Below are positions 1-64,000 of a DNA stretch of 64,000 nucleotides, piece after piece. Both the position numbers and the translations under genes were made by a program. The stretch spans positions 558,001-622,000 of the forward strand of contig NC_013799.1 in the NCBI RefSeq assembly GCF_000010785.1, in the 5' to 3' direction. The notes beneath the pieces were generated by a model, which worked only from the letters and a program-made list of their open reading frames with translations, was not told where the DNA came from and did not search any database. How positions within the stretch are numbered: the stretch's first letter is position 1; each line of letters begins with the position of its first letter. The DNA is from Hydrogenobacter thermophilus TK-6 (GTDB lineage Bacteria > Aquificota > Aquificia > Aquificales > Aquificaceae).

Positions 1-844
1 TTTCCTTGAGATCCATGTCATTGATCTCCAGCACATCAAAACAAAAACATGTGGGACATACCTGCGTACAGTTGGTGCATGCAAGACACCTTTTTGCTAC
101 CTGGTCCCAAAAAGGATGCTCCATAGCTTCGTAAAGTCTATCTCTGAGATCCTCTGGTAGTTTTTCCTCTCTTACCTTTAAGTTTGCTACTCTTCTCTCT
201 TTTTCTTTTATTTGCTCCTTGTTTGCCTCTTTCAAGTGCATGTCTTTTAAAAGCTCCATACCTTTGTTGCTTCCCACCTCCACAACAAAACCCTCCCTAA
301 TTTCAGTAAGGCATATGTCAAAACCTTCTTTCACCTCTGGACCTGATGAAAGCGTGGCGCAAAAGCACACATCTGTTGCGTAAGTGCAGTTTACCGCAAC
401 AACAAAGATATTTTCCCTCAGGCTTCTGTAATAGGGATCCGGAAAGTTATTTTTTTCTATAAAAACCCCATCAAGTATTTTTAATGCTTTCAGATCACAG
501 GCTCTTACATCAAAAAAGGCATACCTTTCCCTGGGTACATCATAAGAGAATCTCACGCGCTTATCGCCCTTTTCTACGCGTATGAGGGTAAGCTCTGGTG
601 GATGCAGGAAGTTTTTAAGGGAATTTACAGGATGGGTGTATGTAAAGAACTCCTCAGTATCCATCTTTTCAATCCTGTAGTATCCGGGTTTCTGATGGTC
701 CCTGTAGCCAAAGGGAAGGTCTTCAAAGGCACTCACCCGCTGATAGAGTATAGCTCCCTTTTCTATCTTAGGCGCTATTACTGTATAATCGCCCTTTAAA
801 CGCTCAAAAACTTCTATGAGTCTGTCCTTTTCTAAAAAGAACAT
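1..844 (-). CDS. HydB-like 4Fe-4S protein (sulfhydrogenase beta-subunit type), C-terminus off the window
   Basis: I translated this minus-strand frame by hand; it begins at the ATG at 844-842 and is still open at base 1, so the C-terminus is missing. About 281 residues are visible. The middle holds an NCT...CFC segment followed by a Gly-Pro. Near the left edge is the iron-sulfur motif CLACTNCTQVCP, a CxxCxxCxxxCP arrangement that binds a 4Fe-4S cluster, followed by CFCF. This layout matches the beta subunit of archaeal-type sulfhydrogenases and related electron-transfer subunits, which pass electrons between a hydrogenase or heterodisulfide-reductase-like module and other carriers. The start codon overlaps the prfB stop (TAATG), so the two genes are translationally coupled. 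The exact partner enzyme lies outside the window. Confidence 0.72.
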   Translation of the reverse strand, partial: MFFLEKDRLIEVFERLKGDYTVIAPKIEKGAILYQRVSAFEDLPFGYRDHQKPGYYRIEKMDTEEFFTYTHPVNSLKNFLHPPELTLIRVEKGDKRVRFSYDVPRERYAFFDVRACDLKALKILDGVFIEKNNFPDPYYRSLRENIFVVAVNCTYATDVCFCATLSSGPEVKEGFDICLTEIREGFVVEVGSNKGMELLKDMHLKEANKEQIKEKERRVANLKVREEKLPEDLRDRLYEAMEHPFWDQVAKRCLACTNCTQVCPTCFCFDVLEINDMDLKE

Positions 845-1953
845 TAAACTTTCACTTTCTCCTTAGCCTTCCACCTTAGATATTCTTCTATAAAGCTGTC
901 TATGTCTCCATCCATTACAGCATCTACATTTCCCACTTCTAAGCCAGTCCTTAAATCCTTTACCATCTGGTATGGTTGGAATACATAAGACCTTATCTGA
1001 TATCCCCAGCCTATGTCCGTTTTCTCACCTTCAAGGGCTTTCTTTTTCTCCTCAAGCTTTTGAAGCTCAAGCTGATAGAGTTTTGCCTTCAAAAGCTCAA
1101 GAGCTTTTAGCCTGTTTTGAAACTGGGACCTTTCTTGCTGGCACGAAACAGTTATACCTGTAGGTATGTGCCTTATTCTTACCGCCGTATCCGTTTTATT
1201 TACATACTGCCCGCCTGCCCCGCTCGCTCTGAAGGTTTCCATCTGTATATCCTCTTCCCTTATCTCTATGTTTATCTTCTCATCTATCTGTGGAACCACG
1301 GACACAGAAGCAAAGGATGTATGCCTTCTTGCATTGGCATCAAAGGGGGAGATCCTTACAAGTCTGTGCACACCGCTTTCGCCCTTGAGGTATCCATAAG
1401 CGTAAGGACCTTTTATAAGAAGTGTGGCACTCTTTATACCTGCCACATCGTCGGGGTTTATGTCTATCACCTCTACTTCATAGCCGTGCTTTTCTGCCCA
1501 CCTTCTATACATACGCAAAAGCATGCTAGCCCAATCGCAAGCTTCGGTGCCACCCGCACCTGCCTGCACCGTAAGGTAGGCATTGTTCTTGTCCATCTCC
1601 TCCGATAGAAAAGTTTTTATCTCAAGGTCCCTTATTGGCTTTTCAACAGACTGTATCTCCTCCGCTATCATGGAAAGAGTTTCTAAGTCCTCCTCATCCA
1701 CCTCCTCCAAAAGCTCCTGCAGAGTTTCAAGAGTGCTTTTTATCCTCTCAAACTCCTTTATGGTCTCTTCCAGCCACTTTCTCCTCTGGGTGATCTCCTT
1801 TGCTTTTCCCTGATCCTCCCAGAAGTTGGTTGAAGACATACTCATGTCTATTTTTTTTAGCTCCTCCTTCATGGAGCTTATGTCCATAGCCTGCTGCACA
1901 TCAAGAAGCTTCTCCTTTAGCTCTTCAAGTTTGTTCTTTATATCTGCCAGCAT
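844..1953 (-). CDS. prfB: Peptide chain release factor 2
   Basis: Class I release factor that reads UGA and UAA stop codons and triggers peptide release on the ribosome. The 369-residue protein has the N-terminal coiled-coil domain, the RF2-specific tripeptide SPF at residues 202-204 (RF1 has PxT), and the universal GGQ motif at 247-249 that enters the peptidyl-transferase centre. Length matches the family. The reading frame is continuous: the programmed +1 frameshift at an early in-frame UGA that autoregulates prfB in many bacteria is absent. It is divergent from obg with only 20 bp between the two start codons, and its stop overlaps the start of the downstream iron-sulfur gene. Confidence 0.96.
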
Positions 1954-1973
1954 AATATATTAAATATAAACGA

Positions 1974-3005
1974 ATGTTTGTAGATAAGGTGAAGATACAC
2001 GTCAAAGCGGGAGATGGAGGCGATGGCGCGGTTGCCTTTCTGAGGGAGAAGTACAAGCCTTTTGGTGGACCTGCGGGTGGTGATGGTGGAAAGGGAGGTG
2101 ATGTAATTCTTCTTGCCACGTCAAGGAAGCACACTCTATATGACTTTAAGCACAAAAGGCACTTTAGGGCTAAGAGCGGGGAGAAAGGCAGAGGTAAAAA
2201 TCAACATGGCAAAGATGGGGAGGACCTTGTTTTGGAAGTGCCACTGGGAACTGTTGTAATAGATGCCTCAAGTGGCAAAGTGCTGTGCGACCTTACAGAG
2301 GAAGGGCAAAGATGTGTGGTGGCAAAGGGTGGAAGGGGAGGAAGAGGGAACGCTCGCTTTGCCACACCTACTAATCAGGCACCAAGGTACGCAGAGAAGG
2401 GAGAGAAGGGAGAAGAAAAGTGGATAGTGCTTGAACTAAAGCTCATAGCTGATATAGGTATCATCGGACTTCCCAATGCTGGAAAATCCACTCTCATATC
2501 TAAACTTACAAAAGCAAAGCCCAAAATAGCAGATTATCCCTTTACTACTTTATCACCGGTTCTGGGTGTTATGCAGTTAGAAGACGGCAGAAGGATAGTG
2601 TTGGCAGACATACCGGGTCTGATTGAGGATGCATCAGCTGGAAAGGGTCTTGGCCTTGAATTCCTCAGACACATTGAGAGAACCAAGCTGTTGCTCCACC
2701 TTATAGATGTGTCTGACCTTAGGCAAACTGATCCCGTAGATGCCTTTAAAAAGGTAAATGCGGAGATGGAAAAGTATCACCCCAAACTGCTGGAAAAGAG
2801 GCAAATAGTGGTGGGTACAAAAATAGATATGCTATCCGACAAGAATACTCTCCAAAAGCTTGAGGAGGAATTTAGTAAGATGGGTTATCCCTTTGTGGCT
2901 ATATCATCCCACACAGGCGAAGGACTGGAGGAGCTAAAGGAGATTATAATAAAGGAGATGGAGGTAGAAACAGTTGACAAAAGTTATACGAAGCCTTTAC
3001 AGTGA
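1974..3005 (+). CDS. obg: Obg family GTPase
   Basis: Ribosome-associated GTPase with roles in 50S assembly and stress signalling. The first ~155 residues form the glycine-rich Obg fold (many GG and GxGG repeats, for example around residues 13-43 and 119-126). The G domain follows, with the P-loop GLPNAGKST at 165-173, the G3 motif DIPGL at 212-216 and a TKID variant of NKxD. The protein is 343 residues long and lacks the extra C-terminal OCT domain present in some homologues. The start sits 20 bp from the divergent prfB start. Downstream comes a 333-nt structured non-coding interval. Confidence 0.96.
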   Translation: MFVDKVKIHVKAGDGGDGAVAFLREKYKPFGGPAGGDGGKGGDVILLATSRKHTLYDFKHKRHFRAKSGEKGRGKNQHGKDGEDLVLEVPLGTVVIDASSGKVLCDLTEEGQRCVVAKGGRGGRGNARFATPTNQAPRYAEKGEKGEEKWIVLELKLIADIGIIGLPNAGKSTLISKLTKAKPKIADYPFTTLSPVLGVMQLEDGRRIVLADIPGLIEDASAGKGLGLEFLRHIERTKLLLHLIDVSDLRQTDPVDAFKKVNAEMEKYHPKLLEKRQIVVGTKIDMLSDKNTLQKLEEEFSKMGYPFVAISSHTGEGLEELKEIIIKEMEVETVDKSYTKPLQ

Positions 3006-3008
3006 GCC

Positions 3009-3026
3009 ACAGGCTCAAGAGCCTGT
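3009..3026 (+). other. Hairpin just after obg
   Basis: ACAGGC at 3009-3014 pairs with GCCTGT at 3021-3026, and two further inner pairs are possible. No T-tract follows, so it is not a classic intrinsic terminator. A longer-range pairing competes: GCCACAG at 3006-3012 is complementary to CTGTGGC about 65 nt downstream. The segment therefore looks like folded RNA rather than a simple terminator. Confidence 0.45.
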
Positions 3027-3155
3027 CAACCGATGGAAGCAGCAGGTGAGAGGCTTGTCTTGGACAAGTTATAAACTGTGGCAAATTGTGAAGGTAGCCC
3101 TTGCTATCCCTGTTCTGGGTAAGTCTCTAAGCAGGGACTTATCACCCTTGAGAGG

Positions 3156-3161
3156 TATAAT
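3156..3161 (+). promoter_or_regulatory. -10 element of the putative 6S RNA gene
   Basis: A perfect TATAAT lies 6 nt before the A that opens the AGGGG strand of the predicted RNA closing stem (3168). No good TTGACA is found at 16-18 bp spacing, so the -35 assignment is open. Confidence 0.45.
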
Positions 3162-3167
3162 AGTTTC

Positions 3168-3346
3168 AGGGGATTGGGATAGGGTAGCAAGAAGGTTAGC
3201 TCCTGTTTCTTGGGACAGGGGCTATGGTATGGACGAATACCGCCAGCTGGGGACATGTCCATACCTGAAGGAGGCGGGATACAAATACCCCAGCCCAAAG
3301 TGTGGAGTTTTATACACTTTGGATAACCAGGTGCTAACATGCCCCT
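3168..3346 (+). ncRNA. ssrS: Putative 6S RNA (RNA polymerase regulator)
   Basis: About 179 nt can fold into the rod typical of 6S RNA. The basal stem is AGGGG 3168-3172 with CCCCT 3342-3346. A strong stem follows: GTTAGC-T-CCTG at 3195-3205 with CAGG-T-GCTAAC at 3328-3338. Then comes a large central bubble whose 3' strand carries a small hairpin (CCAAAGTGT 3295-3303 with ACACTTTGG 3314-3322, 9 perfect pairs). The apical stem is GCTGGGG 3246-3252 with CCCCAGC 3288-3294. In the family, 6S RNA mimics an open promoter and sequesters housekeeping RNA polymerase. The 3' strand of the basal stem overlaps the first codons of the next gene. Assignment rests on hand-folded architecture and size only. 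Confidence 0.55.
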
Positions 3347-3818
3347 AAAGGTAGGAGAAAGAGCGGGAAATTTTGAGCTCTCCTCTTACGAAGGCAAGAG
3401 GTATTCCCTTTATGAGACGCCAGGGTATGTCCTACTTGTATTTTACAAAGTCACCTGTCCCACATGCCAGCTCACTCTACCCTTTGTAGAAAAAATGTAT
3501 AAGCTATACGGCGATGCCATCACCTTTTACGGTATAGTTCAGGATAGTGATAAAGATGCAAAGGAGTTTGCCAATAAGTACGGCCTTACCTTTCCCCAGC
3601 TGGTAGACTACCCAACCTACCAAGTCTCCCAAAAGTATGGTGTAGAGGTGGTGCCTACCTTGTACTTGCTAAATCCGGAAAAGACCATAGAGTTTGTTAG
3701 TAGCTCCTTCGTTAAGGCTGACCTTGATAAGCTAAACAGCAGACTCTCTGCTGTTGCAGGAAAGGAAGAGGTGGATATCTTTGCAGGCACCCATGTCCCT
3801 GTCTTTAAACCTGGCTGA
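3339..3818 (+). CDS. Redoxin (thioredoxin-fold, TlpA/AhpC-TSA type)
   Basis: 159 residues with a thioredoxin-like fold. The N-terminus (VGER..NFEL) is typical of the AhpC/TSA-redoxin family, and the active site is a CPTC pair at Cys40 and Cys43 after a hydrophobic strand. The cis-Pro segment VVPTLYLL is present. No signal peptide is visible, so it is probably a cytoplasmic thiol reductase or peroxiredoxin-like protein; the substrate cannot be told from sequence. The first three codons overlap the 3' strand of the putative 6S RNA stem, and no Shine-Dalgarno sequence precedes the ATG. Confidence 0.82.
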   Translation: MPLKVGERAGNFELSSYEGKRYSLYETPGYVLLVFYKVTCPTCQLTLPFVEKMYKLYGDAITFYGIVQDSDKDAKEFANKYGLTFPQLVDYPTYQVSQKYGVEVVPTLYLLNPEKTIEFVSSSFVKADLDKLNSRLSAVAGKEEVDIFAGTHVPVFKPG

Positions 3819-3831
3819 GGCTCAAGAAGCA

Positions 3832-3848
3832 AGCGTTAGTTTAACGCT
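3832..3848 (+). other. Short inverted repeat between redoxin and yggS
   Basis: AGCGTTA at 3832-3838 and TAACGCT at 3842-3848 form a perfect 7-bp stem with a 3-nt loop. It may be a weak terminator. Its last base overlaps the TATAGT (3848-3853) that could be the yggS -10 element. Confidence 0.4.
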
Positions 3849-3859
3849 ATAGTTTAAAA

Positions 3860-4531
3860 ATGTCCTGCGAAAAGTTAAGAGAAGTAGAGGAGAGATTGCA
3901 GAAGGCTTGTGAAAGGGCAGGAAGAAAGAGAGAGGAAGTGGTCCTGTTGGGAGCTTCTAAAAGCGTACCTGCGCAAAGGATAAGAGAATTCTATGCATGC
4001 GGTCTTTCCACTTTTGGGGAAAACCGAGTACAGGAGTTTTTGAAAAAGTACCAAGCTTTGGAGGACATTGCCATAGATTGGCACTTTATAGGAAGGCTCC
4101 AGAGCAATAAAGTCAAGTATATTTTAGGTAAGGTTAGCCTTATTCACTCCTTAGACAGGGACAGCTTAGCGCAGGAGATAAACAAAAGAGCAAATGTGGT
4201 ACAGAATGTCCTCATAGAGGTGAATGTTGCTGGAGAAAAGACAAAGGGCGGTATAGTCCCAGAAAACCTGCTGGCCTTTTACCAGCACCTTCTGAGTTAT
4301 AAAAACCTGAGAGTTTTGGGGCTTATGTGTATCCCGCCTTATACGGAAGACCCCGAAAAAGCAAGACCTTACTTTGCAAAGCTGAGAGAGCTGAAAGAGA
4401 AGTTAGAATCCGAATTCTTGGTAAAACTTCCACATCTCTCTATGGGTATGTCTACAGACTTTGAAGTGGCAATAGAAGAGGGAGCCACCATAGTGAGAAT
4501 TGGCACGTTGCTCTTTGGAGAGAGAAGGTAA
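3860..4531 (+). CDS. yggS: PLP homeostasis protein (YggS/PROSC family)
   Basis: 223-residue single-domain pyridoxal-phosphate binding protein with the fold-type III barrel. The PLP lysine is Lys34 in the segment LLGASKSVP, followed by the family motifs FGENRVQE and WHFIGRLQSNK. Near the C-terminus are LSMGMSTDFEVAIEEGATIVRIGT and FGER, which bind the phosphate. The family buffers PLP and affects amino-acid pools; it has no known catalytic reaction. A TATAGT hexamer lies 6 nt before the ATG, which suggests a leaderless transcript. Confidence 0.93.
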   Translation: MSCEKLREVEERLQKACERAGRKREEVVLLGASKSVPAQRIREFYACGLSTFGENRVQEFLKKYQALEDIAIDWHFIGRLQSNKVKYILGKVSLIHSLDRDSLAQEINKRANVVQNVLIEVNVAGEKTKGGIVPENLLAFYQHLLSYKNLRVLGLMCIPPYTEDPEKARPYFAKLRELKEKLESEFLVKLPHLSMGMSTDFEVAIEEGATIVRIGTLLFGERR

Positions 4532-4533
4532 GG

Positions 4534-4539
4534 TATAAT
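4534..4539 (+). promoter_or_regulatory. -10 box of gltX, leaderless geometry
   Basis: TATAAT ends 7 nt before the gltX ATG at 4547, which would place transcription start at or next to the start codon. No Shine-Dalgarno sequence lies between. Confidence 0.6.
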
Positions 4540-4546
4540 TAACTAA

Positions 4547-5959
4547 ATGGTAATCACAAGGTTTGCCCCAAGTCCAACAGGATACCTGCACTTGGGTAAT
4601 GCAAGGACGGCCATTTTTAGCTACCTCTTTGCACGCCACCACAGAGGAAAGTTCATACTTAGAATAGAAGACACAGATTTAGAAAGGTCTACAAAAGAGT
4701 TTGAGGCTATGCTCCTTGAAGACCTCAAATGGCTGGGTCTTGATTGGGACGAATTTTACAGACAGTCCGAGAGGTTTGACATTTACAGAGAGTATGCACA
4801 AAGACTCATAGAGTTAGGACACGCATATCCATGCTTTTGCACTCCAGAAGAGCTAAGCATAGAAAGACAAGAGGCTGAAAAGAAAGGCATACCTTACAGA
4901 TACTCGGGAAAATGCAGAGTTCTGGATAAGAAGCAGGTGGAGGAGCTAAAAGAAAGTGGCAAATCTTACACTATACGCTTTAAGGTGCCTTACGGAGAGT
5001 ACGTAGTCTTTGAAGACCTCATAAAGGGACACATAGCCATAAACACCGATGACTTTGGGGACTTTGTGATAATAAGAAGCGATGGAACACCTACCTATAA
5101 CTTTGTGGTAGTTATTGACGATGCACTCATGGGGATAACGCATGTAATAAGGGGAGAGGACCACATACCCAACACACCCAAACAGATACTAATATACAGG
5201 GCGCTTGGCTTTGATGTGCCTAAGTTTGCGCACCTGCCTGTCATACTCGGTGAAGACAGGAGCAAGCTTTCCAAAAGGCATGGAGCGGTTTCTGTAAGAA
5301 ACTACAGAGAGGAGGGATACCTTCCCCAAGCGCTTTTTAATTACCTGTGTCTTTTAGGTTGGTCTTCACCCCAAGAAGGCAAAGAAATATACAGCAAGGA
5401 GGAGCTCATAGAAATATTTGACCTAAAAGACATAAACACATCCCCAGCCGTTTTCAGCAAAGAAAAACTCAGATGGATGAATGGAGTTTACATAAGAGAA
5501 GTGCTAAGCCTGGAGGAGCTAATAGATGGAATAACACCTTTCTTAAAGCAAGCGGGTTATGATGTTAGCGACAGAGATTATCTTAAAAGGGTGCTTGAAA
5601 AGACAAGAGACTCCTTTGAAACCTTTAAGGAAGCTGGTGATAGACTAAAACCCTTCTTTGTTGATGATTTTGATATATCTCAGGATGCATGGAGCGAGCT
5701 TGAAAATGCAAGGGTGTACGATATACTCTCTGTATTCTTAGAGAAGATAAAAGATAGGCAACTTAATGCCCAGAGTGTAAAGGAGATGGCCAGAGAAATA
5801 CAAAAGGAGCTTAATGTAAAAGCTAAGGATGTGTGGCACTCTCTCAGGATAGCCCTAACAGGTGAGCTGGAAGGTGTAGGCGTAGACATACTTTGCGATA
5901 TCCTGCCTAAGGAGAAGATAGTATTGAGGGTGGAGCGTCTCCTTAAAAAGATAGCATGA
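4547..5959 (+). CDS. gltX: Glutamyl-tRNA synthetase
   Basis: Class I aminoacyl-tRNA synthetase that charges tRNA-Glu. The HIGH-like signature PSPTGYLHLGNAR is near the N-terminus, and the KMSKS-like loop is SKLSKRHG in the middle of the chain. The 470 residues match bacterial GluRS. Organisms lacking GlnRS use a non-discriminating GluRS plus GatCAB to make Gln-tRNA; whether this copy charges tRNA-Gln cannot be decided here. It appears to start from its own leaderless promoter and overlaps murG by 4 bp (ATGA). Confidence 0.96.
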   Translation: MVITRFAPSPTGYLHLGNARTAIFSYLFARHHRGKFILRIEDTDLERSTKEFEAMLLEDLKWLGLDWDEFYRQSERFDIYREYAQRLIELGHAYPCFCTPEELSIERQEAEKKGIPYRYSGKCRVLDKKQVEELKESGKSYTIRFKVPYGEYVVFEDLIKGHIAINTDDFGDFVIIRSDGTPTYNFVVVIDDALMGITHVIRGEDHIPNTPKQILIYRALGFDVPKFAHLPVILGEDRSKLSKRHGAVSVRNYREEGYLPQALFNYLCLLGWSSPQEGKEIYSKEELIEIFDLKDINTSPAVFSKEKLRWMNGVYIREVLSLEELIDGITPFLKQAGYDVSDRDYLKRVLEKTRDSFETFKEAGDRLKPFFVDDFDISQDAWSELENARVYDILSVFLEKIKDRQLNAQSVKEMAREIQKELNVKAKDVWHSLRIALTGELEGVGVDILCDILPKEKIVLRVERLLKKIA

Positions 5960-7002
5960 AGTTTTTCGTAGCTGGAGGAGGAACAGGAGGACATTTCTTT
6001 CCAGCCCTTGCTCTCATAGAATGCATGTTAGAAAGAGGTCTTAATGTAGAATTTGTAGGCTCTCAGCGTGGAATAGAGTATAGATTTAAAGATAGCATAC
6101 CTTGCAAGGCACATTTTTTAAAGTCCCATCCTTTTGTAGGGAAAGGTCCACTGGAAAAAGCTAAGGCGGTATATTACGCTCTGACCGAGGGTTTAAAACT
6201 CCTAAGGCACACTAGCAATGCTAAAGGTGTGGTGTTTGGAGGTTATGCAAGCCTTCCCTTGGGTCTTGCACTAAGTTTAAGAAGAAAAGGGCTTTACCTA
6301 CACGAACAGAACTCGGTACCCAGCACCACCAACACACTCCTTAGCAAGTTTTCAGAAAAGGTTTTTATAACCTTTGAACACTCAAGAAGGTTTTTTCCGC
6401 AGGATAAAGTCATAAAAACAGGGCTTCCTGTGAGAAAGCGCCTCCTTCAAAATTTTATAAAGGAAGATATTAAGGAAAGTTTTGGGTTTGACAAAGGCAA
6501 GCCAGTGCTTCTGGTGATGGGCGGAAGTCAGGGAGCGTCCTTTTTAAATCAGCTGGCTACTGAAATATTCTCAAGCCTTCCCCTGCAAGGCATTCACATA
6601 ACAGGAGAGAGAGATAAGGATAAGGTGGAGAGCTTTTATAAAGAGAGGAAGCTCCCCGTTAAGGTTTTTGCCTTCAGCGAGGATATGAGCCACATATACG
6701 GAGCTTCTGACCTTGCCATCTCAAGAGCCGGTGCCTCTTCCATCACTGAGCTTTCTCTATTTGGTATTCCGTCGCTTTTCATACCCTTTCCCTTCTCTGC
6801 CAGAGATCACCAGTTTTACAACGCAAAGGAAATAGAAGATTTAGGGGGAGGTTTAGTCATAAAACAAGAGGATGCAACATTGCAGAAGGTTATTAATGGC
6901 ATTGAACTCATGCTCAGCCAGAGGGATAACTTCTCAAGGAACATAAAGAGATTTGCCAACCCTTATGCTTGTCAGGACATTCTAAGACTCTTAGTAGCTT
7001 GA
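5956..7002 (+). CDS. murG: UDP-GlcNAc:lipid I N-acetylglucosaminyltransferase
   Basis: Peripheral inner-membrane GT28 enzyme that converts lipid I to lipid II in peptidoglycan synthesis. The N-terminal GGGTGGH loop starts at residue 7, and the C-terminal nucleotide-binding half has GGSQGA and the SRAGASSITEL motif. Its 348 residues match the family. The start overlaps the gltX stop (ATGA), so it should be translationally coupled to it. Transcription then runs toward galU. Confidence 0.95.
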   Translation: MKFFVAGGGTGGHFFPALALIECMLERGLNVEFVGSQRGIEYRFKDSIPCKAHFLKSHPFVGKGPLEKAKAVYYALTEGLKLLRHTSNAKGVVFGGYASLPLGLALSLRRKGLYLHEQNSVPSTTNTLLSKFSEKVFITFEHSRRFFPQDKVIKTGLPVRKRLLQNFIKEDIKESFGFDKGKPVLLVMGGSQGASFLNQLATEIFSSLPLQGIHITGERDKDKVESFYKERKLPVKVFAFSEDMSHIYGASDLAISRAGASSITELSLFGIPSLFIPFPFSARDHQFYNAKEIEDLGGGLVIKQEDATLQKVINGIELMLSQRDNFSRNIKRFANPYACQDILRLLVA

Positions 7003-7060
7003 TAAATGCTATTCCAGACATACCTTTAATCATTGAGGATACTAAAGTAGGGGGTGAGAT

Positions 7061-7951
7061 ATGCAAGTAAGAAAGGCGGTCTTACCTGTAGCAGGTTGGG
7101 GCACAAGGTTTTTACCTGCCACCAAGGCTATGCCCAAGGAGATGTTTCCAATAATAGACAAGCCTGTCATACAGTTTATCGTTGAAGAATGCATCTCTGC
7201 AGACATTGAGAACATTATATTCGTCACAGGGAGGCATAAAAGGCCCATTGAACACCACTTTGATATAAACACAGATTTGGAAAAGCATCTAGAACAGTGT
7301 GGAAAGATGGACCTTTTGAGGAACATAATGGAAATAAGTAGGTTGATTAATCCCATATATGTAAGACAGAAGGAACAGCTTGGACTTGGTCATGCAGTAT
7401 TGGTAGCTGAACCCGTGGTAGGCTATGAACCTTTTGTGGTAGCTCTTGGGGATATCATCATCAAGGATGAGAGGAACGTACTTGAGAGAATGATAGAAGT
7501 ATACAACCGCTTTGGTAAGAGTGTAATAGCAGTTTTTGAAGTGGACCTTAAGGATGTTTCCAAGTACGGTATAGTAGACGGCAGACTTATAGAGAGGGAT
7601 ATATACATTGTAGACCATCTTATAGAAAAACCAAAGCCAGAGGAGGCACCCTCTCATCTTGCCATAGTAGGCAGGTACCTTTTTACACCGAGGATCTTTG
7701 AAAAACTTAAAATAACACCTCCCGGAAAGGGCGGAGAGATACAGCTCACCGATGCTATAAGGTTGCTTATTGAGGACGAAGCTGTTTATGCAATCAAGAT
7801 AGATGCTAAGGTTTACGATACGGGAACACCTCTCGGATATATACAGACGGTCCTTGACTTTGCTTTGCAAAGAGATGACATCAGAGATGACCTCATATCT
7901 TACTTGAGGCAGCTCCTCAGTAATAATATCCCACAGATAGATACAGTCTGA
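7061..7951 (+). CDS. galU: UTP--glucose-1-phosphate uridylyltransferase
   Basis: Makes UDP-glucose from UTP and glucose-1-phosphate for glycans and envelope polymers. The nucleotide-binding signature LPVAGWGTRFLPATKAMPKEM is near the N-terminus, with EKPKPEEAPS and GKGGEIQLTDA further on, all typical of bacterial GalU. The length of 296 residues is normal. A GGGGGTGAG Shine-Dalgarno precedes the ATG. The last 35 bp overlap the 3' end of the convergent bamA gene. Confidence 0.95.
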   Translation: MQVRKAVLPVAGWGTRFLPATKAMPKEMFPIIDKPVIQFIVEECISADIENIIFVTGRHKRPIEHHFDINTDLEKHLEQCGKMDLLRNIMEISRLINPIYVRQKEQLGLGHAVLVAEPVVGYEPFVVALGDIIIKDERNVLERMIEVYNRFGKSVIAVFEVDLKDVSKYGIVDGRLIERDIYIVDHLIEKPKPEEAPSHLAIVGRYLFTPRIFEKLKITPPGKGGEIQLTDAIRLLIEDEAVYAIKIDAKVYDTGTPLGYIQTVLDFALQRDDIRDDLISYLRQLLSNNIPQIDTV

Positions 7952-10508
7952 TCCTTCTTGGAGCTGACTTCTCAAGAGGGATAGCTACATCAAACCTTAT
8001 GGGTCCCACAGGTGTTTTTATACCAGCAGAGATCCCCGCATCCTTTTTTGGGTTTTTTATGGTTTGAGAAAGCTTATCTCCAACATTCCCAGCATCTCCA
8101 AAAATTATGCCCACAAAGGGACCCTTTATAGGAAATTCAAGTTCTATCCTCCCAAAAGTGTAGTATCTCCCTCCGTTCGGTTGTCCAACGCTCTCAAAGT
8201 TGTAGCCTCTTAGGTCTCTTAAACCTCCCAAAAAGAATCTCTCAAAAATGGGTGCGGACCTGCCTACATACCCACCTGCCACCTTAAAGCTGAGCTTTAA
8301 ACCTTTTCTCAGAGGTATGAGGTAAAAGGTGGAAAGTTCAAATTTGGTGTACTCCCTATCACCCGTAGCCCTGGTTATGCTTACGCTATCGTAGTGTACC
8401 CTTTTGGGGGAAAATATGTCATCTTTATATTCTCTCAAAAGAAAGATGCCGTACTTAGAGATGTCTATACGCTCTCCAAGAGCCAGATTGGTTGTTCTTG
8501 ATACTATTGGACCTACTGATGTGTTATTGGTTAGCCTGTAGCCTAAACTTGAGGTAAAGCCCTTTGATGTGAGTGTGTAGCTTCTGTGTTCTTCATAATT
8601 CCTAAAGATGGAAGCCTTAAACCAAAGCTTGCGAGTAAAAAGAAAGTTATCGGAAAGTTCCAGGTTGTAAAGCTCCCTCTTGCCCGTTTTTCTGTACCTC
8701 AAACCTGTATTCCATCCTATTCCTAACAAGTTTTTCCATCCCAAAAATGTATCTATAACTATCTTCTCCTCCGTGTTGTAGCCCAAAGACAGATCGTACA
8801 AGCCCCTCTTGTCTTCAGATAGCTGTATGAGTCTGTGGACCTCCTTCTTATCTTTATCAAGGAAGGTATCTATCTTTACGCCACTGAATATGTCACTGGT
8901 TATCATGTTGCTCAGAGTTCTGTTGGTATCACTTTCTGAATAAAACTCTCTCCTTACTGTCATATAAGAGAGCTCTCTGCTGGAAGTGTGATGGTATCCA
9001 TAGTACAAATCCTCCCCTAACTTGTATCTTGGTCCTTCCTTTACAGTATATATATAGGTGTAGTAGATACTCTCCTCGTCTTCCTGCAAAGACACATCTA
9101 TACTGAAGTCTCCTTCCATGTAGCCCTTTCTCAAAAGGTAGTTCTTTATGTCAATGTTTAGCGCTTCTATGAGGTCTGTATTGTACACAGCAGGTAGCTT
9201 GTCGTTGTACTCTCTGAAGATCTTGGCAATTTCCCTGTCGTTGCCTTTGTAAAGGAATCTGCTAAGTATCTGTCTCTTGCCTTTGTTTATGTTGAGCTCC
9301 ACATAAACTATCTTTTTATCTCTGTCCACCTTTAAAGAGTAAGAGCCTTCCGCAAGTGTGTATTTTTCCCTCTTGAGTTTTTGTACCTCCTTATCCAAAA
9401 TACTCTTTATGACATCTTCATCATAAGGAAACTCCTCACCTTCTAAAAGGGCTGTGTATCTTTCACCTTCTGCTATGCTAAAGACCACATAGCTACCCTG
9501 CGCTTTGTAGGATATGCTCACATCAAAAAAACCCTTCTTTTTGTAAGCGGATTCTAATATCTCCTTAGCTTCCTCAAGGGAAAAGGGGTCCACACCCTTC
9601 TCTTTGAGCTGGGATATATCAAGAAGGTAGTTGCTGTCAAAGTACTTGGCGCCTTCAAATTCTATTTTATATTTACTCCCTTCAATGATACTAAAAGTGG
9701 GATAAGCCACTTTAGCTCTTCCTGTGAGTGCTTCAAATACACCTACGGGGTGTCTTATAAAGTTAGAAAAGCCATCCACTAAGGAACCTACCATCCTAAG
9801 GGGTTTTCTTGTTATCCTTTCGTCCGTAGGAAATAGAACATTTAAAAAGGGTTTTTTTAGTTCTTCTTTTTTTATGCCTTTAAAGTAAACAAAGCTGTCA
9901 AGATAGCCTCTGTTTATGTAAAAGTCCTGCAAGGTGAATACTTTATCTTCAAACTCGCTCTCTCTTGCTATCTGCCCTTTAACAAGCCCGAGGGCTTTGT
10001 TTAGCTCATCCTCTTTAAAGCTTGTTCCTTCGTACCTTCCACCGGCGGTAAAGTAGATATCCCCTTCGTCAATGCCTATGTAAAGGTAAACATACCCGTC
10101 CTCGGTCAGGTCAAGAGTAACCCCCACCTTGGCATCAAGAAATCCTTCATCCCTGTAAAGTCTTCTTAATCTCTCCTCTATGCTTTCCTTATTTATATCC
10201 TTCAGAGGCATACCTTCATAAAGTCCCAAATGGCTCATTATAGTATCTCGCCAAAGTGCTACATTCCCCTTTATTACCACCTTCTTAAGTATGGGATATC
10301 TCTCAACATATACATAAACATCACCACCCTCTTGCATGGTAAAAACATCTTTTACACCCTCTATGTTTTTTATTACCTCTACCATCTGCAGATAATTTTT
10401 CTCGTTTACCACCTTTTCCAAGTTGTTGCCCGGAAGGGGATAGTTGGACATGATAAAAACCTTCCCAGTGACTATCAGCGGGGAGATAAGAAGAAGGAGA
10501 AAAAACAT
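7917..10508 (-). CDS. bamA: Outer-membrane beta-barrel assembly factor BamA (Omp85)
   Basis: Omp85-family protein that folds and inserts beta-barrel proteins into the outer membrane. I chose the ATG at 10508, which gives an 863-residue protein starting with a hydrophobic signal (MFFLLLLISPLIV); the frame is open 34 codons further upstream but that extension overlaps the divergent gene and is not signal-like. POTRA-type repeats cover the N-terminal half (VVIKGNVAL..., IEFEGAKYF..., FLYKGND...). The C-terminal half is the barrel, with the FFLGGLRDLRGY segment corresponding to the conserved Omp85 loop, and the chain ends in aromatic residues (GYYY). The start is leaderless-like. Confidence 0.92.
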   Translation of the reverse strand: MFFLLLLISPLIVTGKVFIMSNYPLPGNNLEKVVNEKNYLQMVEVIKNIEGVKDVFTMQEGGDVYVYVERYPILKKVVIKGNVALWRDTIMSHLGLYEGMPLKDINKESIEERLRRLYRDEGFLDAKVGVTLDLTEDGYVYLYIGIDEGDIYFTAGGRYEGTSFKEDELNKALGLVKGQIARESEFEDKVFTLQDFYINRGYLDSFVYFKGIKKEELKKPFLNVLFPTDERITRKPLRMVGSLVDGFSNFIRHPVGVFEALTGRAKVAYPTFSIIEGSKYKIEFEGAKYFDSNYLLDISQLKEKGVDPFSLEEAKEILESAYKKKGFFDVSISYKAQGSYVVFSIAEGERYTALLEGEEFPYDEDVIKSILDKEVQKLKREKYTLAEGSYSLKVDRDKKIVYVELNINKGKRQILSRFLYKGNDREIAKIFREYNDKLPAVYNTDLIEALNIDIKNYLLRKGYMEGDFSIDVSLQEDEESIYYTYIYTVKEGPRYKLGEDLYYGYHHTSSRELSYMTVRREFYSESDTNRTLSNMITSDIFSGVKIDTFLDKDKKEVHRLIQLSEDKRGLYDLSLGYNTEEKIVIDTFLGWKNLLGIGWNTGLRYRKTGKRELYNLELSDNFLFTRKLWFKASIFRNYEEHRSYTLTSKGFTSSLGYRLTNNTSVGPIVSRTTNLALGERIDISKYGIFLLREYKDDIFSPKRVHYDSVSITRATGDREYTKFELSTFYLIPLRKGLKLSFKVAGGYVGRSAPIFERFFLGGLRDLRGYNFESVGQPNGGRYYTFGRIELEFPIKGPFVGIIFGDAGNVGDKLSQTIKNPKKDAGISAGIKTPVGPIRFDVAIPLEKSAPRRIRLYLSVGYYY

Positions 10509-10510
10509 AA

Positions 10511-10516
10511 TATAAT
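10511..10516 (+). promoter_or_regulatory. -10 box of the aminotransferase gene
   Basis: TATAAT lies 13 nt before the ATG at 10530, so the leader would be only about 6 nt. The whole bamA/aminotransferase intergenic space is 21 bp. Confidence 0.5.
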
Positions 10517-10520
10517 TGTA
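10515..10520 (-). promoter_or_regulatory. -10 box of bamA, leaderless geometry
   Basis: On the minus strand TACAAT is followed by 6 nt and then the bamA ATG at 10508. It overlaps the plus-strand TATAAT at 10511-10516 that probably serves the divergent aminotransferase gene. Confidence 0.5.
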
Positions 10521-10529
10521 CCTTCTGGG

Positions 10530-11648
10530 ATGGAGAGAATAAGCAAGATTAGTCCCTTTATGGTGATGGAGATACTTAAAGAGGCAAGTAATATAGACCA
10601 TGTTATACACATGGAGATAGGTGAGCCTGACCTGGACCCACCACCCTCGGTTATTGAATCCCTTGAGAGAGCTATAAAGGACAGAAGGTACTTTTACACA
10701 CCCAGTCTTGGGATAGGAGAGCTAAGGGAGAAGATTGCGGAGCATTACTACAAAAAGTACCGTGTTGATATATCTCCCCATCGCGTGGTTATAACTACGG
10801 GAACATCCGGAGCCTTTCTTGTAGCTTACTCAATTCTTATGAGCGCTGGAGAGAAGGTAGTCTTAGCTGACCCTTCTTATCCGTGTTATAAAAACTTTGC
10901 TCACTTGCTGGATATTAATCCCGTGTTCTTACCTGTTGACGAGAGTACCAATTACATCATTAGCGTAGATATGCTCAAAGAGCATAGAGATATAAAAGCC
11001 CTTCATATATCTTCACCTTCAAATCCTACAGGTAGTGTTTACGGCAAGGAAGACCTTGCTTCTTTGGTTGAGTACTGCCAAGAGAGGGATATTTACTTTA
11101 TATCCGATGAGGTGTATCAGGGACTTGTCTACGACAGAGAAGAACACACGGCTCTTGAGTTTTCTGACGGAGCTATAGTTATAAGTGGTTTTTCCAAGTG
11201 GTTCTGTATGCCGGGATTCAGGATAGGCTGGATGATCCTGCCGGAAGAGCTTATCCCAAAAGCGGAAAGGGTGATCCAGAATGTGTTTATCTCTGCACCT
11301 ACGCTGAGCCAGTACGCAGCTCTTGGAGCCTTTGACTATGAATATCTTGAAAAAGTAAAGCAAACCTTCAAAAAAAGGAGGGACATCCTTTACGAAGGAT
11401 TAAAAGACCTGTTTGAGGTGCCAGTAAAACCAGAAGGTGCTTTCTACATATGGGCAAACATAGACAGGTACTCGGAGGACTCGGAGACTTTCTGCAGGGA
11501 AGTATTAAAAAATGCGAAGGTGGCGATAACTCCGGGCACCGATTTCGGAAAGAATAAAACAGAAAATTTTGTAAGATTTTCCTATACAAAAGATGAAGAA
11601 GCCCTCAGGGAGGGCTTGAGAAGGATAAAGAATTACTTGATAAAGTAA
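10530..11648 (+). CDS. Class I/II pyridoxal-phosphate aminotransferase (aspartate aminotransferase-like)
   Basis: PLP-dependent transaminase of fold type I. The start is the ATG at 10530, giving 372 residues beginning MERISKISPFMVMEIL, which aligns with family N-termini; the much longer open frame upstream runs through the bamA coding region and is a shadow. Recognisable elements are the GEPDLDPP substrate loop, SPSNPTGS, SDEVYQG, and the PLP-lysine segment GFSKWFCMPGFRIGW. The amino-acid substrate (Asp, Ala, aromatic) cannot be fixed. Its 3' end overlaps the convergent OmpA-like gene by 16 bp. Confidence 0.88.
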   Translation: MERISKISPFMVMEILKEASNIDHVIHMEIGEPDLDPPPSVIESLERAIKDRRYFYTPSLGIGELREKIAEHYYKKYRVDISPHRVVITTGTSGAFLVAYSILMSAGEKVVLADPSYPCYKNFAHLLDINPVFLPVDESTNYIISVDMLKEHRDIKALHISSPSNPTGSVYGKEDLASLVEYCQERDIYFISDEVYQGLVYDREEHTALEFSDGAIVISGFSKWFCMPGFRIGWMILPEELIPKAERVIQNVFISAPTLSQYAALGAFDYEYLEKVKQTFKKRRDILYEGLKDLFEVPVKPEGAFYIWANIDRYSEDSETFCREVLKNAKVAITPGTDFGKNKTENFVRFSYTKDEEALREGLRRIKNYLIK

Positions 11649-12289
11649 ATCCTAACTACTCTCTGCTCAGCATACTTGGGACTTATAAGCTTGGCAACCT
11701 CCTTACCGTAAGAAGCTATTCTCATCCTTCCTATGTCCACCCCTTTCTTGGCAAGGTATGATGCTACTATCTGTGCTCTGTACATGGAAAGATTGAAGTT
11801 ATACTTGCTGGAGCCTCTGGTGTCCGCAAAGCCTACTATGAGTACTTCTCTCGTATCGGATTGTATCTTACTCGCTATATCGTCAAGCTTTGGCGCCTGT
11901 GACTTTTTGATGTTGAACTTGTCAAAATCAAAATATACGGCACCTATCTCTTCAAGCTGCCAGCCTCCTTTTGGTATTTCCCTACTTTCCAAAGCTTTTA
12001 TTCTCTTTTCGTGGTCATCCACTATCCCCTCAAGTTTGCTCACCCTTCCCTCAAGGTCGTTGGCTTTGTTTAAGGCTTCGTTAGCTTTCCCCAATGCCTC
12101 GTTGGCTTTGTTCAAAGCTTCCTCAGACTTTTTCTTTGCCTCAATTATGGCATCAAAGTAACCCTTGTAGCACTTGTCCAGAAGGTACTTGCTGTATACC
12201 TCTTTGGGGCTTCCGCATGGATCAAGACTTTGCTCCGCAAAAGCTACACTCCCTAATAGAGCGAGAGAGAGAAACAGTGATCTCTTCAT
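11633..12289 (-). CDS. OmpA-family peptidoglycan-binding protein with coiled coil
   Basis: 218-residue exported protein. Residues 1-18 are a signal peptide ending AFA. Residues ~45-110 form a heptad-like coiled coil with repeated AL.KAN units, a Lpp/Pal-like rod. The C-terminal ~90 residues are an OmpA/Pal domain, with YFDFDK, the GFADTRGS loop, YN..LS..RA and ASYGKE, that binds meso-diaminopimelate of peptidoglycan. No lipobox Cys is seen, unlike true Pal. It is the last gene of the minus-strand run from gcvT, 69 bp after the MetRS beta gene. Confidence 0.86.
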   Translation of the reverse strand: MKRSLFLSLALLGSVAFAEQSLDPCGSPKEVYSKYLLDKCYKGYFDAIIEAKKKSEEALNKANEALGKANEALNKANDLEGRVSKLEGIVDDHEKRIKALESREIPKGGWQLEEIGAVYFDFDKFNIKKSQAPKLDDIASKIQSDTREVLIVGFADTRGSSKYNFNLSMYRAQIVASYLAKKGVDIGRMRIASYGKEVAKLISPKYAEQRVVRIYFIK

Positions 12290-12358
12290 TTTGCCACCTC
12301 CTTATGAATTTAAACACTTTTATATTATATGCCCCAAGTGTGAATTTTTCATGAAACA

Positions 12359-12685
12359 TCAGCTTACCCTTGTCCCTTCCTCCATCTCTCTGTCTGGCAC
12401 TATAAGGGAGAGCCTTTCTCCGTCAGAGAGCGCAAGTACCATACCCTGCGATTCTATCCCCAGTATCTTTCTTGGTTTAAGATTCGCAAGAAGAAGTATC
12501 TTTTTCCCTATAAGCTCATCTGGTTTATAGTGCTTGGCTATTCCAGCTACAACCACCCTTTCCTCACCTCCCAATGAAACTTTTAGCTTCAGGAGTTTTT
12601 CTGAGCCTTCCACTCTTTGGGCATCCACTATCTTTGCAAGCCTTATGTCTAACTTCAGAAAGTCCTCTATGCCTATTACTTCCAT
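12359..12685 (-). CDS. metG2: Methionyl-tRNA synthetase beta subunit (EMAPII-like tRNA-binding domain)
   Basis: 108-residue stand-alone OB-fold tRNA-binding domain. It begins with IGIEDFLKLDIRLAKI and contains LLKLKVSLG, VVVAGIAKHYKPDELIGK and LANLKPRKILGIESQGM, the standard TRBD signatures found at the C-terminus of one-piece MetRS. In Aquifex the synthetase is known to be split into alpha (catalytic) and beta (this domain) subunits, so this is most likely the beta subunit. CsaA, another TRBD family of similar size, is the alternative. The catalytic subunit is not in the window. Confidence 0.85.
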   Translation of the reverse strand: MEVIGIEDFLKLDIRLAKIVDAQRVEGSEKLLKLKVSLGGEERVVVAGIAKHYKPDELIGKKILLLANLKPRKILGIESQGMVLALSDGERLSLIVPDREMEEGTRVS

Positions 12686-12709
12686 AAGTACATTTTACAA
12701 CCAATACGC

Positions 12710-13561
12710 TCAATTCATGCACTTTTTATCGGTTTCTATCTTTATGGCAGTCAGGGTTGTGGATGTTGCAGGATCTTCCTGAACCTTTACCTCAAGGCAC
12801 ATACTGGGTGCTATTTGGTTTACGCATGTGTTGGGTGGGTATTTTATTTTATATATCTCACACTCCCTGATGTTTGGTGAAATATTAACGGTAAAAGTTT
12901 TACCCATCCAAGTACCGGTGAAGCTGTTGCTCTGCGCGTTTACACTTTGTACCCTTAAGTGTATTTCTCTTTCGTAGGATATACCTCTCATTTCTTCCGG
13001 TGTTAGTGGCTTCATTTTGACTTCCGTCACTAGCCATGGAGAGGTTAAAGTGTTTACCTCAAACTCCTTTAACACGAAGTCAACAATTAGTTTCCCAGTG
13101 GCAAAGGGGTTAACCGTACCGTTAAACCTTATATAACACTTTTGAGTATCGCACTGGACTGTGTTGGGCTTGTTGGGTTTTTCCTGCATGGGGGAAAATA
13201 CCGCAGGATGCGTCTGATTGCTGGGGTCAGTTATGGTAAGGTTTTTGTCCATGACCACCTCAAGCCTGTTGTAAGTTCCCTGTGGGATGCTGGTGGTTGT
13301 TATATACTGAAGTATGCCGTTTAGCTTTGCAAGGTCCACTTCAAGTCCCTGCTGGCTTGAGAAGAGGTTAACTTTTTGCTGGCACTGCTGGTCGGAGCAA
13401 AGGTTTACCTCATAGACCGTCACCAAAATTGAAGGATAGACACTCATATCGTCGGTAAAGTAGAGGCTCACAGATGAAGCTGGCGGAGTTGTGCCACCTC
13501 CGCCTCCGCCACCTCCGCAGGAGAAGAGAAGTATTGTAGCTGCCGTAATAATCCTCTTCAT
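12710..13561 (-). CDS. DUF4382 lipoprotein with polyglycine linker
   Basis: 283-residue lipoprotein. The signal peptide ends in the lipobox LLFSC; the acylated Cys15 is followed by a run of eight glycines and TTPP, a flexible linker to the membrane. The rest resembles the DUF4382 domain: SVSLYFTDDMS at the start, then VTVYEVNLCSD, LAKLNGI and IPQGTYNRLEVVM. Four or more Cys pairs may form disulfides. Function is unknown; by analogy these are surface or periplasmic binding or adhesion modules. It lies 20 bp after the glycosyltransferase gene. Confidence 0.72.
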   Translation of the reverse strand: MKRIITAATILLFSCGGGGGGGGTTPPASSVSLYFTDDMSVYPSILVTVYEVNLCSDQQCQQKVNLFSSQQGLEVDLAKLNGILQYITTTSIPQGTYNRLEVVMDKNLTITDPSNQTHPAVFSPMQEKPNKPNTVQCDTQKCYIRFNGTVNPFATGKLIVDFVLKEFEVNTLTSPWLVTEVKMKPLTPEEMRGISYEREIHLRVQSVNAQSNSFTGTWMGKTFTVNISPNIRECEIYKIKYPPNTCVNQIAPSMCLEVKVQEDPATSTTLTAIKIETDKKCMN

Positions 13562-13581
13562 TTTTCCTACCCCCTAAAGGA

Positions 13582-15066
13582 TTAATTATAAAGGCACACA
13601 CCAAATTCTTCAAGCCTTTTTCCTCTTTTTGTATCCAGTAAAAAAGTTATAAATCTTGATTCTGAAGATGTATAAAGCTTCCAGAGTTTTGTGGGCTTGC
13701 AACCTTCAAAAGAGCCTATTTTGAATATAACGATAGATGGTTTTTCTGGATATCTGTCTCTGATTATGGTTCTGTCTGCATAGAAGGGTAGGTTGTGGTG
13801 GAAGTATCCCACTTGATAGGTTTTTAAGGTGTTGCTGGGGTCAAGGTTTTTTATAAAATTACCCACTTCTTTGTAGTGTCTAAAACTCTCAAGGTAATGG
13901 AGCAAACCTGTGTTTGCAAATATAAGAAATGCTATACCTGCCACCAAGGGCGCTATGGCGTAATTTCTTAAAAGGAAAGGCAGTGGCAAAAGAGCTAAAA
14001 CTGCGTAAGCTGTTTCAAGCTGGAAATAAAAGGTGGTAAGCAGTATTGCAGAAGATATAAGAAGGGTTATGAAGGTAGAGGAATATTTTATGATGCTTTT
14101 CCAGTCGGAACTTAAGACAAAGTTTGCCGTCAAAATAGCCATAGCCGGATATGCAGGAAGGACATATACAGGTATTTTGGACTTTATAAAGCTAAAAATA
14201 AGAAAAACAAGCAGAAGCCAAACCACAAAAATGGTTAGCTCTTTTTTCTTTTTGATAAAGGTCCAAAGCAAGGCAAAAAATACGAGAAAGGAGTAAGGCA
14301 TAAAGCTTACTGCAGTATCAAGAAAGTAAAAATAAAAAGGATCATTGCCAGCATACACTCTTTTGAGATTTTCTACATAAAAAACTTCCAAGAACTCTTT
14401 TTTGTGGGAGAAAAATTCAAAGATATGCCACCAAAAACTTGGGGGAATAAGAAGGAGTGTGAGCAGATAGTAGCGCTTTTTTAAAAGCTCCTTAGGATCA
14501 CTTACAAGAAGGTAAAAAAACACCACACCTGCAGGGATTACAAAACCTGCTGGACCTTTGGTGAGTATTGCCAGAGTGGAGCAGATAAAGGCAAGCAAAA
14601 GTAATGGTATATGGTTTTTCTTGTAAGCTTTTAGCCAAAAATATATGGAAAGAGCTATAAAAAAGGTAAAAGGTATTTCGGGCGAAGCGTATCTGGCATT
14701 GGCAAAAAACTGAAAAGAAGTCAGCAGGATAAGAGCAGAAAGTAATGACACTTTATAGTTTTTTGACTGCTCGTAAGATAATAGAAAGGTGATAATACCC
14801 AAAAGCAAACCCAAAGTGGCATGAAAAAATCTAAGACCCCATTCGTTAATCCCAAAAAGATAATATCCCAGGGAGACTATCCAGTAAGTTAACGGAGGTT
14901 TTTCAATCCTTACATTACCGTTGTAATAAGGTGTTAAAAAGTCGCCTGTTTCCATCATGTTTTTTGATGCCTCAGCATAAAAGGACTCGTTGGGCATCCA
15001 AACTTGTGAAAGACCGAGGTTAAGGTAGTAATTGGCTGCTACTATTAGCAGAAGAAGATAGAGCAT
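13582..15066 (-). CDS. ArnT/PMT-like (GT39/GT83) membrane glycosyltransferase
   Basis: 494-residue integral membrane protein with about a dozen hydrophobic segments and a soluble C-terminal tail from ~390. After TM1 the conserved periplasmic loop reads ESFYAEASKNM and IEKPPLTYW, the ArnT/PMT signature (the usual first Asp is Asn here, giving NES). Members transfer a sugar from a polyprenyl-phosphate carrier to lipid A, proteins or other acceptors on the periplasmic face; the donor and acceptor here are unknown. It is 14 bp downstream of moeA in the same transcription unit. Confidence 0.83.
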   Translation of the reverse strand: MLYLLLLIVAANYYLNLGLSQVWMPNESFYAEASKNMMETGDFLTPYYNGNVRIEKPPLTYWIVSLGYYLFGINEWGLRFFHATLGLLLGIITFLLSYEQSKNYKVSLLSALILLTSFQFFANARYASPEIPFTFFIALSIYFWLKAYKKNHIPLLLLAFICSTLAILTKGPAGFVIPAGVVFFYLLVSDPKELLKKRYYLLTLLLIPPSFWWHIFEFFSHKKEFLEVFYVENLKRVYAGNDPFYFYFLDTAVSFMPYSFLVFFALLWTFIKKKKELTIFVVWLLLVFLIFSFIKSKIPVYVLPAYPAMAILTANFVLSSDWKSIIKYSSTFITLLISSAILLTTFYFQLETAYAVLALLPLPFLLRNYAIAPLVAGIAFLIFANTGLLHYLESFRHYKEVGNFIKNLDPSNTLKTYQVGYFHHNLPFYADRTIIRDRYPEKPSIVIFKIGSFEGCKPTKLWKLYTSSESRFITFLLDTKRGKRLEEFGVCLYN

Positions 15067-15080
15067 AAAAAGATTATAGC

Positions 15081-16295
15081 TCAGGGGAACATTATAACAT
15101 CTACCAAGCTTCCTTTCTTTATCTCCTTTATACCTTCGTAAACCACCATGTAGGCGTTCATATCTATGTAAGAAGTCAGCATGTGAGATTGCGTTTTGTG
15201 AGAGTAAGAGCAGTAAGCTTTTTCTCCATCAAAACTTACAAAAGCTCTTACAAATTCCCTTCTTTCTGCGTCTCTTCTAATAAAGTCCTCTTTAAGTATA
15301 GCTTTAAATACCTTTGGTATGTAATCTTTTCTTCCGGACATTTTAAGGAGAGCTGGATGCACCAGAAGGTCAAAAGCCATAGTGCAGGATACTGGGTTGC
15401 CGGGCAGTCCAAAGAAGAGCCCTCTGTCTTTGTATGTGCCAAAAAGTACTGGCTTGGCGGGTTTTATACGCACCCTGTGAAACTTTACATCAATGCCGTA
15501 CTCCTTTACCAGGTGTTGAACATAGTCTTTACCTCCCATGGATACACCGCCTGTTGTTATAAAAACATCGTAATAGTCAATATGTTTTAAAAACTTTCCT
15601 ATCTCCTCTTCATTATCCTTCACGATACCTAAGTAGTGAGGTTCTCCACCACTTCTGAGAATTTGAGCAAAGAGTACATAACTGTTGGAACTTCTTATCT
15701 GAGAAAGCTTTTCTATAGGCTCTCCTACATCTTTTATCTCGTCACCTGTTGCCAAAACTGCGACTCTGGGCTTTCTGTAAACGCTAACTACCACTCTGTT
15801 TACCGAAGCCATTATTCCCATCTCGTAGGGTCTTATCAGGGTGCCAGCTTTTAGCACCACCTCCCCCTCTTTAATCTCTTCACCTTTCCTTCTTACATTA
15901 CTTCCCAGCTTTAGAGGTTCCTTTATAAGTATGTAATGGTTTTCCTCTTGGGTTAGTTCAAAGGGAATAACTGTGTCTGCACCTTCTGGTATGGGCGCTC
16001 CTGTGAATATCTTTACGGCTGTTCCTTTCTCCATCTTGTAAGCTGTTTCCTCACCAGCTGGGATCTCTCCTAATACTTTGAGCTTTACAGGTTTCTCCTG
16101 GGAGGCATCTTTTATATCTTCGTACCTTACCGCATAGCCATCCATGGCAGAGTTATCAAAGGGAGGCTTATCTGTATCTGCCATTACATCTTCAGCCAGA
16201 ACTCTACCCAAGGACTGATTTATAAAAACTCTCTCTGTATCTATCAGCTTTGTATGTTCAAGTACCTTAGAAAGCGCTTCTTCATATGGTATCAT
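15081..16295 (-). CDS. moeA: Molybdopterin molybdenumtransferase
   Basis: Inserts molybdate into adenylylated molybdopterin to form the Mo cofactor. The 404-residue protein shows PPFDNSAMDGYAV near residue 50, IFTGAPIPEGADTVI, VAVLATGDE, TTGGVSMGGKDYV and GLPGNPVSC, all MoeA hallmarks. Its presence implies molybdo- or tungstoenzymes such as nitrate or formate/sulfur oxidoreductases elsewhere. A GGAGGT Shine-Dalgarno precedes the ATG, 10 bp after metK. Confidence 0.94.
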   Translation of the reverse strand: MIPYEEALSKVLEHTKLIDTERVFINQSLGRVLAEDVMADTDKPPFDNSAMDGYAVRYEDIKDASQEKPVKLKVLGEIPAGEETAYKMEKGTAVKIFTGAPIPEGADTVIPFELTQEENHYILIKEPLKLGSNVRRKGEEIKEGEVVLKAGTLIRPYEMGIMASVNRVVVSVYRKPRVAVLATGDEIKDVGEPIEKLSQIRSSNSYVLFAQILRSGGEPHYLGIVKDNEEEIGKFLKHIDYYDVFITTGGVSMGGKDYVQHLVKEYGIDVKFHRVRIKPAKPVLFGTYKDRGLFFGLPGNPVSCTMAFDLLVHPALLKMSGRKDYIPKVFKAILKEDFIRRDAERREFVRAFVSFDGEKAYCSYSHKTQSHMLTSYIDMNAYMVVYEGIKEIKKGSLVDVIMFP

Positions 16296-16305
16296 CTTGG
16301 ACCTC

Positions 16306-17508
16306 CTATGCTACTGTGTAAATGCCTTCAAGAAAGCCCTTCCATATACTTGGCATTCTGTCAAGCTCCTCCTTGGCTATCTTCTTTACCTCCTCCTGCA
16401 AAGTATTTATGTTTCTTGATGTTCTTACTTTCACATCCAGTATCTGTGGCTCATTTATGGGCTTTCCAATCTGAGAGACTATGTAGCAATAAGCTTCCTC
16501 TATACCTTCCACCTCTTTGACCACTCTCTGGGTTATTATGCTGGCAACAGTGTTGTACATCTTCCCTATGTGGGAGATGGGATTCTTCCCAGCTGCTGCC
16601 TCAAGGCTCATAGGTCTGTAAGGTGTGATAAGACCATTTACTCTGTTGCCTCTGCCCACCTGTCCATCATCTCCCTGTTCGGCGGATGTGCCAGTAACTG
16701 TTATGTAAACAGAGCCATTCTCTTTGCTATCCGCTGTGTTTATATGCACTTGTACCTCTCTTCCCAGAAGCCCCTCTATGTAAGTTTTAACCTTTCTTGT
16801 TAGCTCCTCCTTTCTGGCAAAGTACTCATTTATATTTTTTATGTACTTGCTCACAAAAGCTAAAGCAACTGTTAATCTTATCTTATTTTCTATCCTCACT
16901 CCCATCACTTTTATGTCCTCACCCACCTCAGGGTGTTCCTTTTTGAGAGCTTCCGAGTTTAAAAACCTCTCAGCCTCGTAAACCGCCCTTTCAAGGTCGT
17001 CAAAGGGAGCAAACCCAACACCAAAGGAGGTGTCGTTTGCCAAGGGTACCTCCCCCCTCTTTTGAAACCTTTCAAAAAGTTCCACAAGGTCCTTTGAACC
17101 CGGTCTTATTTTGGTGTAAATTTTTACATGTTTATCCACATCCATGTTTTTTATGTTATTCCTCAGCCAGTTTTTGGCAGTTTCTCTTACCAGCTCTTCT
17201 ATGTCAAGCCTCTTGGTATTTTTCTCCAAGATGGCTCTTCCCACCAGGTATATCTCTATGGGCTGTATGACCTCACCACCCCCAAAGTACGCGTTAGAAA
17301 CACCTCCCACCAGCAGAGCCTTATCCACATTGTGATGCATAATAGCTCCAAACTCGCTAAGGTACCATCTGCAAAGCTCCCGGGAGAGATTTTCAGCCAG
17401 GTTATCGCATATGGTGTCAGGATGGCCTATCCCTTTCCTTTCCACTATCTCGGCAAACTGCTGGTAAACTGGTGCAAAGGTCATAGGAGTGACCACTATA
17501 TTTGCCAC
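16306..17508 (-). CDS. metK: S-adenosylmethionine synthetase, archaeal type
   Basis: Makes AdoMet from Met and ATP. The 400-residue sequence belongs to the archaeal MAT family (VERKGIGHPDTICDNLAE near residue 30, YFGGGEVIQPIEIYLVGRA, DTSFGVGFAP, GTSAEQGDDGQVGRGNRVNG, and SHIGKMYN), not to the canonical bacterial MetK. The start is GTG with an AGGAGG Shine-Dalgarno. The archaeal form in a bacterium suggests an old transfer. It lies between gcvT and moeA, so the operon begins with one-carbon metabolism. Confidence 0.94.
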   Translation of the reverse strand: MANIVVTPMTFAPVYQQFAEIVERKGIGHPDTICDNLAENLSRELCRWYLSEFGAIMHHNVDKALLVGGVSNAYFGGGEVIQPIEIYLVGRAILEKNTKRLDIEELVRETAKNWLRNNIKNMDVDKHVKIYTKIRPGSKDLVELFERFQKRGEVPLANDTSFGVGFAPFDDLERAVYEAERFLNSEALKKEHPEVGEDIKVMGVRIENKIRLTVALAFVSKYIKNINEYFARKEELTRKVKTYIEGLLGREVQVHINTADSKENGSVYITVTGTSAEQGDDGQVGRGNRVNGLITPYRPMSLEAAAGKNPISHIGKMYNTVASIITQRVVKEVEGIEEAYCYIVSQIGKPINEPQILDVKVRTSRNINTLQEEVKKIAKEELDRMPSIWKGFLEGIYTVA

Positions 17509-17548
17509 CTGAAAAACCTCCTAAAAAGTTTTAAGGAATGATTATAAT

Positions 17549-18568
17549 CTACCTGTGTACAAAAGGGTAGTTTCTCAAAAGGGCTTTGAGTCTTTTTCCC
17601 CTAACATCAAGCTCCACCTCAAGACCTTCCTTTCTGAAGGAAATGTCCACAAAGCAAAGAGCTATGCCTTTATCAAGGGTTGGCGAATAGGTCCCACTGC
17701 TAACTCTGCCTATCTCCATGTCCGATAGATAAATTCTGTAATCTTCTCTGGGAACTCCCCTCTGTAATAGCTCAAGACCAAAGAGTTTTCTGTGTATCTC
17801 TCTTTTTAGCATGGCGGATTTACCCAGAAAATCCTTATCCGTGCATACAAACCTATCAAGGTTTGCCTCAAAGGGTGTTATGTCTTCTGATATCTCGTGA
17901 CCGTATAGAGGCAAACCTGCCTCAATCCTGAGGACATCTCTCGCACCCAAGCCGCAGGGTTTTGCATATTTGATAAGCTCTTTAAAGATTCCCAACCCCT
18001 CTTTTATACTGGCATATATCTCAAAGCCATCCTCACCCGTATAGCCCGTCCTTGACACTATAATGCCGTCAAAAACCTTAAAGTTGTAGCGCTTTATTTC
18101 ACCCACAGGGAACAGAGCAGAAAGCACATCAACGCTCTTTTTCCCCTGAAGAGCCAGCTGAAGTGTGCTGCCAGATATGTCTTCCACATGGTGATACTTA
18201 GATAGCCAGTTTATTACCTTTTTCCTGTTGGCAGCGTTTATACACAGCATGAAGCTCTCTTGGTCAAGCATGTATAAGGTAATGTCATCAACAACCCCCC
18301 CTTGGTGATTGGTGATCATGCTGTACTGAACTTTTCCGGGACTTAGCTTTTTCACATGGTTGGTGGTAAGATAATCAAGAGTTTCCAAAGCTGAAGGTCC
18401 CTTCATAAGTATCCTTCCCATATGAGACACATCAAAGATTCCGCACTCATCTCTTACAGCTTTTACCTCTTCCTTTATAGAGGAGTAGTAAAGAGGCATC
18501 TGCCAGCCGGCAAACTCAAACATTTTAGCCTTTAGCTGCCGGTGAAGTTCATAAAGGGGTGATTTCAT
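17549..18568 (-). CDS. gcvT: Aminomethyltransferase (glycine cleavage T protein)
   Basis: Takes the aminomethyl group from lipoylated GcvH to tetrahydrofolate, releasing ammonia and 5,10-methylene-THF. The 339 residues include FAGWQMPLYY, the conserved DVSHMGRI, NHQGGVVDD, SRTGYTGEDGFEIY and LRIEAGLPLYGHEI, with the C-terminal barrel retained. Folate-linked partners in the window are metF and folD, but gcvH and gcvP are not here. It opens a minus-strand run that continues into metK. TACAAT lies 6 nt before the ATG, so the message is probably leaderless. Confidence 0.93.
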   Translation of the reverse strand: MKSPLYELHRQLKAKMFEFAGWQMPLYYSSIKEEVKAVRDECGIFDVSHMGRILMKGPSALETLDYLTTNHVKKLSPGKVQYSMITNHQGGVVDDITLYMLDQESFMLCINAANRKKVINWLSKYHHVEDISGSTLQLALQGKKSVDVLSALFPVGEIKRYNFKVFDGIIVSRTGYTGEDGFEIYASIKEGLGIFKELIKYAKPCGLGARDVLRIEAGLPLYGHEISEDITPFEANLDRFVCTDKDFLGKSAMLKREIHRKLFGLELLQRGVPREDYRIYLSDMEIGRVSSGTYSPTLDKGIALCFVDISFRKEGLEVELDVRGKRLKALLRNYPFVHR

Positions 18569-18574
18569 ACAAAC

Positions 18575-18580
18575 ATTGTA
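18575..18580 (-). promoter_or_regulatory. -10 box of gcvT, leaderless geometry
   Basis: TACAAT on the minus strand ends 6 nt before the gcvT ATG (18568). It shares two bases with the divergent lptF -10 box. Confidence 0.55.
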
Positions 18581-18584
18581 AAAT
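18579..18584 (+). promoter_or_regulatory. -10 box of lptF, leaderless geometry
   Basis: TAAAAT, preceded by TTG, ends 8 nt before the lptF ATG (18593). The two start codons are 24 bp apart, so both promoters are packed into one short spacer. Confidence 0.5.
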
Positions 18585-18592
18585 GTTTTCCT

Positions 18593-19651
18593 ATGCTTGG
18601 CAAATACGTTCTCTTTTTTTATATAAAACTCTTCATCGTGGTAAACGCCATCCTTTTAGGGATAGTTTCTTCTTATGCTCTTGCAGAGCTGCTCTTTCTC
18701 TTCAAAGAGAAAAGTGCTAACATAGCTATATCTTACCTTTTAAACTTGTTGCCCATATCCTTTTTTTACCTTTTGCCCTTCAGCGCTGTGATTACCATGA
18801 TGATCCTGCTAAAACATATATTTTCAAAGAAGTTAGACCTAATAGTTCAGAGCTTTGGTGTATCTCCTTTGAAATTTCTTTTAAACATTATACTCTTTTT
18901 AGTTTTTGTTAGTTTTTTTAATCTTATTATGAGTTTTGATGTGTATCCAGAGAGCAACAAAAATTTGTACAGTATAGAGAAGGAGTTTAAGAAAAGACAG
19001 GAGGTTGAGGACCTAATTGTAAGAAACGCATGGTTCTTCAAAGAAGAAAGTGGTGAAAGGATTTACATAAACTTCCAATTTGTGGACATAAAGGATGGCA
19101 ATATTGCCGGAGTATTTCTGGTAAAGTCCAGCAAAAGCAACATATTGGAAGTGATCCAGTCTGATAGAGGTTCATGGAAAGGTGATATTATCCTTTTACC
19201 TATTGCAAAAGTCTGGAACATCAAGGAAGGAAATTTTGTAGCTAAAGGCATCAGCATAAAACTCTTTGAAATAAAAAACGCACAACCTATAGGAGAAAAG
19301 GTGGAACACATTTCTCTCCATCAGCTTCTCCTCCTTTACTCTCTCGGTAAGAGAGTGGGCCTAAACTACCATCTGTATCTATCAGAAATAATAAGGAGGT
19401 TTTTGTCTTCTCTATCACCTATAGCGATAGGCATTACCGTCATGTCTTATGCCATCAAAAGAAGGAGCATCTTAGCAGGGTTTTTAAGTTTTGTACCTGC
19501 CTTCTTTTTCTACTGGTTTAGCTTTGTCTTAACAAGATTTTTTTCCGAAAGTGTCTCTTTTAACCCCTTATATGGGCTTTTTGCCTATATCCCTCTTGTA
19601 ATCCTATCCCTAAAAGGACTTTACTATCTGGGAAAAGGCTTCAGGGTCTAA
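18593..19651 (+). CDS. LptF/LptG family permease (YjgP/YjgQ)
   Basis: 352-residue inner-membrane protein of the lipopolysaccharide export transporter. Two hydrophobic blocks (roughly residues 8-115 and 265-345) flank a periplasmic beta-rich domain (about 130-230), the LptF/G layout. In the family two such subunits pair with the LptB ATPase to extract LPS and hand it to LptC/LptA. Only one copy is visible here, and whether it is F or G is not decidable. The 3' end overlaps tpiA by 42 bp on the opposite strand. Confidence 0.82.
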   Translation: MLGKYVLFFYIKLFIVVNAILLGIVSSYALAELLFLFKEKSANIAISYLLNLLPISFFYLLPFSAVITMMILLKHIFSKKLDLIVQSFGVSPLKFLLNIILFLVFVSFFNLIMSFDVYPESNKNLYSIEKEFKKRQEVEDLIVRNAWFFKEESGERIYINFQFVDIKDGNIAGVFLVKSSKSNILEVIQSDRGSWKGDIILLPIAKVWNIKEGNFVAKGISIKLFEIKNAQPIGEKVEHISLHQLLLLYSLGKRVGLNYHLYLSEIIRRFLSSLSPIAIGITVMSYAIKRRSILAGFLSFVPAFFFYWFSFVLTRFFSESVSFNPLYGLFAYIPLVILSLKGLYYLGKGFRV

Positions 19652-20350
19652 GCTGGCACCACCTACCAAAAGCCCGTCTATGTCCGGCATCTTCATGAAC
19701 TCACTGGCATTATGGATGTTTACGCTTCCACCGTAAAGAATGCGTGTAGTACCTTTATAATTTTTGTTTAAGCTTTCAAGTAGTTCTTTTATAAATCTGT
19801 GAACCTTCTGTGCATCCTCGGGTGTGGCGGGATTCCCACTCCCTATTGCCCAAACAGGCTCGTAGGCTATGTCTATCATATCCGTATAGTCTTCCAGAGA
19901 AGACAGCGCAAGTTTAACCTGCGTCTCAATTACCTTAAAGGTGAGCCCTGCCTCCCTCTCGTCCTGCCTTTCCCCAACGCAAAGTATGGGTCTTATACCA
20001 CTGCCAAGACAAGCTATTAACTTTTTGTTGATTATTTCATCACTTTCACCAAAAAGCCACCTTCTCTCTGAATGACCCACTATTACATAAGACACCCCCA
20101 AGTCCTTGAGCATACTGACCGATATCTCTCCTGTAAAGGCTCCCTTCGGTTCATAATGCACATTTTGAGCGCCAAACTTTACATGTTTATCTTTAAGCAT
20201 TTCAGAAGCAATACACAGAGAAGTGTATGGCACGCACAGAAGTATCTCCCTGTCTTTTACATCTTCAACAAGTGGTAAAAAGTTATACAGATACTCTTTG
20301 GTCTGAGAAGGGGTCATATTCATTTTCCAGTTGGCAGAGATGAGCTTCAT
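19610..20350 (-). CDS. tpiA: Triosephosphate isomerase
   Basis: Interconverts dihydroxyacetone phosphate and glyceraldehyde-3-phosphate. The 246-residue TIM barrel has ANWKMN (Asn and catalytic Lys) at the N-terminus, the catalytic His in VGHSERR, the catalytic Glu in AYEPVWAIGSG, and the phosphate-binding YGGSV and LLVGGASL segments. Length is normal. It converges on lptF with a 42-bp coding overlap. Confidence 0.96.
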   Translation of the reverse strand: MKLISANWKMNMTPSQTKEYLYNFLPLVEDVKDREILLCVPYTSLCIASEMLKDKHVKFGAQNVHYEPKGAFTGEISVSMLKDLGVSYVIVGHSERRWLFGESDEIINKKLIACLGSGIRPILCVGERQDEREAGLTFKVIETQVKLALSSLEDYTDMIDIAYEPVWAIGSGNPATPEDAQKVHRFIKELLESLNKNYKGTTRILYGGSVNIHNASEFMKMPDIDGLLVGGASLDPEAFSQIVKSF

Positions 20351-20399
20351 CTTCGTATAGTTTAAACCAAATGAAGATGGTCTGTCAAATCAATTTTGC

Positions 20400-20428
20400 T
20401 TGACAAAGGTTTTTTTCTGTGGTATTAT
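20400..20428 (+). promoter_or_regulatory. Strong sigma-70 type promoter of the porin gene
   Basis: TTGACA at 20400-20405 and TATTAT at 20423-20428 are separated by exactly 17 bp. About 28 nt of leader with an AAAGGAGGGT Shine-Dalgarno lead to the ATG at 20463. This is one of the few full consensus promoters seen in the window. Confidence 0.85.
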
Positions 20429-20462
20429 TTAGACATTAAATCCTTCAAAGGAGGGTAAGAAC

Positions 20463-21635
20463 ATGAGGAAGAGCCTTTTGGCAATGGCAGCCCTGATGGG
20501 AGCAACAGTCTTGCCTTCTCAGGCAGCGGTTATCAGAGTGGACGAAGACACCTTTGCCAACATGGGTCTAAAGCTCCAGATCTGGGCACAGCACTTAGGT
20601 AAGACCACACCGGGTGGTAAGGACTACAACGACTTTTCCATCAACGGTGCCAGGGTTTACTTCAGCGGTCAGGTGAACAAGTTCGTCCAGTTTGGTGCCA
20701 ATCTGGATTTTGCGCTTTATCAAGGAAGTAGTGGCAGAACTAACCATGGGGGAACCAGAGAATCAAGAGCTAACGACGCCTTTATAAACCTCAAGCCTAT
20801 GGAAGAGTTTCAGATAATGGCAGGTGTCTACAGGCTCCCATTTAGCAGAGCATCACTAACAGACAGCTACACATACCTTATTCCTACTGGATACGGCTAT
20901 AGCACCAGGGGTAATCTATTTGCACCCTTTACCATAGGGTCCAATGTAGCTAACGCATACAGGGATACGGGTCTTACCGTATGGGGCAACATAGCGGACG
21001 GTATGCTCAAGTATCAAATTGGTATCTTTGACGGAAGATGGGATCATGTCCATCCTCTTGGTGTAAAGGACAACCTCGCTTTTGCAGGGAGAATCCAGTT
21101 TACTCCCACCATGCTGGGCTTTAAGGGAGAGAAGGGCTTTACTCTTGCGGATACTTACCTTGGAAAGCAGAATGTCCTCTCCATAGGTCTTGGCTACAAC
21201 ACCCAGAAGTGGGACAACGGTGCTGGAGATTCAGCTACAGGCAAAGCCTGGACCGTTGACGCCATGTGGGAGCAAAAGTTTGGTGATATAGTACCCAACC
21301 TTCAGCTTGGCTACCAAGACAGGAAGGATATGCCCGCTGGTACTACCTCACCTATTGCCAAATCAAAAGACAGAGCCTACTATGTCCAAGGTCAGCTCCT
21401 CTACGACCAGGTGGTGGGTCTTGGAAAGCCTGCCCTTGCCATAAGGTACGAAAAGCTTGACGACAGAACTGCTGCTAACAAGGACACCAACAGAACTGGA
21501 GTTTTCCTCAACTACTACATAAAGGGTCAAGATGCCAAGATCCAGCTGGGTGCTGATGTGGTATCTCTTAAGAACAAATCTCCCAATGAAAAGAACTACA
21601 CTGACTGGACGCTGGCTCTTCAAACCCAGTTCTAA
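20463..21635 (+). CDS. Outer-membrane porin (phosphate-selective OprO/OprP-like)
   Basis: 390-residue exported beta-barrel. A signal peptide (residues 1-21, cleaved after SQA) is followed by alternating aromatic and polar strands such as NGARVYFSGQV, FVQFGANLDFAL and AFINLKP..FQIMAGVYRLPFSR, and the chain ends in Phe (ALQTQF), the BamA recognition signal. The strand pattern and the residues around GVYRLPFSR resemble the OprO/OprP and related Campylobacterota/Aquificota porins. It is monocistronic, with a consensus promoter, strong Shine-Dalgarno and strong terminator, so expression is probably very high. Substrate is unknown. Confidence 0.83.
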   Translation: MRKSLLAMAALMGATVLPSQAAVIRVDEDTFANMGLKLQIWAQHLGKTTPGGKDYNDFSINGARVYFSGQVNKFVQFGANLDFALYQGSSGRTNHGGTRESRANDAFINLKPMEEFQIMAGVYRLPFSRASLTDSYTYLIPTGYGYSTRGNLFAPFTIGSNVANAYRDTGLTVWGNIADGMLKYQIGIFDGRWDHVHPLGVKDNLAFAGRIQFTPTMLGFKGEKGFTLADTYLGKQNVLSIGLGYNTQKWDNGAGDSATGKAWTVDAMWEQKFGDIVPNLQLGYQDRKDMPAGTTSPIAKSKDRAYYVQGQLLYDQVVGLGKPALAIRYEKLDDRTAANKDTNRTGVFLNYYIKGQDAKIQLGADVVSLKNKSPNEKNYTDWTLALQTQF

Positions 21636-21653
21636 GCTCTCTTAAAACACCCC

Positions 21654-21678
21654 AGCCCCGCTCTCTGCGGGGCTTTTT
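21654..21678 (+). terminator. Intrinsic terminator of the porin gene
   Basis: AGCCCCGC at 21654-21661 pairs with GCGGGGCT at 21667-21674 around a 5-nt loop, followed by TTTT. It could also act on the convergent ubiA transcript, whose stop is just downstream. Confidence 0.9.
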
Positions 21679-21682
21679 ACTT

Positions 21683-22543
21683 TTAAAAGATGATGTCTAA
21701 AAGCACCACCAATAAAAATACAAGGCTTATATATCCATTTACAGTAAAGAAAGCTTTGTTTACCTTGGAAAGGTCGTAAGGTTTTACAAGACTATGCTCG
21801 TAAAAGAGAAAGCCAGATAGCAAGATAAGTCCTATGAAGTAAATAAAGCTGAGCTTTGGAGAGGCGAATCCTAAGGCTAAAAGACAGAGCAGTGTAGCCA
21901 TATGGAAGAGCCTTGCCATCAGTATGGCGTTTTTTATACCCAGCTTGACCGCCAAAGAGCCTATTCCATGCCTTTTGTCAAACTCGTAATCTTGGAGGGA
22001 GTAGAGCACGTCAAAACCTGCCACCCAGAAAGCCATGGCCATGCCAAGAAGGATGGAAAGGAAAGACACCCTCTCGTTGAGGGCTATGTCCACACCCAGA
22101 GGAATGAGAAAGTAGACAGCTCCCAGCACCAAGTGGGGAAAGTTTGTGAACCTCTTTGAGTAAGGATAAAGCCAGAGGAGAAAAAGCACTACAGGAGAAA
22201 GCAAGAAGGTGTAAAGGTTTATAAAGGCTGTGGAGACCAAAAAGATCATGCTTGAGACAAGTATTATGGCAAGCATATCGTGTTTTTTTACTTTACCTGA
22301 GGCGTGCACCCAGTTTTTTGTTCTTGGATTCTTTTGGTCTATGGGCAGGTCTATAAGTCTATTCAGAGCCATGCCTGCAGTCCTTGCGCTTACTAACGCC
22401 ACAACTACCCAGAAGACTTTTTGAGGGCTGGGTAGAGACTTATAAAGTATGAGAAGAGAAGCTAAGGCAAAAGGAAGGGCAAATATGGTATGCTCAAACT
22501 TTACAAGCTGTGCGTAGCTCTTTAGCTTGTCCTTTATCGTCAT
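21683..22543 (-). CDS. UbiA-family polyprenyltransferase (quinone biosynthesis)
   Basis: 286-residue membrane prenyltransferase with eight or nine hydrophobic segments. The two Asp-rich Mg-prenyl-diphosphate motifs are present: NRLIDLPID followed by NPRT, and DYEFDKRHG. It attaches a polyprenyl chain to an aromatic quinone precursor. In menaquinone-type organisms using the futalosine route the equivalent is MqnP; in ubiquinone producers it is UbiA. The first is more likely here given the suspected Aquificota host, but that is inference. TAAAAT lies 6 nt before the ATG. Confidence 0.86.
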   Translation of the reverse strand: MTIKDKLKSYAQLVKFEHTIFALPFALASLLILYKSLPSPQKVFWVVVALVSARTAGMALNRLIDLPIDQKNPRTKNWVHASGKVKKHDMLAIILVSSMIFLVSTAFINLYTFLLSPVVLFLLWLYPYSKRFTNFPHLVLGAVYFLIPLGVDIALNERVSFLSILLGMAMAFWVAGFDVLYSLQDYEFDKRHGIGSLAVKLGIKNAILMARLFHMATLLCLLALGFASPKLSFIYFIGLILLSGFLFYEHSLVKPYDLSKVNKAFFTVNGYISLVFLLVVLLDIIF

Positions 22544-22549
22544 GGAAAT

Positions 22550-22555
22550 ATTTTA
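22550..22555 (-). promoter_or_regulatory. -10 box of ubiA-like gene, leaderless geometry
   Basis: Minus-strand TAAAAT followed by 6 nt and the ATG at 22543. A plus-strand TATACT at 22554-22559 may serve the divergent dnaB gene. Confidence 0.5.
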
Positions 22556-22571
22556 TACTTTTCCACAAGGT

Positions 22572-23972
22572 ATGACATACTTAGACATAGAACCTCCTCA
22601 TGACGAATTGGCGGAAAGAGCGGTGCTGGGTGCCATGATCCTTGACCCCGAGACTATCCCTCAGGTGCTTGAGTATCTCAGAGAAGAGGACTTTTACTTG
22701 GAGCATCACAGGCTCCTTTTCTCTCTCTTATACAAACTCTGGGAGGACAAAGGTAAAGATTGGGACGATATAGTGCTTAGAGAATACATAAAAAGGTATG
22801 GACTGAGCGATAAGATAGATATGGCATTTGTGTATGCTCTTGTGGAAGAGGCAGCAAAAGGTGCTCTTCTTGAAGAGGCTATAAACCTGGTTAAAGAGAA
22901 GTCTGGTCTTAGAAACCTCTTGGACCTGTCTTTGAATGCTCTGAAAGGTATAAAGGAGGAGCCGGATTTTAACCGGCTCCTTGAGTTTATGCTCCACAAG
23001 GTGCTGGAAATTTCTGAAAAGCAAACCATAACCCATTACTATCACATAAAGGAAGTGGCAAGCAAGGTAATAGAAATAATAGAAAAGCATAGAAAGGCAG
23101 AGCGACTTATCACCGGCAGAGCGACTGGCTTTTTGGACCTTGATGTTCTTACCACCGGCTTTCACCCTTCTGACCTGATTATCGTTGCAGCAAGACCAGG
23201 TATGGGAAAGTCCAGCTTTATGCTATCTATGGCTGTAAATATGGCTATGGAAGAAAAGGTGCCTGTGGTTATATACTCCCTTGAGATGAGCAAAGAGCAG
23301 CTTACTATGAGGGCGCTTTCCATGCTTTCGGGTGTACCGCTTCAGAACCTCAGAAGAGGCTTTATAAAGGAGGAGGAAAGGAACAGGCTTATAAGCTCTG
23401 CTCTTGAACTTTCTAGCTACAACATATACATAGATGATACTCCCACCCTCTCCACCACAGACCTGAGGATAAAGACCAGAAAGCTCAAAAAGGAGAGAGG
23501 TGTGGAGGTGGTTTTTATAGATTACCTTCAGCTTCTTAGGTCTCCCAGAAGGCTCTCTTCAAGACAGGAGGAGGTGGCAGAGATTTCAAGGAACCTCAAA
23601 GCCTTGGCAAAAGAGCTTGAGTTGCCAGTAGTAGCATTGGCACAGCTCTCGCGTCAGGTGGAGCACAGGTCAGACAAAAGACCCCAGCTGGCAGACCTCA
23701 GGGAAAGCGGACAGATAGAGCAGGATGCGGACCTGATTATTTTTATCCACAGACCCGAGTATTACAAGAAGAACCCACCTCCCGAGGAGCAAGGTATTGC
23801 AGAGATCATAGTAGCAAAGCAAAGACAGGGACCCACGGGCATTGTCAAAGTAGCCTTTATAAAAGAAACTGCAAGTTTTAAACCTCTTGAATATAAGGAG
23901 GCGCAGAAAGTGGAGGAGTACGAGCCTGACCTGGAGGAGTTTTCGGAGGAGGATTATGACCTGGACTTTTGA
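22572..23972 (+). CDS. dnaB: Replicative DNA helicase
   Basis: Hexameric ring helicase of the replisome. I start it at the ATG at 22572 (466 residues, beginning MTYLDIEPPHDELAERAVLG), which matches family N-termini and follows an AAGG element; the open frame extends 15 codons upstream into the ubiA gene. The N-terminal helical domain (~1-150) carries the DnaG/DnaC interaction surface. The RecA-like domain has Walker A ARPGMGKSS, Walker B VVFIDYLQLL, and AQLSRQVEHR and LRESGQIEQDAD motifs. The C-terminus is acidic. Confidence 0.95.
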   Translation: MTYLDIEPPHDELAERAVLGAMILDPETIPQVLEYLREEDFYLEHHRLLFSLLYKLWEDKGKDWDDIVLREYIKRYGLSDKIDMAFVYALVEEAAKGALLEEAINLVKEKSGLRNLLDLSLNALKGIKEEPDFNRLLEFMLHKVLEISEKQTITHYYHIKEVASKVIEIIEKHRKAERLITGRATGFLDLDVLTTGFHPSDLIIVAARPGMGKSSFMLSMAVNMAMEEKVPVVIYSLEMSKEQLTMRALSMLSGVPLQNLRRGFIKEEERNRLISSALELSSYNIYIDDTPTLSTTDLRIKTRKLKKERGVEVVFIDYLQLLRSPRRLSSRQEEVAEISRNLKALAKELELPVVALAQLSRQVEHRSDKRPQLADLRESGQIEQDADLIIFIHRPEYYKKNPPPEEQGIAEIIVAKQRQGPTGIVKVAFIKETASFKPLEYKEAQKVEEYEPDLEEFSEEDYDLDF

Positions 23973-24056
23973 TAAATGGCGCTTATAAACCCTTAAAAAG
24001 TTCTAATAGCTCCTTACCCATTTGCAACATATATTAAAAACAAAGGAGGTGGGAAC

Positions 24057-25469
24057 ATGTTGGAGCTTATACTCACAAAAGAAAAACTCACGCAAAGGGA
24101 AAAACTTGTATTTTTCAGGAGCATGTTAAAAGCCGAGATGGATGTGCTTAACGAGTACTGTGTGAATGGCGGTATTCCCAAGAGGTATAAAATAGAGCTG
24201 TGCCACCTTCATAACATAAAGAAAGTTAACATAGCAAGACTTTTGAGCATCATAGAGTTTTACGACCCCGAATTTATAAAGGTGCTTGCCCTCACAGACC
24301 CAAGGGTGAGGACCTTTATAGGCTACTACCTTGACTTTTTAAAGACAAATCCGTATGGTTATGAAGCGCTGGAGCCTCAGAACCTCTTTGGAAATTGGGA
24401 CTTTATAAAGTATAAACTCAAGATCCTCTTTCCAGAGCTTACCTTAGATGAGATAGATAGGTTCAAGTTCAAAAGGAAGGAGTTTATAAGGTACCTAAGG
24501 GAAAAACTCGGTGAAGCTGAAGAGCTAATAGAATCAAAGCTCAACAAGGCTACTTGGTATGAATCTGTTCCGTACCTAGAGCTGGAGGAGGAGATGTCAA
24601 AAGAGTGGCATCCGGAACCTATAATGACGGAGGAGGACTGGGCTTTTATAAGGAGGCACATAAAAGGCAGAAAGAACATATTCATAAGGGAAGGGCAGGG
24701 AGAGAGGTTCGTATATGTGGATGTGGATATTCCTGATGAAGAGCTGGACAAGTACAAAAAAGACAGGGAAGGGCTAAAGAAACTGCTTATGCAAAAATAC
24801 AACATAGATGAGAGCGGTGCGGAACAGATACTCAGAAAGGCAGGATGGGAATCGGATACATACCACATAATACCTCCCATACACACTGATGTGGTGCTAA
24901 ATTACGGAGAGCTTGAAGAGGCTGTAAAGAAGGAGCTTGAAGAGGAAGACAGAGGAATGAGCTACTATGACCTTGCCAACTTTATAAGGTATCTGGGCGG
25001 TTTGGAGCTTGAGCAGCTCAACTACTACGAGCTTATCTACGATAAGGTAGAAGAGGAGGTGCAGGACATTATAGACACCATAATAAGGACCCAGAGAAGG
25101 ATTCTTGGTAAGATGTTTGGTATCTTCTATACGGTGGATCCCCTCATGGCGGAAGCTATTATCACCATAAATCCTGCCAGAATGGACTTTCTCAAAGGGC
25201 TTGCGGTAAAGGAAACAGTCAGGGGTAAAGAGTTTCACCTGTACAGCAACCCTACCGCATGGAGGATAGTAAAGGAAAGAATAGTTTCAAGGTTTCCGGA
25301 GGTAAGCCAGGAAGACATTGAAAAATTCAAAGGAAGGAGGGATGAGTTCGTAAAGTATCTGGCTGAGAAGACTCATAAATCTCAGCAGACAATAGAGAAC
25401 GCTCTTGAGGAATGCGGATGGACCAAAAGCGAGGAGATACCTGCCTTCTTACGGCAGATAGGACCTTAA
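24057..25469 (+). CDS. Unrecognised protein with CsbD-like helical repeats
   Basis: 470-residue soluble, charged, mostly helical protein without signal peptide or membrane segment; I do not recognise the whole. It contains at least two similar ~50-residue units, at 114-168 and 401-456, with the shared pattern W..(I/V)K.(K/R)(I/L)...FPE(L/V)...(D/E)I(D/E).FK.(R/K)R.EF(I/V).YL.EK, and a partial third at ~228-265 ending in GW. The pattern resembles CsbD-like stress-protein modules. Residues 290-400 form a different helical block. It has an AAAGGAGGTGG Shine-Dalgarno, so it is probably well expressed. The 3' end overlaps metF by 21 bp on the opposite strand. Confidence 0.6.
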
Positions 25470-26351
25470 GGCTAAAACCTTGTCCTTTATAGCCTGATAT
25501 ATCTCAAGAGTCGCTCTTGACTTGTTTAGTGTGTAAAAGTGTAGTCCTGGCACTCCGTTTTTTAAAAGATCCTCACACTGCTTTATGGCAAACTCTACAC
25601 CTATTTTTGTAGTCTCCTCCTGATCATCCATGTGAGGCTCAAGTCTCTTTATCAGGTCATCGGGTATGGTAGCACCGCACATGGAAGCAAACTTACTTAT
25701 CTGTCTGAAGTTGGTTATGGGCATGATGCCGGGTATTATGGGTATGTCTATGCCTTCTTTGTAGCACATGTCAATAAACCTGTAGTAATAGTCGTTTATG
25801 AAAAACATCTGGGTTATAGAAAAATCCGCTCCCTCCATCACCTTCTTTTTAAAGTACCTTATCTCCCACTCCATGTTGGGAGACTCGGGATGCCCCTCTG
25901 GATACGAAGCCACACCTACAGAGAAGTGTTCCCCAAAGCTACTTCTTATAAGTCTTACCAACTCGTTGGCATGCTTACAGGCACCATCTGGGGGTTTAAA
26001 GTTTGGCATGTTTGCTGGTAGGTCTCCCCTCAGAGCCAGTATGTTTTCTATGCCTATCTCTTTGTACTCTCTGAGTATGCTTATTATCTCTTCCCTTGAG
26101 TGGGCTATACAGGTAAGGTGTGCCATAACTGTCATATGGGTTTGCTGATGTATCCTTTCCACCACCCTCTTGGTTCTATCTCTTGTGCTTCCACCAGCAC
26201 CGTATGTAACGGAAACAAAGGTGGGTGATAGACACTCAAGACTTTTTATAGTATCAAAAAGTTCCCTCTCACCTTCTTCCGTCTTGGGCGGGAAGAATTC
26301 AAAGGATATACTAAAGGTTCCCTTCTTGAGCAGCTCTCCTATCTTCAACAA
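25449..26351 (-). CDS. metF: 5,10-methylenetetrahydrofolate reductase
   Basis: Flavoprotein that reduces methylene-THF to methyl-THF. The 300-residue TIM barrel has [16 protein letters not shown] near the N-terminus, [40 protein letters not shown] and PGIMPI, all typical of MetF. Methyl-THF feeds methionine synthesis or, in autotrophs, one-carbon flux. The start codon lies inside the end of the upstream small gene (41-bp overlap), so they are probably co-translated. Confidence 0.95.
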
Positions 26352-26658
26352 ACACCTCCGTAAGCTTTATAATTCTCATTTTGCACGGAGCTGGAGATTT
26401 TAAAAACAGACTCAGAGCGTTTATAAGTCTATCAAGCTCTTCTCTGTGTCCTTGCACAAAATCATACAGATAATTTAATGACCCTTCTACCTCTGTACTG
26501 AGAGCCTTTTCCTTAATGACTTCCTCCGGAGTCTTACCTTCACCAAAAGCTCTGAGCACCTTGATAATCTTGCTTATAAGGTCGTCCCTTGTCTTTGCCC
26601 ACCTTATATCCGTGTAATCGGTTATTACCCTGTAAAAGATTTTTAGCGTATCTTGCAT
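26311..26658 (-). CDS. Small helical protein of unknown function
   Basis: 115-residue, probably all-alpha, charged protein that I do not recognise. It starts one base after the GYD gene stop region and overlaps the metF start by 41 bp, so it sits in the middle of a three-gene minus-strand unit (GYD protein, this, metF). The one notable feature is a [20 protein letters not shown] helix. No signal peptide or transmembrane segment is seen. The tight coupling on both sides is the main support for it being a real gene. Confidence 0.6.
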
Positions 26659-26958
26659 TCACTTGCTAAGCTCTTGCAGGTCTTTTATGAGTTGGTCCAC
26701 ATCTATGGCAGGCATGGTGAGGGTCCTTATGGTACCTCTTGAGCCAAGCTCAATAGCCATCTTGACCACTGTATCGTTGTCTGGTGCTTCAAGTATGTTG
26801 ACAAAATCATAAGGACCCATGACTGCATACTGAGCGATAAGTTTGACCCCAAAGCGCTCCATCACTTCCCTATCCACTTCCTTTATCCTCTCGGGTCTGT
26901 GCTTGAGGGTCTTCATACCCTCATCGGTAAGCGTTGTTAACATTACAAACAATGCCAT
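26659..26958 (-). CDS. GYD-domain protein
   Basis: 99-residue single-domain protein starting MALFVMLTTLTDEG at the ATG at 26958, which has a GGAGGT Shine-Dalgarno; the frame is open 18 codons further upstream but without one. It contains the diagnostic TDEG...K..PER near the start and VMGPYDFVNILEAPDN, the YD-containing core of the GYD family, ending in an amphipathic helix. GYD proteins are small ferredoxin-fold dimers of unknown role. It opens the metF transcription unit and is divergent from the bd-like operon. Confidence 0.82.
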   Translation of the reverse strand: MALFVMLTTLTDEGMKTLKHRPERIKEVDREVMERFGVKLIAQYAVMGPYDFVNILEAPDNDTVVKMAIELGSRGTIRTLTMPAIDVDQLIKDLQELSK

Positions 26959-27016
26959 CTTTTTTACCTCCCTAAGTAAATATTTTATGCCATTACTGGC
27001 GAAGGTATCCAAAAAC

Positions 27017-27045
27017 TTGACTTATGATAAAAATCAGTTTATATT
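27017..27045 (+). promoter_or_regulatory. Sigma-70 type promoter of the bd-like operon
   Basis: TTGACT at 27017-27022 and TATATT at 27040-27045 are separated by 17 bp. About 38 nt later a GGAGGTG Shine-Dalgarno precedes the ATG at 27089. Confidence 0.7.
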
Positions 27046-27088
27046 AATGTTAAGTTATCGTTATTATTAACTGCAGGAGGTGCGTAGC

Positions 27089-28498
27089 ATGGACGTGCTG
27101 GGTTTTTATCCCATGTGGTATGTACCAACAGTAGGGAGTGCTTTTACCATAGCCATAATAGCTACCATCCACGTTATGGCTTCCCACACTTCTGTGGGTG
27201 CATCCATACTTCTGGCGTATTTGGCTACCAAAGCCTACAGAGAAAATCAACCCCAGATATACGACTACATCAAAAAGTACCTTCTGGGACTTCTCATTTT
27301 CTCTTATGTATCTGGTTCTATAACGGGTCCGGGTATATGGTTCTCTGCCACCGTAGCCAATCCAAGAGGTATATCCGCACTCATTCACAACTTTGTGTGG
27401 GTGTGGGCTGCCGAGTGGGTTTGGTTTGTGGCAGAAGTCACGCTGGTTTACATACTCTTTTACACTCTTGGGAGGATAGACCAGAGAAGCTGGCTAAGAC
27501 TCGCTTGGACCTTTGCCATAGGCTCATGGGCAACCATGTACATAATAGTGGGCATACTTTCCTTTATGCTCTCACCCGGGCATGAGAAGTGGTTTACTAC
27601 CGGCAACATCCTTGACGCTTTTTATAACAAAAACTACTTCCCTCACCTGCTTGAAAGGACCTCCTTTATGTTTGCTATAGCGGGTACTGTAGGGCTTGCC
27701 ATAGCAGGACTCATGAGGAAAGACATAAGCGAAAAGACATACAAGGAGATAGTTAAAACTCTGTCCTACTGGGGTATGGGTGGTGTTGTGTTTGGACTCG
27801 TCTTTTTCATCTGGTATATCTCAACACTTCCCAACAGAAGCGATGTGATACTTGAAAATGTCGTACCCATATATCTCAAATTGCCCATAATGGCTATAAT
27901 CCTTTTGGTGCTTGCCCACTTTTTCCTGACTGCAGTAAGACCCACCATGGCGAGGTTTTGGGTAGCTTATCCCCTTTACATACTCATATTCTTCATGGGA
28001 GTGTATCCGGAAGAGAAGATAAGAGAGACGCTGAGAAAACCTTATGTGGCTGGTGAGTTTATGTGGGTTAACCAGATAGTGGCAAGGGATGTGCCTGCAA
28101 AGGGTATCAAGTCAGAAGTGCCTCTAATTGACCAGAAGGGACTTTTAAAGCTTAACGCCTTTGTACCTGAAGGTTTAAAGAACCTAACTCCTCAAAACCA
28201 GATAATGGCTGGAAAAACAGTAGCTGTGCTTGCATGCTCAGGTTGCCACAACGTTACCGGCTCTACAGGTCTCAGACCCTTCGGACAGAAGTTTGCAGGT
28301 ATGACAGACCCCAATGCGGTTTACAGCTTTCTCACCAGCTACCTTAGAGATAATCACCCACCGTACATGCCCAAGCTGGTAGGAACTGACGAGGAGATAA
28401 GAGCTCTCTCTGCTTATATAGCAGATATGATCTCAAAAGGTGGCTCTGTCTCTGCAAAAATAGAAGTTCCCGCATCTTCTTCGGAAGCTAAAAAGTAA
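27089..28498 (+). CDS. Cytochrome bd-superfamily-like membrane subunit with C-terminal cytochrome c domain
   Basis: 469 residues from the ATG at 27089 (a GTG 9 bp earlier lies inside the Shine-Dalgarno). The first ~305 residues contain about eight transmembrane segments; the last ~100 form a cytochrome c domain with CSGCH at 383-387 and a possible distal Met in PPYMP at 427. TM segments carry His28 and His33 and the pair Glu109/Glu116 in AEWVWFVAEVTLV, which recalls the heme-binding Glu pair of CydA, and GSWATMYIIVGILSFMLSP resembles the corresponding CydA helix. This fits the quinol-site-lacking branch with a fused heme c, so the electron donor may be a cytochrome c-type chain rather than quinol. 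Function is inferred. Confidence 0.62.
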   Translation: MDVLGFYPMWYVPTVGSAFTIAIIATIHVMASHTSVGASILLAYLATKAYRENQPQIYDYIKKYLLGLLIFSYVSGSITGPGIWFSATVANPRGISALIHNFVWVWAAEWVWFVAEVTLVYILFYTLGRIDQRSWLRLAWTFAIGSWATMYIIVGILSFMLSPGHEKWFTTGNILDAFYNKNYFPHLLERTSFMFAIAGTVGLAIAGLMRKDISEKTYKEIVKTLSYWGMGGVVFGLVFFIWYISTLPNRSDVILENVVPIYLKLPIMAIILLVLAHFFLTAVRPTMARFWVAYPLYILIFFMGVYPEEKIRETLRKPYVAGEFMWVNQIVARDVPAKGIKSEVPLIDQKGLLKLNAFVPEGLKNLTPQNQIMAGKTVAVLACSGCHNVTGSTGLRPFGQKFAGMTDPNAVYSFLTSYLRDNHPPYMPKLVGTDEEIRALSAYIADMISKGGSVSAKIEVPASSSEAKK

Positions 28499-28511
28499 GG
28501 AGGTGTAAGCT

Positions 28512-29807
28512 ATGCAAGAAGTAGTTAGGTGGTTCTTACTTGCGGTTCTGTCCTTTATGATAGTAGGAGGAAAGCTTGCCTTAGCGGTTGATACCAGCGC
28601 CATGCTGAAAGCCATGGCAGACCCTGCCGGTGCTCCCTTTTTCCCCGTTGTTATGCAGGTGCTTCAAGTACTCACATGGGCGCTTCACATACTCTTCGTT
28701 TATACCTCAATTGGCGGTCTCTTCTTTGCCATATACGGTTTTACCAGAAGAGATGAAAATTGGCAAAAACTTTCAAGAGCAACTATTGAGCTTTCCAAAG
28801 TTTCCGTATCTTTAGCCATCGTGCTGGGCGTTGCTCCTTTGCTCTTCTATCAGGTCATATATGACCCTCTGTGGTACTCGTCTGCTAACCTTTCCGCTTG
28901 GTGGTACATACTGTTTATAGTATTTCTCCTCATAGGCTACTACTTTATTTGGGGAGCATACCTTACCAAAGATAAACCAACCATCTCCATGTTTATGTCA
29001 ATTCTTGGCATCATCTTCCTGCTTTTGGTGGGCTTTATCATCCATGTGGTAAACTATCAGTCTCTTTACCCTGAGAAGTGGGTAGAGTGGTACACATCAG
29101 GTGGAACAACTATGAACACGAGCGGATGGAACATTTATGCCTTTAACATTTTCAGGTATCTATCCTTCTTAGTGTTTCCTTCAGTGGCTGTCACAGGTAT
29201 ATTCCTCATGCTCTATAACTGGTACTTTAGAAGCAGGGAGGATATGGATAAGGAATACCTTGACTGGGCAGGTAAAGTGGGAGCCAGGTTTGCCCTCTAT
29301 GCTGGCGGTGGCTGGATAGTGGCGCAGGTACTTTACATATTTACAATTCCTGCGGATTGGGGTGCCAAGGGAAGCATCTTTACATGGCTTACTCTTCTTG
29401 GACTTCTTCTCGTTATAGGTGTGGTGTTTGCTGCTCAAAAGAATCCGGCAAAGATGGCTATACCTTCTCTCATCTCTGGAGTTGTTGCGCTCTTGCTTAT
29501 AGCCATCTTCAGAGAGTACTTGAGAGTTGCCTCCACCGCAAGGTTTGGCTACTCGGTATACGATTACAAGATGAACTTAGAGTTCCTGAGTCCATTACTC
29601 TTTTTTGGCACTCTACTGACAGGTCTTGTACTCTACGCATACGCCTGGTGGATGGCTTATAGAGCGGGAAGAACACCCAAAGGTAAAGTTTATGAAGCTT
29701 CCGAAACTGAACACCACCTGGGAGATGCTTCCGTCTTTGTGGTTATCCTCTGGGCTATAGTCTTCATAGGCGTAGGTCTTATAGTGATAGCCAGAAACTA
29801 CGCCTGA
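28512..29807 (+). CDS. Second bd-like membrane subunit, paralogous to the preceding gene
   Basis: 431-residue polytopic membrane protein, about ten hydrophobic segments, N-terminal segment possibly an uncleaved signal. Its second segment LHILFVYTSIGGLFFAIYG parallels IHVMASHTSVGASILLAYL of the preceding gene, so the two subunits are probably duplicates, like the CydAA' pairs described in the bd superfamily. It has no CxxCH. The gene is 13 bp downstream with an AGGAGGTG Shine-Dalgarno and ends just before a strong terminator, so the operon has two genes. A heterodimeric oxidoreductase in the cytoplasmic membrane is the likely product. Confidence 0.58.
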   Translation: MQEVVRWFLLAVLSFMIVGGKLALAVDTSAMLKAMADPAGAPFFPVVMQVLQVLTWALHILFVYTSIGGLFFAIYGFTRRDENWQKLSRATIELSKVSVSLAIVLGVAPLLFYQVIYDPLWYSSANLSAWWYILFIVFLLIGYYFIWGAYLTKDKPTISMFMSILGIIFLLLVGFIIHVVNYQSLYPEKWVEWYTSGGTTMNTSGWNIYAFNIFRYLSFLVFPSVAVTGIFLMLYNWYFRSREDMDKEYLDWAGKVGARFALYAGGGWIVAQVLYIFTIPADWGAKGSIFTWLTLLGLLLVIGVVFAAQKNPAKMAIPSLISGVVALLLIAIFREYLRVASTARFGYSVYDYKMNLEFLSPLLFFGTLLTGLVLYAYAWWMAYRAGRTPKGKVYEASETEHHLGDASVFVVILWAIVFIGVGLIVIARNYA

Positions 29808-29813
29808 CTGAGT

Positions 29814-29840
29814 GCCGGGCTTTTGCCCGGCTACTCTTTT
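29814..29840 (+). terminator. Intrinsic terminator of the bd-like operon
   Basis: GCCGGGC at 29814-29820 pairs with GCCCGGC at 29825-29831 around TTTT, followed by TACTCTTTT. A related hairpin, with a slightly different loop, recurs at about 31335-31360 as part of the direct repeat. Confidence 0.85.
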
Positions 29841-29860
29841 ATGATTATCTTAGCACCGTT
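29823..29860 (+). repeat. Left copy of 38-bp direct repeat flanking the ttuA-rhodanese gene
   Basis: Matches 31343-31380 at 37 of 38 positions (g29843 versus a31363). The right copy is the genuine 3' end of the lytic transglycosylase gene plus its terminator; the left copy encodes the same NGAKIIIKE tail on the minus strand but without a gene in front of it. Confidence 0.9.
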
Positions 29861-29905
29861 GGACTCTCTTTCTCCACGGTCTTTATTCCTTTGAGATTTA
29901 AAGTT
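29832..29905 (-). pseudogene. Decayed 3' fragment of a lytic transglycosylase gene
   Basis: Read on the minus strand, 29861-29905 can be translated as LKGIKTVEKESP, which matches GIKTLKKESQ near the C-terminus of the intact transglycosylase at 31351-32184. After the equivalent of a ~60-bp deletion that also shifts frame, the sequence resumes as NGAKIIIKE and stop, identical to the intact protein's end. So a piece of this gene's tail was duplicated and then decayed. It lies directly before the ttuA-rhodanese gene. Confidence 0.75.
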
Positions 29906-29945
29906 TGTCGCCTTTATAATCTTTACTTACTTATATTTTTTACTT

Positions 29946-31268
29946 ATGGAATTTAGGCTTGACGGCATTGTACACATCAATTACGGTAAATGCGGGATAG
30001 GAAAGATAAACTTAGAGTTAAAGCCTTTGGGTAAGTGTAGTAGGTGCAAGAAAAACGAGGCTATTATAAACCTGGCATACGCAAGACAAAGACTTTGTAA
30101 AGATTGTTTTAACGATTTCTTCGTTAATAGGGTTAGGAGGGTTGTAGAAGAGTTTAGGATGTTTAAACCCGGTGAGAGGGTTGCCGTGGCGGTTTCGGGT
30201 GGTAAGGATAGCGTTGCCCTACTCCACGCCCTAAAAAAGGCCTTTCCAGAACAAGATATATACGCCTTTTACATAAACCTCGGAATAAAATATTACTCGG
30301 ATCACCTTGAAAAGAAGGTGATAGAGCTTGCGGAAATGGTCGGTGTCCCCATAGAGATATACAACTTAAAGGAAAAAGAAGGTTATACCATAGACGATTT
30401 TCTACTAACAAAGTATAAGAACAAGATGTGCTCGGTTTGTGGGTTAATAAAGAGGAATATTTTTACGACACTGGCCGTAAGGGTAAATGCGGATACGGTT
30501 GCAACGGGGCACAACCTTGACGATACCGTTTCAACAATGATGTCTTTATTCTTTGCGGGGGATTTTGAAGGTATAGCGAGGTTAAAACCCGTATTAAAAC
30601 CATTAATAAAGGGACAGCCAAGAAAGATAAAACCCTTAATAACAACCCCAGAAATTGAGGATTTGTATTATGTGGCCTTAAACGAACTTCCGGTTCAGGA
30701 ATGCGGTTGCCCTCATGGGGAATTTACACCGATTAAGGGTATGAAAAAATGGCTTGACGAAATGGAAAAGGAACAACCGGATATAAAATTTAGGCTCCTA
30801 TCCGTATTCAGAAGGAAGTTTATCCCATTGGTGGATAGGGGATTAGGTGAAGAAGGCGTTGAAGAGGTTAGGGCATGTACGGTTTGCGGAATGCCCTCAT
30901 CATCCGAAATATGCTCAAAGTGTAGGAGGGTTATGGAGTTGATGGAAATCAAGGAAAGGAGAGGAGAAATTAAGATGGAAATAACATTTGAGGAGTTGGA
31001 AAGGTTAAGGGAGAAAGAAAGGGTTGTTTTACTTGATGTTAGGGATAGAAAAGAGTACGAGGTTTATACCCTTGAAGGGGCTATAAATATCCCCGCGGAT
31101 GAGATACAGAAAAGGTGGAAAGAACTCTTAAAGTATAAGAGAACGCATAAGGTTGTTGTGTTTTGCAATGCCGGAAGGAGCAGTTATGCCGTGGCGGTGA
31201 AGTTGAGGAATTTGGGTTTTGATGCCTATAGCTTAAAGGGTGGTATAATAAGCCATATTCAACCTTAA
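29946..31268 (+). CDS. ttuA: tRNA 2-thiolation protein TtuA fused to a rhodanese domain
   Basis: 440 residues. TtuA converts m5U54 of tRNA to 2-thioribothymidine, a thermophile modification that stabilises tRNA. Visible are zinc finger 1 (Cys31, 34, 51, 54), the PP-loop SGGKDS at 84-89, Cys162/Cys165 and Cys253 or 255 for the 4Fe-4S cluster, and zinc finger 2 (Cys311, 314, 323, 326). A C-terminal rhodanese (about 345-440) has the active-site Cys407 in CNAGRSS, so sulfur could be handed over within one polypeptide. Leu TTA and Val GTT codons are commoner than in neighbours, and the gene is bracketed by a direct repeat, so it looks inserted. The first ~29 residues are an unusual extension. TATATT lies 8 nt before the ATG. 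Confidence 0.85.
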   Translation: MEFRLDGIVHINYGKCGIGKINLELKPLGKCSRCKKNEAIINLAYARQRLCKDCFNDFFVNRVRRVVEEFRMFKPGERVAVAVSGGKDSVALLHALKKAFPEQDIYAFYINLGIKYYSDHLEKKVIELAEMVGVPIEIYNLKEKEGYTIDDFLLTKYKNKMCSVCGLIKRNIFTTLAVRVNADTVATGHNLDDTVSTMMSLFFAGDFEGIARLKPVLKPLIKGQPRKIKPLITTPEIEDLYYVALNELPVQECGCPHGEFTPIKGMKKWLDEMEKEQPDIKFRLLSVFRRKFIPLVDRGLGEEGVEEVRACTVCGMPSSSEICSKCRRVMELMEIKERRGEIKMEITFEELERLREKERVVLLDVRDRKEYEVYTLEGAINIPADEIQKRWKELLKYKRTHKVVVFCNAGRSSYAVAVKLRNLGFDAYSLKGGIISHIQP

Positions 31269-31280
31269 AATCTCCAACTC

Positions 31281-31322
31281 ATGGAGGAGAGGAAAGAGGC
31301 GGCAAAAAGGTTGGCGAAATAA
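31281..31322 (+). other. 13-codon open frame after ttuA, possible truncated gene start
   Basis: ATG at 31281 opens MEERKEAAKRLAK and stops at 31320. It reads like the beginning of a charged helical protein and may be the broken start of the gene that followed ttuA in its source genome. It may equally be chance. Confidence 0.25.
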
Positions 31323-31342
31323 CTGGTACTTTACGGGCTTGT

Positions 31343-31380
31343 TTGCCCGGCTACTCTTTTATAATTATCTTAGCACCGTT
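31343..31380 (+). repeat. Right copy of 38-bp direct repeat flanking the ttuA-rhodanese gene
   Basis: 37 of 38 bases identical to 29823-29860. It covers the terminator side and the last codons of the intact transglycosylase gene. The two copies enclose about 1.5 kb. Confidence 0.9.
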
Positions 31381-32184
31381 TTCAAGGGTAATAATCCTTT
31401 CTCTTTGACTTCTTTCTACCTTAGATAGCTCTGCATGTGCTGACTGGCTCTCTTTCTTTAGGGTTTTTATCCCTTCGCTAAAAAGCCCGTACTTGACTGG
31501 GTCCCTGGTTATGAGAAGCACCGCAAAAAAAGCAGGCACATAGTTTCTTGTCTCCTCTGGTAGCATGTCCTTAGTTATCCAGAAATCCACACCGGCGGTT
31601 CTGTACTTTACGCAGTTCTCACCGCAGTTATAACCTGCCAGCGCCAGCTCCCAGTTTCCAAACATACTGTAAAGGTCCTTTAGGTACCTGACCGCAGCCT
31701 CCGTGGACTTTATCACATCAAACCTCTCATCCACATGCTCATCCACCCTAAGTCCGTATCTTCTGGCGGTTGAGGGGATAAACTGCCAAAGACCGGCAGC
31801 TCCTGACCTTGACACTGCCAGAGGATTAAAACCACTCTCTATAACAGGAAGAAGCGAAAGTTCCGATGGTAACCCACTTTTTTCAACGATGGGTTTTATG
31901 ATGGGTAGGTAATACTCAGCTCTCTGAAGAGTTTTTTCCAGGTAAGGTTTGTTTTGCAAAAAGTAAGAGATGTATCTTTTTATCTCTTCCCTGTCTGGTA
32001 TGGGGATGTTGAGGTTTTTAGCCTCTTTTACTATAAATCTCTCTTCCTCTTCGGAGAAGGAAAAACTACCCTTCTGAACGAGCTGAATCTTATCCCCACT
32101 CCTTGGCATCACAGCCTGTTTTACCGCCTGAGTGCAAGAAAACAAAGAGCTGCAGATCAATACTGCCCCTATCCCCCTTCTCAT
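31351..32184 (-). CDS. Lipoprotein lytic transglycosylase (SLT domain)
   Basis: 277-residue lipoprotein: the signal peptide ends in the lipobox SLFSC. The SLT domain (about 95-235) has the catalytic Glu in LLPVIESGFNP, then AVSRSGAAGLWQFIPSTARRYGL, YLKDLY..FGNWELALAGYNCGE and RNYVPAFFA, as in MltD/MltC-type enzymes. It cleaves the glycan strand of peptidoglycan, forming 1,6-anhydro-MurNAc ends. MltD proteins usually carry LysM repeats; none is seen here, only a short charged tail ending NGAKIIIKE. That tail is partly duplicated upstream (29832-29905). Confidence 0.88.
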   Translation of the reverse strand: MRRGIGAVLICSSLFSCTQAVKQAVMPRSGDKIQLVQKGSFSFSEEEERFIVKEAKNLNIPIPDREEIKRYISYFLQNKPYLEKTLQRAEYYLPIIKPIVEKSGLPSELSLLPVIESGFNPLAVSRSGAAGLWQFIPSTARRYGLRVDEHVDERFDVIKSTEAAVRYLKDLYSMFGNWELALAGYNCGENCVKYRTAGVDFWITKDMLPEETRNYVPAFFAVLLITRDPVKYGLFSEGIKTLKKESQSAHAELSKVERSQRERIITLENGAKIIIKE

Positions 32185-32203
32185 GGGTATATATTATAAG
32201 CCG

Positions 32204-32212
32204 TGTTATAAT
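32204..32212 (+). promoter_or_regulatory. Extended -10 promoter of secG, leaderless geometry
   Basis: TGTTATAAT is an extended -10 element (TGnTATAAT). The hexamer at 32207-32212 ends exactly 7 nt before the secG ATG at 32220. Confidence 0.65.
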
Positions 32213-32219
32213 TAAAATC

Positions 32220-32558
32220 ATGTACTACTTTTTGCTGGTGGTTTTTGTTTTTATAGCTTTCCTGCTTATAGTGGTGGTGCTTCTTCAAAGAAGCAGGGGA
32301 GATGTGGGAACAGCTTTTGGTGGTATGGGGCAAGGTGTTTTTGGTCCGGGGGGTGTAGATACCATACTTACCAAGATCACTTACTGGCTCGGTTTTTTGT
32401 TTATGTTCATAGCCATACTTTTGGCACTTACGCATCCATCAAAGAGAGGCTCTCTCTTAAAAGATGAAGGTGCAAGAGCTCCTCAAAAGACCCAGCAAAG
32501 TATCCCTGAGAGACAGGGAGCTCCTTCTGGCACACCTCCTGAAAGTAAAGGTAGGTGA
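32220..32558 (+). CDS. secG: Protein translocase subunit SecG
   Basis: 112-residue membrane protein that assists SecYE/SecA protein export. It starts at the ATG at 32220 (the open frame runs upstream through the divergent transglycosylase). TM1 (MYYFLLVVFVFIAFLLIVVVLLQ) is followed by the family motif QRSRGDVGTAFGG and a GG-rich loop, then TM2 (LGFLFMFIAILLAL). The Pro/Gln-rich tail from ~80 to 112 is unusual because it is encoded in the 95 bp that overlap prmC. Confidence 0.88.
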   Translation: MYYFLLVVFVFIAFLLIVVVLLQRSRGDVGTAFGGMGQGVFGPGGVDTILTKITYWLGFLFMFIAILLALTHPSKRGSLLKDEGARAPQKTQQSIPERQGAPSGTPPESKGR

Positions 32559-33279
32559 GGTCTACCTCCTTCTGGACAGGCATGTATCCAAAGAGATGGA
32601 GGAGGAGTATATGAGGTCTTTATCTCTGCTGGAAGAGGGATATCCCCTTCAGTACCTTTTAGGGGAGTGGGACTTTTACGGAAGAACCTTTAGGGTGGAG
32701 GAGGGTGTGCTGATACCAAGACCTGAGACAGAGCTTTTGGTGGAAAAAGTGCTTGAAAAAGTTCCTCCCAATAAAGAAGCGGTTGGCTTTGAGATAGGTG
32801 TTGGTACGGGTTGCATATCCATAACTCTCCTTTTAGAAAGACCCAAACTCATCATGTATGCGGATGACCTTCAAGAAAAAGCTGTGCATCTGGCAGAGAC
32901 AAACGCAAGGCTTCACAAAGTTGAGGACAGGCTTTTTCTAAAAGTGGGGGACATGTTTGAACCTGTGAAGGGCATGGTGTTTGACTTTGTAATATCAAAT
33001 CCACCTTATATCCCTCAAAAGGAGTGGGCAGGTTTGCCAAAGGGTGTTAAACTTGAGGGGAAAGTGTCTCTGATAGGTGGAGAGAAGGGTTATGAATTCT
33101 ACGAAAGGTTTGCAAAAGAAGTGGGGAAGTTTCTAAAGGAAGATGGCTTTTTTGCCCTTGAGATAGGGCACGATCAGGGTAAGATCCTTGAGGACATCTT
33201 CTCACAGGAAGGTTTTTTTGCTCAGGTCTACAAAGATTACGCAGGTCAGGACAGAGTGATTTTAGGATGGAAGCGATAG
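32464..33279 (+). CDS. prmC: Release factor glutamine methyltransferase
   Basis: Methylates the Gln of the GGQ motif in RF1 and RF2 (prfB is in the same window). The 271 residues have the N-terminal helical domain, the AdoMet motif EIGVGTGCISI near residue 100 and the catalytic NPPYIP near residue 180, plus EIGHDQG toward the C-terminus. The start overlaps secG by 95 bp in another frame; it is supported because the N-terminal domain (RELLLAHLLKVKVGEVYLLL) aligns with the family. The 3' end overlaps the next gene by 13 bp. Confidence 0.92.
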   Translation: MKVQELLKRPSKVSLRDRELLLAHLLKVKVGEVYLLLDRHVSKEMEEEYMRSLSLLEEGYPLQYLLGEWDFYGRTFRVEEGVLIPRPETELLVEKVLEKVPPNKEAVGFEIGVGTGCISITLLLERPKLIMYADDLQEKAVHLAETNARLHKVEDRLFLKVGDMFEPVKGMVFDFVISNPPYIPQKEWAGLPKGVKLEGKVSLIGGEKGYEFYERFAKEVGKFLKEDGFFALEIGHDQGKILEDIFSQEGFFAQVYKDYAGQDRVILGWKR

Positions 33280-34532
33280 GCTTTTCGTTGGGTGTTTTGT
33301 TTTTCATAATCCTTGAGGGCATCTTTGCAGGGGCTGAGATAGCTCTTATAAGCACCGACAGGAGTAAAGTGCTGGCTCTTTACAGAAAAACTGGCTACGG
33401 CTTTTTAAGAGACTTTCATGAAAATCCAGAAGAGTACATAACCCTTTCCATGCTGGGCTATACGATAAGCATTGTCTTTGCCTCCACCTTCTACACCCTC
33501 ATGGTGATCACCCTCTCGGATTACCTGCCATACATAAAAGGCTATGAGGTGCTCTTCTCTCTCACTTTGGTAATTTTTACCCTTCTTTTTGGTGAGATAC
33601 TGCCAAAGAGCGTCTTCCAAAAATACTCGGACAAGCTTTTAATACCAAGTCTATGGTACCTTAGTAAAATCAGAGTTATCACCTTTCCAGTGCTTGTTCT
33701 CTCAAGAAAGACAAGCAGGTACCTTACCGAATTCTTCAGGAAGAGGTACTCAGAGAGGATAAGCAAGATAGACATCATAAAGCTCCTTGAAGAGATAGAG
33801 CTTCAGGAGAGCAAGATAAAAATTGCAGTTAAGCTCCTAACATTAAGAGAAAGCACTGCCTCGGAGATAGTAAAACCCATTTATGAAGTGGTGATGATAG
33901 ATGAGTTTTCCACAGTAGGACATGCCCTCAGGAGGATGAAGGAAAGCGGTTTTACAAAGCTTCCCGTCTATAAACAGAGAGTTGACGACATAACAGGCTA
34001 TGTGGACATGTTTGACATTATGGATGCTCCTCCCTCAAGCTTAATAAGGGAATTTGTAAAACCTGTGTGCCTGTTTTCCGAATTTACGCCTCTGCAGGAT
34101 GTTCTTGAAACCTTCAGGGGGGGGAGTTCCCGTATGGGTCTGGTAGTTGACGAAAGAGGTATCATACTGGGTATAGTTACCTTTGACGATGTAATAAGGG
34201 AGATACTGGGTCAGATAGGGGACAGCTTTGCACAGCCCGAGGAACCCATCAAGGAGATAGAAAAAGACAAATGGATAGTGGACGGTATGTTTGACAAACA
34301 TGAGTTTGAAAAAATCGCCGGTGTAAAGTTTCCCGAAGGACCTTTTTTGACGCTGGGGGGCTTTATAATATACCACCTGAGAAGGATACCCAAAAAGGGT
34401 GAGGTGGTCTTATGCTGTGGGCTCAGATTCTTGGTGCTTCAATCCGACAGAAGGAAAGTGAAAAAGCTTATGGTGGAAAGGCATGTACAAGAGCAAAAGG
34501 CTCAAGGACATACCGAAAGAGCTAAGACCTAG
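33267..34532 (+). CDS. CNNM/CorB-type membrane protein with CBS domains
   Basis: 421 residues: a DUF21 transmembrane domain (about residues 1-145, starting with FIILEGIFAGAEIALISTDR), two CBS domains (about 185-310, for example KLPVYKQRVDDITGYVDMFDI and MGLVVDERGIILGIVTFDDV), and a CorC_HlyC domain at the C-terminus (DKWIVDGM...FLTLGGFIIYHLRRIPKKGE). Family members are linked to magnesium or other divalent ion efflux and were formerly called hemolysins. It overlaps prmC by 13 bp and radC by 50 bp. Confidence 0.9.
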   Translation: MEAIGFSLGVLFFIILEGIFAGAEIALISTDRSKVLALYRKTGYGFLRDFHENPEEYITLSMLGYTISIVFASTFYTLMVITLSDYLPYIKGYEVLFSLTLVIFTLLFGEILPKSVFQKYSDKLLIPSLWYLSKIRVITFPVLVLSRKTSRYLTEFFRKRYSERISKIDIIKLLEEIELQESKIKIAVKLLTLRESTASEIVKPIYEVVMIDEFSTVGHALRRMKESGFTKLPVYKQRVDDITGYVDMFDIMDAPPSSLIREFVKPVCLFSEFTPLQDVLETFRGGSSRMGLVVDERGIILGIVTFDDVIREILGQIGDSFAQPEEPIKEIEKDKWIVDGMFDKHEFEKIAGVKFPEGPFLTLGGFIIYHLRRIPKKGEVVLCCGLRFLVLQSDRRKVKKLMVERHVQEQKAQGHTERAKT

Positions 34533-35160
34533 GGAGAAGATCAAAAGCTTAGGCTCGCAATCGTTATCCGACGAGGAGCTTCTCGCTCTTGTTCTTGGCT
34601 CTGGGACTAAGGAGGAGGATGTGCTATCTCTTTCAAGGAGGATAATCAAGTTAGGGTGGGAAAGGCTAAAGAGTATGAGCGTGAACGAACTTATAAAGGA
34701 GATAAAGGGCATAGGTGAAGCCAAGGCATGCCAGATAAAGGCTCTGATTGAACTAAGCAGGCGCATGTACGAACCACACGCTCACACGGTTATAAATTCA
34801 CCAGAGGATGTTTACAACCTTTTAAAAGACAAGATGGACAACAGGCGGGAACATCTGTGGGCTCTTTATCTGACACCTTCTAACACCCTTATAGAGTACG
34901 ACCTTGTGGCGGTAGGAAGGCTAAACTCGGTCTTTGCGGACCCAAAAGATATTCTTTACGGGGCGGTTCGCAGCGTTTGTCATTCTATCATACTGGCTCA
35001 TACGCATCCTGGAGGTGAGCCAAAACCATCAAAAGCTGACATAGACTTCACCCAGAGAGTAAAAAAGGCATGTGAGATCCTCGGCTTTGAACTCTTAGAC
35101 CACATTATAATAACCAAAAAGGGATACTTCTCCATGAGAGAAGGGGGAGTAGTATCATGA
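34483..35160 (+). CDS. radC: RadC family JAB-domain protein
   Basis: 225 residues. The N-terminal UPF0758 part has a helix-hairpin-helix (IKEIKGIGEAKACQIKALIEL), and the C-terminal JAB/MPN metalloprotease-like domain carries the metal motif HTHPGGEPKPSKAD. RadC was once linked to DNA repair, but its true activity is unknown. The start overlaps the CNNM gene by 50 bp in another frame, and the stop overlaps the phosphoketolase start by 4 bp (ATGA). Confidence 0.92.
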   Translation: MYKSKRLKDIPKELRPREKIKSLGSQSLSDEELLALVLGSGTKEEDVLSLSRRIIKLGWERLKSMSVNELIKEIKGIGEAKACQIKALIELSRRMYEPHAHTVINSPEDVYNLLKDKMDNRREHLWALYLTPSNTLIEYDLVAVGRLNSVFADPKDILYGAVRSVCHSIILAHTHPGGEPKPSKADIDFTQRVKKACEILGFELLDHIIITKKGYFSMREGGVVS

Positions 35161-37533
35161 AGCTGAGGAATCTTATAAGCTGTTGGAAGGCATGCTGTTA
35201 TGTATCTGCGGGAATGATATACCTGCGCGATAACCCGCTTCTGAAGGAACCCCTCAAAAAGGAACACATAAAGCTTAGACTTCTCGGACACTGGGGAGCA
35301 AGTCCCGGCATAAGTTTTGCGTATATTCACGCAAGCAGGGCAGTAAAGGAATACAACCTTAACTGCATCTTTGTGCCTGGACCAGGACACGGAGCACCTG
35401 GCTTTATAGCTCCCGTGTATCTTGAGGGGACCCTCAGCGAGTATTATCCCCAATTCAGTCAGGACGAAGAAGGTCTTGGGAATCTCTTCAGAGCTTTTTC
35501 CTTCCCAGGTGGCTTGGGAAGCCACTGTACTCCCGAAATACCTGGGTCTTTGCAAGAAGGTGGAGAACTCGGTTATAGTCTTTCTCACGCCTACGGAGCT
35601 GTCTTTGACAATCCAGATCTCATAGCAGTTACCCTAGTGGGAGACGGTGAAGCAGAGACGGGACCTTTAGCCACTTCTTGGCACTGTAATAAGTTTATAA
35701 ATCCCATAAAAGACGGAGCTGTCTTGCCAATACTTTTGTTAAACGGATACAAGATAAACAATCCCTCATTGCTGGCTCGTATAGAAGAAGATGAACTTTT
35801 AAGCCTTTTTAGAGGTTATGGCTATGAGCCAAAGCTGGTGCAAGGTGAGGAGGATGAGGAAGTTCATCAAAAGATGATGGAAACTGTGGATTGGTGCGTT
35901 GAAAGAATTCTGGGTGTGTGGGAGGAGGCAAGGTCTTCCGAGAAGCCTTTCAGACCCAGATGGCCCATGATAATACTGAAAATCCCTAAAGGCTGGACAG
36001 CACCCAAAAAAGTGGATGGGCATTACATAGAAGGCTACTGGAGATCCCATCAAGTTCCCATAGCAGATGTAAGAGAGCATGAGGCACACCTGAAGATCTT
36101 GGAGGAATGGCTTAAAAGCTACCAACCCGAGGAGCTTTTTGATGAAAAAGGGAGGCTAAAGGAAGACATAAGGCAGGTTTTCCCTGAAGGGAGCAAGAGA
36201 CTTGGCTCTAATCCCCACGCCAACGGAGGACTTTTAAGGGTTCCTCTAAAGCTACCTTCCCTTAGTGAATTTGCTGTTGAAGTGAAGGAACCTGCAAAAG
36301 TTTACCAAGAAAACACAAGATGGCTGGGAAGCTTCTTAAGGGAAGTCATAAGATCAAATCCCAATAACTTTCGCGTATTTGGACCTGATGAGACGCATTC
36401 CAACAGACTTTACCATGTTTTTGAATTTGGAAAAACCTGGATGGCGAAAAACACTTCCTGAGGATGAGGACGAGGGGTATCTAAGTCCATTTGGTAGGAC
36501 CTTAGAGATGCTCTCAGAACATACGGTGGAAGGCTTACTGGAAGGATACATACTCACAGGAAGACACGGCATTTTGAATACCTACGAAGGATTCGCTCCC
36601 ATAGTGTCTTCTATGGTAAACCAGTTTGGAAAGTGGCTGGACATCTCCTCAGATGTACCTTGGAGGATGCCCATTTCATCCCTTAACCTTCTACTCACTT
36701 CTGTTGTGTGGAGACAGGACCACAACGGTTTTACTCATCAAGATCCGGGTTTTATAAACGCTATAGTGGACAAGTGGCCCAATATAGTGAGAGTTTACTT
36801 TCCGCCAGATGCTAACACTTTGTTATGCACTGTCTGGCAGTGTCTTCAGAGTACTGGTAGGATAAACATCATTGTGGCAGACAAGCAGAAGCATCCCCAG
36901 TACTTGAACTTGGAGGAAGCTCTCAGGCATGTGGAAAAGGGTATAGGCATATGGGAATTTGGAAGCAACCATCCGGAAGAGGAGCCTGATGTAGTTATAG
37001 CCAGTTGCGGTGACATACCTACTAAAGAGGCACTGCACGCCTCTTGGATGATCGGGAATGCCTTTCCGGACATAAAGATAAGATTCGTCAACGTGGTTAA
37101 TCTTTTTTGCCTTACACCCAACACGGAACATCCCGACGGACTAACAGACAGAGATTTTGATTCTTACTTTACCAAAAACAAACCGGTGATATTTAATTTT
37201 CATGGATATCCGTGGCTCATACACAGGCTTACCTACAGAAGGGCCAATCATGCTAACTTCCATGTAAGAGGCTACAGGGAGAACAGAAAGATAGGTATAG
37301 ATTCTACCTACCTGACCCCCCTTTTGAAGGGTAGGGGAGGCATCACCACGCCATTGCAACTTGCCATCCTCAACCAGATAGATAGGTTCAGTATAGCTAT
37401 GGATGTTATAGAGAGAGTGCCAAGCCTTCAAGAGAGGGGAGGTAACTTTAAGGACAAGCTCAAAAACATGCAGATACAAGCCATTGAATACGCATACGCT
37501 CATGGCATTGACAAACCAGAACTTGAAGAGTGA
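35157..37533 (+). pseudogene. xfp: Phosphoketolase split by a single frameshift
   Basis: TPP-dependent enzyme that cleaves xylulose-5-P (or fructose-6-P) with phosphate into acetyl-P and a triose- (or tetrose-) phosphate. The first frame (35157-36461) has GHWGASPGI, GPGHGAPG, GSHCTPEIPGS, VGDGEAETGPLA and RVFGPDETHSNRLYHVFE, then stops. The second (usable from ~36445) continues TLPEDEDEGYLSPFGRTLEML, LEGYILTGRHG and HQDPGFI to 37533. Deleting one base in the A5 run at 36447-36451 joins them into a normal ~791-residue enzyme. So it is a recent inactivating mutation, a recoded gene or a sequencing error. It is flanked by radC and ackA with 4-bp overlaps. Confidence 0.88.
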
Positions 37534-38609
37534 TGAAGTATACCTTAGCTCTCAATTACGGCAGTTCCACACTCAAGTATGCCCTTTTTGGAGATCTCAA
37601 AAGGTTGGAAGGCGGTACTTTAAAGATGGGAGATGTACAGCAAATCCTTCTTAGTATCTTGAAAACCTTTAAAAGGATTGACTTAACAGTCCACAGAGTT
37701 GTTCATGGCATGGATCTTGACTCACCTATGCTTATAGATGGGGCAAGCTTTGAGGTGCTTAAAAAACTCGTAGCTTTTGACCCGCTTCATAACGCCTTTG
37801 CCCTTACAGGCATTGAGTTGTGTATGAAGGAACTCCCAAATGTGCCTCATTATGTGGTGTTTGATACTTCCTTCTTTAAGGTATTACCCATAACCTCAAA
37901 GGCTTACGCCGTACCTTTTAGCCTCTTTGAGGAAGGCATAAAAAGGTACGGCTTTCACGGTATATCATACTCTTACTTGCTTAAGGAAGCCTCTAAGCTT
38001 TTGAGAAAGAGCATCAGCAGTGTAAATCTCATAATGCTCCATCTGGGAAGCGGTGCCAGCATTTGCGCCGTTCAAAGTGGAAAACCTGTGGATACCTCTA
38101 TGGGGATGACGCCTTTGGAAGGTCTTGTTATGTCTACGAGAGCCGGAGACCTAGACCCCGGAGTTGTCCTTCATCTTTTGAGGAAGGGTAAAAGTCTTGA
38201 GGAAGTGGAGAGGATGATATATAAAGAGTGGGGTATTAAAGGCATGACAGGCACCTCAGACATGCGCCAAGTGATAGAGGAATACACAAGAGGTAACGAG
38301 AGTGCAAAACTGGCGATACATCTATATGTATACAGAATAAAGAAGTATATAGGTGCTTATTACGCAGTGCTTCCAAAGCTTGATGCTTTAGTTTTCTCAG
38401 GCGGCGTTGGCGAAAACAGTCCCTTAGTGAGAAAGCTTGTGTGCAGAGGGCTTGAGAAACTTGGTATAATCATAGATGAAAGGATAAACCAAAAGGGGCA
38501 ACTGCCCTTGTGTATAAGTCGCAGGGACAGTGAGGTTAAGGTATTGGTTATAAGGACGGATGAAGAGCTTGAAATGGTAAGACAGCTCAGAAGAGCACTA
38601 AAGGGATGA
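37530..38609 (+). CDS. ackA: Acetate kinase
   Basis: Converts acetyl-phosphate plus ADP to acetate plus ATP (or the reverse). At 359 residues it is shorter than the usual ~400, but the key residues are present: Asn in LALNYGSSTLKY, Arg in VHRVVHG, Asp in VFDTSFF, YGFHGISY, LHLGSGAS, the catalytic Arg in STRAGDLDPG, FSGGVGEN, and Glu in RTDEEL. The loss is mostly surface loops. It overlaps the phosphoketolase by 4 bp, so the two were one pathway: sugar-phosphate cleavage to acetyl-P, then ATP. Confidence 0.92.
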   Translation: MMKYTLALNYGSSTLKYALFGDLKRLEGGTLKMGDVQQILLSILKTFKRIDLTVHRVVHGMDLDSPMLIDGASFEVLKKLVAFDPLHNAFALTGIELCMKELPNVPHYVVFDTSFFKVLPITSKAYAVPFSLFEEGIKRYGFHGISYSYLLKEASKLLRKSISSVNLIMLHLGSGASICAVQSGKPVDTSMGMTPLEGLVMSTRAGDLDPGVVLHLLRKGKSLEEVERMIYKEWGIKGMTGTSDMRQVIEEYTRGNESAKLAIHLYVYRIKKYIGAYYAVLPKLDALVFSGGVGENSPLVRKLVCRGLEKLGIIIDERINQKGQLPLCISRRDSEVKVLVIRTDEELEMVRQLRRALKG

Positions 38610-39484
38610 AGGTGATGCATATTCTTCTTGACGGTAAGTCGCTCTCCGAAAGTATAAGGGACCAAATAAAAACCTATGTGGAGCGTATCACTTCAAGAGG
38701 CTACAGAGAGCCAAGCCTTGCGGTAGTTCTTGTAGGTGATGACCCAGCCAGTCATATATATGTGAAAAACAAGAGGAAGGCCTGCGAAAGGGTAGGCATA
38801 AAGTCTTTGTTCTACCATCTACCTCAAAATACCAAAGTGCCGGAGCTTTTGGATCTCATAGCTTCTCTAAACAGCGATGAAAGTGTGGATGGCATATTGG
38901 TCCAGCTCCCCCTTCCACAGCACATACCCCAAGAGGAGGTGATACTTTCCATATCTCCCAAGAAGGATGTAGATGGCTTCCATCCGGAAAATATGGGAAA
39001 GCTCGTTGCCCGTATAGAAGGTGGTTTCATCCCTTGTACGCCCTTAGGTATAGATTTGCTTTTGAAGCATTACAACATTGATTTGAAAGGTAAGAATGTG
39101 GTTATAGTAGGTGCAGGGTTTATAGTGGGTAGACCGCTTGCCCTTTTGATGCTTTGGAGAGATGCAACCGTTTGCGTATGCCACATACACACTAAGGACA
39201 TTACTCAATACACAAAGAAGGCGGACATACTCATATCTGCAACTGGTGTGCCACACCTTATAAAGCGAGACATGGTAAAAGAGGGAGCAGTGGTGGTGGA
39301 TGTGGGTATATCAAAGGTGGGTGAAAAGGTTTTAGGGGATGTGGATTTTGAGAGAGTCAAGGATAAAGTGTATGCCATAACTCCAGTGCCCGGTGGCGTG
39401 GGTCCCATGACAGTTACAGCTTTACTTCTAAACACCCTACAGGCTTACAGACAGAATATGAACTTAAAGGATGGAGATCTTTGA
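38606..39484 (+). CDS. folD: Methylenetetrahydrofolate dehydrogenase / cyclohydrolase
   Basis: Bifunctional one-carbon enzyme interconverting methylene-, methenyl- and formyl-THF. The 292-residue sequence has VGDDPASHIYVKNKRKACERVGI with the catalytic Lys, LVQLPLPQHI, KDVDGFHPENMG, CTPLGI, VIVGAGFIVGRP (the usual motif is GRSxxVGxP, here a variant) and PVPGGVGPMT. It overlaps ackA by 4 bp and the next methyltransferase by 14 bp. Together with metF and gcvT it gives a full set of folate one-carbon steps in the window. Confidence 0.95.
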   Translation: MKVMHILLDGKSLSESIRDQIKTYVERITSRGYREPSLAVVLVGDDPASHIYVKNKRKACERVGIKSLFYHLPQNTKVPELLDLIASLNSDESVDGILVQLPLPQHIPQEEVILSISPKKDVDGFHPENMGKLVARIEGGFIPCTPLGIDLLLKHYNIDLKGKNVVIVGAGFIVGRPLALLMLWRDATVCVCHIHTKDITQYTKKADILISATGVPHLIKRDMVKEGAVVVDVGISKVGEKVLGDVDFERVKDKVYAITPVPGGVGPMTVTALLLNTLQAYRQNMNLKDGDL

Positions 39485-40118
39485 TAAATATGCATTGCTT
39501 TACGATGAGTGGTATGAGAGACCTTTTGGAAAGTCCGCTTATAAATTGGAGCTTGAGTGTTTGAAAAGTCTATACAATCAAAAAGGTCTCTCCTTAGAGA
39601 TAGGTGTGGGAAGTGGGCGTTTTGCACAGGCTCTTGGGATAAAGTATGGAGTGGATACATCCAAAGGTTTACTCAGGATGGCTCACAAAAGAGGTGTACG
39701 ACCCATACTTGCAAAGGCAGAAGAACTGCCTTTTAAAGACTCAGTCTTTGACAGTGCTCTCATTGTAGTATCCCTTTGTTTCTTTGAAGACCCTCTGGCT
39801 TCTTTGAAGGAAGCGTATAGGGTGTTGAAAGAAGGGTCCTTTTTGCTTCTCGGTCTTGTGCTTTCGGAAAGTCCTTGGGCTGAATTCTATAGAGAAAAGG
39901 CAAAAAAGGGACATCCTATATACAGCTATGCCAAGTTTTACTCCTATCCACAACTTCTTTCCCTTATCCAATCCGCTGGTTTTAAGAAGGATAAAGCTTA
40001 CACCACACTCTTTGAAGAGCCTCAGGATAAGTATCCTGTGAAAAATAGAAGAATAGTTGAGGGTTTTTCACCTGAAGGTGGTTTCTTTTGTTTAAGAGCC
40101 TTAAAACTATCTTTTTAA
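39471..40118 (+). CDS. Class I SAM-dependent methyltransferase
   Basis: 215-residue UbiE/COQ5-like methyltransferase. Motif I is [11 protein letters not shown], motif II region ends [11 protein letters not shown], motif III is [12 protein letters not shown]. The fold is clear but the substrate is not. Located after folD with a 14-bp overlap, so translationally coupled. Its 3' end overlaps fabZ by 12 bp on the other strand. Confidence 0.82.
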
Positions 40119-40556
40119 CTCCTTTAGCTCCCTTGCCGCCGCATAAAGAACAGCTTCAGCCACCACCTGTCCGTCAACAGTAGCTTTACCTTTCATCTTA
40201 GATAAGGTCCTTTTAAGGGAGACAACTTCCAGCTCCATTATAAGTTGATCCCCAGGATAAATAGGCTTTTTAAATCTTGCTTCATCAATACCTGCAAAAA
40301 CTATTGCGTACTTGCCTATCTCCAATCCCAAGGATTTTATCATAAGTATGCCACCCACCTGTGCCATAGCCTCAAGTATATAAACGCCGGGCATGAGAGG
40401 AAAACCAGGAAAGTGGCCCTGAAAGTACGGTTCGTTAATGGAAACATTTTTAAGCCCCACTATCCTTTTGCCTATCTGGATCTCAAGGATCTTATCTACC
40501 AAGAGAATTGGGTATCGGTGCGGTAATACTTCCATTATCTCCCTTATATCCATCAT
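40107..40556 (-). CDS. fabZ: 3-hydroxyacyl-ACP dehydratase
   Basis: Type II fatty-acid synthesis dehydratase. The 149-residue hot-dog protein has [13 protein letters not shown] at the start, the catalytic His in [25 protein letters not shown] (His and Glu dyad), and AVLYAAARE at the end. Convergent with the methyltransferase (12-bp overlap) and divergent from the cytochrome c gene. Confidence 0.95.
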
Positions 40557-40602
40557 GGCATCAATTATAAATCCTCTTCATAAAAATTTCATTTTTTGAG
40601 CG

Positions 40603-40608
40603 TATAAT
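40603..40608 (+). promoter_or_regulatory. -10 box of the cytochrome c lipoprotein gene
   Basis: TATAAT lies 33 nt before the ATG at 40642, and a GGAGGTAGAGG Shine-Dalgarno follows. No convincing -35 element is seen. Confidence 0.5.
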
Positions 40609-40641
40609 TAACAGAGTTAAATTTATCTTGGAGGTAGAGGT

Positions 40642-41109
40642 ATGAAAAAAGTGCTCCTGAGCGGAGTTTTGAGCATTGCCCTTCTTGCATCGTGTCAGAA
40701 GAAAGCAGAGGAGACAGCTCCAGCAGAGCAGCCCGCGCAGCAGCCTGCACAGGAACAACCTACTCAACCCTCACAACCTGCAGGAGAGCAAAAGCAACCT
40801 TCTGGTGAGCAAAAGCCAGCTGAGCAGAAACCAGCCGAACAAAAGTCTCAGGGACCAGCAAAAGACATGACCGCACTGGCTCAACAGAAAGGGTGTTTTG
40901 CCTGTCATGATATAAATGCCAAAAAGGTGGGACCAGCCTACAAGGATGTAGCCAAGAAGTTTGCCGGACAGCCCGGTGCGGTTGATGAGCTTGCCAAACG
41001 TATAAAGAACGGAGGAGTTGGCACTTGGGGACAGGTACCTATGCCCCCGCAGAACGTGACGGACGAGGAGGCAAAGGAGCTAGCACAGTGGATCCTATCC
41101 CTGAAGTAA
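40642..41109 (+). CDS. Membrane-anchored cytochrome c-552-like lipoprotein
   Basis: 155 residues. A lipobox (SIALLASC) anchors the protein by Cys18. Residues ~20-75 are a low-complexity linker rich in Pro, Gln, Glu and Ala, with repeated PAEQ and EQKP units. The last ~80 residues are a class I cytochrome c with CFACH near residue 95, KKVGPAYKDVAKK after it, and distal Met in VPMPPQNVTDEEA near residue 134. The heme domain is very similar to H. thermophilus c-552, which I recall as a soluble periplasmic protein; the lipid anchor and tether are the new parts. It overlaps the downstream CC-ending gene by 22 bp. Confidence 0.9.
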   Translation: MKKVLLSGVLSIALLASCQKKAEETAPAEQPAQQPAQEQPTQPSQPAGEQKQPSGEQKPAEQKPAEQKSQGPAKDMTALAQQKGCFACHDINAKKVGPAYKDVAKKFAGQPGAVDELAKRIKNGGVGTWGQVPMPPQNVTDEEAKELAQWILSLK

Positions 41110-41342
41110 AAGGCTCCCTCAGAACTTTTATAGAGCTTCACTTTAAAAAGCAGGTGGAGGTCTCTCAGTCTTACCTGAGGGACACCCTTCTTTTCTTTCT
41201 TTTTGCTGAGTACTTTGGGCTTGATAATCCTTTGGGGATATATGCCCTTGACCTTTATCCCTATCTTATGGAGGAGTTTCACCTCTGGCACAAAAGCTTG
41301 GGGATAGAAAGAAGCTCTCTTGATTTTATACCGTGTTGCTAA
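41088..41342 (+). CDS. Small ArsA-linked protein ending in Cys-Cys (cory-CC-star type)
   Basis: 84 residues when started at the GTG at 41088, which has a GGAG element 8 nt upstream; longer open frame upstream overlaps the cytochrome gene. The protein is compact and aromatic-rich (FIELHFKKQVEVSQSYLRDTLLFFLFAEYFG), has LYPYLMEEFHLWH, and ends exactly in Cys-Cys before the stop. This matches my recollection of the small cory-CC-star family, whose members lie next to ArsA-family ATPases, as here. The terminal Cys pair may bind metal or be a docking element. No activity is known to me. It overlaps both neighbours (22 bp and 10 bp). Confidence 0.7.
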   Translation: MDPIPEVKGSLRTFIELHFKKQVEVSQSYLRDTLLFFLFAEYFGLDNPLGIYALDLYPYLMEEFHLWHKSLGIERSSLDFIPCC

Positions 41343-42139
41343 GAGTCATATTTTTTGGAGGCAAGGGGGGTGTAGGCAAAAGCACCTTAGCGTGTGCAAC
41401 AGCTCTGAGGCTGTCTGAAAAAGGAAAAACCTTGCTTGTTTCCATAGACCCAGCTCACTCTCTTTCGGGCATCCTGAAGGTCAAAGTAGGAGATGATCTT
41501 GTCCGTATAAACGAATACCTTTTTGCCGTAGAACTTTCTGCCGAAAGGCTTGTTGAAGATTATGTGAATAACGTACTTTCGGCTATTGGTGAAATGATGC
41601 CTTCCTTAAAGTCAGGGCTTAAAGAGTATGCAAGGCATGTAAAACACTCTCCCACCGCTTTGGAAACTGCCGTGCTTGATGGCATTGCCAACTACTTGGA
41701 GGCTGACTTTCAGTTTGTGGTTGTAGATAGCGCTCCCACAGGACAGATGGTGAGAATATTTCAAACAGCAAAGATGGTGGAAGGTTGGTTTTCCTTCCTT
41801 GAAAAGTTGGCAAAGGAAAGGCAAAAGCTGGAAACCTTTATGGGAAGAAGTGATAAAGTTTTTGACCTTATAAAAAAAAGGAGAGAGAAGCTGGAAAGAC
41901 TTGTAAGAGTTTTAAGAGAAAAAGCCATCATTTTTGCAGTTGCCAACGAAGAAACACTTTCTATTGAAGAGGCTTTTGACCTTGAAAAGTATCTTAAAGA
42001 GTTTAAGGTTTACAGGGTGATGAACAAGTGGAAATCTGCGGAAGGGGATTTTTTAAAGGTGGGTTATTTACAGGCTCCTTACGGTATAGAGAGACTGTCC
42101 CTGCTGGATGTGGAGGAGCTTTTGAAGGTTATTGTATAA
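41333..42139 (+). CDS. ArsA/Get3-family ATPase
   Basis: 268-residue deviant-Walker ATPase. It starts at GTG 41333 or TTG 41336, with the P-loop [14 protein letters not shown] at once, then [10 protein letters not shown] (switch I), [13 protein letters not shown] (switch II) and later a VANEET segment. Single ATPase domain, so it would dimerise like Get3. The Cys residues that bind arsenite in ArsA are not evident. With no arsenical-transport genes here and a Cys-Cys-ended partner upstream, arsenic export is unlikely; the true role is open. It overlaps the small protein by 10 bp. Confidence 0.85.
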
Positions 42140-42150
42140 TCTTTAAGGGG

Positions 42151-43542
42151 ATGCTTTGGAAGGAGATTTTCCGAAAAAAGTGTTATGCGGTTGACGAGGG
42201 CAGGTTCCCCAGAAAGCTTGGACTTCTTGACCTTACTTTTCTTGGTGTAGGTGCCATAATAGGTGCGGGGATTTTTGTGATAACTGGGCAGGCTTCTGCA
42301 CTCTATGCAGGTCCGGGTATAGTTCTTTCCTTCCTTCTGGGCGCTGTGGCTATAGGAATAAGCGCTCTTGTTTATGCGGAACTAAGCTCAGCATATCCCA
42401 TCTCGGGAAGCGCGTACAGCTACACATACGCTACCATAGGTGAGATAGTTGCGTGGCTGGTAGGCTGGAACCTACTGGTGGAGTATGGTGTTGCTACAGC
42501 GGCAGTTGCCACCGGCTGGTCTGGATATTTGCGCACCTTCTTGGAGCAGAACTTTGGCTTTACACTGCCACACATTTTAACCGGTGCCTACGACCCTTCC
42601 AAAGGCACTCTGATGGACCTGTTTGCTTTCCTGGGCGTTGTAGCCGTTTTTTTTCTACTTACACTGGGCATAAAGGAAAGTGCTACCGTCAACACCTTAA
42701 TAGTGGTCTTGAAACTTCTAACCCTGATAACCTTCCTTTTATTCGGTATAAGACACATAGACTTTAGCAATCTTGAAAACTTTTTACCTTATGGATGGAT
42801 TGGCGTGTGGCACGCAGCATCTCTCATCATATTTGCCTACTTGGGTTTTGATGCTGTCTCAACGGTTGCGGAGGAGACTAAGCATCCTACCAAAAATGTT
42901 CCCCTTGGTCTTCTTCTGTCCCTCGGTATAAGTACGCTACTTTACATGTCTGTAAGCTTCATCCTTGTAGGTATGGTAAATTACAAGGAGCTTAATGTGC
43001 CTGATGCCCTTGCCTTTGCCATGTACAAGGTAGGAAACCCCCATGTGGCAAACCTGATAGCTACAGGAGCGGTTATAACCATAACTAGCGTTATGCTGGT
43101 GATGGGACTGGGGTTTACAAGGATAATCTATGCCCTTTCAAGGGATGGACTTCTTCCCAGCGGACTCTCACGGGTGCATCCAAAGTTTAAAACTCCCTAT
43201 GTATCTACTTTGATAGGGGGAGTTATCCTTTCCTTGCTGGCAGGCTTTATACCTCTCAAGGTCCTGGCGGAGCTGGTCAACATAGGTACGCTCTTTGCTT
43301 ACTTTATGGTAGGCATAGGCGTCATAGTTCTCAGAAGGAGCGGTGAGATAACTGCCACCTTCAGAGTACCTTACGCAAAAATTTTGCTACCCATCAACCT
43401 GCTTCTTCTGCTCTTTATAATGATGGGGCTTCCAAAAGAGACCTGGATGAGGTTTGTAGTTTGGAACGCCTTAGGGCTTGCCATATACTTCTTATATGGC
43501 TACAGAAAGAGTAGGGCTTACGAGAGGAGTTATGAAGCGTGA
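42151..43542 (+). CDS. APC-family amino acid permease (cationic amino acid transporter type)
   Basis: 463 residues from the ATG at 42151 (AAGGGG Shine-Dalgarno); an open frame upstream overlaps the ArsA gene and is not used. It opens with [10 protein letters not shown], as many CAT-type permeases do, and then [15 protein letters not shown] in TM1, the APC substrate-binding signature, and [23 protein letters not shown] in TM6. About twelve transmembrane segments. The substrate is probably an amino acid; which one is not known. A TATAAT at 42135-42140 is a possible promoter. Confidence 0.87.
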
Positions 43543-44069
43543 AAAAAGTTTTCATTCTTCTACTCCTGTTTTTATGTAGCTGCAGGTCCGAAGAAGGAGC
43601 TAAGCTCACCGTAAATGCAAAGAATGTACCGTGCAAGATAACGAGGGTGGTTGACGGCGATACCTTCCGATGCAGGATAGATGCAGAAGAAATAACCGTT
43701 AGGCTCATAGGTGTGGATACACCAGAAAGCAAAGAGAACCCAAAAGCCAAAAGGGATGCGGACAGGACAGGCATGTCCCTTGAAGAGATCACAAGGATGG
43801 GGAGAGAGGCTTACCAATTTACCAAAAGCCTTATACCTGTGGGGACAACTGTGTATCTTGAAACGGATGTTCAGCTAACCGATAGATACGGAAGAGTGCT
43901 GGCTTATGTGTGGCTACCTGACGGACGCATGCTCAACGAGGTGCTTCTCAAAGAAGGATACGCACAGGTATACACAATACCACCCAATGTTAAGTATCAA
44001 GACCTTTTCCTATCGGCTCAGCGCAAGGCGAGGGAAGGAAAAAGAGGTTTCTGGAAGCAGTGGTTTTAA
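43539..44069 (+). CDS. Staphylococcal nuclease-like (SNase) lipoprotein
   Basis: 176 residues, GTG start overlapping the permease stop by 4 bp (GTGA). The signal peptide ends in the lipobox LFLCSC. The SNase OB fold shows [20 protein letters not shown] (the catalytic Arg and metal Asp), [14 protein letters not shown] and [10 protein letters not shown], ending GFWKQWF. It should be a calcium-dependent nuclease attached to the membrane, for scavenging or protection. Location after an uptake permease would fit nucleic-acid or nutrient use, but this is weak inference. Confidence 0.9.
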
Positions 44070-44138
44070 TTCTTAAAACAAACTTTACAAAAGCCTTATA
44101 TTTTATATTTTTATAATTTCTCAAGCGGAGGTTTTATT

Positions 44139-45893
44139 ATGGCAAGGAAAGGAGCAGATATAGTGATAGAGACTTTAAAAGAGGAAGGTGTTGAATACAT
44201 ATTTGGACATCCAGGCGGTGCCATAATGGAAGTTTACGATGCTCTTTATAGGGATGGAAGCATAAAGCACATACTTACTCGGCACGAACAGGGTGCGGGT
44301 CATATGGCGGAAGGCTATGCAAAAGCTACTGGAAAGGTAGGTGTTGCCATGTCCACATCTGGACCTGGTGCCACCAACTTGGTGACTGCCATAGCCGATG
44401 CTTATATGGATTCGGTTCCTGTTGTTTTCATCACAGGTCAGGTGCCCACTCATCTTATAGGCAACGATGCCTTCCAGGAGGTGGACATAGTGGGTATAAC
44501 AAGACCAATAACCAAGCATAACTTTCTGGTAAAAAGGATAGAAGACCTTCCTATGATACTAAGACAGGCATTTTATATAGCCAAGACGGGAAGACCCGGA
44601 CCAGTTCTTGTGGACATACCCAAAGACATAACTCAAAAAATCTCAGATGTGGAGATCCCATCTTTGGAGGAAGTAAAGAGTTCCCTTCCGGGTTATAAGC
44701 CCCACACGGAGGGAAATCCCCAGCAGATAAAGAAAGCGGCAAGACTCATAGCCGAGGCAAAAAGGCCAGTTCTTTATGTGGGTGGTGGTGCAGTGCAGGC
44801 GGAAGCTCAAAAGGAGCTTGTAGAGCTTGCAGAGCTTATGAAAGTGCCGGTTACCACCACTAACATGGGTAAAGGAGCCTTTCCAGAGTCTCATCCTCTT
44901 GCTCTTCACATGCTGGGTATGCACGGCACATACTATGCCAATATGGCTGTTTACAACTGCGACCTTCTTATAGCGGTAGGAGCAAGGTTTGACGATAGAG
45001 TAACAGGTAAAGTAGAAGAGTTTGCGCCTCAGGCAAGCATCATACACATAGACATAGACCCAGCTTCCATATCCAAAAACATAGTGGTGGATGTGCCCAT
45101 AGTGGGTGATGTCAAAGTAGTCCTCAGAAAGCTCATAGAGGAGATAAAAAAGGAAGGCGCGAAGCTATTGTATCCCGAAGAGAGACAAAAGTGGCTTGAG
45201 CAGATAGAAAAGTGGAAAAAGCTGCACCCACTCACCTACAGAAAATCCGATAAGGTGATAAAGCCCCAGTATGTAATTGAGGAAATATGGAAGGTCACTA
45301 AAGGTGATGCCATAATAGCCACTGGTGTTGGACAGCATCAAATGTGGGCTGCTATGTTTTACAGATATTCCTTCCCAAGACAGTTTATAAACTCAGGTGG
45401 ATTGGGTACTATGGGATTTGGTCTTCCTGCTGGCATAGGTGCCAAGATAGGAAGACCCGAAAAGGAAGTTTTTGTGATAGATGGGGATGGTTCTTTTATG
45501 ATGACTATGCAAGAGCTCATAACGGCAGTCCATTACCGCGTACCTGTAAAGATAGCCATAATAAACAACGGATATCTGGGTATGGTGCGCCAGTGGCAGG
45601 AGCTTTTTTATGAAAAACGCTATGCTGAGGTGGACCTCAGCATCCAGCCAGACTTTGTAAAGCTTGCAGAAGCCTGTGGAGCGGTGGGCTTTAGGGCTGA
45701 GAAACCCTCAGAAGTCAGAGAAGTATTAGAAGAGGCTATGAAAGTGCAGGACAAACCAGTGCTTCTTGACTTTCATGTAGACAGGGAAGAGAATGTCCTT
45801 CCTATGGTGCCAGCTGGTAAGTCTTACAGGGATATGATACTGGAAGACGGAAAGAAGGGCGTTGAGGCGGATACTATGTATCTGGTAGGATAG
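44139..45893 (+). CDS. ilvB: Acetolactate synthase large (catalytic) subunit
   Basis: TPP enzyme that condenses pyruvate to acetolactate, or with 2-ketobutyrate, for branched-chain amino-acid synthesis. The 584 residues contain the catalytic Glu in [47 protein letters not shown] and the Mg-TPP motif [36 protein letters not shown] Shine-Dalgarno precedes the ATG. ilvH follows 12 bp later. A TATAAT at 44112-44117 is a candidate -10; no proper -35 is seen, and I see no attenuator or leader peptide. Confidence 0.96.
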
Positions 45894-45905
45894 AGGAGGT
45901 TTAAA

Positions 45906-46475
45906 ATGAGCGATATAACAGCTGTAAAGGCACCCGCTTTGAGGGAGATAAAAAAGGGGCGTGTTAGGAAGCACATAATAACCCTGCTGGTGAGAAACGA
46001 GCTGGGAGTTCTTGCAAGGATAGCCACACTAATAGCCGGTAAAGGATACAACATAGAGGGGCTCTCTGTAGGAGAAACTCACGAGAAGGGTCTTTCTCGT
46101 ATGACCATAGAGGTGATAGGTGATGATGTGGTAATAGACCAGGTGGTAAAACAGCTCAGAAAGCTCATAGACACAATAAAGGTGAGAGACCTTACCGACA
46201 TACCCCATATAGAGAGGGAGCTGGCACTCATAAAGGTTCACACCGCTACACCCAGAGCCAGGGATGAGGTTTTGAGGCTTACAGAGATATTCAGGGGAAA
46301 GATAGTGGATGTGTCGCAAAGCACCTACACAGTTGAGATAACTGGTACGGAAGACAAGATAAATGCGTTTATAGAACTGGTAAAGCCTTTTGGCATAATG
46401 GAAATGGCAAGGACTGGTAAAGTAGCTTTAAAAAGAGAGATGGCAAGCACAGAGGAGGAGCAGCTATGGAAGTGA
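45906..46475 (+). CDS. ilvH: Acetolactate synthase small (regulatory) subunit
   Basis: 189-residue regulatory subunit that gives IlvB feedback inhibition by valine. The N-terminal ACT domain has ITLLVRNELGVLARIATLIAGKGYNIEGLSVGE, and the C-terminal domain contains LALIKVHT and VEITGTEDKINAFIELVKPFGIMEMARTGKVAL. The first ~25 residues are a charged extension. AGGAGGTTTAAA precedes the ATG. It overlaps pepA by 10 bp. Confidence 0.95.
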   Translation: MSDITAVKAPALREIKKGRVRKHIITLLVRNELGVLARIATLIAGKGYNIEGLSVGETHEKGLSRMTIEVIGDDVVIDQVVKQLRKLIDTIKVRDLTDIPHIERELALIKVHTATPRARDEVLRLTEIFRGKIVDVSQSTYTVEITGTEDKINAFIELVKPFGIMEMARTGKVALKREMASTEEEQLWK

Positions 46476-47932
46476 GCTCTTACGAAAAATCCTACCAAGA
46501 GATAAAGGATACACCCTTAGCCATCTTTGTGTTTGAGGAGGACTTTAGCAACCTTAAGTATGCGGATGCCTTTGCTGAGAAGCTAAATAAGGTGCTATCC
46601 GCTGAAAACTTTAAAGGGAAGGAAGATACGCTGATAAAAGTTCCTCTGCTGGAGGATGATGCCGTCAGAACCTTTTATGTGGTAGGTCTTGGCAAGAAGG
46701 ATAAGGCAAGCTTTGACGACTACAGGAGAGCATCAGCTATACTCATAAAAAGGCTCAAGAAGGATAAAGTGCCTTTTGCACACATATACGCCGGAGAAAT
46801 TATAGATTACAAGAAAAGTAAAGCCATAACTGAGGGCTTAATTCTCGGACACTACAGCTTTGATAAGTACAAAAGCAAAAAGGAGGAGGAGTCTTTTAGC
46901 GTAGAGAGGGTGAGCATTTACAGGGGATACGAGGAAGGTATAAAGGTAGGTAGGGTCCTTGCGCAAGCGCAGAATTATGCAAGGGACCTGGTCAACGAGC
47001 CGGGGAATGTGATAAATCCTATTACTCTAGCAGAGATAGCTCAAAATCTTGCCAGAGAGTATGGTCTTGAGTGTAAGGTTTACGATGAGAAGCAGATTCA
47101 GGAGATGGGTATGCACGCTCTTTGGAGTGTGGGCAAGGGTTCCGCAACCCCCCCCAGGTTTATACATCTTACTTACAGACCACAGGGAGAGCCAAAGGAC
47201 AGAATAGCCATAGTAGGCAAAGGGCTTACCTTTGACAGTGGTGGACTCAACATAAAGACAGGCGATTATATGAGAACCATGAAGATGGACAAGTCAGGTG
47301 CCTGCGCGGTGCTGGGTATCATGAAAGCTCTTGCGGAGCTAAAGCCTCAGATAGAGGTCCACGGTATCATCGGCGCGGCGGAAAACATGCCCAGCGGAAG
47401 CGCCTACAGACCCGATGACATCATAAAGACCATGAGCGGTAAGACCATAGAGGTGGACAACACGGACGCAGAGGGAAGGATAACGCTGGCAGACGCTCTC
47501 TGGTATGCATCCAGTTTAAAACCATCACACATAATAGACATGGCAACGCTCACGGGTGCTTGCATAGTGGCTCTGGGTGAATACACAGCTGGACTTTTCA
47601 CCAACGACGATAACTTTGGCGATAGGCTTTTGGAGATGTCCAGAGAAACTGGGGAGAGGCTTTGGAAGCTTCCCATGGATGACAAAAAGCTCAGGGAAAA
47701 GCTCAAAAAGTCGGATGCGGACATAGTAAACACGGCGGGAAGGTACGGAGGTGCCATAACTGCAGCCATGTTCCTTGAAGAGTTTGTAGGTGAGGGCATC
47801 AAGTGGGTGCATCTTGACATAGCGGGTCCTGCATACTTTAAGGAGGAGTTTGGCTACTATTCCAAGGGTGCCACCGGCTTTGGTGTAAGGACTTGCCTTG
47901 AGTATATTTTAAGCCTTGATAAGGGGACGTAG
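46466..47932 (+). CDS. pepA: Leucyl aminopeptidase (M17)
   Basis: 488-residue cytosolic zinc/manganese aminopeptidase; also a possible DNA-binding architectural protein, as in E. coli. The catalytic C-terminal domain has GKGLTFDSGGLNIK, KMDKSGACAV and NTDAEGRITLADAL. The N-terminal ~165 residues are the variable domain. The last codons and stop (..KGT, TAG at 47930-47932) lie inside the tRNA-Ala gene, so the tRNA must be cut out of the message's 3' end. Confidence 0.95.
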   Translation: MEVSSYEKSYQEIKDTPLAIFVFEEDFSNLKYADAFAEKLNKVLSAENFKGKEDTLIKVPLLEDDAVRTFYVVGLGKKDKASFDDYRRASAILIKRLKKDKVPFAHIYAGEIIDYKKSKAITEGLILGHYSFDKYKSKKEEESFSVERVSIYRGYEEGIKVGRVLAQAQNYARDLVNEPGNVINPITLAEIAQNLAREYGLECKVYDEKQIQEMGMHALWSVGKGSATPPRFIHLTYRPQGEPKDRIAIVGKGLTFDSGGLNIKTGDYMRTMKMDKSGACAVLGIMKALAELKPQIEVHGIIGAAENMPSGSAYRPDDIIKTMSGKTIEVDNTDAEGRITLADALWYASSLKPSHIIDMATLTGACIVALGEYTAGLFTNDDNFGDRLLEMSRETGERLWKLPMDDKKLREKLKKSDADIVNTAGRYGGAITAAMFLEEFVGEGIKWVHLDIAGPAYFKEEFGYYSKGATGFGVRTCLEYILSLDKGT

Positions 47933-47994
47933 CTCAGCGGGAGAGCGCCTGCATCGCAAGCAGGAGGTCGGGGGTTCAAATCCCCTCGTCTCCA
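47923..47994 (+). tRNA. tRNA-Ala (anticodon CGC)
   Basis: 72-nt cloverleaf: acceptor GGGGACG 47923-47929 with CGTCTCC 47987-47993 (one G-U pair), D arm GCTC..GAGC, anticodon stem CCTGC/GCAGG with loop ATCGCAA, giving anticodon CGC, and a T arm GGGGG TTCAAAT CCCCT. The discriminator base is A at 47994 and CCA is not encoded. The pepA stop codon lies at 47930-47932 within the 5' part, and the nadC stop codon begins at 47995 on the other strand, so there is no spacer on either side. Confidence 0.95.
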
Positions 47995-48804
47995 CTAAAG
48001 CACCCTAAGGCTCATATCTATCCATCTGGCGGAGTGAGTTATAAAACCGCAGGAGATGTAATTTACACCTTCAATAGCATACTCCTTTATGTTTTCGGGT
48101 GTTATGTTGCCAGAAACCTCCACCTTAACTTTTCCTTTTATAATCTCCACAGCTCTTTTCACATCATCTGGGGTAAAGTTGTCCAGCATAACCATATCTA
48201 CTTCACACTCCAGAGCCTCATAAAGCTCCTCTATGCTCTCTACTTCCACCTCTATTTTGTATGCCGGTCCCAGAACCTGCTTTACCCTCTTTACAGCCTC
48301 TTTTATGCCCCCAGCCACCCTCTTATGATTGTCCTTTATCAGCACCATATCGTAAAGACCAAAACGATGGTTTTTGCCACCCCCCACCCTCACCGCATAC
48401 TTTTCAAAGTACCTAAAACCCGGCGTAGTCTTTCTTGTATCAAGAAGCTCAATGCCGGTGCCTTTGAGCTTTTCCACCACAGTGCGCGTCAAAGTGGCAA
48501 TACCGCTAAGGCTTTGAAGTATATTAAGAGCCAATCTCTCACCCTTCAAAATGCTTTCCGCAGACCCCTCAAGGATAAGAAGCCTTTCACCAGCCTCAAA
48601 AGTCTCGCCATCCTTCTTTGTGCTAAAAGTCTGCACACCTCCTAAAATTTCAAACACCTTTGTTGCAAAGGGCATACCCGCAAGACATCCCCCCTCTTTG
48701 GCTATCAAAACCGCCTTTACCCTCTCACCCCTAAAAATACCCTCTGTGGTAATATCGCCGTGTCCTATGTCCTCCCTCAGAAACTCTCTTATAGCTTCCT
48801 CCAT
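47995..48804 (-). CDS. nadC: Nicotinate-nucleotide pyrophosphorylase (quinolinate phosphoribosyltransferase)
   Basis: Converts quinolinate and PRPP to nicotinate mononucleotide in de novo NAD synthesis. The 269 residues have LREDIGHGDITTEGIF at the start, ALNILQSLSGIATLT, DTRKTTPGFR, GGGKNHRFGLYDMVLIKDNH, IEVEVES and MLDNFTPDD, the family hallmarks. Its stop codon adjoins the tRNA-Ala gene. The DUF29 gene ends 1 bp upstream of its start. Confidence 0.96.
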   Translation of the reverse strand: MEEAIREFLREDIGHGDITTEGIFRGERVKAVLIAKEGGCLAGMPFATKVFEILGGVQTFSTKKDGETFEAGERLLILEGSAESILKGERLALNILQSLSGIATLTRTVVEKLKGTGIELLDTRKTTPGFRYFEKYAVRVGGGKNHRFGLYDMVLIKDNHKRVAGGIKEAVKRVKQVLGPAYKIEVEVESIEELYEALECEVDMVMLDNFTPDDVKRAVEIIKGKVKVEVSGNITPENIKEYAIEGVNYISCGFITHSARWIDMSLRVL

Positions 48805-48805
48805 G

Positions 48806-49297
48806 CTATTTTAGCTCCTTCTTTAAATCTCTGTTTATAGCTTCCTCGTAAGTGTATGGGCATTTTTCTGGGATGTTAAACTCATCAGGCTCGTAGTCGT
48901 TTTTCAGCAGCCACTTTCTGAGCTTAACTTGCGCTCTAATCCATGCTCTTTCAAGTTCTAGAGGAAGCTTATTTTTCAAACTCGGATATTCCTTAAACAT
49001 GGCTTTAATTTCATCCCTTGCCTCTCTTATACTCTTAATCCAATCCTTTCCCGCGCACTCTCCTCCTGCCAAGTTCCTGAAGTTGTCCCATTTGTAGAGA
49101 TGCTCCAAAATTCTTGCAAGCTGGCTTATACAAGCATCAAGATGTCTATTTGCCATATCCTCTATCTCCTCTAAGAGATTCTCCCAATCCACAAGGTCGT
49201 AAGCTTTCTCTTTAAGAAGCTGCAGATTTATCTCAGCCCACAGGGGGAAGTCCTCGTCGTAAAGTCTTTTTAGCTCTTCCTTGCTAAGCGTTCTCAT
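48806..49297 (-). CDS. DUF29 family protein
   Basis: 163 residues from the ATG at 49297 (12 codons into the open frame). The N-terminal part LYDEDFPLWAEINLQLLKEKAYDLVDWENLLEEIEDM is the DUF29 signature, followed by LEHLYKW and ending PYTYEEAI. Function of DUF29 is unknown; families are abundant in cyanobacteria and thermophiles and vary in copy number, which suggests mobility or toxin-like roles but nothing is proven. TACATT lies 7 nt before the ATG, so it may be leaderless. Confidence 0.8.
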   Translation of the reverse strand: MRTLSKEELKRLYDEDFPLWAEINLQLLKEKAYDLVDWENLLEEIEDMANRHLDACISQLARILEHLYKWDNFRNLAGGECAGKDWIKSIREARDEIKAMFKEYPSLKNKLPLELERAWIRAQVKLRKWLLKNDYEPDEFNIPEKCPYTYEEAINRDLKKELK

Positions 49298-49379
49298 GGT
49301 GTAAAATGTATGGCTTTTTTGAACCTCAGGCAAGCGTATATGGTTTTGTTATAATTTTATTTCAAAAAGTGGGGTCATT

Positions 49380-50834
49380 ATGAAAGTGGTTATGATAGCA
49401 GTTGAGAGCGCACCCTACATCAAGGTGGGTGGGTTGGGGGATGTGGTGCATTCCCTCTCAAAAACCCTTGTAAAGATGGGACACGGCGTAAGTGTAATAA
49501 TGCCACTTCACAAGAGAGTAAGAGCTGACCTGAAAAAGGTGGCTGACGGTCTCAGAGTTTATCTGGATCACGAGTGGAAGAGTTTTAGCCTTTACGAAGA
49601 TACATACGAAGGTGTTAAATACTTATTTGTGGATTATCCACCCTACTACAGAAGGGATCATGTTTATGCACCCCCTAAGGGAGACTATGAGGACAACGCT
49701 TTGAGGTTTGGATTTTTCAGTTTGGCTGGTCTTGAGGTAATAAGGCAAACAGGAATAGCTCCTGATGTAATACACGCTCACGACTGGCATACCGCTATGG
49801 TAGGTCTTTACAAGCACCTCTACTATCAGGATTTAAACAGGGTAGCTTTTGTACTTACCATACACAACGGTATGCACCAGGGTATATTTGATAGCAGATT
49901 TCTACCTAACTTAAGTCTTCCGTGGGAGGTATTTCATCCTTTTGGAGGCATTGAATTTTACGGAAAGATAAACTTTCTGAAGGCTGGCATAAACTTCTGC
50001 GATGTTCTTACAACAGTAAGCCCCTCTTATGCGGAGGAACTAAAGCAGTATGCCTACGGTCTTGAGGGTGTAATAAGGGAGAAAAAATACTTTTTTGGCG
50101 TGCTCAACGGCATAGATTACGACATCTGGGATCCCGAAAAGGACAGATACATAAAGGCGTACTATAGCATAAGGAACTTCAAAAAGGGAAAGCAGCAAAA
50201 CAAAAAGCACCTAAAGGAAGTCTTTGGTCTTGGCAACAGGGAGGACATGCCTTTAGTGGGTATGGTTTCAAGGCTCACATCCCAAAAGGGCTTTGACATC
50301 ATAAAGGGCGTAATAGATGAAGCGGTAGCTCTGGGCTTTGAGTTTGTCTTTTTGGGCTCTGGCGAAGAGGTGTATCAGAACATGCTCATAGAGTTTATGA
50401 AAAAGTATCCCAAAAGCGTGAGGGTCAGGATAGAGTACAACGAGGAGCTGGCTCACAAAATTTACGCAGGTAGCGATATATTTCTTATGCCTTCTCTCTT
50501 TGAACCGTGCGGTATATCCCAGATGATAGCCATGAGGTACGGCACAGTGCCTGTGGTTAGAAAGGTGGGAGGGCTAAAGGATACCGTCATTGACATAGCA
50601 GAAAACCCCGAAGAAGGCACAGGCTTTGTCTTTGAAGAGTATAAACCAGAAGAGCTTTTGCATGCCATGCTAAAAGCGGCTGTATACTATCAGATGGAAA
50701 AGTGCGATGCTTCCAAAAGGTGGTCTGAGCTAATAAAAAGATGCATGTCTATGGACTTCTCATGGCAAAAGAGCGCCAGAGAGTACGAAGGCATTTACTC
50801 ATCAGCTATACTTTTAAGAAGGTATGATAATTGA
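49380..50834 (+). CDS. glgA: Glycogen synthase (GT5)
   Basis: Adds glucose from ADP- or UDP-glucose to glycogen. The 484 residues have KVGGLGDVVHSL (substrate Lys) near the start, HAHDWHTA, LTIHNGMHQG and, in the second half, VSRLTSQKGFD and EPCGISQMIAMRYGTVPV with GGL after it. The ATG follows a GTGGGGT element. Its galU counterpart (UDP-glucose) is at 7061. It overlaps rfaE2 by 11 bp. Confidence 0.95.
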   Translation: MKVVMIAVESAPYIKVGGLGDVVHSLSKTLVKMGHGVSVIMPLHKRVRADLKKVADGLRVYLDHEWKSFSLYEDTYEGVKYLFVDYPPYYRRDHVYAPPKGDYEDNALRFGFFSLAGLEVIRQTGIAPDVIHAHDWHTAMVGLYKHLYYQDLNRVAFVLTIHNGMHQGIFDSRFLPNLSLPWEVFHPFGGIEFYGKINFLKAGINFCDVLTTVSPSYAEELKQYAYGLEGVIREKKYFFGVLNGIDYDIWDPEKDRYIKAYYSIRNFKKGKQQNKKHLKEVFGLGNREDMPLVGMVSRLTSQKGFDIIKGVIDEAVALGFEFVFLGSGEEVYQNMLIEFMKKYPKSVRVRIEYNEELAHKIYAGSDIFLMPSLFEPCGISQMIAMRYGTVPVVRKVGGLKDTVIDIAENPEEGTGFVFEEYKPEELLHAMLKAAVYYQMEKCDASKRWSELIKRCMSMDFSWQKSAREYEGIYSSAILLRRYDN

Positions 50835-51297
50835 GCTGGAAGAGCTTCTGAGGGTGCTGAAAGAGGAGAGAGAAAAGGGCAAAAGGGTAGTTTTTACCAA
50901 CGGATGCTTTGACATACTTCACGCCGGACACGCTTATTACCTAAAAAAAGCCAGAGAGCTGGGGGATATTTTGGTGGTAGGCTTAAACTCGGACGCTTCT
51001 GTGAGAAGGATAAAGGGAGAAAAAAGACCTATAATGCCGCAGGAGATGAGAGCTTATCTGCTGGATAGCCTAAAAGGAGTTGATTATGTGGTGATCTTTG
51101 AAGAGGATACTCCAGAAAGACTCATAGAGCTTATAAAACCTGATGTGCTGGTAAAAGGCTCAGACTGGGATTTAAAAGATATAGTAGGTGCAGACATGGT
51201 CTTATCTTACGGTGGAAAGGTTGAAAGAATAAGTTTTGAGTTTAACATCTCCACCAGCGCCATAATAGAGAGGATAATAAATGCTTACAGATGCTGA
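50824..51297 (+). CDS. rfaE2: Nucleotidyltransferase RfaE2-type (ADP/GDP-heptose synthase domain)
   Basis: 157-residue HIGH-type cytidylyltransferase-fold protein: FTNGCFDILHAGHAYYL, VVGLNSDASVRRIKGEKRPI, and VLVKGSDW. This is the C-terminal, nucleotidyltransferase half of HldE; stand-alone copies activate heptose-1-phosphate for LPS core. The kinase half is not adjacent. It overlaps glgA by 11 bp. Confidence 0.9.
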   Translation: MIIELEELLRVLKEEREKGKRVVFTNGCFDILHAGHAYYLKKARELGDILVVGLNSDASVRRIKGEKRPIMPQEMRAYLLDSLKGVDYVVIFEEDTPERLIELIKPDVLVKGSDWDLKDIVGADMVLSYGGKVERISFEFNISTSAIIERIINAYRC

Positions 51298-51315
51298 GTT
51301 AGAAAATCAGATTTT

Positions 51316-51642
51316 TCATTGCTTTCTAATATATATCTCCTTGCCTACTCTCTTTATATGGGCTTTTATGTTCTCATCCAGAAGCTCATACTTGGTTAAA
51401 TCAATTTTTTGAGGGATATCCAATTCATCTATCTTAGAAAGTAAATGTAAATACTCGGGAAAAGTCATTTCTGGTGCTACGATTGTAATATCTATATCTG
51501 AACCTTTTGTAAAATTACCTTTTGCACGAGAACCATAAAGAATGGCTTTCTCTATTTTAGCTTCCTTTCTAAAAGTATCTATCAACTTTTCTATGGTCTC
51601 CTTTGACAATCCCAATTCCCTTACTTCCATTTCCATACTCAT
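51316..51642 (-). CDS. MNT-type minimal nucleotidyltransferase (antitoxin-like)
   Basis: 108 residues with the polymerase-beta fold motif GSRAKGNFTKGSDIDI (GSxxxGxxxxxSDxD) at about 37-52. Such MNT proteins AMPylate or otherwise block the partner HEPN toxin. The start overlaps the HEPN stop by 4 bp (ATGA), as expected for a two-gene toxin-antitoxin unit. The third catalytic Asp (in PQKIDLTKYE) is plausible. AT-rich relative to neighbours, which fits a mobile origin. Confidence 0.88.
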   Translation of the reverse strand: MSMEMEVRELGLSKETIEKLIDTFRKEAKIEKAILYGSRAKGNFTKGSDIDITIVAPEMTFPEYLHLLSKIDELDIPQKIDLTKYELLDENIKAHIKRVGKEIYIRKQ

Positions 51643-51980
51643 AAGAGTTCTTCAATTATCTTCTCATTATAGGTATGGACGGTTAAATTTCTGGCACTAA
51701 TCATCTGAAACCAAATTTCACCGTTTTCAATTATTCCGTATTTTAAACCCAATCTAATAGCATCTCTTGAACCTCTAATCTCTGGTATCCCCTGATAGAT
51801 AAAATAATCTCTCAACAGATTCCATGCAAGCTCAAAGGTATATTCAAAGGTTTGAATTAAGCCCTGTTTTTCCAAATCATTTAAACCCCTCTCTTTATAC
51901 TGTCTTACAGCAGTCTGAAACTGAATAAAAGCCTTTTTGTAATTCTCAAATCTTTGTTGCCAGCGAAGCTCTTCATTCAT
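51639..51980 (-). CDS. HEPN-domain protein (nucleotidyltransferase-substrate-binding, HI0074-like toxin)
   Basis: 113-residue all-helical protein with a RNLTVH segment near the C-terminus, the Rx4-6H RNase motif of HEPN toxins. It is the toxin-like partner of the downstream MNT gene. Start ATG at 51980 with AAAGGACTTAAG before it. In the family these toxins cleave RNA until modified by the MNT partner; activity here is not shown. Confidence 0.88.
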   Translation of the reverse strand: MNEELRWQQRFENYKKAFIQFQTAVRQYKERGLNDLEKQGLIQTFEYTFELAWNLLRDYFIYQGIPEIRGSRDAIRLGLKYGIIENGEIWFQMISARNLTVHTYNEKIIEELL

Positions 51981-52005
51981 CGCTTAAGTCCTTTTAATTA
52001 TACTC

Positions 52006-52581
52006 CTACAGGGACTCTTTAAGTTGATCTTCTATAGCTCTCTCTATCTTCTCTGCTAACTGTTGGTTTAGCCTCATCCTCTCCAAAAATAGCCTGCTTC
52101 CCCTCTTTATGTCCCTTACTGCTCTTCTTAAATCCTCTTCAAACAGCTCCTCCTTATAAAGCCCCATAGCCTTTAGCACCTCCAGCTTGAACCTTATGAG
52201 AAACACCTTCGTATTTCTTACCTTTGCGGAAAGGTAAAGCAGGAAAAGGTCAAACAGCTGCTGGTCGTAGTACCTTACCCACCTTAAGAAGAAATTACCA
52301 AGATGGCACATCCACATATACCTTTCGTAGCTCTCAAGAGCCAAGTAAGATAGGTATCTTACCTTGCTCACATCAAGAGGGAGGATAATTTCACCCACCT
52401 GTCTGTAGGATAGCTCCAGCACATTGAAAGGCTCAAAGATGCTTACATATCTGCTACTCGTAAGAGCACCATCTTTAACCAGCATGTTCATCAGTCCTCC
52501 CCAACCGTAAACCTTAACCAGAAGGTCCTCATCTCCCACCACAAGGCGCCTAAGCACTATAACCTTGCCTTTAAAAGACAT
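52006..52581 (-). CDS. recO: RecO-like DNA repair protein
   Basis: 191 residues from the ATG at 52581 (MSFKGKVIVLRRL..., shorter than the full open frame). The N-terminal ~75 residues look like the OB fold of RecO (VIVLRRLVVGDEDLLVKVYGWGGL, FNVLELSYRQ), followed by helices. No zinc-binding Cys cluster is seen and the C-terminal part is shorter than in E. coli RecO. RecO loads RecA at gaps with RecR. Divergence from E. coli lowers certainty. Confidence 0.7.
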   Translation of the reverse strand: MSFKGKVIVLRRLVVGDEDLLVKVYGWGGLMNMLVKDGALTSSRYVSIFEPFNVLELSYRQVGEIILPLDVSKVRYLSYLALESYERYMWMCHLGNFFLRWVRYYDQQLFDLFLLYLSAKVRNTKVFLIRFKLEVLKAMGLYKEELFEEDLRRAVRDIKRGSRLFLERMRLNQQLAEKIERAIEDQLKESL

Positions 52582-52583
52582 TG

Positions 52584-52592
52584 TGATATAAT
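52584..52592 (+). promoter_or_regulatory. Extended -10 promoter of panC
   Basis: TGATATAAT fits TGnTATAAT, with TATAAT at 52587-52592. A CAAAGGAGAT Shine-Dalgarno lies between it and the panC ATG at 52619. Confidence 0.6.
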
Positions 52593-52618
52593 TTACTCCC
52601 TTCAAAGGAGATATAAAG

Positions 52619-53485
52619 ATGCCTACCTTGTTTAGAAAAGTCAAGGATGTGAAGAGCTACCTGAAGAGTTTAAGAAGTAGCGGAGGAAACAACCTCAGCG
52701 TAGGCTTTGTGCCTACCATGGGCTACTTGCACGAAGGACACATGGAGCTCATAAAAAAGTGCAAACTCCAAAACGATATTACTGTGGTTAGCATATATGT
52801 AAACCCCCTTCAGTTTGGAGAGGGTGAGGATTACCAGAAGTATCCAAGAGACTTGGAGAGGGACCTTGCCATGTGCCAAGAGGCAGGTGTGGATGTGGTT
52901 TTTGCCCCCACCGACGAGGAGGTCTATCCACAAGTCCCAAAAACCAAGATTCATGTGGAAGGCATAAGCCATGTGCTGGAAGGAGCCTTTAGACCTAACC
53001 ACTTTAGCGGTGTTGCCCTGATAGTTCTAAAGCTCTTTAACATCATTCAGCCAGACAGAGCCTACTTTGGAGAAAAGGACTTTCAACAGCTAAAGCTCAT
53101 ACAAAGATTGGTAAACGACCTTTCTTATCCTGTGGAGATAGTGCCAGTCCCCACAGTAAGGGACAAGGACGGTTTGGCTCTCAGCTCAAGAAACACCTAT
53201 CTTAAAGAGCAAGAGAGGGAGTCCGCCTTATCCATATACAGATCCTTTTTGATAGCCCAAAAGCTTTTCAGAGCTGGCAATACAAAAGCACAAGATATAA
53301 AAGAAGCCGTAAGAGACTACATAAGCAGGCACCCACATGTGAAGCGCATAGACTATGTGGAGATAGTGGATGAGGACTTTAACATAAAGGAGGAAGTCTC
53401 CGAAGGAGACAGGGTGCTGGTAGCAGTGTGGATAGGTGATACAAGACTCATAGACAACTGGAGGCTCAGTTATGAAGAGGTATGA
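52619..53485 (+). CDS. panC: Pantothenate synthetase
   Basis: Joins pantoate and beta-alanine with ATP in pantothenate (CoA) synthesis. The 288 residues carry [15 protein letters not shown] (HIGH-like), [53 protein letters not shown] and [15 protein letters not shown]. It overlaps ribH by 14 bp, which in turn overlaps nusB by 4 bp. Confidence 0.96.
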
Positions 53486-53936
53486 AGGACTTTTGAAGGC
53501 GGAAGGCATAAACTTTGGCATAGTTGCCAGCAGGTTTAACCACCTTCTGGTGGATAGGCTGGTAGAGGGTGCTATAGACTGCATACTGAGGCATGGTGGC
53601 TCGGAGGAAAACATACACATAGCAAGGGTGCCAGGCTCTTGGGAGATACCCCTGATAGTCAAGAATATGGCTCTGAAAGAGCAGGTGGATGCCATTATAG
53701 CCCTTGGCGTGCTTATAAGAGGAGATACACCTCACTTTGAATACATAGCCAGCGAGGTATCAAAGGGTCTGGCTACGGTGAGCCTGGAGACAGGAAAACC
53801 TGTATCCTTTGGCATCATCACAGCGGACTCACTGGAGCAGGCTATAGAGAGAGCAGGGACCAAGCAGGGAAACAAAGGCTGGGAGGCAGCACTTTCCGCC
53901 ATAGAGATGGTAAACCTCCTAAGAAGCCTTAGATGA
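53472..53936 (+). CDS. ribH: 6,7-dimethyl-8-ribityllumazine synthase
   Basis: Penultimate riboflavin enzyme. The 154-residue protein has [58 protein letters not shown] and [24 protein letters not shown], all family marks. In most species it forms a 60-subunit icosahedral shell. It overlaps panC by 14 bp and nusB by 4 bp. Confidence 0.97.
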
Positions 53937-54337
53937 TATACAAGCAAAAGGCAAGAAAGGATGCCTTTTTGATACTCTACCAGTGGGACATAAAGGCAGA
54001 CAAACTGGAAGACATAACGGAAGAGTACATAAAGTCCAACCTTATAAAACATTCCGAGAGAAGAAGATACATAAGAAAACTGGTAAGAACATACATGCAG
54101 AAGGCAAGTGAGATAGACAGCCTCATATCAGAACTCAGTCAGGAGTGGGACATAGACAGGATGGGATACATAGAGAGAAACATACTACGCGTAGCTCTTG
54201 CGGAGATACTTTTCGTAGGCGTAAAAAAACTAAAACCCGTTATCATGGACTATGTAAAGCTCACCCTCAAGTACGCAGGCAAAGAGCCAGCCAAGTTTGT
54301 AAATGGAGTGCTGGGAAGAGCAGCACCTAAATCTTGA
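53933..54337 (+). CDS. nusB: Transcription antitermination factor NusB
   Basis: 134-residue all-alpha protein that binds boxA with NusE (S10) in rRNA antitermination. The order ribH-nusB is very common in bacteria. Visible are [14 protein letters not shown] near the start, [21 protein letters not shown] and [26 protein letters not shown]. It converges on hisA with an 11-bp overlap. Confidence 0.93.
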
Positions 54338-55025
54338 TCCTTCCCTCATAAATAGCCTTCCCCACCACAACACCATCCACCACACCGTAGAGCCTTTTGA
54401 CATCCTCAAGGCTTGAAACTCCCCCCGAAGCAATAAGAGGTTTTTTAACAAGCCTTTTAAAGCTCTCATAGATGCTTGTATCTACTCCCTCAAGGCTCCC
54501 ATCTCTCTCTATGTTGGTGTAAAGGTATCCCCATATGGGGAGGGGTTCGTACCTTAGAGCCAACTCCTGAGGGCTGAGGCTCGTCTCCTCCTTCCACCCA
54601 CCCACAGCCACCTTGCCGGCTCTTGCATCCACAGAGAGGATAACCCTTTGGGGAAACTCCTCCACCATAGCTTTAAAAACTTCCGGCTCCTTTATGGCAA
54701 CAGTCCCCACCACAAAAAGGTCTATACCCTCCTGAAAAAGACCCCTGCAAACCTCCAAACTCCTGACGCCACCCCCCACCTGCACCTGTCCGGAGAAGGC
54801 TTTTCTTATCTTTCTTATGCTTTCAAGGTTTTTGAGCCTTCCCTCCAGGCTACCCTCCAGGTCCACCACATGAAGCCTCTTAAAACCAGCATCATCAAAA
54901 GCCTTTGCCACATCCTCAGGCTTTAGCCCGTAGTCTTTGAGCTTTCCAAAGTCCCCCCTCATAAGCCTCACTACTCTGCCCTCTTTTAGGTCTATGGCGG
55001 GTATGATAAAGGACTTTAGCTCCAT
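54327..55025 (-). CDS. hisA: ProFAR isomerase (histidine biosynthesis)
   Basis: TIM barrel catalysing the Amadori rearrangement of ProFAR. The 232 residues have IPAIDLKEGRVVRLMRGDF, LHVVDLEGS, QVGGGVRSLE, VGTVAIKEPE, LSVDARAGKVAVGGW and YTNIERDGSLEGVD, ending SGGVSSLEDVK...VVGKAIYEG. The two Asp catalytic residues are present. The next minus-strand gene ends 4 bp before the start. Confidence 0.95.
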   Translation of the reverse strand: MELKSFIIPAIDLKEGRVVRLMRGDFGKLKDYGLKPEDVAKAFDDAGFKRLHVVDLEGSLEGRLKNLESIRKIRKAFSGQVQVGGGVRSLEVCRGLFQEGIDLFVVGTVAIKEPEVFKAMVEEFPQRVILSVDARAGKVAVGGWKEETSLSPQELALRYEPLPIWGYLYTNIERDGSLEGVDTSIYESFKRLVKKPLIASGGVSSLEDVKRLYGVVDGVVVGKAIYEGRIKI

Positions 55026-55029
55026 AGAA

Positions 55030-55419
55030 CTATTTTACCTCTTTGAGCTCTTCCCTCTTTTTCAAAAGCTCCCTTATCTTTTTCTCATCACCCTTTATGA
55101 GGAAAATGTCCCCCTCGTAAGGACCCTCCATCTTCAAGCCAAATAGCCGAAGATCCCTTGAAAGGTCCAAAAGGCTCACATCTTTTATAACTCTTACCTG
55201 AACACCCTCAAAGCCCATGGTGGCATACTCCTGAGGCTTTAAAAACTCGTATGCCATAAGAAAGGTGAGCGCCAAAAAGCCCAGAGACTCCAGAGCCAGA
55301 AGCTTTATCAGCCTTCTCCTTCTGTGCCTTTCTATCTTCAAAAGGGTAAGGTAGTCTATGGCATCAGAAGGCTCCTTGCCTCTGTATAGCTCATCAAAGG
55401 CTCTTTTTAAGCTCCTCAT
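55030..55419 (-). CDS. Single-TM protein, probable anti-sigma partner of the ECF sigma factor
   Basis: 129 residues: a charged cytoplasmic N-terminus (~1-38), one transmembrane segment (LIKLLALESLGFLALTFLMAYEF) and a ~65-residue extracytoplasmic part. It starts inside the last 26 bp of the ECF sigma gene, the usual place and topology for an anti-sigma factor. It lacks an obvious zinc-binding HxxxCxxC motif, so it would be of an unusual class. I do not recognise the domain; the assignment is from position and topology. Confidence 0.5.
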   Translation of the reverse strand: MRSLKRAFDELYRGKEPSDAIDYLTLLKIERHRRRRLIKLLALESLGFLALTFLMAYEFLKPQEYATMGFEGVQVRVIKDVSLLDLSRDLRLFGLKMEGPYEGDIFLIKGDEKKIRELLKKREELKEVK

Positions 55420-55927
55420 TTATAACCTCCAAAAGCTTCCTCTTGGCATGAAAGACCCTCGTCTTTACAGTCCCCAAAGGCACACCCAGAACGTTGGCTA
55501 TCTCCTCGTAGGAAAAATCCTCATAAAAGGCAAGGTGTAAAACTTCTCTGTGAGCGGGCGAGAGCCTCTCAAGAGCCTCTTTTATAAGCTGGATGTCCTC
55601 ATCTTCCAGATGAGTGTCATCAAGTAGCGCATCCTGCTCCATAATCTCCAGCGTTTTTGGTTCCCTGATTCTCTTCCTCAGCATGTTTCTGCTCACATTT
55701 CTGGTTATGCCAAAGAGCCATGTGCTCACCTTTGCACCTCCTCTAAAGCTCTTGGCACTTCTCCACACCTGATAGAAGGTCTCGGATACAGCCTCCTCCG
55801 CATCTTCGTAATTTTGCAAAATTCCGTAAGCGTAGAAAAAGAGTCTGCTTCTGTAAAGGTTCATAAGCTCCTTAAGCGCCTTCTCGTTTCCCTTTGCTAT
55901 CTCTTTAATAAGTTCCTCGTCCCTCAT
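55394..55927 (-). CDS. ECF-type RNA polymerase sigma factor
   Basis: 177 residues from the ATG at 55927 (MRDEELIKEIAKGNEKALKEL), the family-like start. Region 2 shows LYRSRLFFYAYGILQNYEDAEEAVSETFYQVWRSAKSFRGG and STWLFGITRNVSRNMLR; region 4 shows LERLSPAHREVLHLAFYEDFSYEEIANVLGVPLGTVKTRVFHAKRKLLE, a helix-turn-helix. It is translationally coupled to the probable anti-sigma gene and faces the pseudopilin gene, whose promoter region is only ~75 bp away. Its targets are unknown. Confidence 0.93.
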   Translation of the reverse strand: MRDEELIKEIAKGNEKALKELMNLYRSRLFFYAYGILQNYEDAEEAVSETFYQVWRSAKSFRGGAKVSTWLFGITRNVSRNMLRKRIREPKTLEIMEQDALLDDTHLEDEDIQLIKEALERLSPAHREVLHLAFYEDFSYEEIANVLGVPLGTVKTRVFHAKRKLLEVINEELKKSL

Positions 55928-55988
55928 AGGGAGTATTTTAAGACCCCTTCCATAATGTATGTGTATACCCCGCATGGACAAGTTCAGT

Positions 55989-55994
55989 TATAAT
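55989..55994 (+). promoter_or_regulatory. -10 box of the first pseudopilin gene, leaderless geometry
   Basis: TATAAT ends 7 nt before the ATG at 56002. The same TATAAT-N7-ATG spacing is seen at gltX and secG. Confidence 0.6.
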
Positions 55995-56001
55995 TTTGCA
56001 C

Positions 56002-56328
56002 ATGAGAGGCTTTACCCTGCTGGAGCTCATCATAGTGATAACCATAATGGGCATGCTCACCCTGGTGGTATTACCCGTTTTGCAAAGAAGTCTGTTTGGG
56101 GAGAGGGACATGCTAAAGGCTTTTATACTCAAAAACCTGAGCATAGCCATGAAGGAAGGTAAGGTGATAGAGCTTTACGGTGATGGTAAAAAGATAGTCT
56201 CTTCTGAGGGAGAAAAGATAGACCTACCCTACAGAGGAAGGTGTAGAATATACCCAAGCGGAGAGCTCCGCAGGTGCTACTTTGGAAAAGGAGGAGAGGA
56301 TGTTTATTACACAGTTTTTGACCTCTGA
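56002..56328 (+). CDS. Type II secretion / type IV pilus-like pseudopilin (GspH-like)
   Basis: 108 residues from the ATG at 56002. The class III prepilin signal reads MRG|FTLLELIIVITIMGMLTLV with Glu+5, so it would be cleaved by prepilin peptidase before Phe. The short C-terminal domain has one Cys pair (Cys at GRCRIYP and RRCYFG). The 3' end overlaps the first Maf gene by 29 bp, suggesting a functional link to glycosylation or to surface structures. Confidence 0.88.
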   Translation: MRGFTLLELIIVITIMGMLTLVVLPVLQRSLFGERDMLKAFILKNLSIAMKEGKVIELYGDGKKIVSSEGEKIDLPYRGRCRIYPSGELRRCYFGKGGEDVYYTVFDL

Positions 56329-58204
56329 GATAGAAGCCAGAAGGACCAAAAACTTAGAGTACCTTAAGAAGGTCTCACCCCACTTTTATCAGTTTATGAA
56401 CCTAAAAGGTGAGGTAAAAGCTCAGGCCATTTACCACCTTGGCAGGTGGGACCTTCTGGTGAACGGGGTTTCTCTCTACGGTGGGGATGCTCGCCTCAAC
56501 ACCAGAAGGCAGTTTGAAGAGTACCTTAAAACCCCCAACGAGTTTAGCCCACCCTTTTATGTGTTCTGGTTTCCGGAAGATACAGTGGACGGTAAGCTAT
56601 CGCATGAGCTGACAAAACTCCTCGCTCCTGCAAGAAGCGCAGACAGGTGCAAACAGAGAAAAACTGTAGGTACCGTTATAGCCTTTGGGGTGGGTCTTGG
56701 CTTTCACATAGAGCTTCTTACAGAGCACTACGATATAAAACAGCTGATACTGGTGGAAACAGATGTGGAGCTTATAAAACCCACCCTATACACGCTTGAC
56801 TGGGAAAAGCTCCTGAGCGTATACAACGGCAAAGAGAAAATCATCAGCTTTTACCTTCACAAAGACCCTGACCTTTTGGCTGTGGGACTGCTTGACCATC
56901 TTACCACCTACTACAACCCCACCCTTTTGACCAGCTTTCACATATACATCCACAGAAACGACCCGGTGCTTATAGAGGGCGCCAAGAAGTTCTGGGCTTC
57001 TAACAAGTCCCCCATCGCAGGCTTTGGCTACTTTCAGGACGAGCTGTGGTCTTTGGAGTACACGCTGGAGAACATAAAGAGAGAGCTTCCCCTCTATCAG
57101 GGCAAGAAAAAAGTCCCCTCTGACAGCACAGCCTTTGTCATAGGCGCAGGTCCCTCCCTTGAGTATGCCATTGACTTTATCAAAAAAAACCAAGACAGAG
57201 CCGTCATCTTCTCCTGCGGAAGCTCCATAGGCACGCTGTATGAAGAGGGCATAAAGCCAGACTTCCATGTGGAGATAGAAAGAACCAAATTCACCTACGA
57301 CGCACTCCTTTTGAGCGCCAGCAGAGACTACCTGAAAGAGCTTACCATCATCTTCAACAACCCCATGTATCCACAGGTCTCTGAGCTTTTCAAAGAGAGC
57401 CTCATGTTTGTAAAGCCCAACGATACGGGAGGCTCTCTGTTTCCCACAGACTACCCACCAGTAGGCTACTCTAACCCCACAGTGGTCAACGCAGGTCTCT
57501 CTCTTGCTCTTCACATGGGCTTTAGGAGAGTTTATCTTTTTGGAGCGGATATGGGATACAAGGACCCAAGGAGGCACCACGCCAGGGGCAATGTGGCTCT
57601 AAAAAAGGGCACTGAGTTTTATAAGGAGGTGGAGGCGCAGGAGCATGAGCTGGATGGCAACTTTGGAGGCAAAGTATACACCAACAGCATGCTTCTGTGG
57701 GCAAGGTCCATGATACAGGACCTTCTGAAGTTATACAAGGATGCTGAGGTTTTCAACACCTCCGACGGAGCCAAGATAGAGGGGACCATTCCGGCGAGGA
57801 TAGAGGAGATAGTCCTGAGCCAATTCAAAAAGTCAGAAGCCATCAAGCTCATAAAGCAGGACTTTTCCAGGGATTACCTGAAAGCTTTAAACCTTGAGAG
57901 AAAGCTCTCACTGCTGATATCCCATGCGGAGGAGTATGTGAATTTTGTAAGGGAAAGGGCTAAGAGCATCTCAAAACCCGAGGACTTTTTCTCTTTTGTG
58001 TCCGAAGCAGGTCTTTACCAGTACAGGTTTTACGGCTCTCCCTTCATCTACATGTTTCGCCCACCCTTTTATAACTTCTCTTACGCTCTTCTCTCTGGAA
58101 TTTGCAGGATGGAGCAAGATCAAGCACTTGAGGCTGGCAAAACAGCCCTCAAGCTCTACATAGACTTTCTGCACGAGTGTATAAAACTCATTAGAAAAGT
58201 GTAA
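56300..58204 (+). CDS. Maf-type (DUF115) motility-associated glycosyltransferase, copy 1
   Basis: 634 residues from the ATG at 56300, which has a strong GGAGG Shine-Dalgarno; the open frame continues 6 codons upstream to a TTG. Maf proteins glycosylate flagellin or related surface proteins with nonulosonic acids. The central DUF115 domain contains FVIGAGPSLEYAIDFI, CGSSIGTLYEEGIKPDFHVEIERT, FNNPMYPQV and LFGADMGYKD. Residues ~246-523 (57035-57870) are identical in protein to copy 2, while the N-terminal ~245 and C-terminal ~110 differ. It overlaps the pseudopilin gene by 29 bp. Confidence 0.85.
   Translation: MFITQFLTSEIEARRTKNLEYLKKVSPHFYQFMNLKGEVKAQAIYHLGRWDLLVNGVSLYGGDARLNTRRQFEEYLKTPNEFSPPFYVFWFPEDTVDGKLSHELTKLLAPARSADRCKQRKTVGTVIAFGVGLGFHIELLTEHYDIKQLILVETDVELIKPTLYTLDWEKLLSVYNGKEKIISFYLHKDPDLLAVGLLDHLTTYYNPTLLTSFHIYIHRNDPVLIEGAKKFWASNKSPIAGFGYFQDELWSLEYTLENIKRELPLYQGKKKVPSDSTAFVIGAGPSLEYAIDFIKKNQDRAVIFSCGSSIGTLYEEGIKPDFHVEIERTKFTYDALLLSASRDYLKELTIIFNNPMYPQVSELFKESLMFVKPNDTGGSLFPTDYPPVGYSNPTVVNAGLSLALHMGFRRVYLFGADMGYKDPRRHHARGNVALKKGTEFYKEVEAQEHELDGNFGGKVYTNSMLLWARSMIQDLLKLYKDAEVFNTSDGAKIEGTIPARIEEIVLSQFKKSEAIKLIKQDFSRDYLKALNLERKLSLLISHAEEYVNFVRERAKSISKPEDFFSFVSEAGLYQYRFYGSPFIYMFRPPFYNFSYALLSGICRMEQDQALEAGKTALKLYIDFLHECIKLIRKV
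57035..57870 (+). repeat. 836-bp near-identical block, copy 1
   Basis: Matches 58974-59809 with only two differences that I could find (both silent): one inside a GAGAGC/GAGAGT pair and one in ACGGGA/ACAGGA. Flanks on both sides diverge at once. Confidence 0.93.
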
Positions 58205-58207
58205 AAT
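58202..58207 (+). promoter_or_regulatory. Possible -10 box of the second Maf gene
   Basis: TAAAAT lies 7 nt before the ATG at 58215 and includes the stop codon of the first Maf gene. The second gene could therefore be transcribed alone, as well as by read-through. Confidence 0.4.
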
Positions 58208-58214
58208 ACTTGTC

Positions 58215-60167
58215 ATGATAGACAAGCAAGTGCTCATAAACCTCATGAGAAAGCGAAAAGACAGAAACCTGCAGGCAATACAGCGCTACGCACCTCACCT
58301 TATGGACCTAGTAAACCGGAAGGGAAAAATCCCCTGCGGTATATACATAGGCGACAACGGGCAGATAGACCTTATGATGGAAGGGCGGAGAGTCTACAAC
58401 ATGGACCCCCGCCTTGTGGCACAGATGCAGTTTGAAAACTTCAAAAAGCAGAGAGAGAACCTTTTTGTCATTCCTTCGGTGAGCAGTGGAAGGGGACACA
58501 TAGACGACATATACAAAGAGAAGATGGTGGAGCTCTTTGGACAAAAACCCGACCCCGAGAAGCTAAAGAAGGTGGTGGAGGGAGAGTTAAAAGAAGGTCA
58601 GAAGCTGGGAGCTTTGCTAAGCGTGGGGCTTGGCTTTGGCTACCATTTAGAGCTTCTGACAAAGGCTTACGACATAAGATACCTCCTAGTGGTGGAGAAA
58701 GACCCCGAGGTTTTCAAAACCAGCCTCTACACAGCAGACTGGGAGTTTATCCTGCGCCACTATTCAGAAAACGCAAGAGTCTTTCTGCTCTTTGTAGGAG
58801 ATGACCCAGCAGAGCTATCCAAGCATATGGTTTACGCCTTAGGCAACGCTCTTAATACCCCCATGCTTTACTTTACCCCCATATTCATACACCTCTTTGG
58901 ACCCTTCTACGAGCAGGTGGGAAGGCACTTCTCCGAGCGCATAAACGAGCTTGTCATGGGATGGGGCTTTGTGCAGGACGAGCTGTGGTCTTTGGAGTAC
59001 ACGCTGGAGAACATAAAGAGAGAGCTTCCCCTCTATCAGGGCAAGAAAAAAGTCCCCTCTGACAGCACAGCCTTTGTCATAGGCGCAGGTCCCTCCCTTG
59101 AGTATGCCATTGACTTTATCAAAAAAAACCAAGACAGAGCCGTCATCTTCTCCTGCGGAAGCTCCATAGGCACGCTGTATGAAGAGGGCATAAAGCCAGA
59201 CTTCCATGTGGAGATAGAAAGAACCAAATTCACCTACGACGCACTCCTTTTGAGCGCCAGCAGAGACTACCTGAAAGAGCTTACCATCATCTTCAACAAC
59301 CCCATGTATCCACAGGTCTCTGAGCTTTTCAAAGAGAGTCTCATGTTTGTAAAGCCCAACGATACAGGAGGCTCTCTGTTTCCCACAGACTACCCACCAG
59401 TAGGCTACTCTAACCCCACAGTGGTCAACGCAGGTCTCTCTCTTGCTCTTCACATGGGCTTTAGGAGAGTTTATCTTTTTGGAGCGGATATGGGATACAA
59501 GGACCCAAGGAGGCACCACGCCAGGGGCAATGTGGCTCTAAAAAAGGGCACTGAGTTTTATAAGGAGGTGGAGGCGCAGGAGCATGAGCTGGATGGCAAC
59601 TTTGGAGGCAAAGTATACACCAACAGCATGCTTCTGTGGGCAAGGTCCATGATACAGGACCTTCTGAAGTTATACAAGGATGCTGAGGTTTTCAACACCT
59701 CCGACGGAGCCAAGATAGAGGGGACCATTCCGGCGAGGATAGAGGAGATAGTCCTGAGCCAATTCAAAAAGTCAGAAGCCATCAAGCTCATAAAGCAGGA
59801 CTTTTCCAGAAAATACGCAAGGGAGGACTACATAAGGCACAGGCTTGAGGACTTTCTGGAGGATATGCAGGAGTTTGAAGCGCTAGTGGGGAGGCTTTTT
59901 TCCGCCAACTTGCCAGCCAGAGGTGAGCTTGTGGACTCTCTTAACTTCCTCTACGGCTGGCTCTATAGCCAGAGCAAAACAGGGATGCTCTTTAAAATCC
60001 TCAGGGGAGGTTTTATGCAGGTGGAGCACCTTTACCTCTTTCTCTCCCATCAGGAGGACAAGCATCAGGAGGAATGCCAAAGCATCATCAAAAGCTACCT
60101 GCTGGAAGCTCTTGAAAAAACCAGAGCGCTGATTGAACCTTTTCTGGTTTCAAAAACACTCACATGA
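58215..60167 (+). CDS. Maf-type (DUF115) motility-associated glycosyltransferase, copy 2
   Basis: 650 residues. The N-terminal ~250 and C-terminal ~115 residues differ from copy 1 but keep similar elements (SVGLGFGYHLELLTKAYDIRYLLVVEKD versus GVGLGFHIELLTEHYDIKQLILVETD). The central domain (residues ~254-531) is protein-identical to copy 1, with the GAGPSLEYA and GADMGYKD motifs. Two paralogues with a homogenised catalytic core probably share a donor sugar but recognise different acceptors through their variable ends; that is inference. Confidence 0.85.
   Translation: MIDKQVLINLMRKRKDRNLQAIQRYAPHLMDLVNRKGKIPCGIYIGDNGQIDLMMEGRRVYNMDPRLVAQMQFENFKKQRENLFVIPSVSSGRGHIDDIYKEKMVELFGQKPDPEKLKKVVEGELKEGQKLGALLSVGLGFGYHLELLTKAYDIRYLLVVEKDPEVFKTSLYTADWEFILRHYSENARVFLLFVGDDPAELSKHMVYALGNALNTPMLYFTPIFIHLFGPFYEQVGRHFSERINELVMGWGFVQDELWSLEYTLENIKRELPLYQGKKKVPSDSTAFVIGAGPSLEYAIDFIKKNQDRAVIFSCGSSIGTLYEEGIKPDFHVEIERTKFTYDALLLSASRDYLKELTIIFNNPMYPQVSELFKESLMFVKPNDTGGSLFPTDYPPVGYSNPTVVNAGLSLALHMGFRRVYLFGADMGYKDPRRHHARGNVALKKGTEFYKEVEAQEHELDGNFGGKVYTNSMLLWARSMIQDLLKLYKDAEVFNTSDGAKIEGTIPARIEEIVLSQFKKSEAIKLIKQDFSRKYAREDYIRHRLEDFLEDMQEFEALVGRLFSANLPARGELVDSLNFLYGWLYSQSKTGMLFKILRGGFMQVEHLYLFLSHQEDKHQEECQSIIKSYLLEALEKTRALIEPFLVSKTLT
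58974..59809 (+). repeat. 836-bp near-identical block, copy 2
   Basis: Partner of 57035-57870, offset 1939 bp, same orientation. A direct repeat of this size can delete the 1.9-kb unit by homologous recombination. Confidence 0.93.
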
Positions 60168-60197
60168 TGAAAGCAGGATGAAAAAACTATAAACCCC

Positions 60198-60226
60198 TTG
60201 ACAAGCAAAAAAACATCTGATATACT
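60198..60226 (+). promoter_or_regulatory. Strong sigma-70 type promoter of the secreted protein gene
   Basis: TTGACA at 60198-60203, exactly 17 bp, then TATACT at 60221-60226. An AAAGGAGGTGG Shine-Dalgarno precedes the ATG at 60261. With the porin promoter it is one of two full consensus promoters in the window. Confidence 0.85.
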
Positions 60227-60260
60227 TAAAGCAACTTAAAACTTAAAGGAGGTGGAAACC

Positions 60261-61262
60261 ATGAGAGCTGACAAAAAGCTCGCAGCAGCAACCTTAGCAA
60301 GTTTAGCCCTCTTTGGGGCTCAAAAGGCAGTGCAGGCAAAGGCAGTAATGGTGCCTTTTATAGCCGTAGGCAACGGCTGGCAGACCATAGTGAGCTATGC
60401 AACTGACACACAACTCTCTACCAATACCCTTCATATAGCTTACAACATAAAGCCAGCTGTCAGTTATGGTCAGTGCCTTCATGCAGACGGTTTTGTACCA
60501 ACATCTACAAACGACCTTACCTCTTTCTTCATTGACGGCACTACCAACACACCCCCAACTATATACGGTGATACCATAGGTGGCACTTACGCACCAGTGG
60601 CAGGTGCTAATACTTACTTCGGTTTTATGGCAGTTGCTACGGAAGATGCTGCTGGAAATGTTTCTGCAGGTGCAGCGGAGCTTGCTGTGGACACCATATC
60701 TTTCAACGCCGGGCTCCGTTTCTTGTATGCTCAAAGGTCCATTGACCTGAACCATCTCGGTGCGGCCAACGCAGTTAATCTTTCTAATACCGGCTTGACT
60801 ACACTTCAGACCACCAAGTTTATGACATTTGCACCAGCAGATGCCAACCCTATGGTTTACGCGGTGGGTGTAAGTACAGCTGATAATGTATTCGGCGTGC
60901 CTTACAATGTACCCATAGCGCTTAATAAAGTCAATAATAACTGGTGGAACAGGAGTGAGCAGACCTTCAGTGATGGTATAGGTCTTTTTGATTACTGTGT
61001 AACGCTCTGGCCTGTTTGTGCACCTTCAAGCGCTCCTACCGCTGGGTTTATTTCTAACCTCAACTGCCAGACGGGCACCATATTTGCTCAAGCCGGTGGA
61101 TGGTTCCATCTTGTAAACGATGCAACGAATGTGGTAACAGCGCTTGCAACTATTCCTGGTGTTAATACAGCTCCAAATGTCATAGTCTTCAAGGTAGAGT
61201 CCAATCCTGCATACGGCTATGCAGTAACGCCTCTGCATCCTATGCCTTACACCACAGAGTAA
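60261..61262 (+). CDS. Abundant-looking secreted or surface protein, unrecognised
   Basis: 333 residues from the ATG at 60261 (9 bp after a GTG in the Shine-Dalgarno). The signal peptide runs to about residue 27 (AQKAVQAKA). The mature part is rich in Asn, Thr, Ala, Gly and Val, poor in Lys and Arg, and looks beta-structured. It has four Cys (one in SYGQCLH, and DYCVTLWPVC, then NCQTG). The composition resembles S-layer, fimbrial or coat proteins. It has a consensus promoter, strong Shine-Dalgarno and its own terminator. It follows two Maf glycosyltransferases, so it may be a glycosylated surface protein; that is inference. Confidence 0.6.
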   Translation: MRADKKLAAATLASLALFGAQKAVQAKAVMVPFIAVGNGWQTIVSYATDTQLSTNTLHIAYNIKPAVSYGQCLHADGFVPTSTNDLTSFFIDGTTNTPPTIYGDTIGGTYAPVAGANTYFGFMAVATEDAAGNVSAGAAELAVDTISFNAGLRFLYAQRSIDLNHLGAANAVNLSNTGLTTLQTTKFMTFAPADANPMVYAVGVSTADNVFGVPYNVPIALNKVNNNWWNRSEQTFSDGIGLFDYCVTLWPVCAPSSAPTAGFISNLNCQTGTIFAQAGGWFHLVNDATNVVTALATIPGVNTAPNVIVFKVESNPAYGYAVTPLHPMPYTTE

Positions 61263-61280
61263 TAGCTTTGAACCTTTTTT

Positions 61281-61301
61281 GGGAGGCTTTTGCCTCCCTT
61301 T
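61281..61301 (+). terminator. Intrinsic terminator after the secreted protein gene
   Basis: GGGAGGC at 61281-61287 pairs with GCCTCCC at 61292-61298 around TTTT, followed by TTT. It separates a strongly expressed single gene from the lipoprotein-pseudopilin unit. Confidence 0.85.
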
Positions 61302-61322
61302 AAAAACACCTGAGGTTTATGA

Positions 61323-63089
61323 ATGAAAAGGCTATTTTTGTTTTTATTGCTGGTAACTTTTGTCTTCTCCTGTGCCAAAAGGGAAAACTATGTAATAAAA
61401 ACACGGGATTTTAAAGAGCTGAATGTGCCTTTTGACATACCCTTTGAGCATCTTGTGCCTATAAAGGAGCTAAACTCCAAGTCCTCTTACGCCTTTTTGT
61501 ATTACGGTGCTGACGGGAAGGTTCACTACTACAAAGATGGCAAGGACACGGTGCTCAACGCTCCGCTGGTGGAGAAGTTCAAGGGTGGGGTTTTTGCTTA
61601 CTTAGACTACAAGATAGATGGCAACACTCTTTATGTTGCCCAGTGGGTGCGCTACCTGGGAGAGCCAAGGACCAAAAAGGTGATACTCATAAAAACGGAC
61701 ATGGATGGTAAAAACCCCAGCTACACGCTGGTTTCTTCCACCAACGAGTCCATTGGAAAGCCTATGATAGAAACCGATGGGAAGGGTAATGTGCTTTTGG
61801 TGTGGTCCGACGAGAGCAACGGCTACGGTGTTGCTTACGCTCTCTCTAACGATGGTGGCAAAACCTTTCCACCGGAGACCATTATAAGACCAGCCAACAT
61901 AGCCTCAAATCTTGATGTGTATCTTCCCTACTATGACCCCAAAAACGGCTTTAGCGTCATCTACACCACTGACAAGGAAATAAGGGCAAGGAGACTCAAA
62001 GACAACGCCGAGGTGGTTCTCTTTAAGTTTGAAGAAGGCTACCAGTACACGCCTTATGTGGAAAAGGGTAATGGTGAGCTTTATATATTTGCTTGGAGGC
62101 TTCCAAAAAACAACCCCGCAGATGTTTATGGGACTTACAAGCTCACCTTTTTGGCTTTCAAAGACCCCTTTGAAAAGCCCGTGGCAAAGCTGGAAAAAGA
62201 CTACCAGAGGGTATACACCTACATTCAGCCGGCGGTCCTTAAGGGAGATAAACCTCTCTTCTTTTCGGTAAACCTTCCTCCCAAGGGTGAGGATGTTTAC
62301 AAAGCAGATGGAGAACAGCTCAGCAAGCGTATAAACCTTGTCTATTCGTGGAACGGCGAGGACCTCAAAAAGGCTGTAGAAGACAAAGCCAACGACTACC
62401 TCTACGCTCAGCTTTTTTCTTCAGTTGCCACCTCCGATGAAGGCGCTTTGGAGGTCTTTAGGGACTCCAGATACCTGATTCCTCAGCTCTGGGCTGTCTA
62501 TGTGAAGGATGGCAAAACAAGAGCTTTTGGACCTTTGGAAGAACCTTGGGTGGAGACCTCTTTCATGAGCAAGACCCTTTACTTAGGTGATGGCATCTTT
62601 AGGGTTTACTACCTGGTGAGAGATGACAAGAAGAACGTCTGGTTTTTGAGGGCAAGGGACATAAAGGCTGAGGCTCTGAGCAACCCTTACAAGCTCCCCA
62701 GCAGGAGGGAAAAGCAGGAAAAGCTGGAGGAGGCTCTCAAGAAGTTTTCCGAGTGCCAGATCAAAAACGACCTTGACTGCGTCTACTCTTTCTTTGACCC
62801 AGTAGGTCAAAGGCAGTATCCAATTGAGGCTTTCAAGCGCAACGCGGAGGTTTTGAAGATCACCTTTAAGGACTACAAGTGCAGGGGTAAAGTGGTAGGA
62901 GACACCAACATAGCCGTATCTTACTGCACTTATACCTACACGCTTCCACCCGTCATAGGCACAGTGCCTGTCCCAGAAAACAAGAGGCAGATAACCGACA
63001 AAGATGTTAGGAACTACTGGGTCTTCATAAAAGGTCAGTGGAGATGGGCTATAGAAACAATGCCTGGGCGCACCGCCATTCAGTGGTGA
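61323..63089 (+). CDS. Large lipoprotein with beta-propeller-like region and NTF2-like C-terminus
   Basis: 588 residues. The signal peptide ends in the lipobox FVFSC (Cys17). Residues ~60-440 are beta-rich with an Asp-box-like turn (SNDGGKTF) and repeated VYxxDGK-like strands, which suggest a beta-propeller such as in sialidase-fold proteins. A charged helix (KQEKLEEALKKFSECQIKNDLDCVYSFF) introduces a C-terminal domain (about 465-588) with Cys pairs and an NTF2-like feel. No catalytic set is recognised. It overlaps the next pseudopilin gene by 4 bp (GTGA), so it belongs to the pseudopilin operon. Confidence 0.6.
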   Translation: MKRLFLFLLLVTFVFSCAKRENYVIKTRDFKELNVPFDIPFEHLVPIKELNSKSSYAFLYYGADGKVHYYKDGKDTVLNAPLVEKFKGGVFAYLDYKIDGNTLYVAQWVRYLGEPRTKKVILIKTDMDGKNPSYTLVSSTNESIGKPMIETDGKGNVLLVWSDESNGYGVAYALSNDGGKTFPPETIIRPANIASNLDVYLPYYDPKNGFSVIYTTDKEIRARRLKDNAEVVLFKFEEGYQYTPYVEKGNGELYIFAWRLPKNNPADVYGTYKLTFLAFKDPFEKPVAKLEKDYQRVYTYIQPAVLKGDKPLFFSVNLPPKGEDVYKADGEQLSKRINLVYSWNGEDLKKAVEDKANDYLYAQLFSSVATSDEGALEVFRDSRYLIPQLWAVYVKDGKTRAFGPLEEPWVETSFMSKTLYLGDGIFRVYYLVRDDKKNVWFLRARDIKAEALSNPYKLPSRREKQEKLEEALKKFSECQIKNDLDCVYSFFDPVGQRQYPIEAFKRNAEVLKITFKDYKCRGKVVGDTNIAVSYCTYTYTLPPVIGTVPVPENKRQITDKDVRNYWVFIKGQWRWAIETMPGRTAIQW

Positions 63090-63418
63090 GGGGCTTTACG
63101 TTGGTGGAGGTGGTTATAGCTTTTACCATAGCAGTACTGGCTATAGCCTTTATTCAGCAGAGCCTTTCCCTCATAGCAAAACGGCTCTACGTTATGAAAA
63201 AGCAGGAGAGAGACCTGCAGACGGTGGCGCAGGTTCAGGAGATCTTCACAGCTCAGGTGCAGGGCTCGGCAAAGGTCTTGGAGAGTAAAAATGTGGACGG
63301 TAAAAACTGCAACCTTATGGAGTACAAGAGTTTTAACTACTACGCGTGTTGGCAGGACTTTGGCATCCAGCGTATATATCTCATAAACGGCTATGACTTT
63401 CTCATACTCCCCAGATGA
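63086..63418 (+). CDS. Pseudopilin of a type II secretion or type IV pilus-like system (GspI/J-like)
   Basis: 110 residues starting with GTG at 63086 (VRG|FTLVEVVIAFTIAVLAIAFIQQSL), a class III prepilin signal with Glu+5; the GTG one codon earlier is possible. The C-terminal half is short and has two Cys (NCNLMEY, YYACWQ). It overlaps the lipoprotein gene by 4 bp and the next gene by 4 bp (ATGA), so three genes are coupled. Confidence 0.86.
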   Translation: MRGFTLVEVVIAFTIAVLAIAFIQQSLSLIAKRLYVMKKQERDLQTVAQVQEIFTAQVQGSAKVLESKNVDGKNCNLMEYKSFNYYACWQDFGIQRIYLINGYDFLILPR

Positions 63419-64000
63419 GGGGAAGCGTATTTATTTATGTACTTTGGCTTTTGACTCTCATCTCCGGGCTTGTGTTTTTTACCCTCTATCAGCTAAGGTA
63501 CAGCTATAGCAGAAGCTCCCACTTTGTGGAAAACTGGACTTTTCTTTACGAATCTCGGGCTCTGGCTTTTGTTGGTGTAAACCTCGCTCTCAAAGACCCC
63601 AGCCTTCTGAGGCTAAAAAGTCCCCTTCCCTATTACATAGGCAACCGCAAGTACAGGATATACGTATCTGCAGAGGAAGCCAAAATTAGCCTACCCCTCG
63701 CCAACAAGGAGATCCTAAGAAGCCTCATGCAAAATATAGGGATGGAGGAAAAGAGAGCTGACGAGCTATCCGAGAGCATCATGGCTTTTTTGGGCAGGGG
63801 GACAGAGTATTACGATGCTCCGGCGCCTCACGAGAACATCCACACCATAACCGAGCTTCTCTATGTGAAAGGTATGGATGAGCAAACTTACCGCAAGCTC
63901 CAGCAGTACCTTACCCCGGTGGCAACCCTCACCAACATAAATTACGCACCTAAGGAGGTGCTTTTGGCTCTTGGCTTGACAGACAGTGAGGTAAGGTCCG
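63415..64000 (+). CDS. gspK: GspK-like minor pseudopilin, truncated by the window edge
   Basis: Starts at the ATG at 63415 overlapping the previous stop. The N-terminus is MRGSVFIYVLWLLTLISGLVFFTLYQLRY, a hydrophobic pseudopilin helix that lacks Glu+5, as GspK does. The body has the GspK alpha-domain pattern with a LPLANKEILRSLMQ stretch, ITELLYVKGMD and TNINYAPKEVLLALGL. GspK caps the pseudopilus tip. The reading frame is open at 64000, so the C-terminus is outside. Confidence 0.85.
   Translation, partial: MRGSVFIYVLWLLTLISGLVFFTLYQLRYSYSRSSHFVENWTFLYESRALAFVGVNLALKDPSLLRLKSPLPYYIGNRKYRIYVSAEEAKISLPLANKEILRSLMQNIGMEEKRADELSESIMAFLGRGTEYYDAPAPHENIHTITELLYVKGMDEQTYRKLQQYLTPVATLTNINYAPKEVLLALGLTDSEVRS

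Follow-up and report, generated by a model that had tools for sequence, protein, structure and literature searches.

TtuA, the tRNA-5-methyluridine(54) 2-sulfurtransferase, carries a [4Fe-4S] cluster on three cysteines and activates U54 with ATP; its sulfur source is the thiocarboxylate of TtuB, which is made by the E1-like TtuC, and the rhodanese-like TtuD directs sulfur in upstream (PMC6225789). In bacterial ThiI, the persulfide is carried on a cysteine of the rhodanese domain (PMC5372739). Here, we describe a gene of Hydrogenobacter thermophilus TK-6 in which a TtuA and a rhodanese are joined in one chain, a fusion of which no report was found in the open-access literature searched. The gene lies in a window (the whole stretch of DNA analysed) of 64,000 nt, positions 558,001-622,000 of the 1,743,135-bp complete genome of this member of the Aquificaceae. 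Our reading, to which we give a probability of about two in three, is a replacement across phyla: a TtuA that needs no carrier and is fed by the persulfide of its own rhodanese domain displaced a TtuB-dependent one. The replacement itself is well supported, and the carrier-free chemistry is what we infer.

Table 1. Features at the insertion site, in window coordinates.
Feature	Position	Strand	Evidence
Left neighbour: membrane protein gene that follows a cytochrome bd oxidase subunit I-like gene	28512-29807	+	ORF
Duplicated C-terminal coding end of the transglycosylase, decayed (39-bp repeat and 28-bp match, frameshifted)	29822-29892	-	
Inserted foreign segment	29893-31333	none	Absent from congeners; tetranucleotide distance
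TtuA-rhodanese fusion gene, 440 aa	29946-31268	+	Pfam, NCBIfam, alignment, tree
Right duplicated copy: weakened terminator (31334-31349) and true transglycosylase C-terminus	31334-31475	-	
Lytic transglycosylase (MltD-like SLT), intact	31351-32184	-	Pfam SLT, 104 bits

The inserted segment separates two genes that are convergent at the ancestral site (Table 1). Orthologues of the transglycosylase in three congeners are 77-80% identical, while Pfam support in the left-neighbour pair is weak and concerns only the upstream gene. An earlier note on this DNA had claimed a 38-bp direct repeat (37/38 identical) around about 1.5 kb with one gene. As measured, the repeats (29822-29860 and 31342-31380) are 39 bp long, with 38/39 identical positions (97%) and a spacing of 1520, and the 1.4 kb that they bracket hold the fusion gene alone. 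The right repeat is, as that note had it, the true end of the transglycosylase ORF. The left one belongs to a longer copy of the transglycosylase tail than the 39-bp repeat alone: a further collinear match of 28 bp (82%) pairs 29864-29891 with 31448-31475, and the 3 bp left between the paired matches in the left copy, against 67 bp in the right, amount to a net deletion of 64 bp, where about 60 bp had been claimed. The reverse complement of the left copy reads NGAKIIIKE and a stop in one frame and GIKTVEKES, the decayed GIKT..KES segment of the note, in another, so the copy has been broken by a frameshifting deletion and encodes no continuous tail. The duplicated stretch, terminator included, measures ~140 bp and corresponds in the right copy to 31334-31475 (~142 bp). 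The terminator hairpin, which the convergent genes share, is intact in the left copy (GCCGGGCttttGCCCGGC at 29814-29831, + strand) and weakened by the loss of stem pairs in the right one (CGGGCttgtttGCCCG at 31334-31349). A promoter-like TTGAGA-18-TATAAT (29891-29920, + strand; 11/12 consensus matches) spans the left junction and reads into the inserted gene; it comes from a scan by consensus only, in which 2 sites were found and 3.5 were expected by chance at the threshold used, and it may explain the expression of the fusion gene at its new site.

The closest congener, G004, provides an empty site, by reconstruction. Its contig C35 ends in the orthologous transglycosylase and its contig C2 starts with the same 141 bases, after which C2 continues with the tail, the stop, a terminator with the same hairpin as the left copy (CCGGGCaaaaGCCCGG) and then the left-neighbour orthologue, which thus abuts the transglycosylase tail. 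Joined at this identical overlap, the two contigs would give a site that lacks the insert, the junction crossing a break in the assembly graph instead of being read through. That the break in the G004 assembly coincides with the insertion site, its two sides sharing 141 bases, hints that the site may be variable in the G004 population too. In two other congeners (G001 and G003), the end of the transglycosylase gene is followed without a break by another gene, and there is no fusion. No full match to the interval DNA was found in the congeners, and no relative holds the locus with the insert. A dispersed repeat family, which the earlier note had named as a refutation, was rejected, as a search of the host genome with the whole interval returned no further match to the repeat. 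A 27-bp match on contig C30 of G001 was dismissed as a repeat copy since it lies inside unrelated coding sequence.

The composition of the insert is foreign as well. Its tetranucleotide distance is 0.42, against a mean of 0.26 (sd 0.035), the largest of 556 stretches of 1.44 kb taken from 212 kb of the 1.74-Mb genome, except for one that overlaps the insert. The richer use of TTA and GTT noticed earlier was borne out, as TTA makes up 0.36 of the Leu codons (background, 0.10) and GTT 0.57 of the Val codons (background, 0.24). By chi-square codon distance the fusion gene ranks 5th of 173 and is the only gene of more than 250 codons among the top eight. The proposed check of codons and k-mers was therefore positive for tetranucleotides and chi-square distance and not for a simple mean log codon score, by which the gene does not stand out (rank 73 of 172).

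The protein relatives point to another phylum. The nearest, at 78-79% identity over residues 9-436, comes from a WOR-3 genome (G172), followed by that of Candidatus Caldipriscus sp. T1.2 (G136; 75-80%, frameshifted in its assembly) and by nine further fusions of the same phylum (WOR-3/Caldipriscota) at 53-62%; the ordinary TtuA of Aquificota and WOR-3 reach 28-40% (native Aquificota, ~35%). In a maximum-likelihood tree of the TtuA core, all 11 fusions included form one clade (100/100), set on a long branch from ordinary TtuA, and the window gene is grouped with those of G172 and Caldipriscus (100/100) inside the WOR-3 fusions. No second fusion was found among the 136 Aquificota genomes searched. 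An independent fusion in G088-G090 was considered and rejected, G088 and G090 reading as an ordinary 308-aa TtuA beside other genes. Judging from the tree, the gene is foreign and came from the WOR-3 fusion clade or from a close relative of that clade that has not been sampled, and the vertical TtuA phylogeny named earlier as a refutation was not what the tree returned. Taken with the empty site and the composition, it fits the proposal of an insertion that duplicated the transglycosylase tail, the extra copy of which is decaying. Contact between the two phyla is realistic, as Caldipriscus T1.2 comes from Bechler Spring filaments (PMC12285271), which are Aquificales 'streamer' communities at about 80 C (PMC4791363). 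As a separate observation, two WOR-3 genomes (G188 and G189) have an ordinary TtuA that nests in the Aquificota clade (a 100/100 pair within a 98/96 group), which suggests transfer in the opposite direction, from Aquificota to WOR-3.

The fusion protein combines a TtuA N-terminal LIM-type zinc finger (PF22082, 36 bits, cut-off 27), a PP-loop ATPase with its SGGKDS motif (PF01171, 47 bits) and a C-terminal rhodanese (PF00581, 58 bits), all over the Pfam cut-offs, together with the C-terminal TIGR00269 region (66.5 bits, cut-off 62.75). Its homology to relatives begins at about residue 9. The zinc cysteines are present (31/34/51/54 and, in the C-terminal finger, 311/314/323/326), and Cys162, Cys165 and Cys255, the putative [4Fe-4S] ligands, are invariant in all groups aligned. 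In contrast, Cys16, which lies in the N-terminal extension, and Cys253, which precedes the third cluster cysteine by two residues, are invariant in the fusion clade and missing from ordinary TtuA; Cys407, in the CNAGRSS loop of the rhodanese, is also invariant across the clade. Among NCBIfam models, the TtuA equivalog NF049949 scores best, ahead of NcsA and TtcA, at 209.6 bits, under its cut-off of 450, as are the ordinary Aquificota TtuA (299-320), so that this threshold has no discriminating power here. The best PDB sequence matches are likewise TtuA structures (E 4e-45 and 2e-38). An identity as ThiI was rejected: the THUMP domain and the ThiI PP-loop profile are absent among the Pfam matches, and the WOR-3 fusion genomes have a separate true ThiI. 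An AlphaFold model built from the window and Caldipriscus sequences only (mean pLDDT 50, pTM 0.31) is too poor for the geometry of a cysteine relay.

Elsewhere in the genome, the native genes have gone. In three congeners (G001, G003 and G004), rplT and pheS are followed by ttuB, ttuA and then a convergent membrane-protein gene, and in the fourth (G002) a ThiS-family gene also lies directly upstream of ttuA. The congener ttuB is a ThiS-family gene of ~70 codons that encodes a ubiquitin-like sulfur carrier with a Gly-Gly motif near its end. In all four, TtuB ends in GG and two residues (GGVL, GGVS or GGTL) instead of GG, so that C-terminal trimming before activation may be needed. In H. thermophilus, pheS ends at ~1534564, no more than ~15 bases from the end of the convergent next gene, and both ttuB and ttuA are gone. 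A search of this genome with the congener TtuA matched no more than two proteins, the imported fusion (E 7e-50) and a distantly related PP-loop protein; by the searches used, the fusion is the only TtuA of H. thermophilus. None of its five ThiS-family matches is a TtuB, all being of ThiS-, MoaD- or other type, and three of them have orthologues in G004. A ThiS-family-like protein at 1033354-1033587 (- strand) ends in TAGE, not GG, and has no evident counterpart among the G004 matches. The native pair having been deleted elsewhere in the genome, the insertion amounts to a gene replacement, a swap seen in one species only. In a different genus of the family (g10; G013, G020, G026, G032 and G075), TtuA searches returned only rhodanese matches or no strong match, an apparent loss of TtuA for which those searches found no replacement.

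The sulfur carriers of the WOR-3 genomes bear on the chemistry. A ThiS-family match is present in 2 of 11 fusion genomes (G172 and G191) and a ThiF over the cut-off in 1 of 11, against 10 of 13 genomes with ordinary TtuA for a small ThiS-family protein (a count that takes small open frames only) and 8 of 13 for ThiF, with Fisher p values of about 0.012 (ThiS) and 0.013 (ThiF) that ignore kinship. The ThiS/ThiF pair of G172 sits in a molybdopterin cluster among genes of moeA/moaE type, and in G191 an ordinary TtuA is present besides the fusion. That fusion genomes mostly lack both ThiS and ThiF fits a carrier-independent enzyme, although the correlation is only suggestive because the WOR-3 genomes are mostly incomplete MAGs with common ancestry. 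On contig C87 of G172, a molybdopterin gene cluster encodes an E1-like MoeB/ThiF protein whose C-terminal part looks rhodanese-like. In G172 and G136, the fusion gene directly follows thi4-like and thiC genes, and in most fusion genomes it is not beside thi genes.

Other explanations of the locus were weighed. A duplicated tail alone is no proof of transfer, and the repeat could be the scar of a tandem duplication next to a fusion that dates back to the ancestor of Aquificota and disappeared from the relatives; with no second fusion in the 136 genomes, full support for the WOR-3 nesting and a foreign composition, such vertical inheritance has next to no probability. Hardly more credible is the arrival of the gene by a transposon, an integron or a phage-type insertion. 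Direct repeats that flank a single foreign gene would suit it, but neither an ORF for a transposase or integrase nor strong inverted repeats at the ends occur in the 1.4 kb, and no relative turned up in viral contigs, searched with exact patterns, or in plasmid records, at 80% coverage of the protein. Typical target duplications are far shorter than ~140 bp. This length fits better than transposition either a widely staggered break that was repaired illegitimately or an earlier tandem duplication that received the gene, as far as the sequence tells.

Concerning function, transfer and replacement may be real and the fusion still depend on a carrier, a ThiS- or MoaD-type protein of the host supplying the sulfur and the rhodanese acting upstream in the manner of Thermus TtuD. 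We consider this unlikely, if worth keeping in mind: H. thermophilus retains several carrier-like proteins of the ThiS family and one E1-like ThiF, which might serve the fusion, and Thermus does have a separate rhodanese, TtuD, upstream of TtuB (PMC6225789), but most WOR-3 fusion genomes are without ThiS- and ThiF-family matches, and what the replacement took away was just the dedicated carrier together with the enzyme. Somewhat more doubtful is another main job for the fusion, in supplying sulfur for the thiamine thiazole or at another tRNA site, the loss of ttuBA being coincidental. The thi neighbours in G172 and G136 speak for it, as do the long branch of the fusion clade, the failure to find ordinary TtuA in genus g10 and a paper cited in PMC11417400, which reportedly shows that thiazole synthesis is supported by the rhodanese domain of ThiI. 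However, no TtuA metal or PP-loop residue has been lost, the TtuA model outscores NcsA and TtcA, most fusion genomes have the gene away from thi genes and a true ThiI besides, and a TtuA-type gene is present in precisely the one congener that lost its TtuA.

The replacement by a carrier-independent enzyme would then have proceeded as follows. A TtuA-rhodanese gene of the WOR-3/Caldipriscota type entered between the two convergent genes with the ~140-bp duplication, and its product would now make 2-thiouridine at tRNA position 54. In particular, the rhodanese Cys407 would take a persulfide from a cysteine desulfurase or another sulfane source, and, with Cys253 or Cys16 as possible relays, the sulfur would then go to the [4Fe-4S] cluster (Cys162/165/255) beside the ATP-activated uridine. 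Once the carrier had become superfluous, the two native genes could disappear; gain of the fusion probably preceded the loss of ttuB-ttuA. We lean towards regarding the whole fusion clade as carrier-free iron-sulfur tRNA 2-thiolases, in which a same-chain rhodanese and two relay cysteines replace the TtuB/TtuC route and from which a single transfer into Aquificota made the carrier dispensable. The locus offers an experiment done by nature: a single gene has apparently taken the place of an enzyme and its ubiquitin-like sulfur carrier, which suggests that a sulfur-handling domain within the enzyme can do the work of that carrier. It becomes directly testable whether an iron-sulfur thiolase of the TtuA type requires the thiocarboxylate of a protein or can receive its sulfur from a persulfide, a question on which published sulfur-donor schemes disagree, and gene flow between co-living hot-spring phyla is documented.

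In comparison with known systems, the fusion shares with TtuA of Thermus thermophilus (5b4e/5gha) and Pyrococcus horikoshii (PH0300, 5mko) the zinc fingers, the PP-loop and the three [4Fe-4S] cysteines, and differs in its fused rhodanese, the N-terminal extension with invariant Cys16, the extra Cys253 and the lack of an adjacent ttuB. It resembles bacterial ThiI as a PP-loop thiolase with a C-terminal rhodanese domain, but it has no THUMP domain and bears the TtuA-type zinc and cluster cysteines. Thermus TtuD and the rhodanese domains of yeast Tum1 and Uba4 likewise belong to rhodanese proteins in the sulfur flow to 2-thiouridine (PMC6225789, PMC5372739); those are separate proteins that act before a ubiquitin-like carrier, whereas here the rhodanese is fused to the thiolase. 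The WOR-3/Caldipriscota fusions (G172, G136, G170-G178 and G191) have the same architecture and the same clade-specific cysteines, with 56-78% identity over the full length, and, while in the two nearest of them the gene comes after the thi4-like and thiC genes, that of H. thermophilus stands alone behind the promoter-like sequence of its junction.
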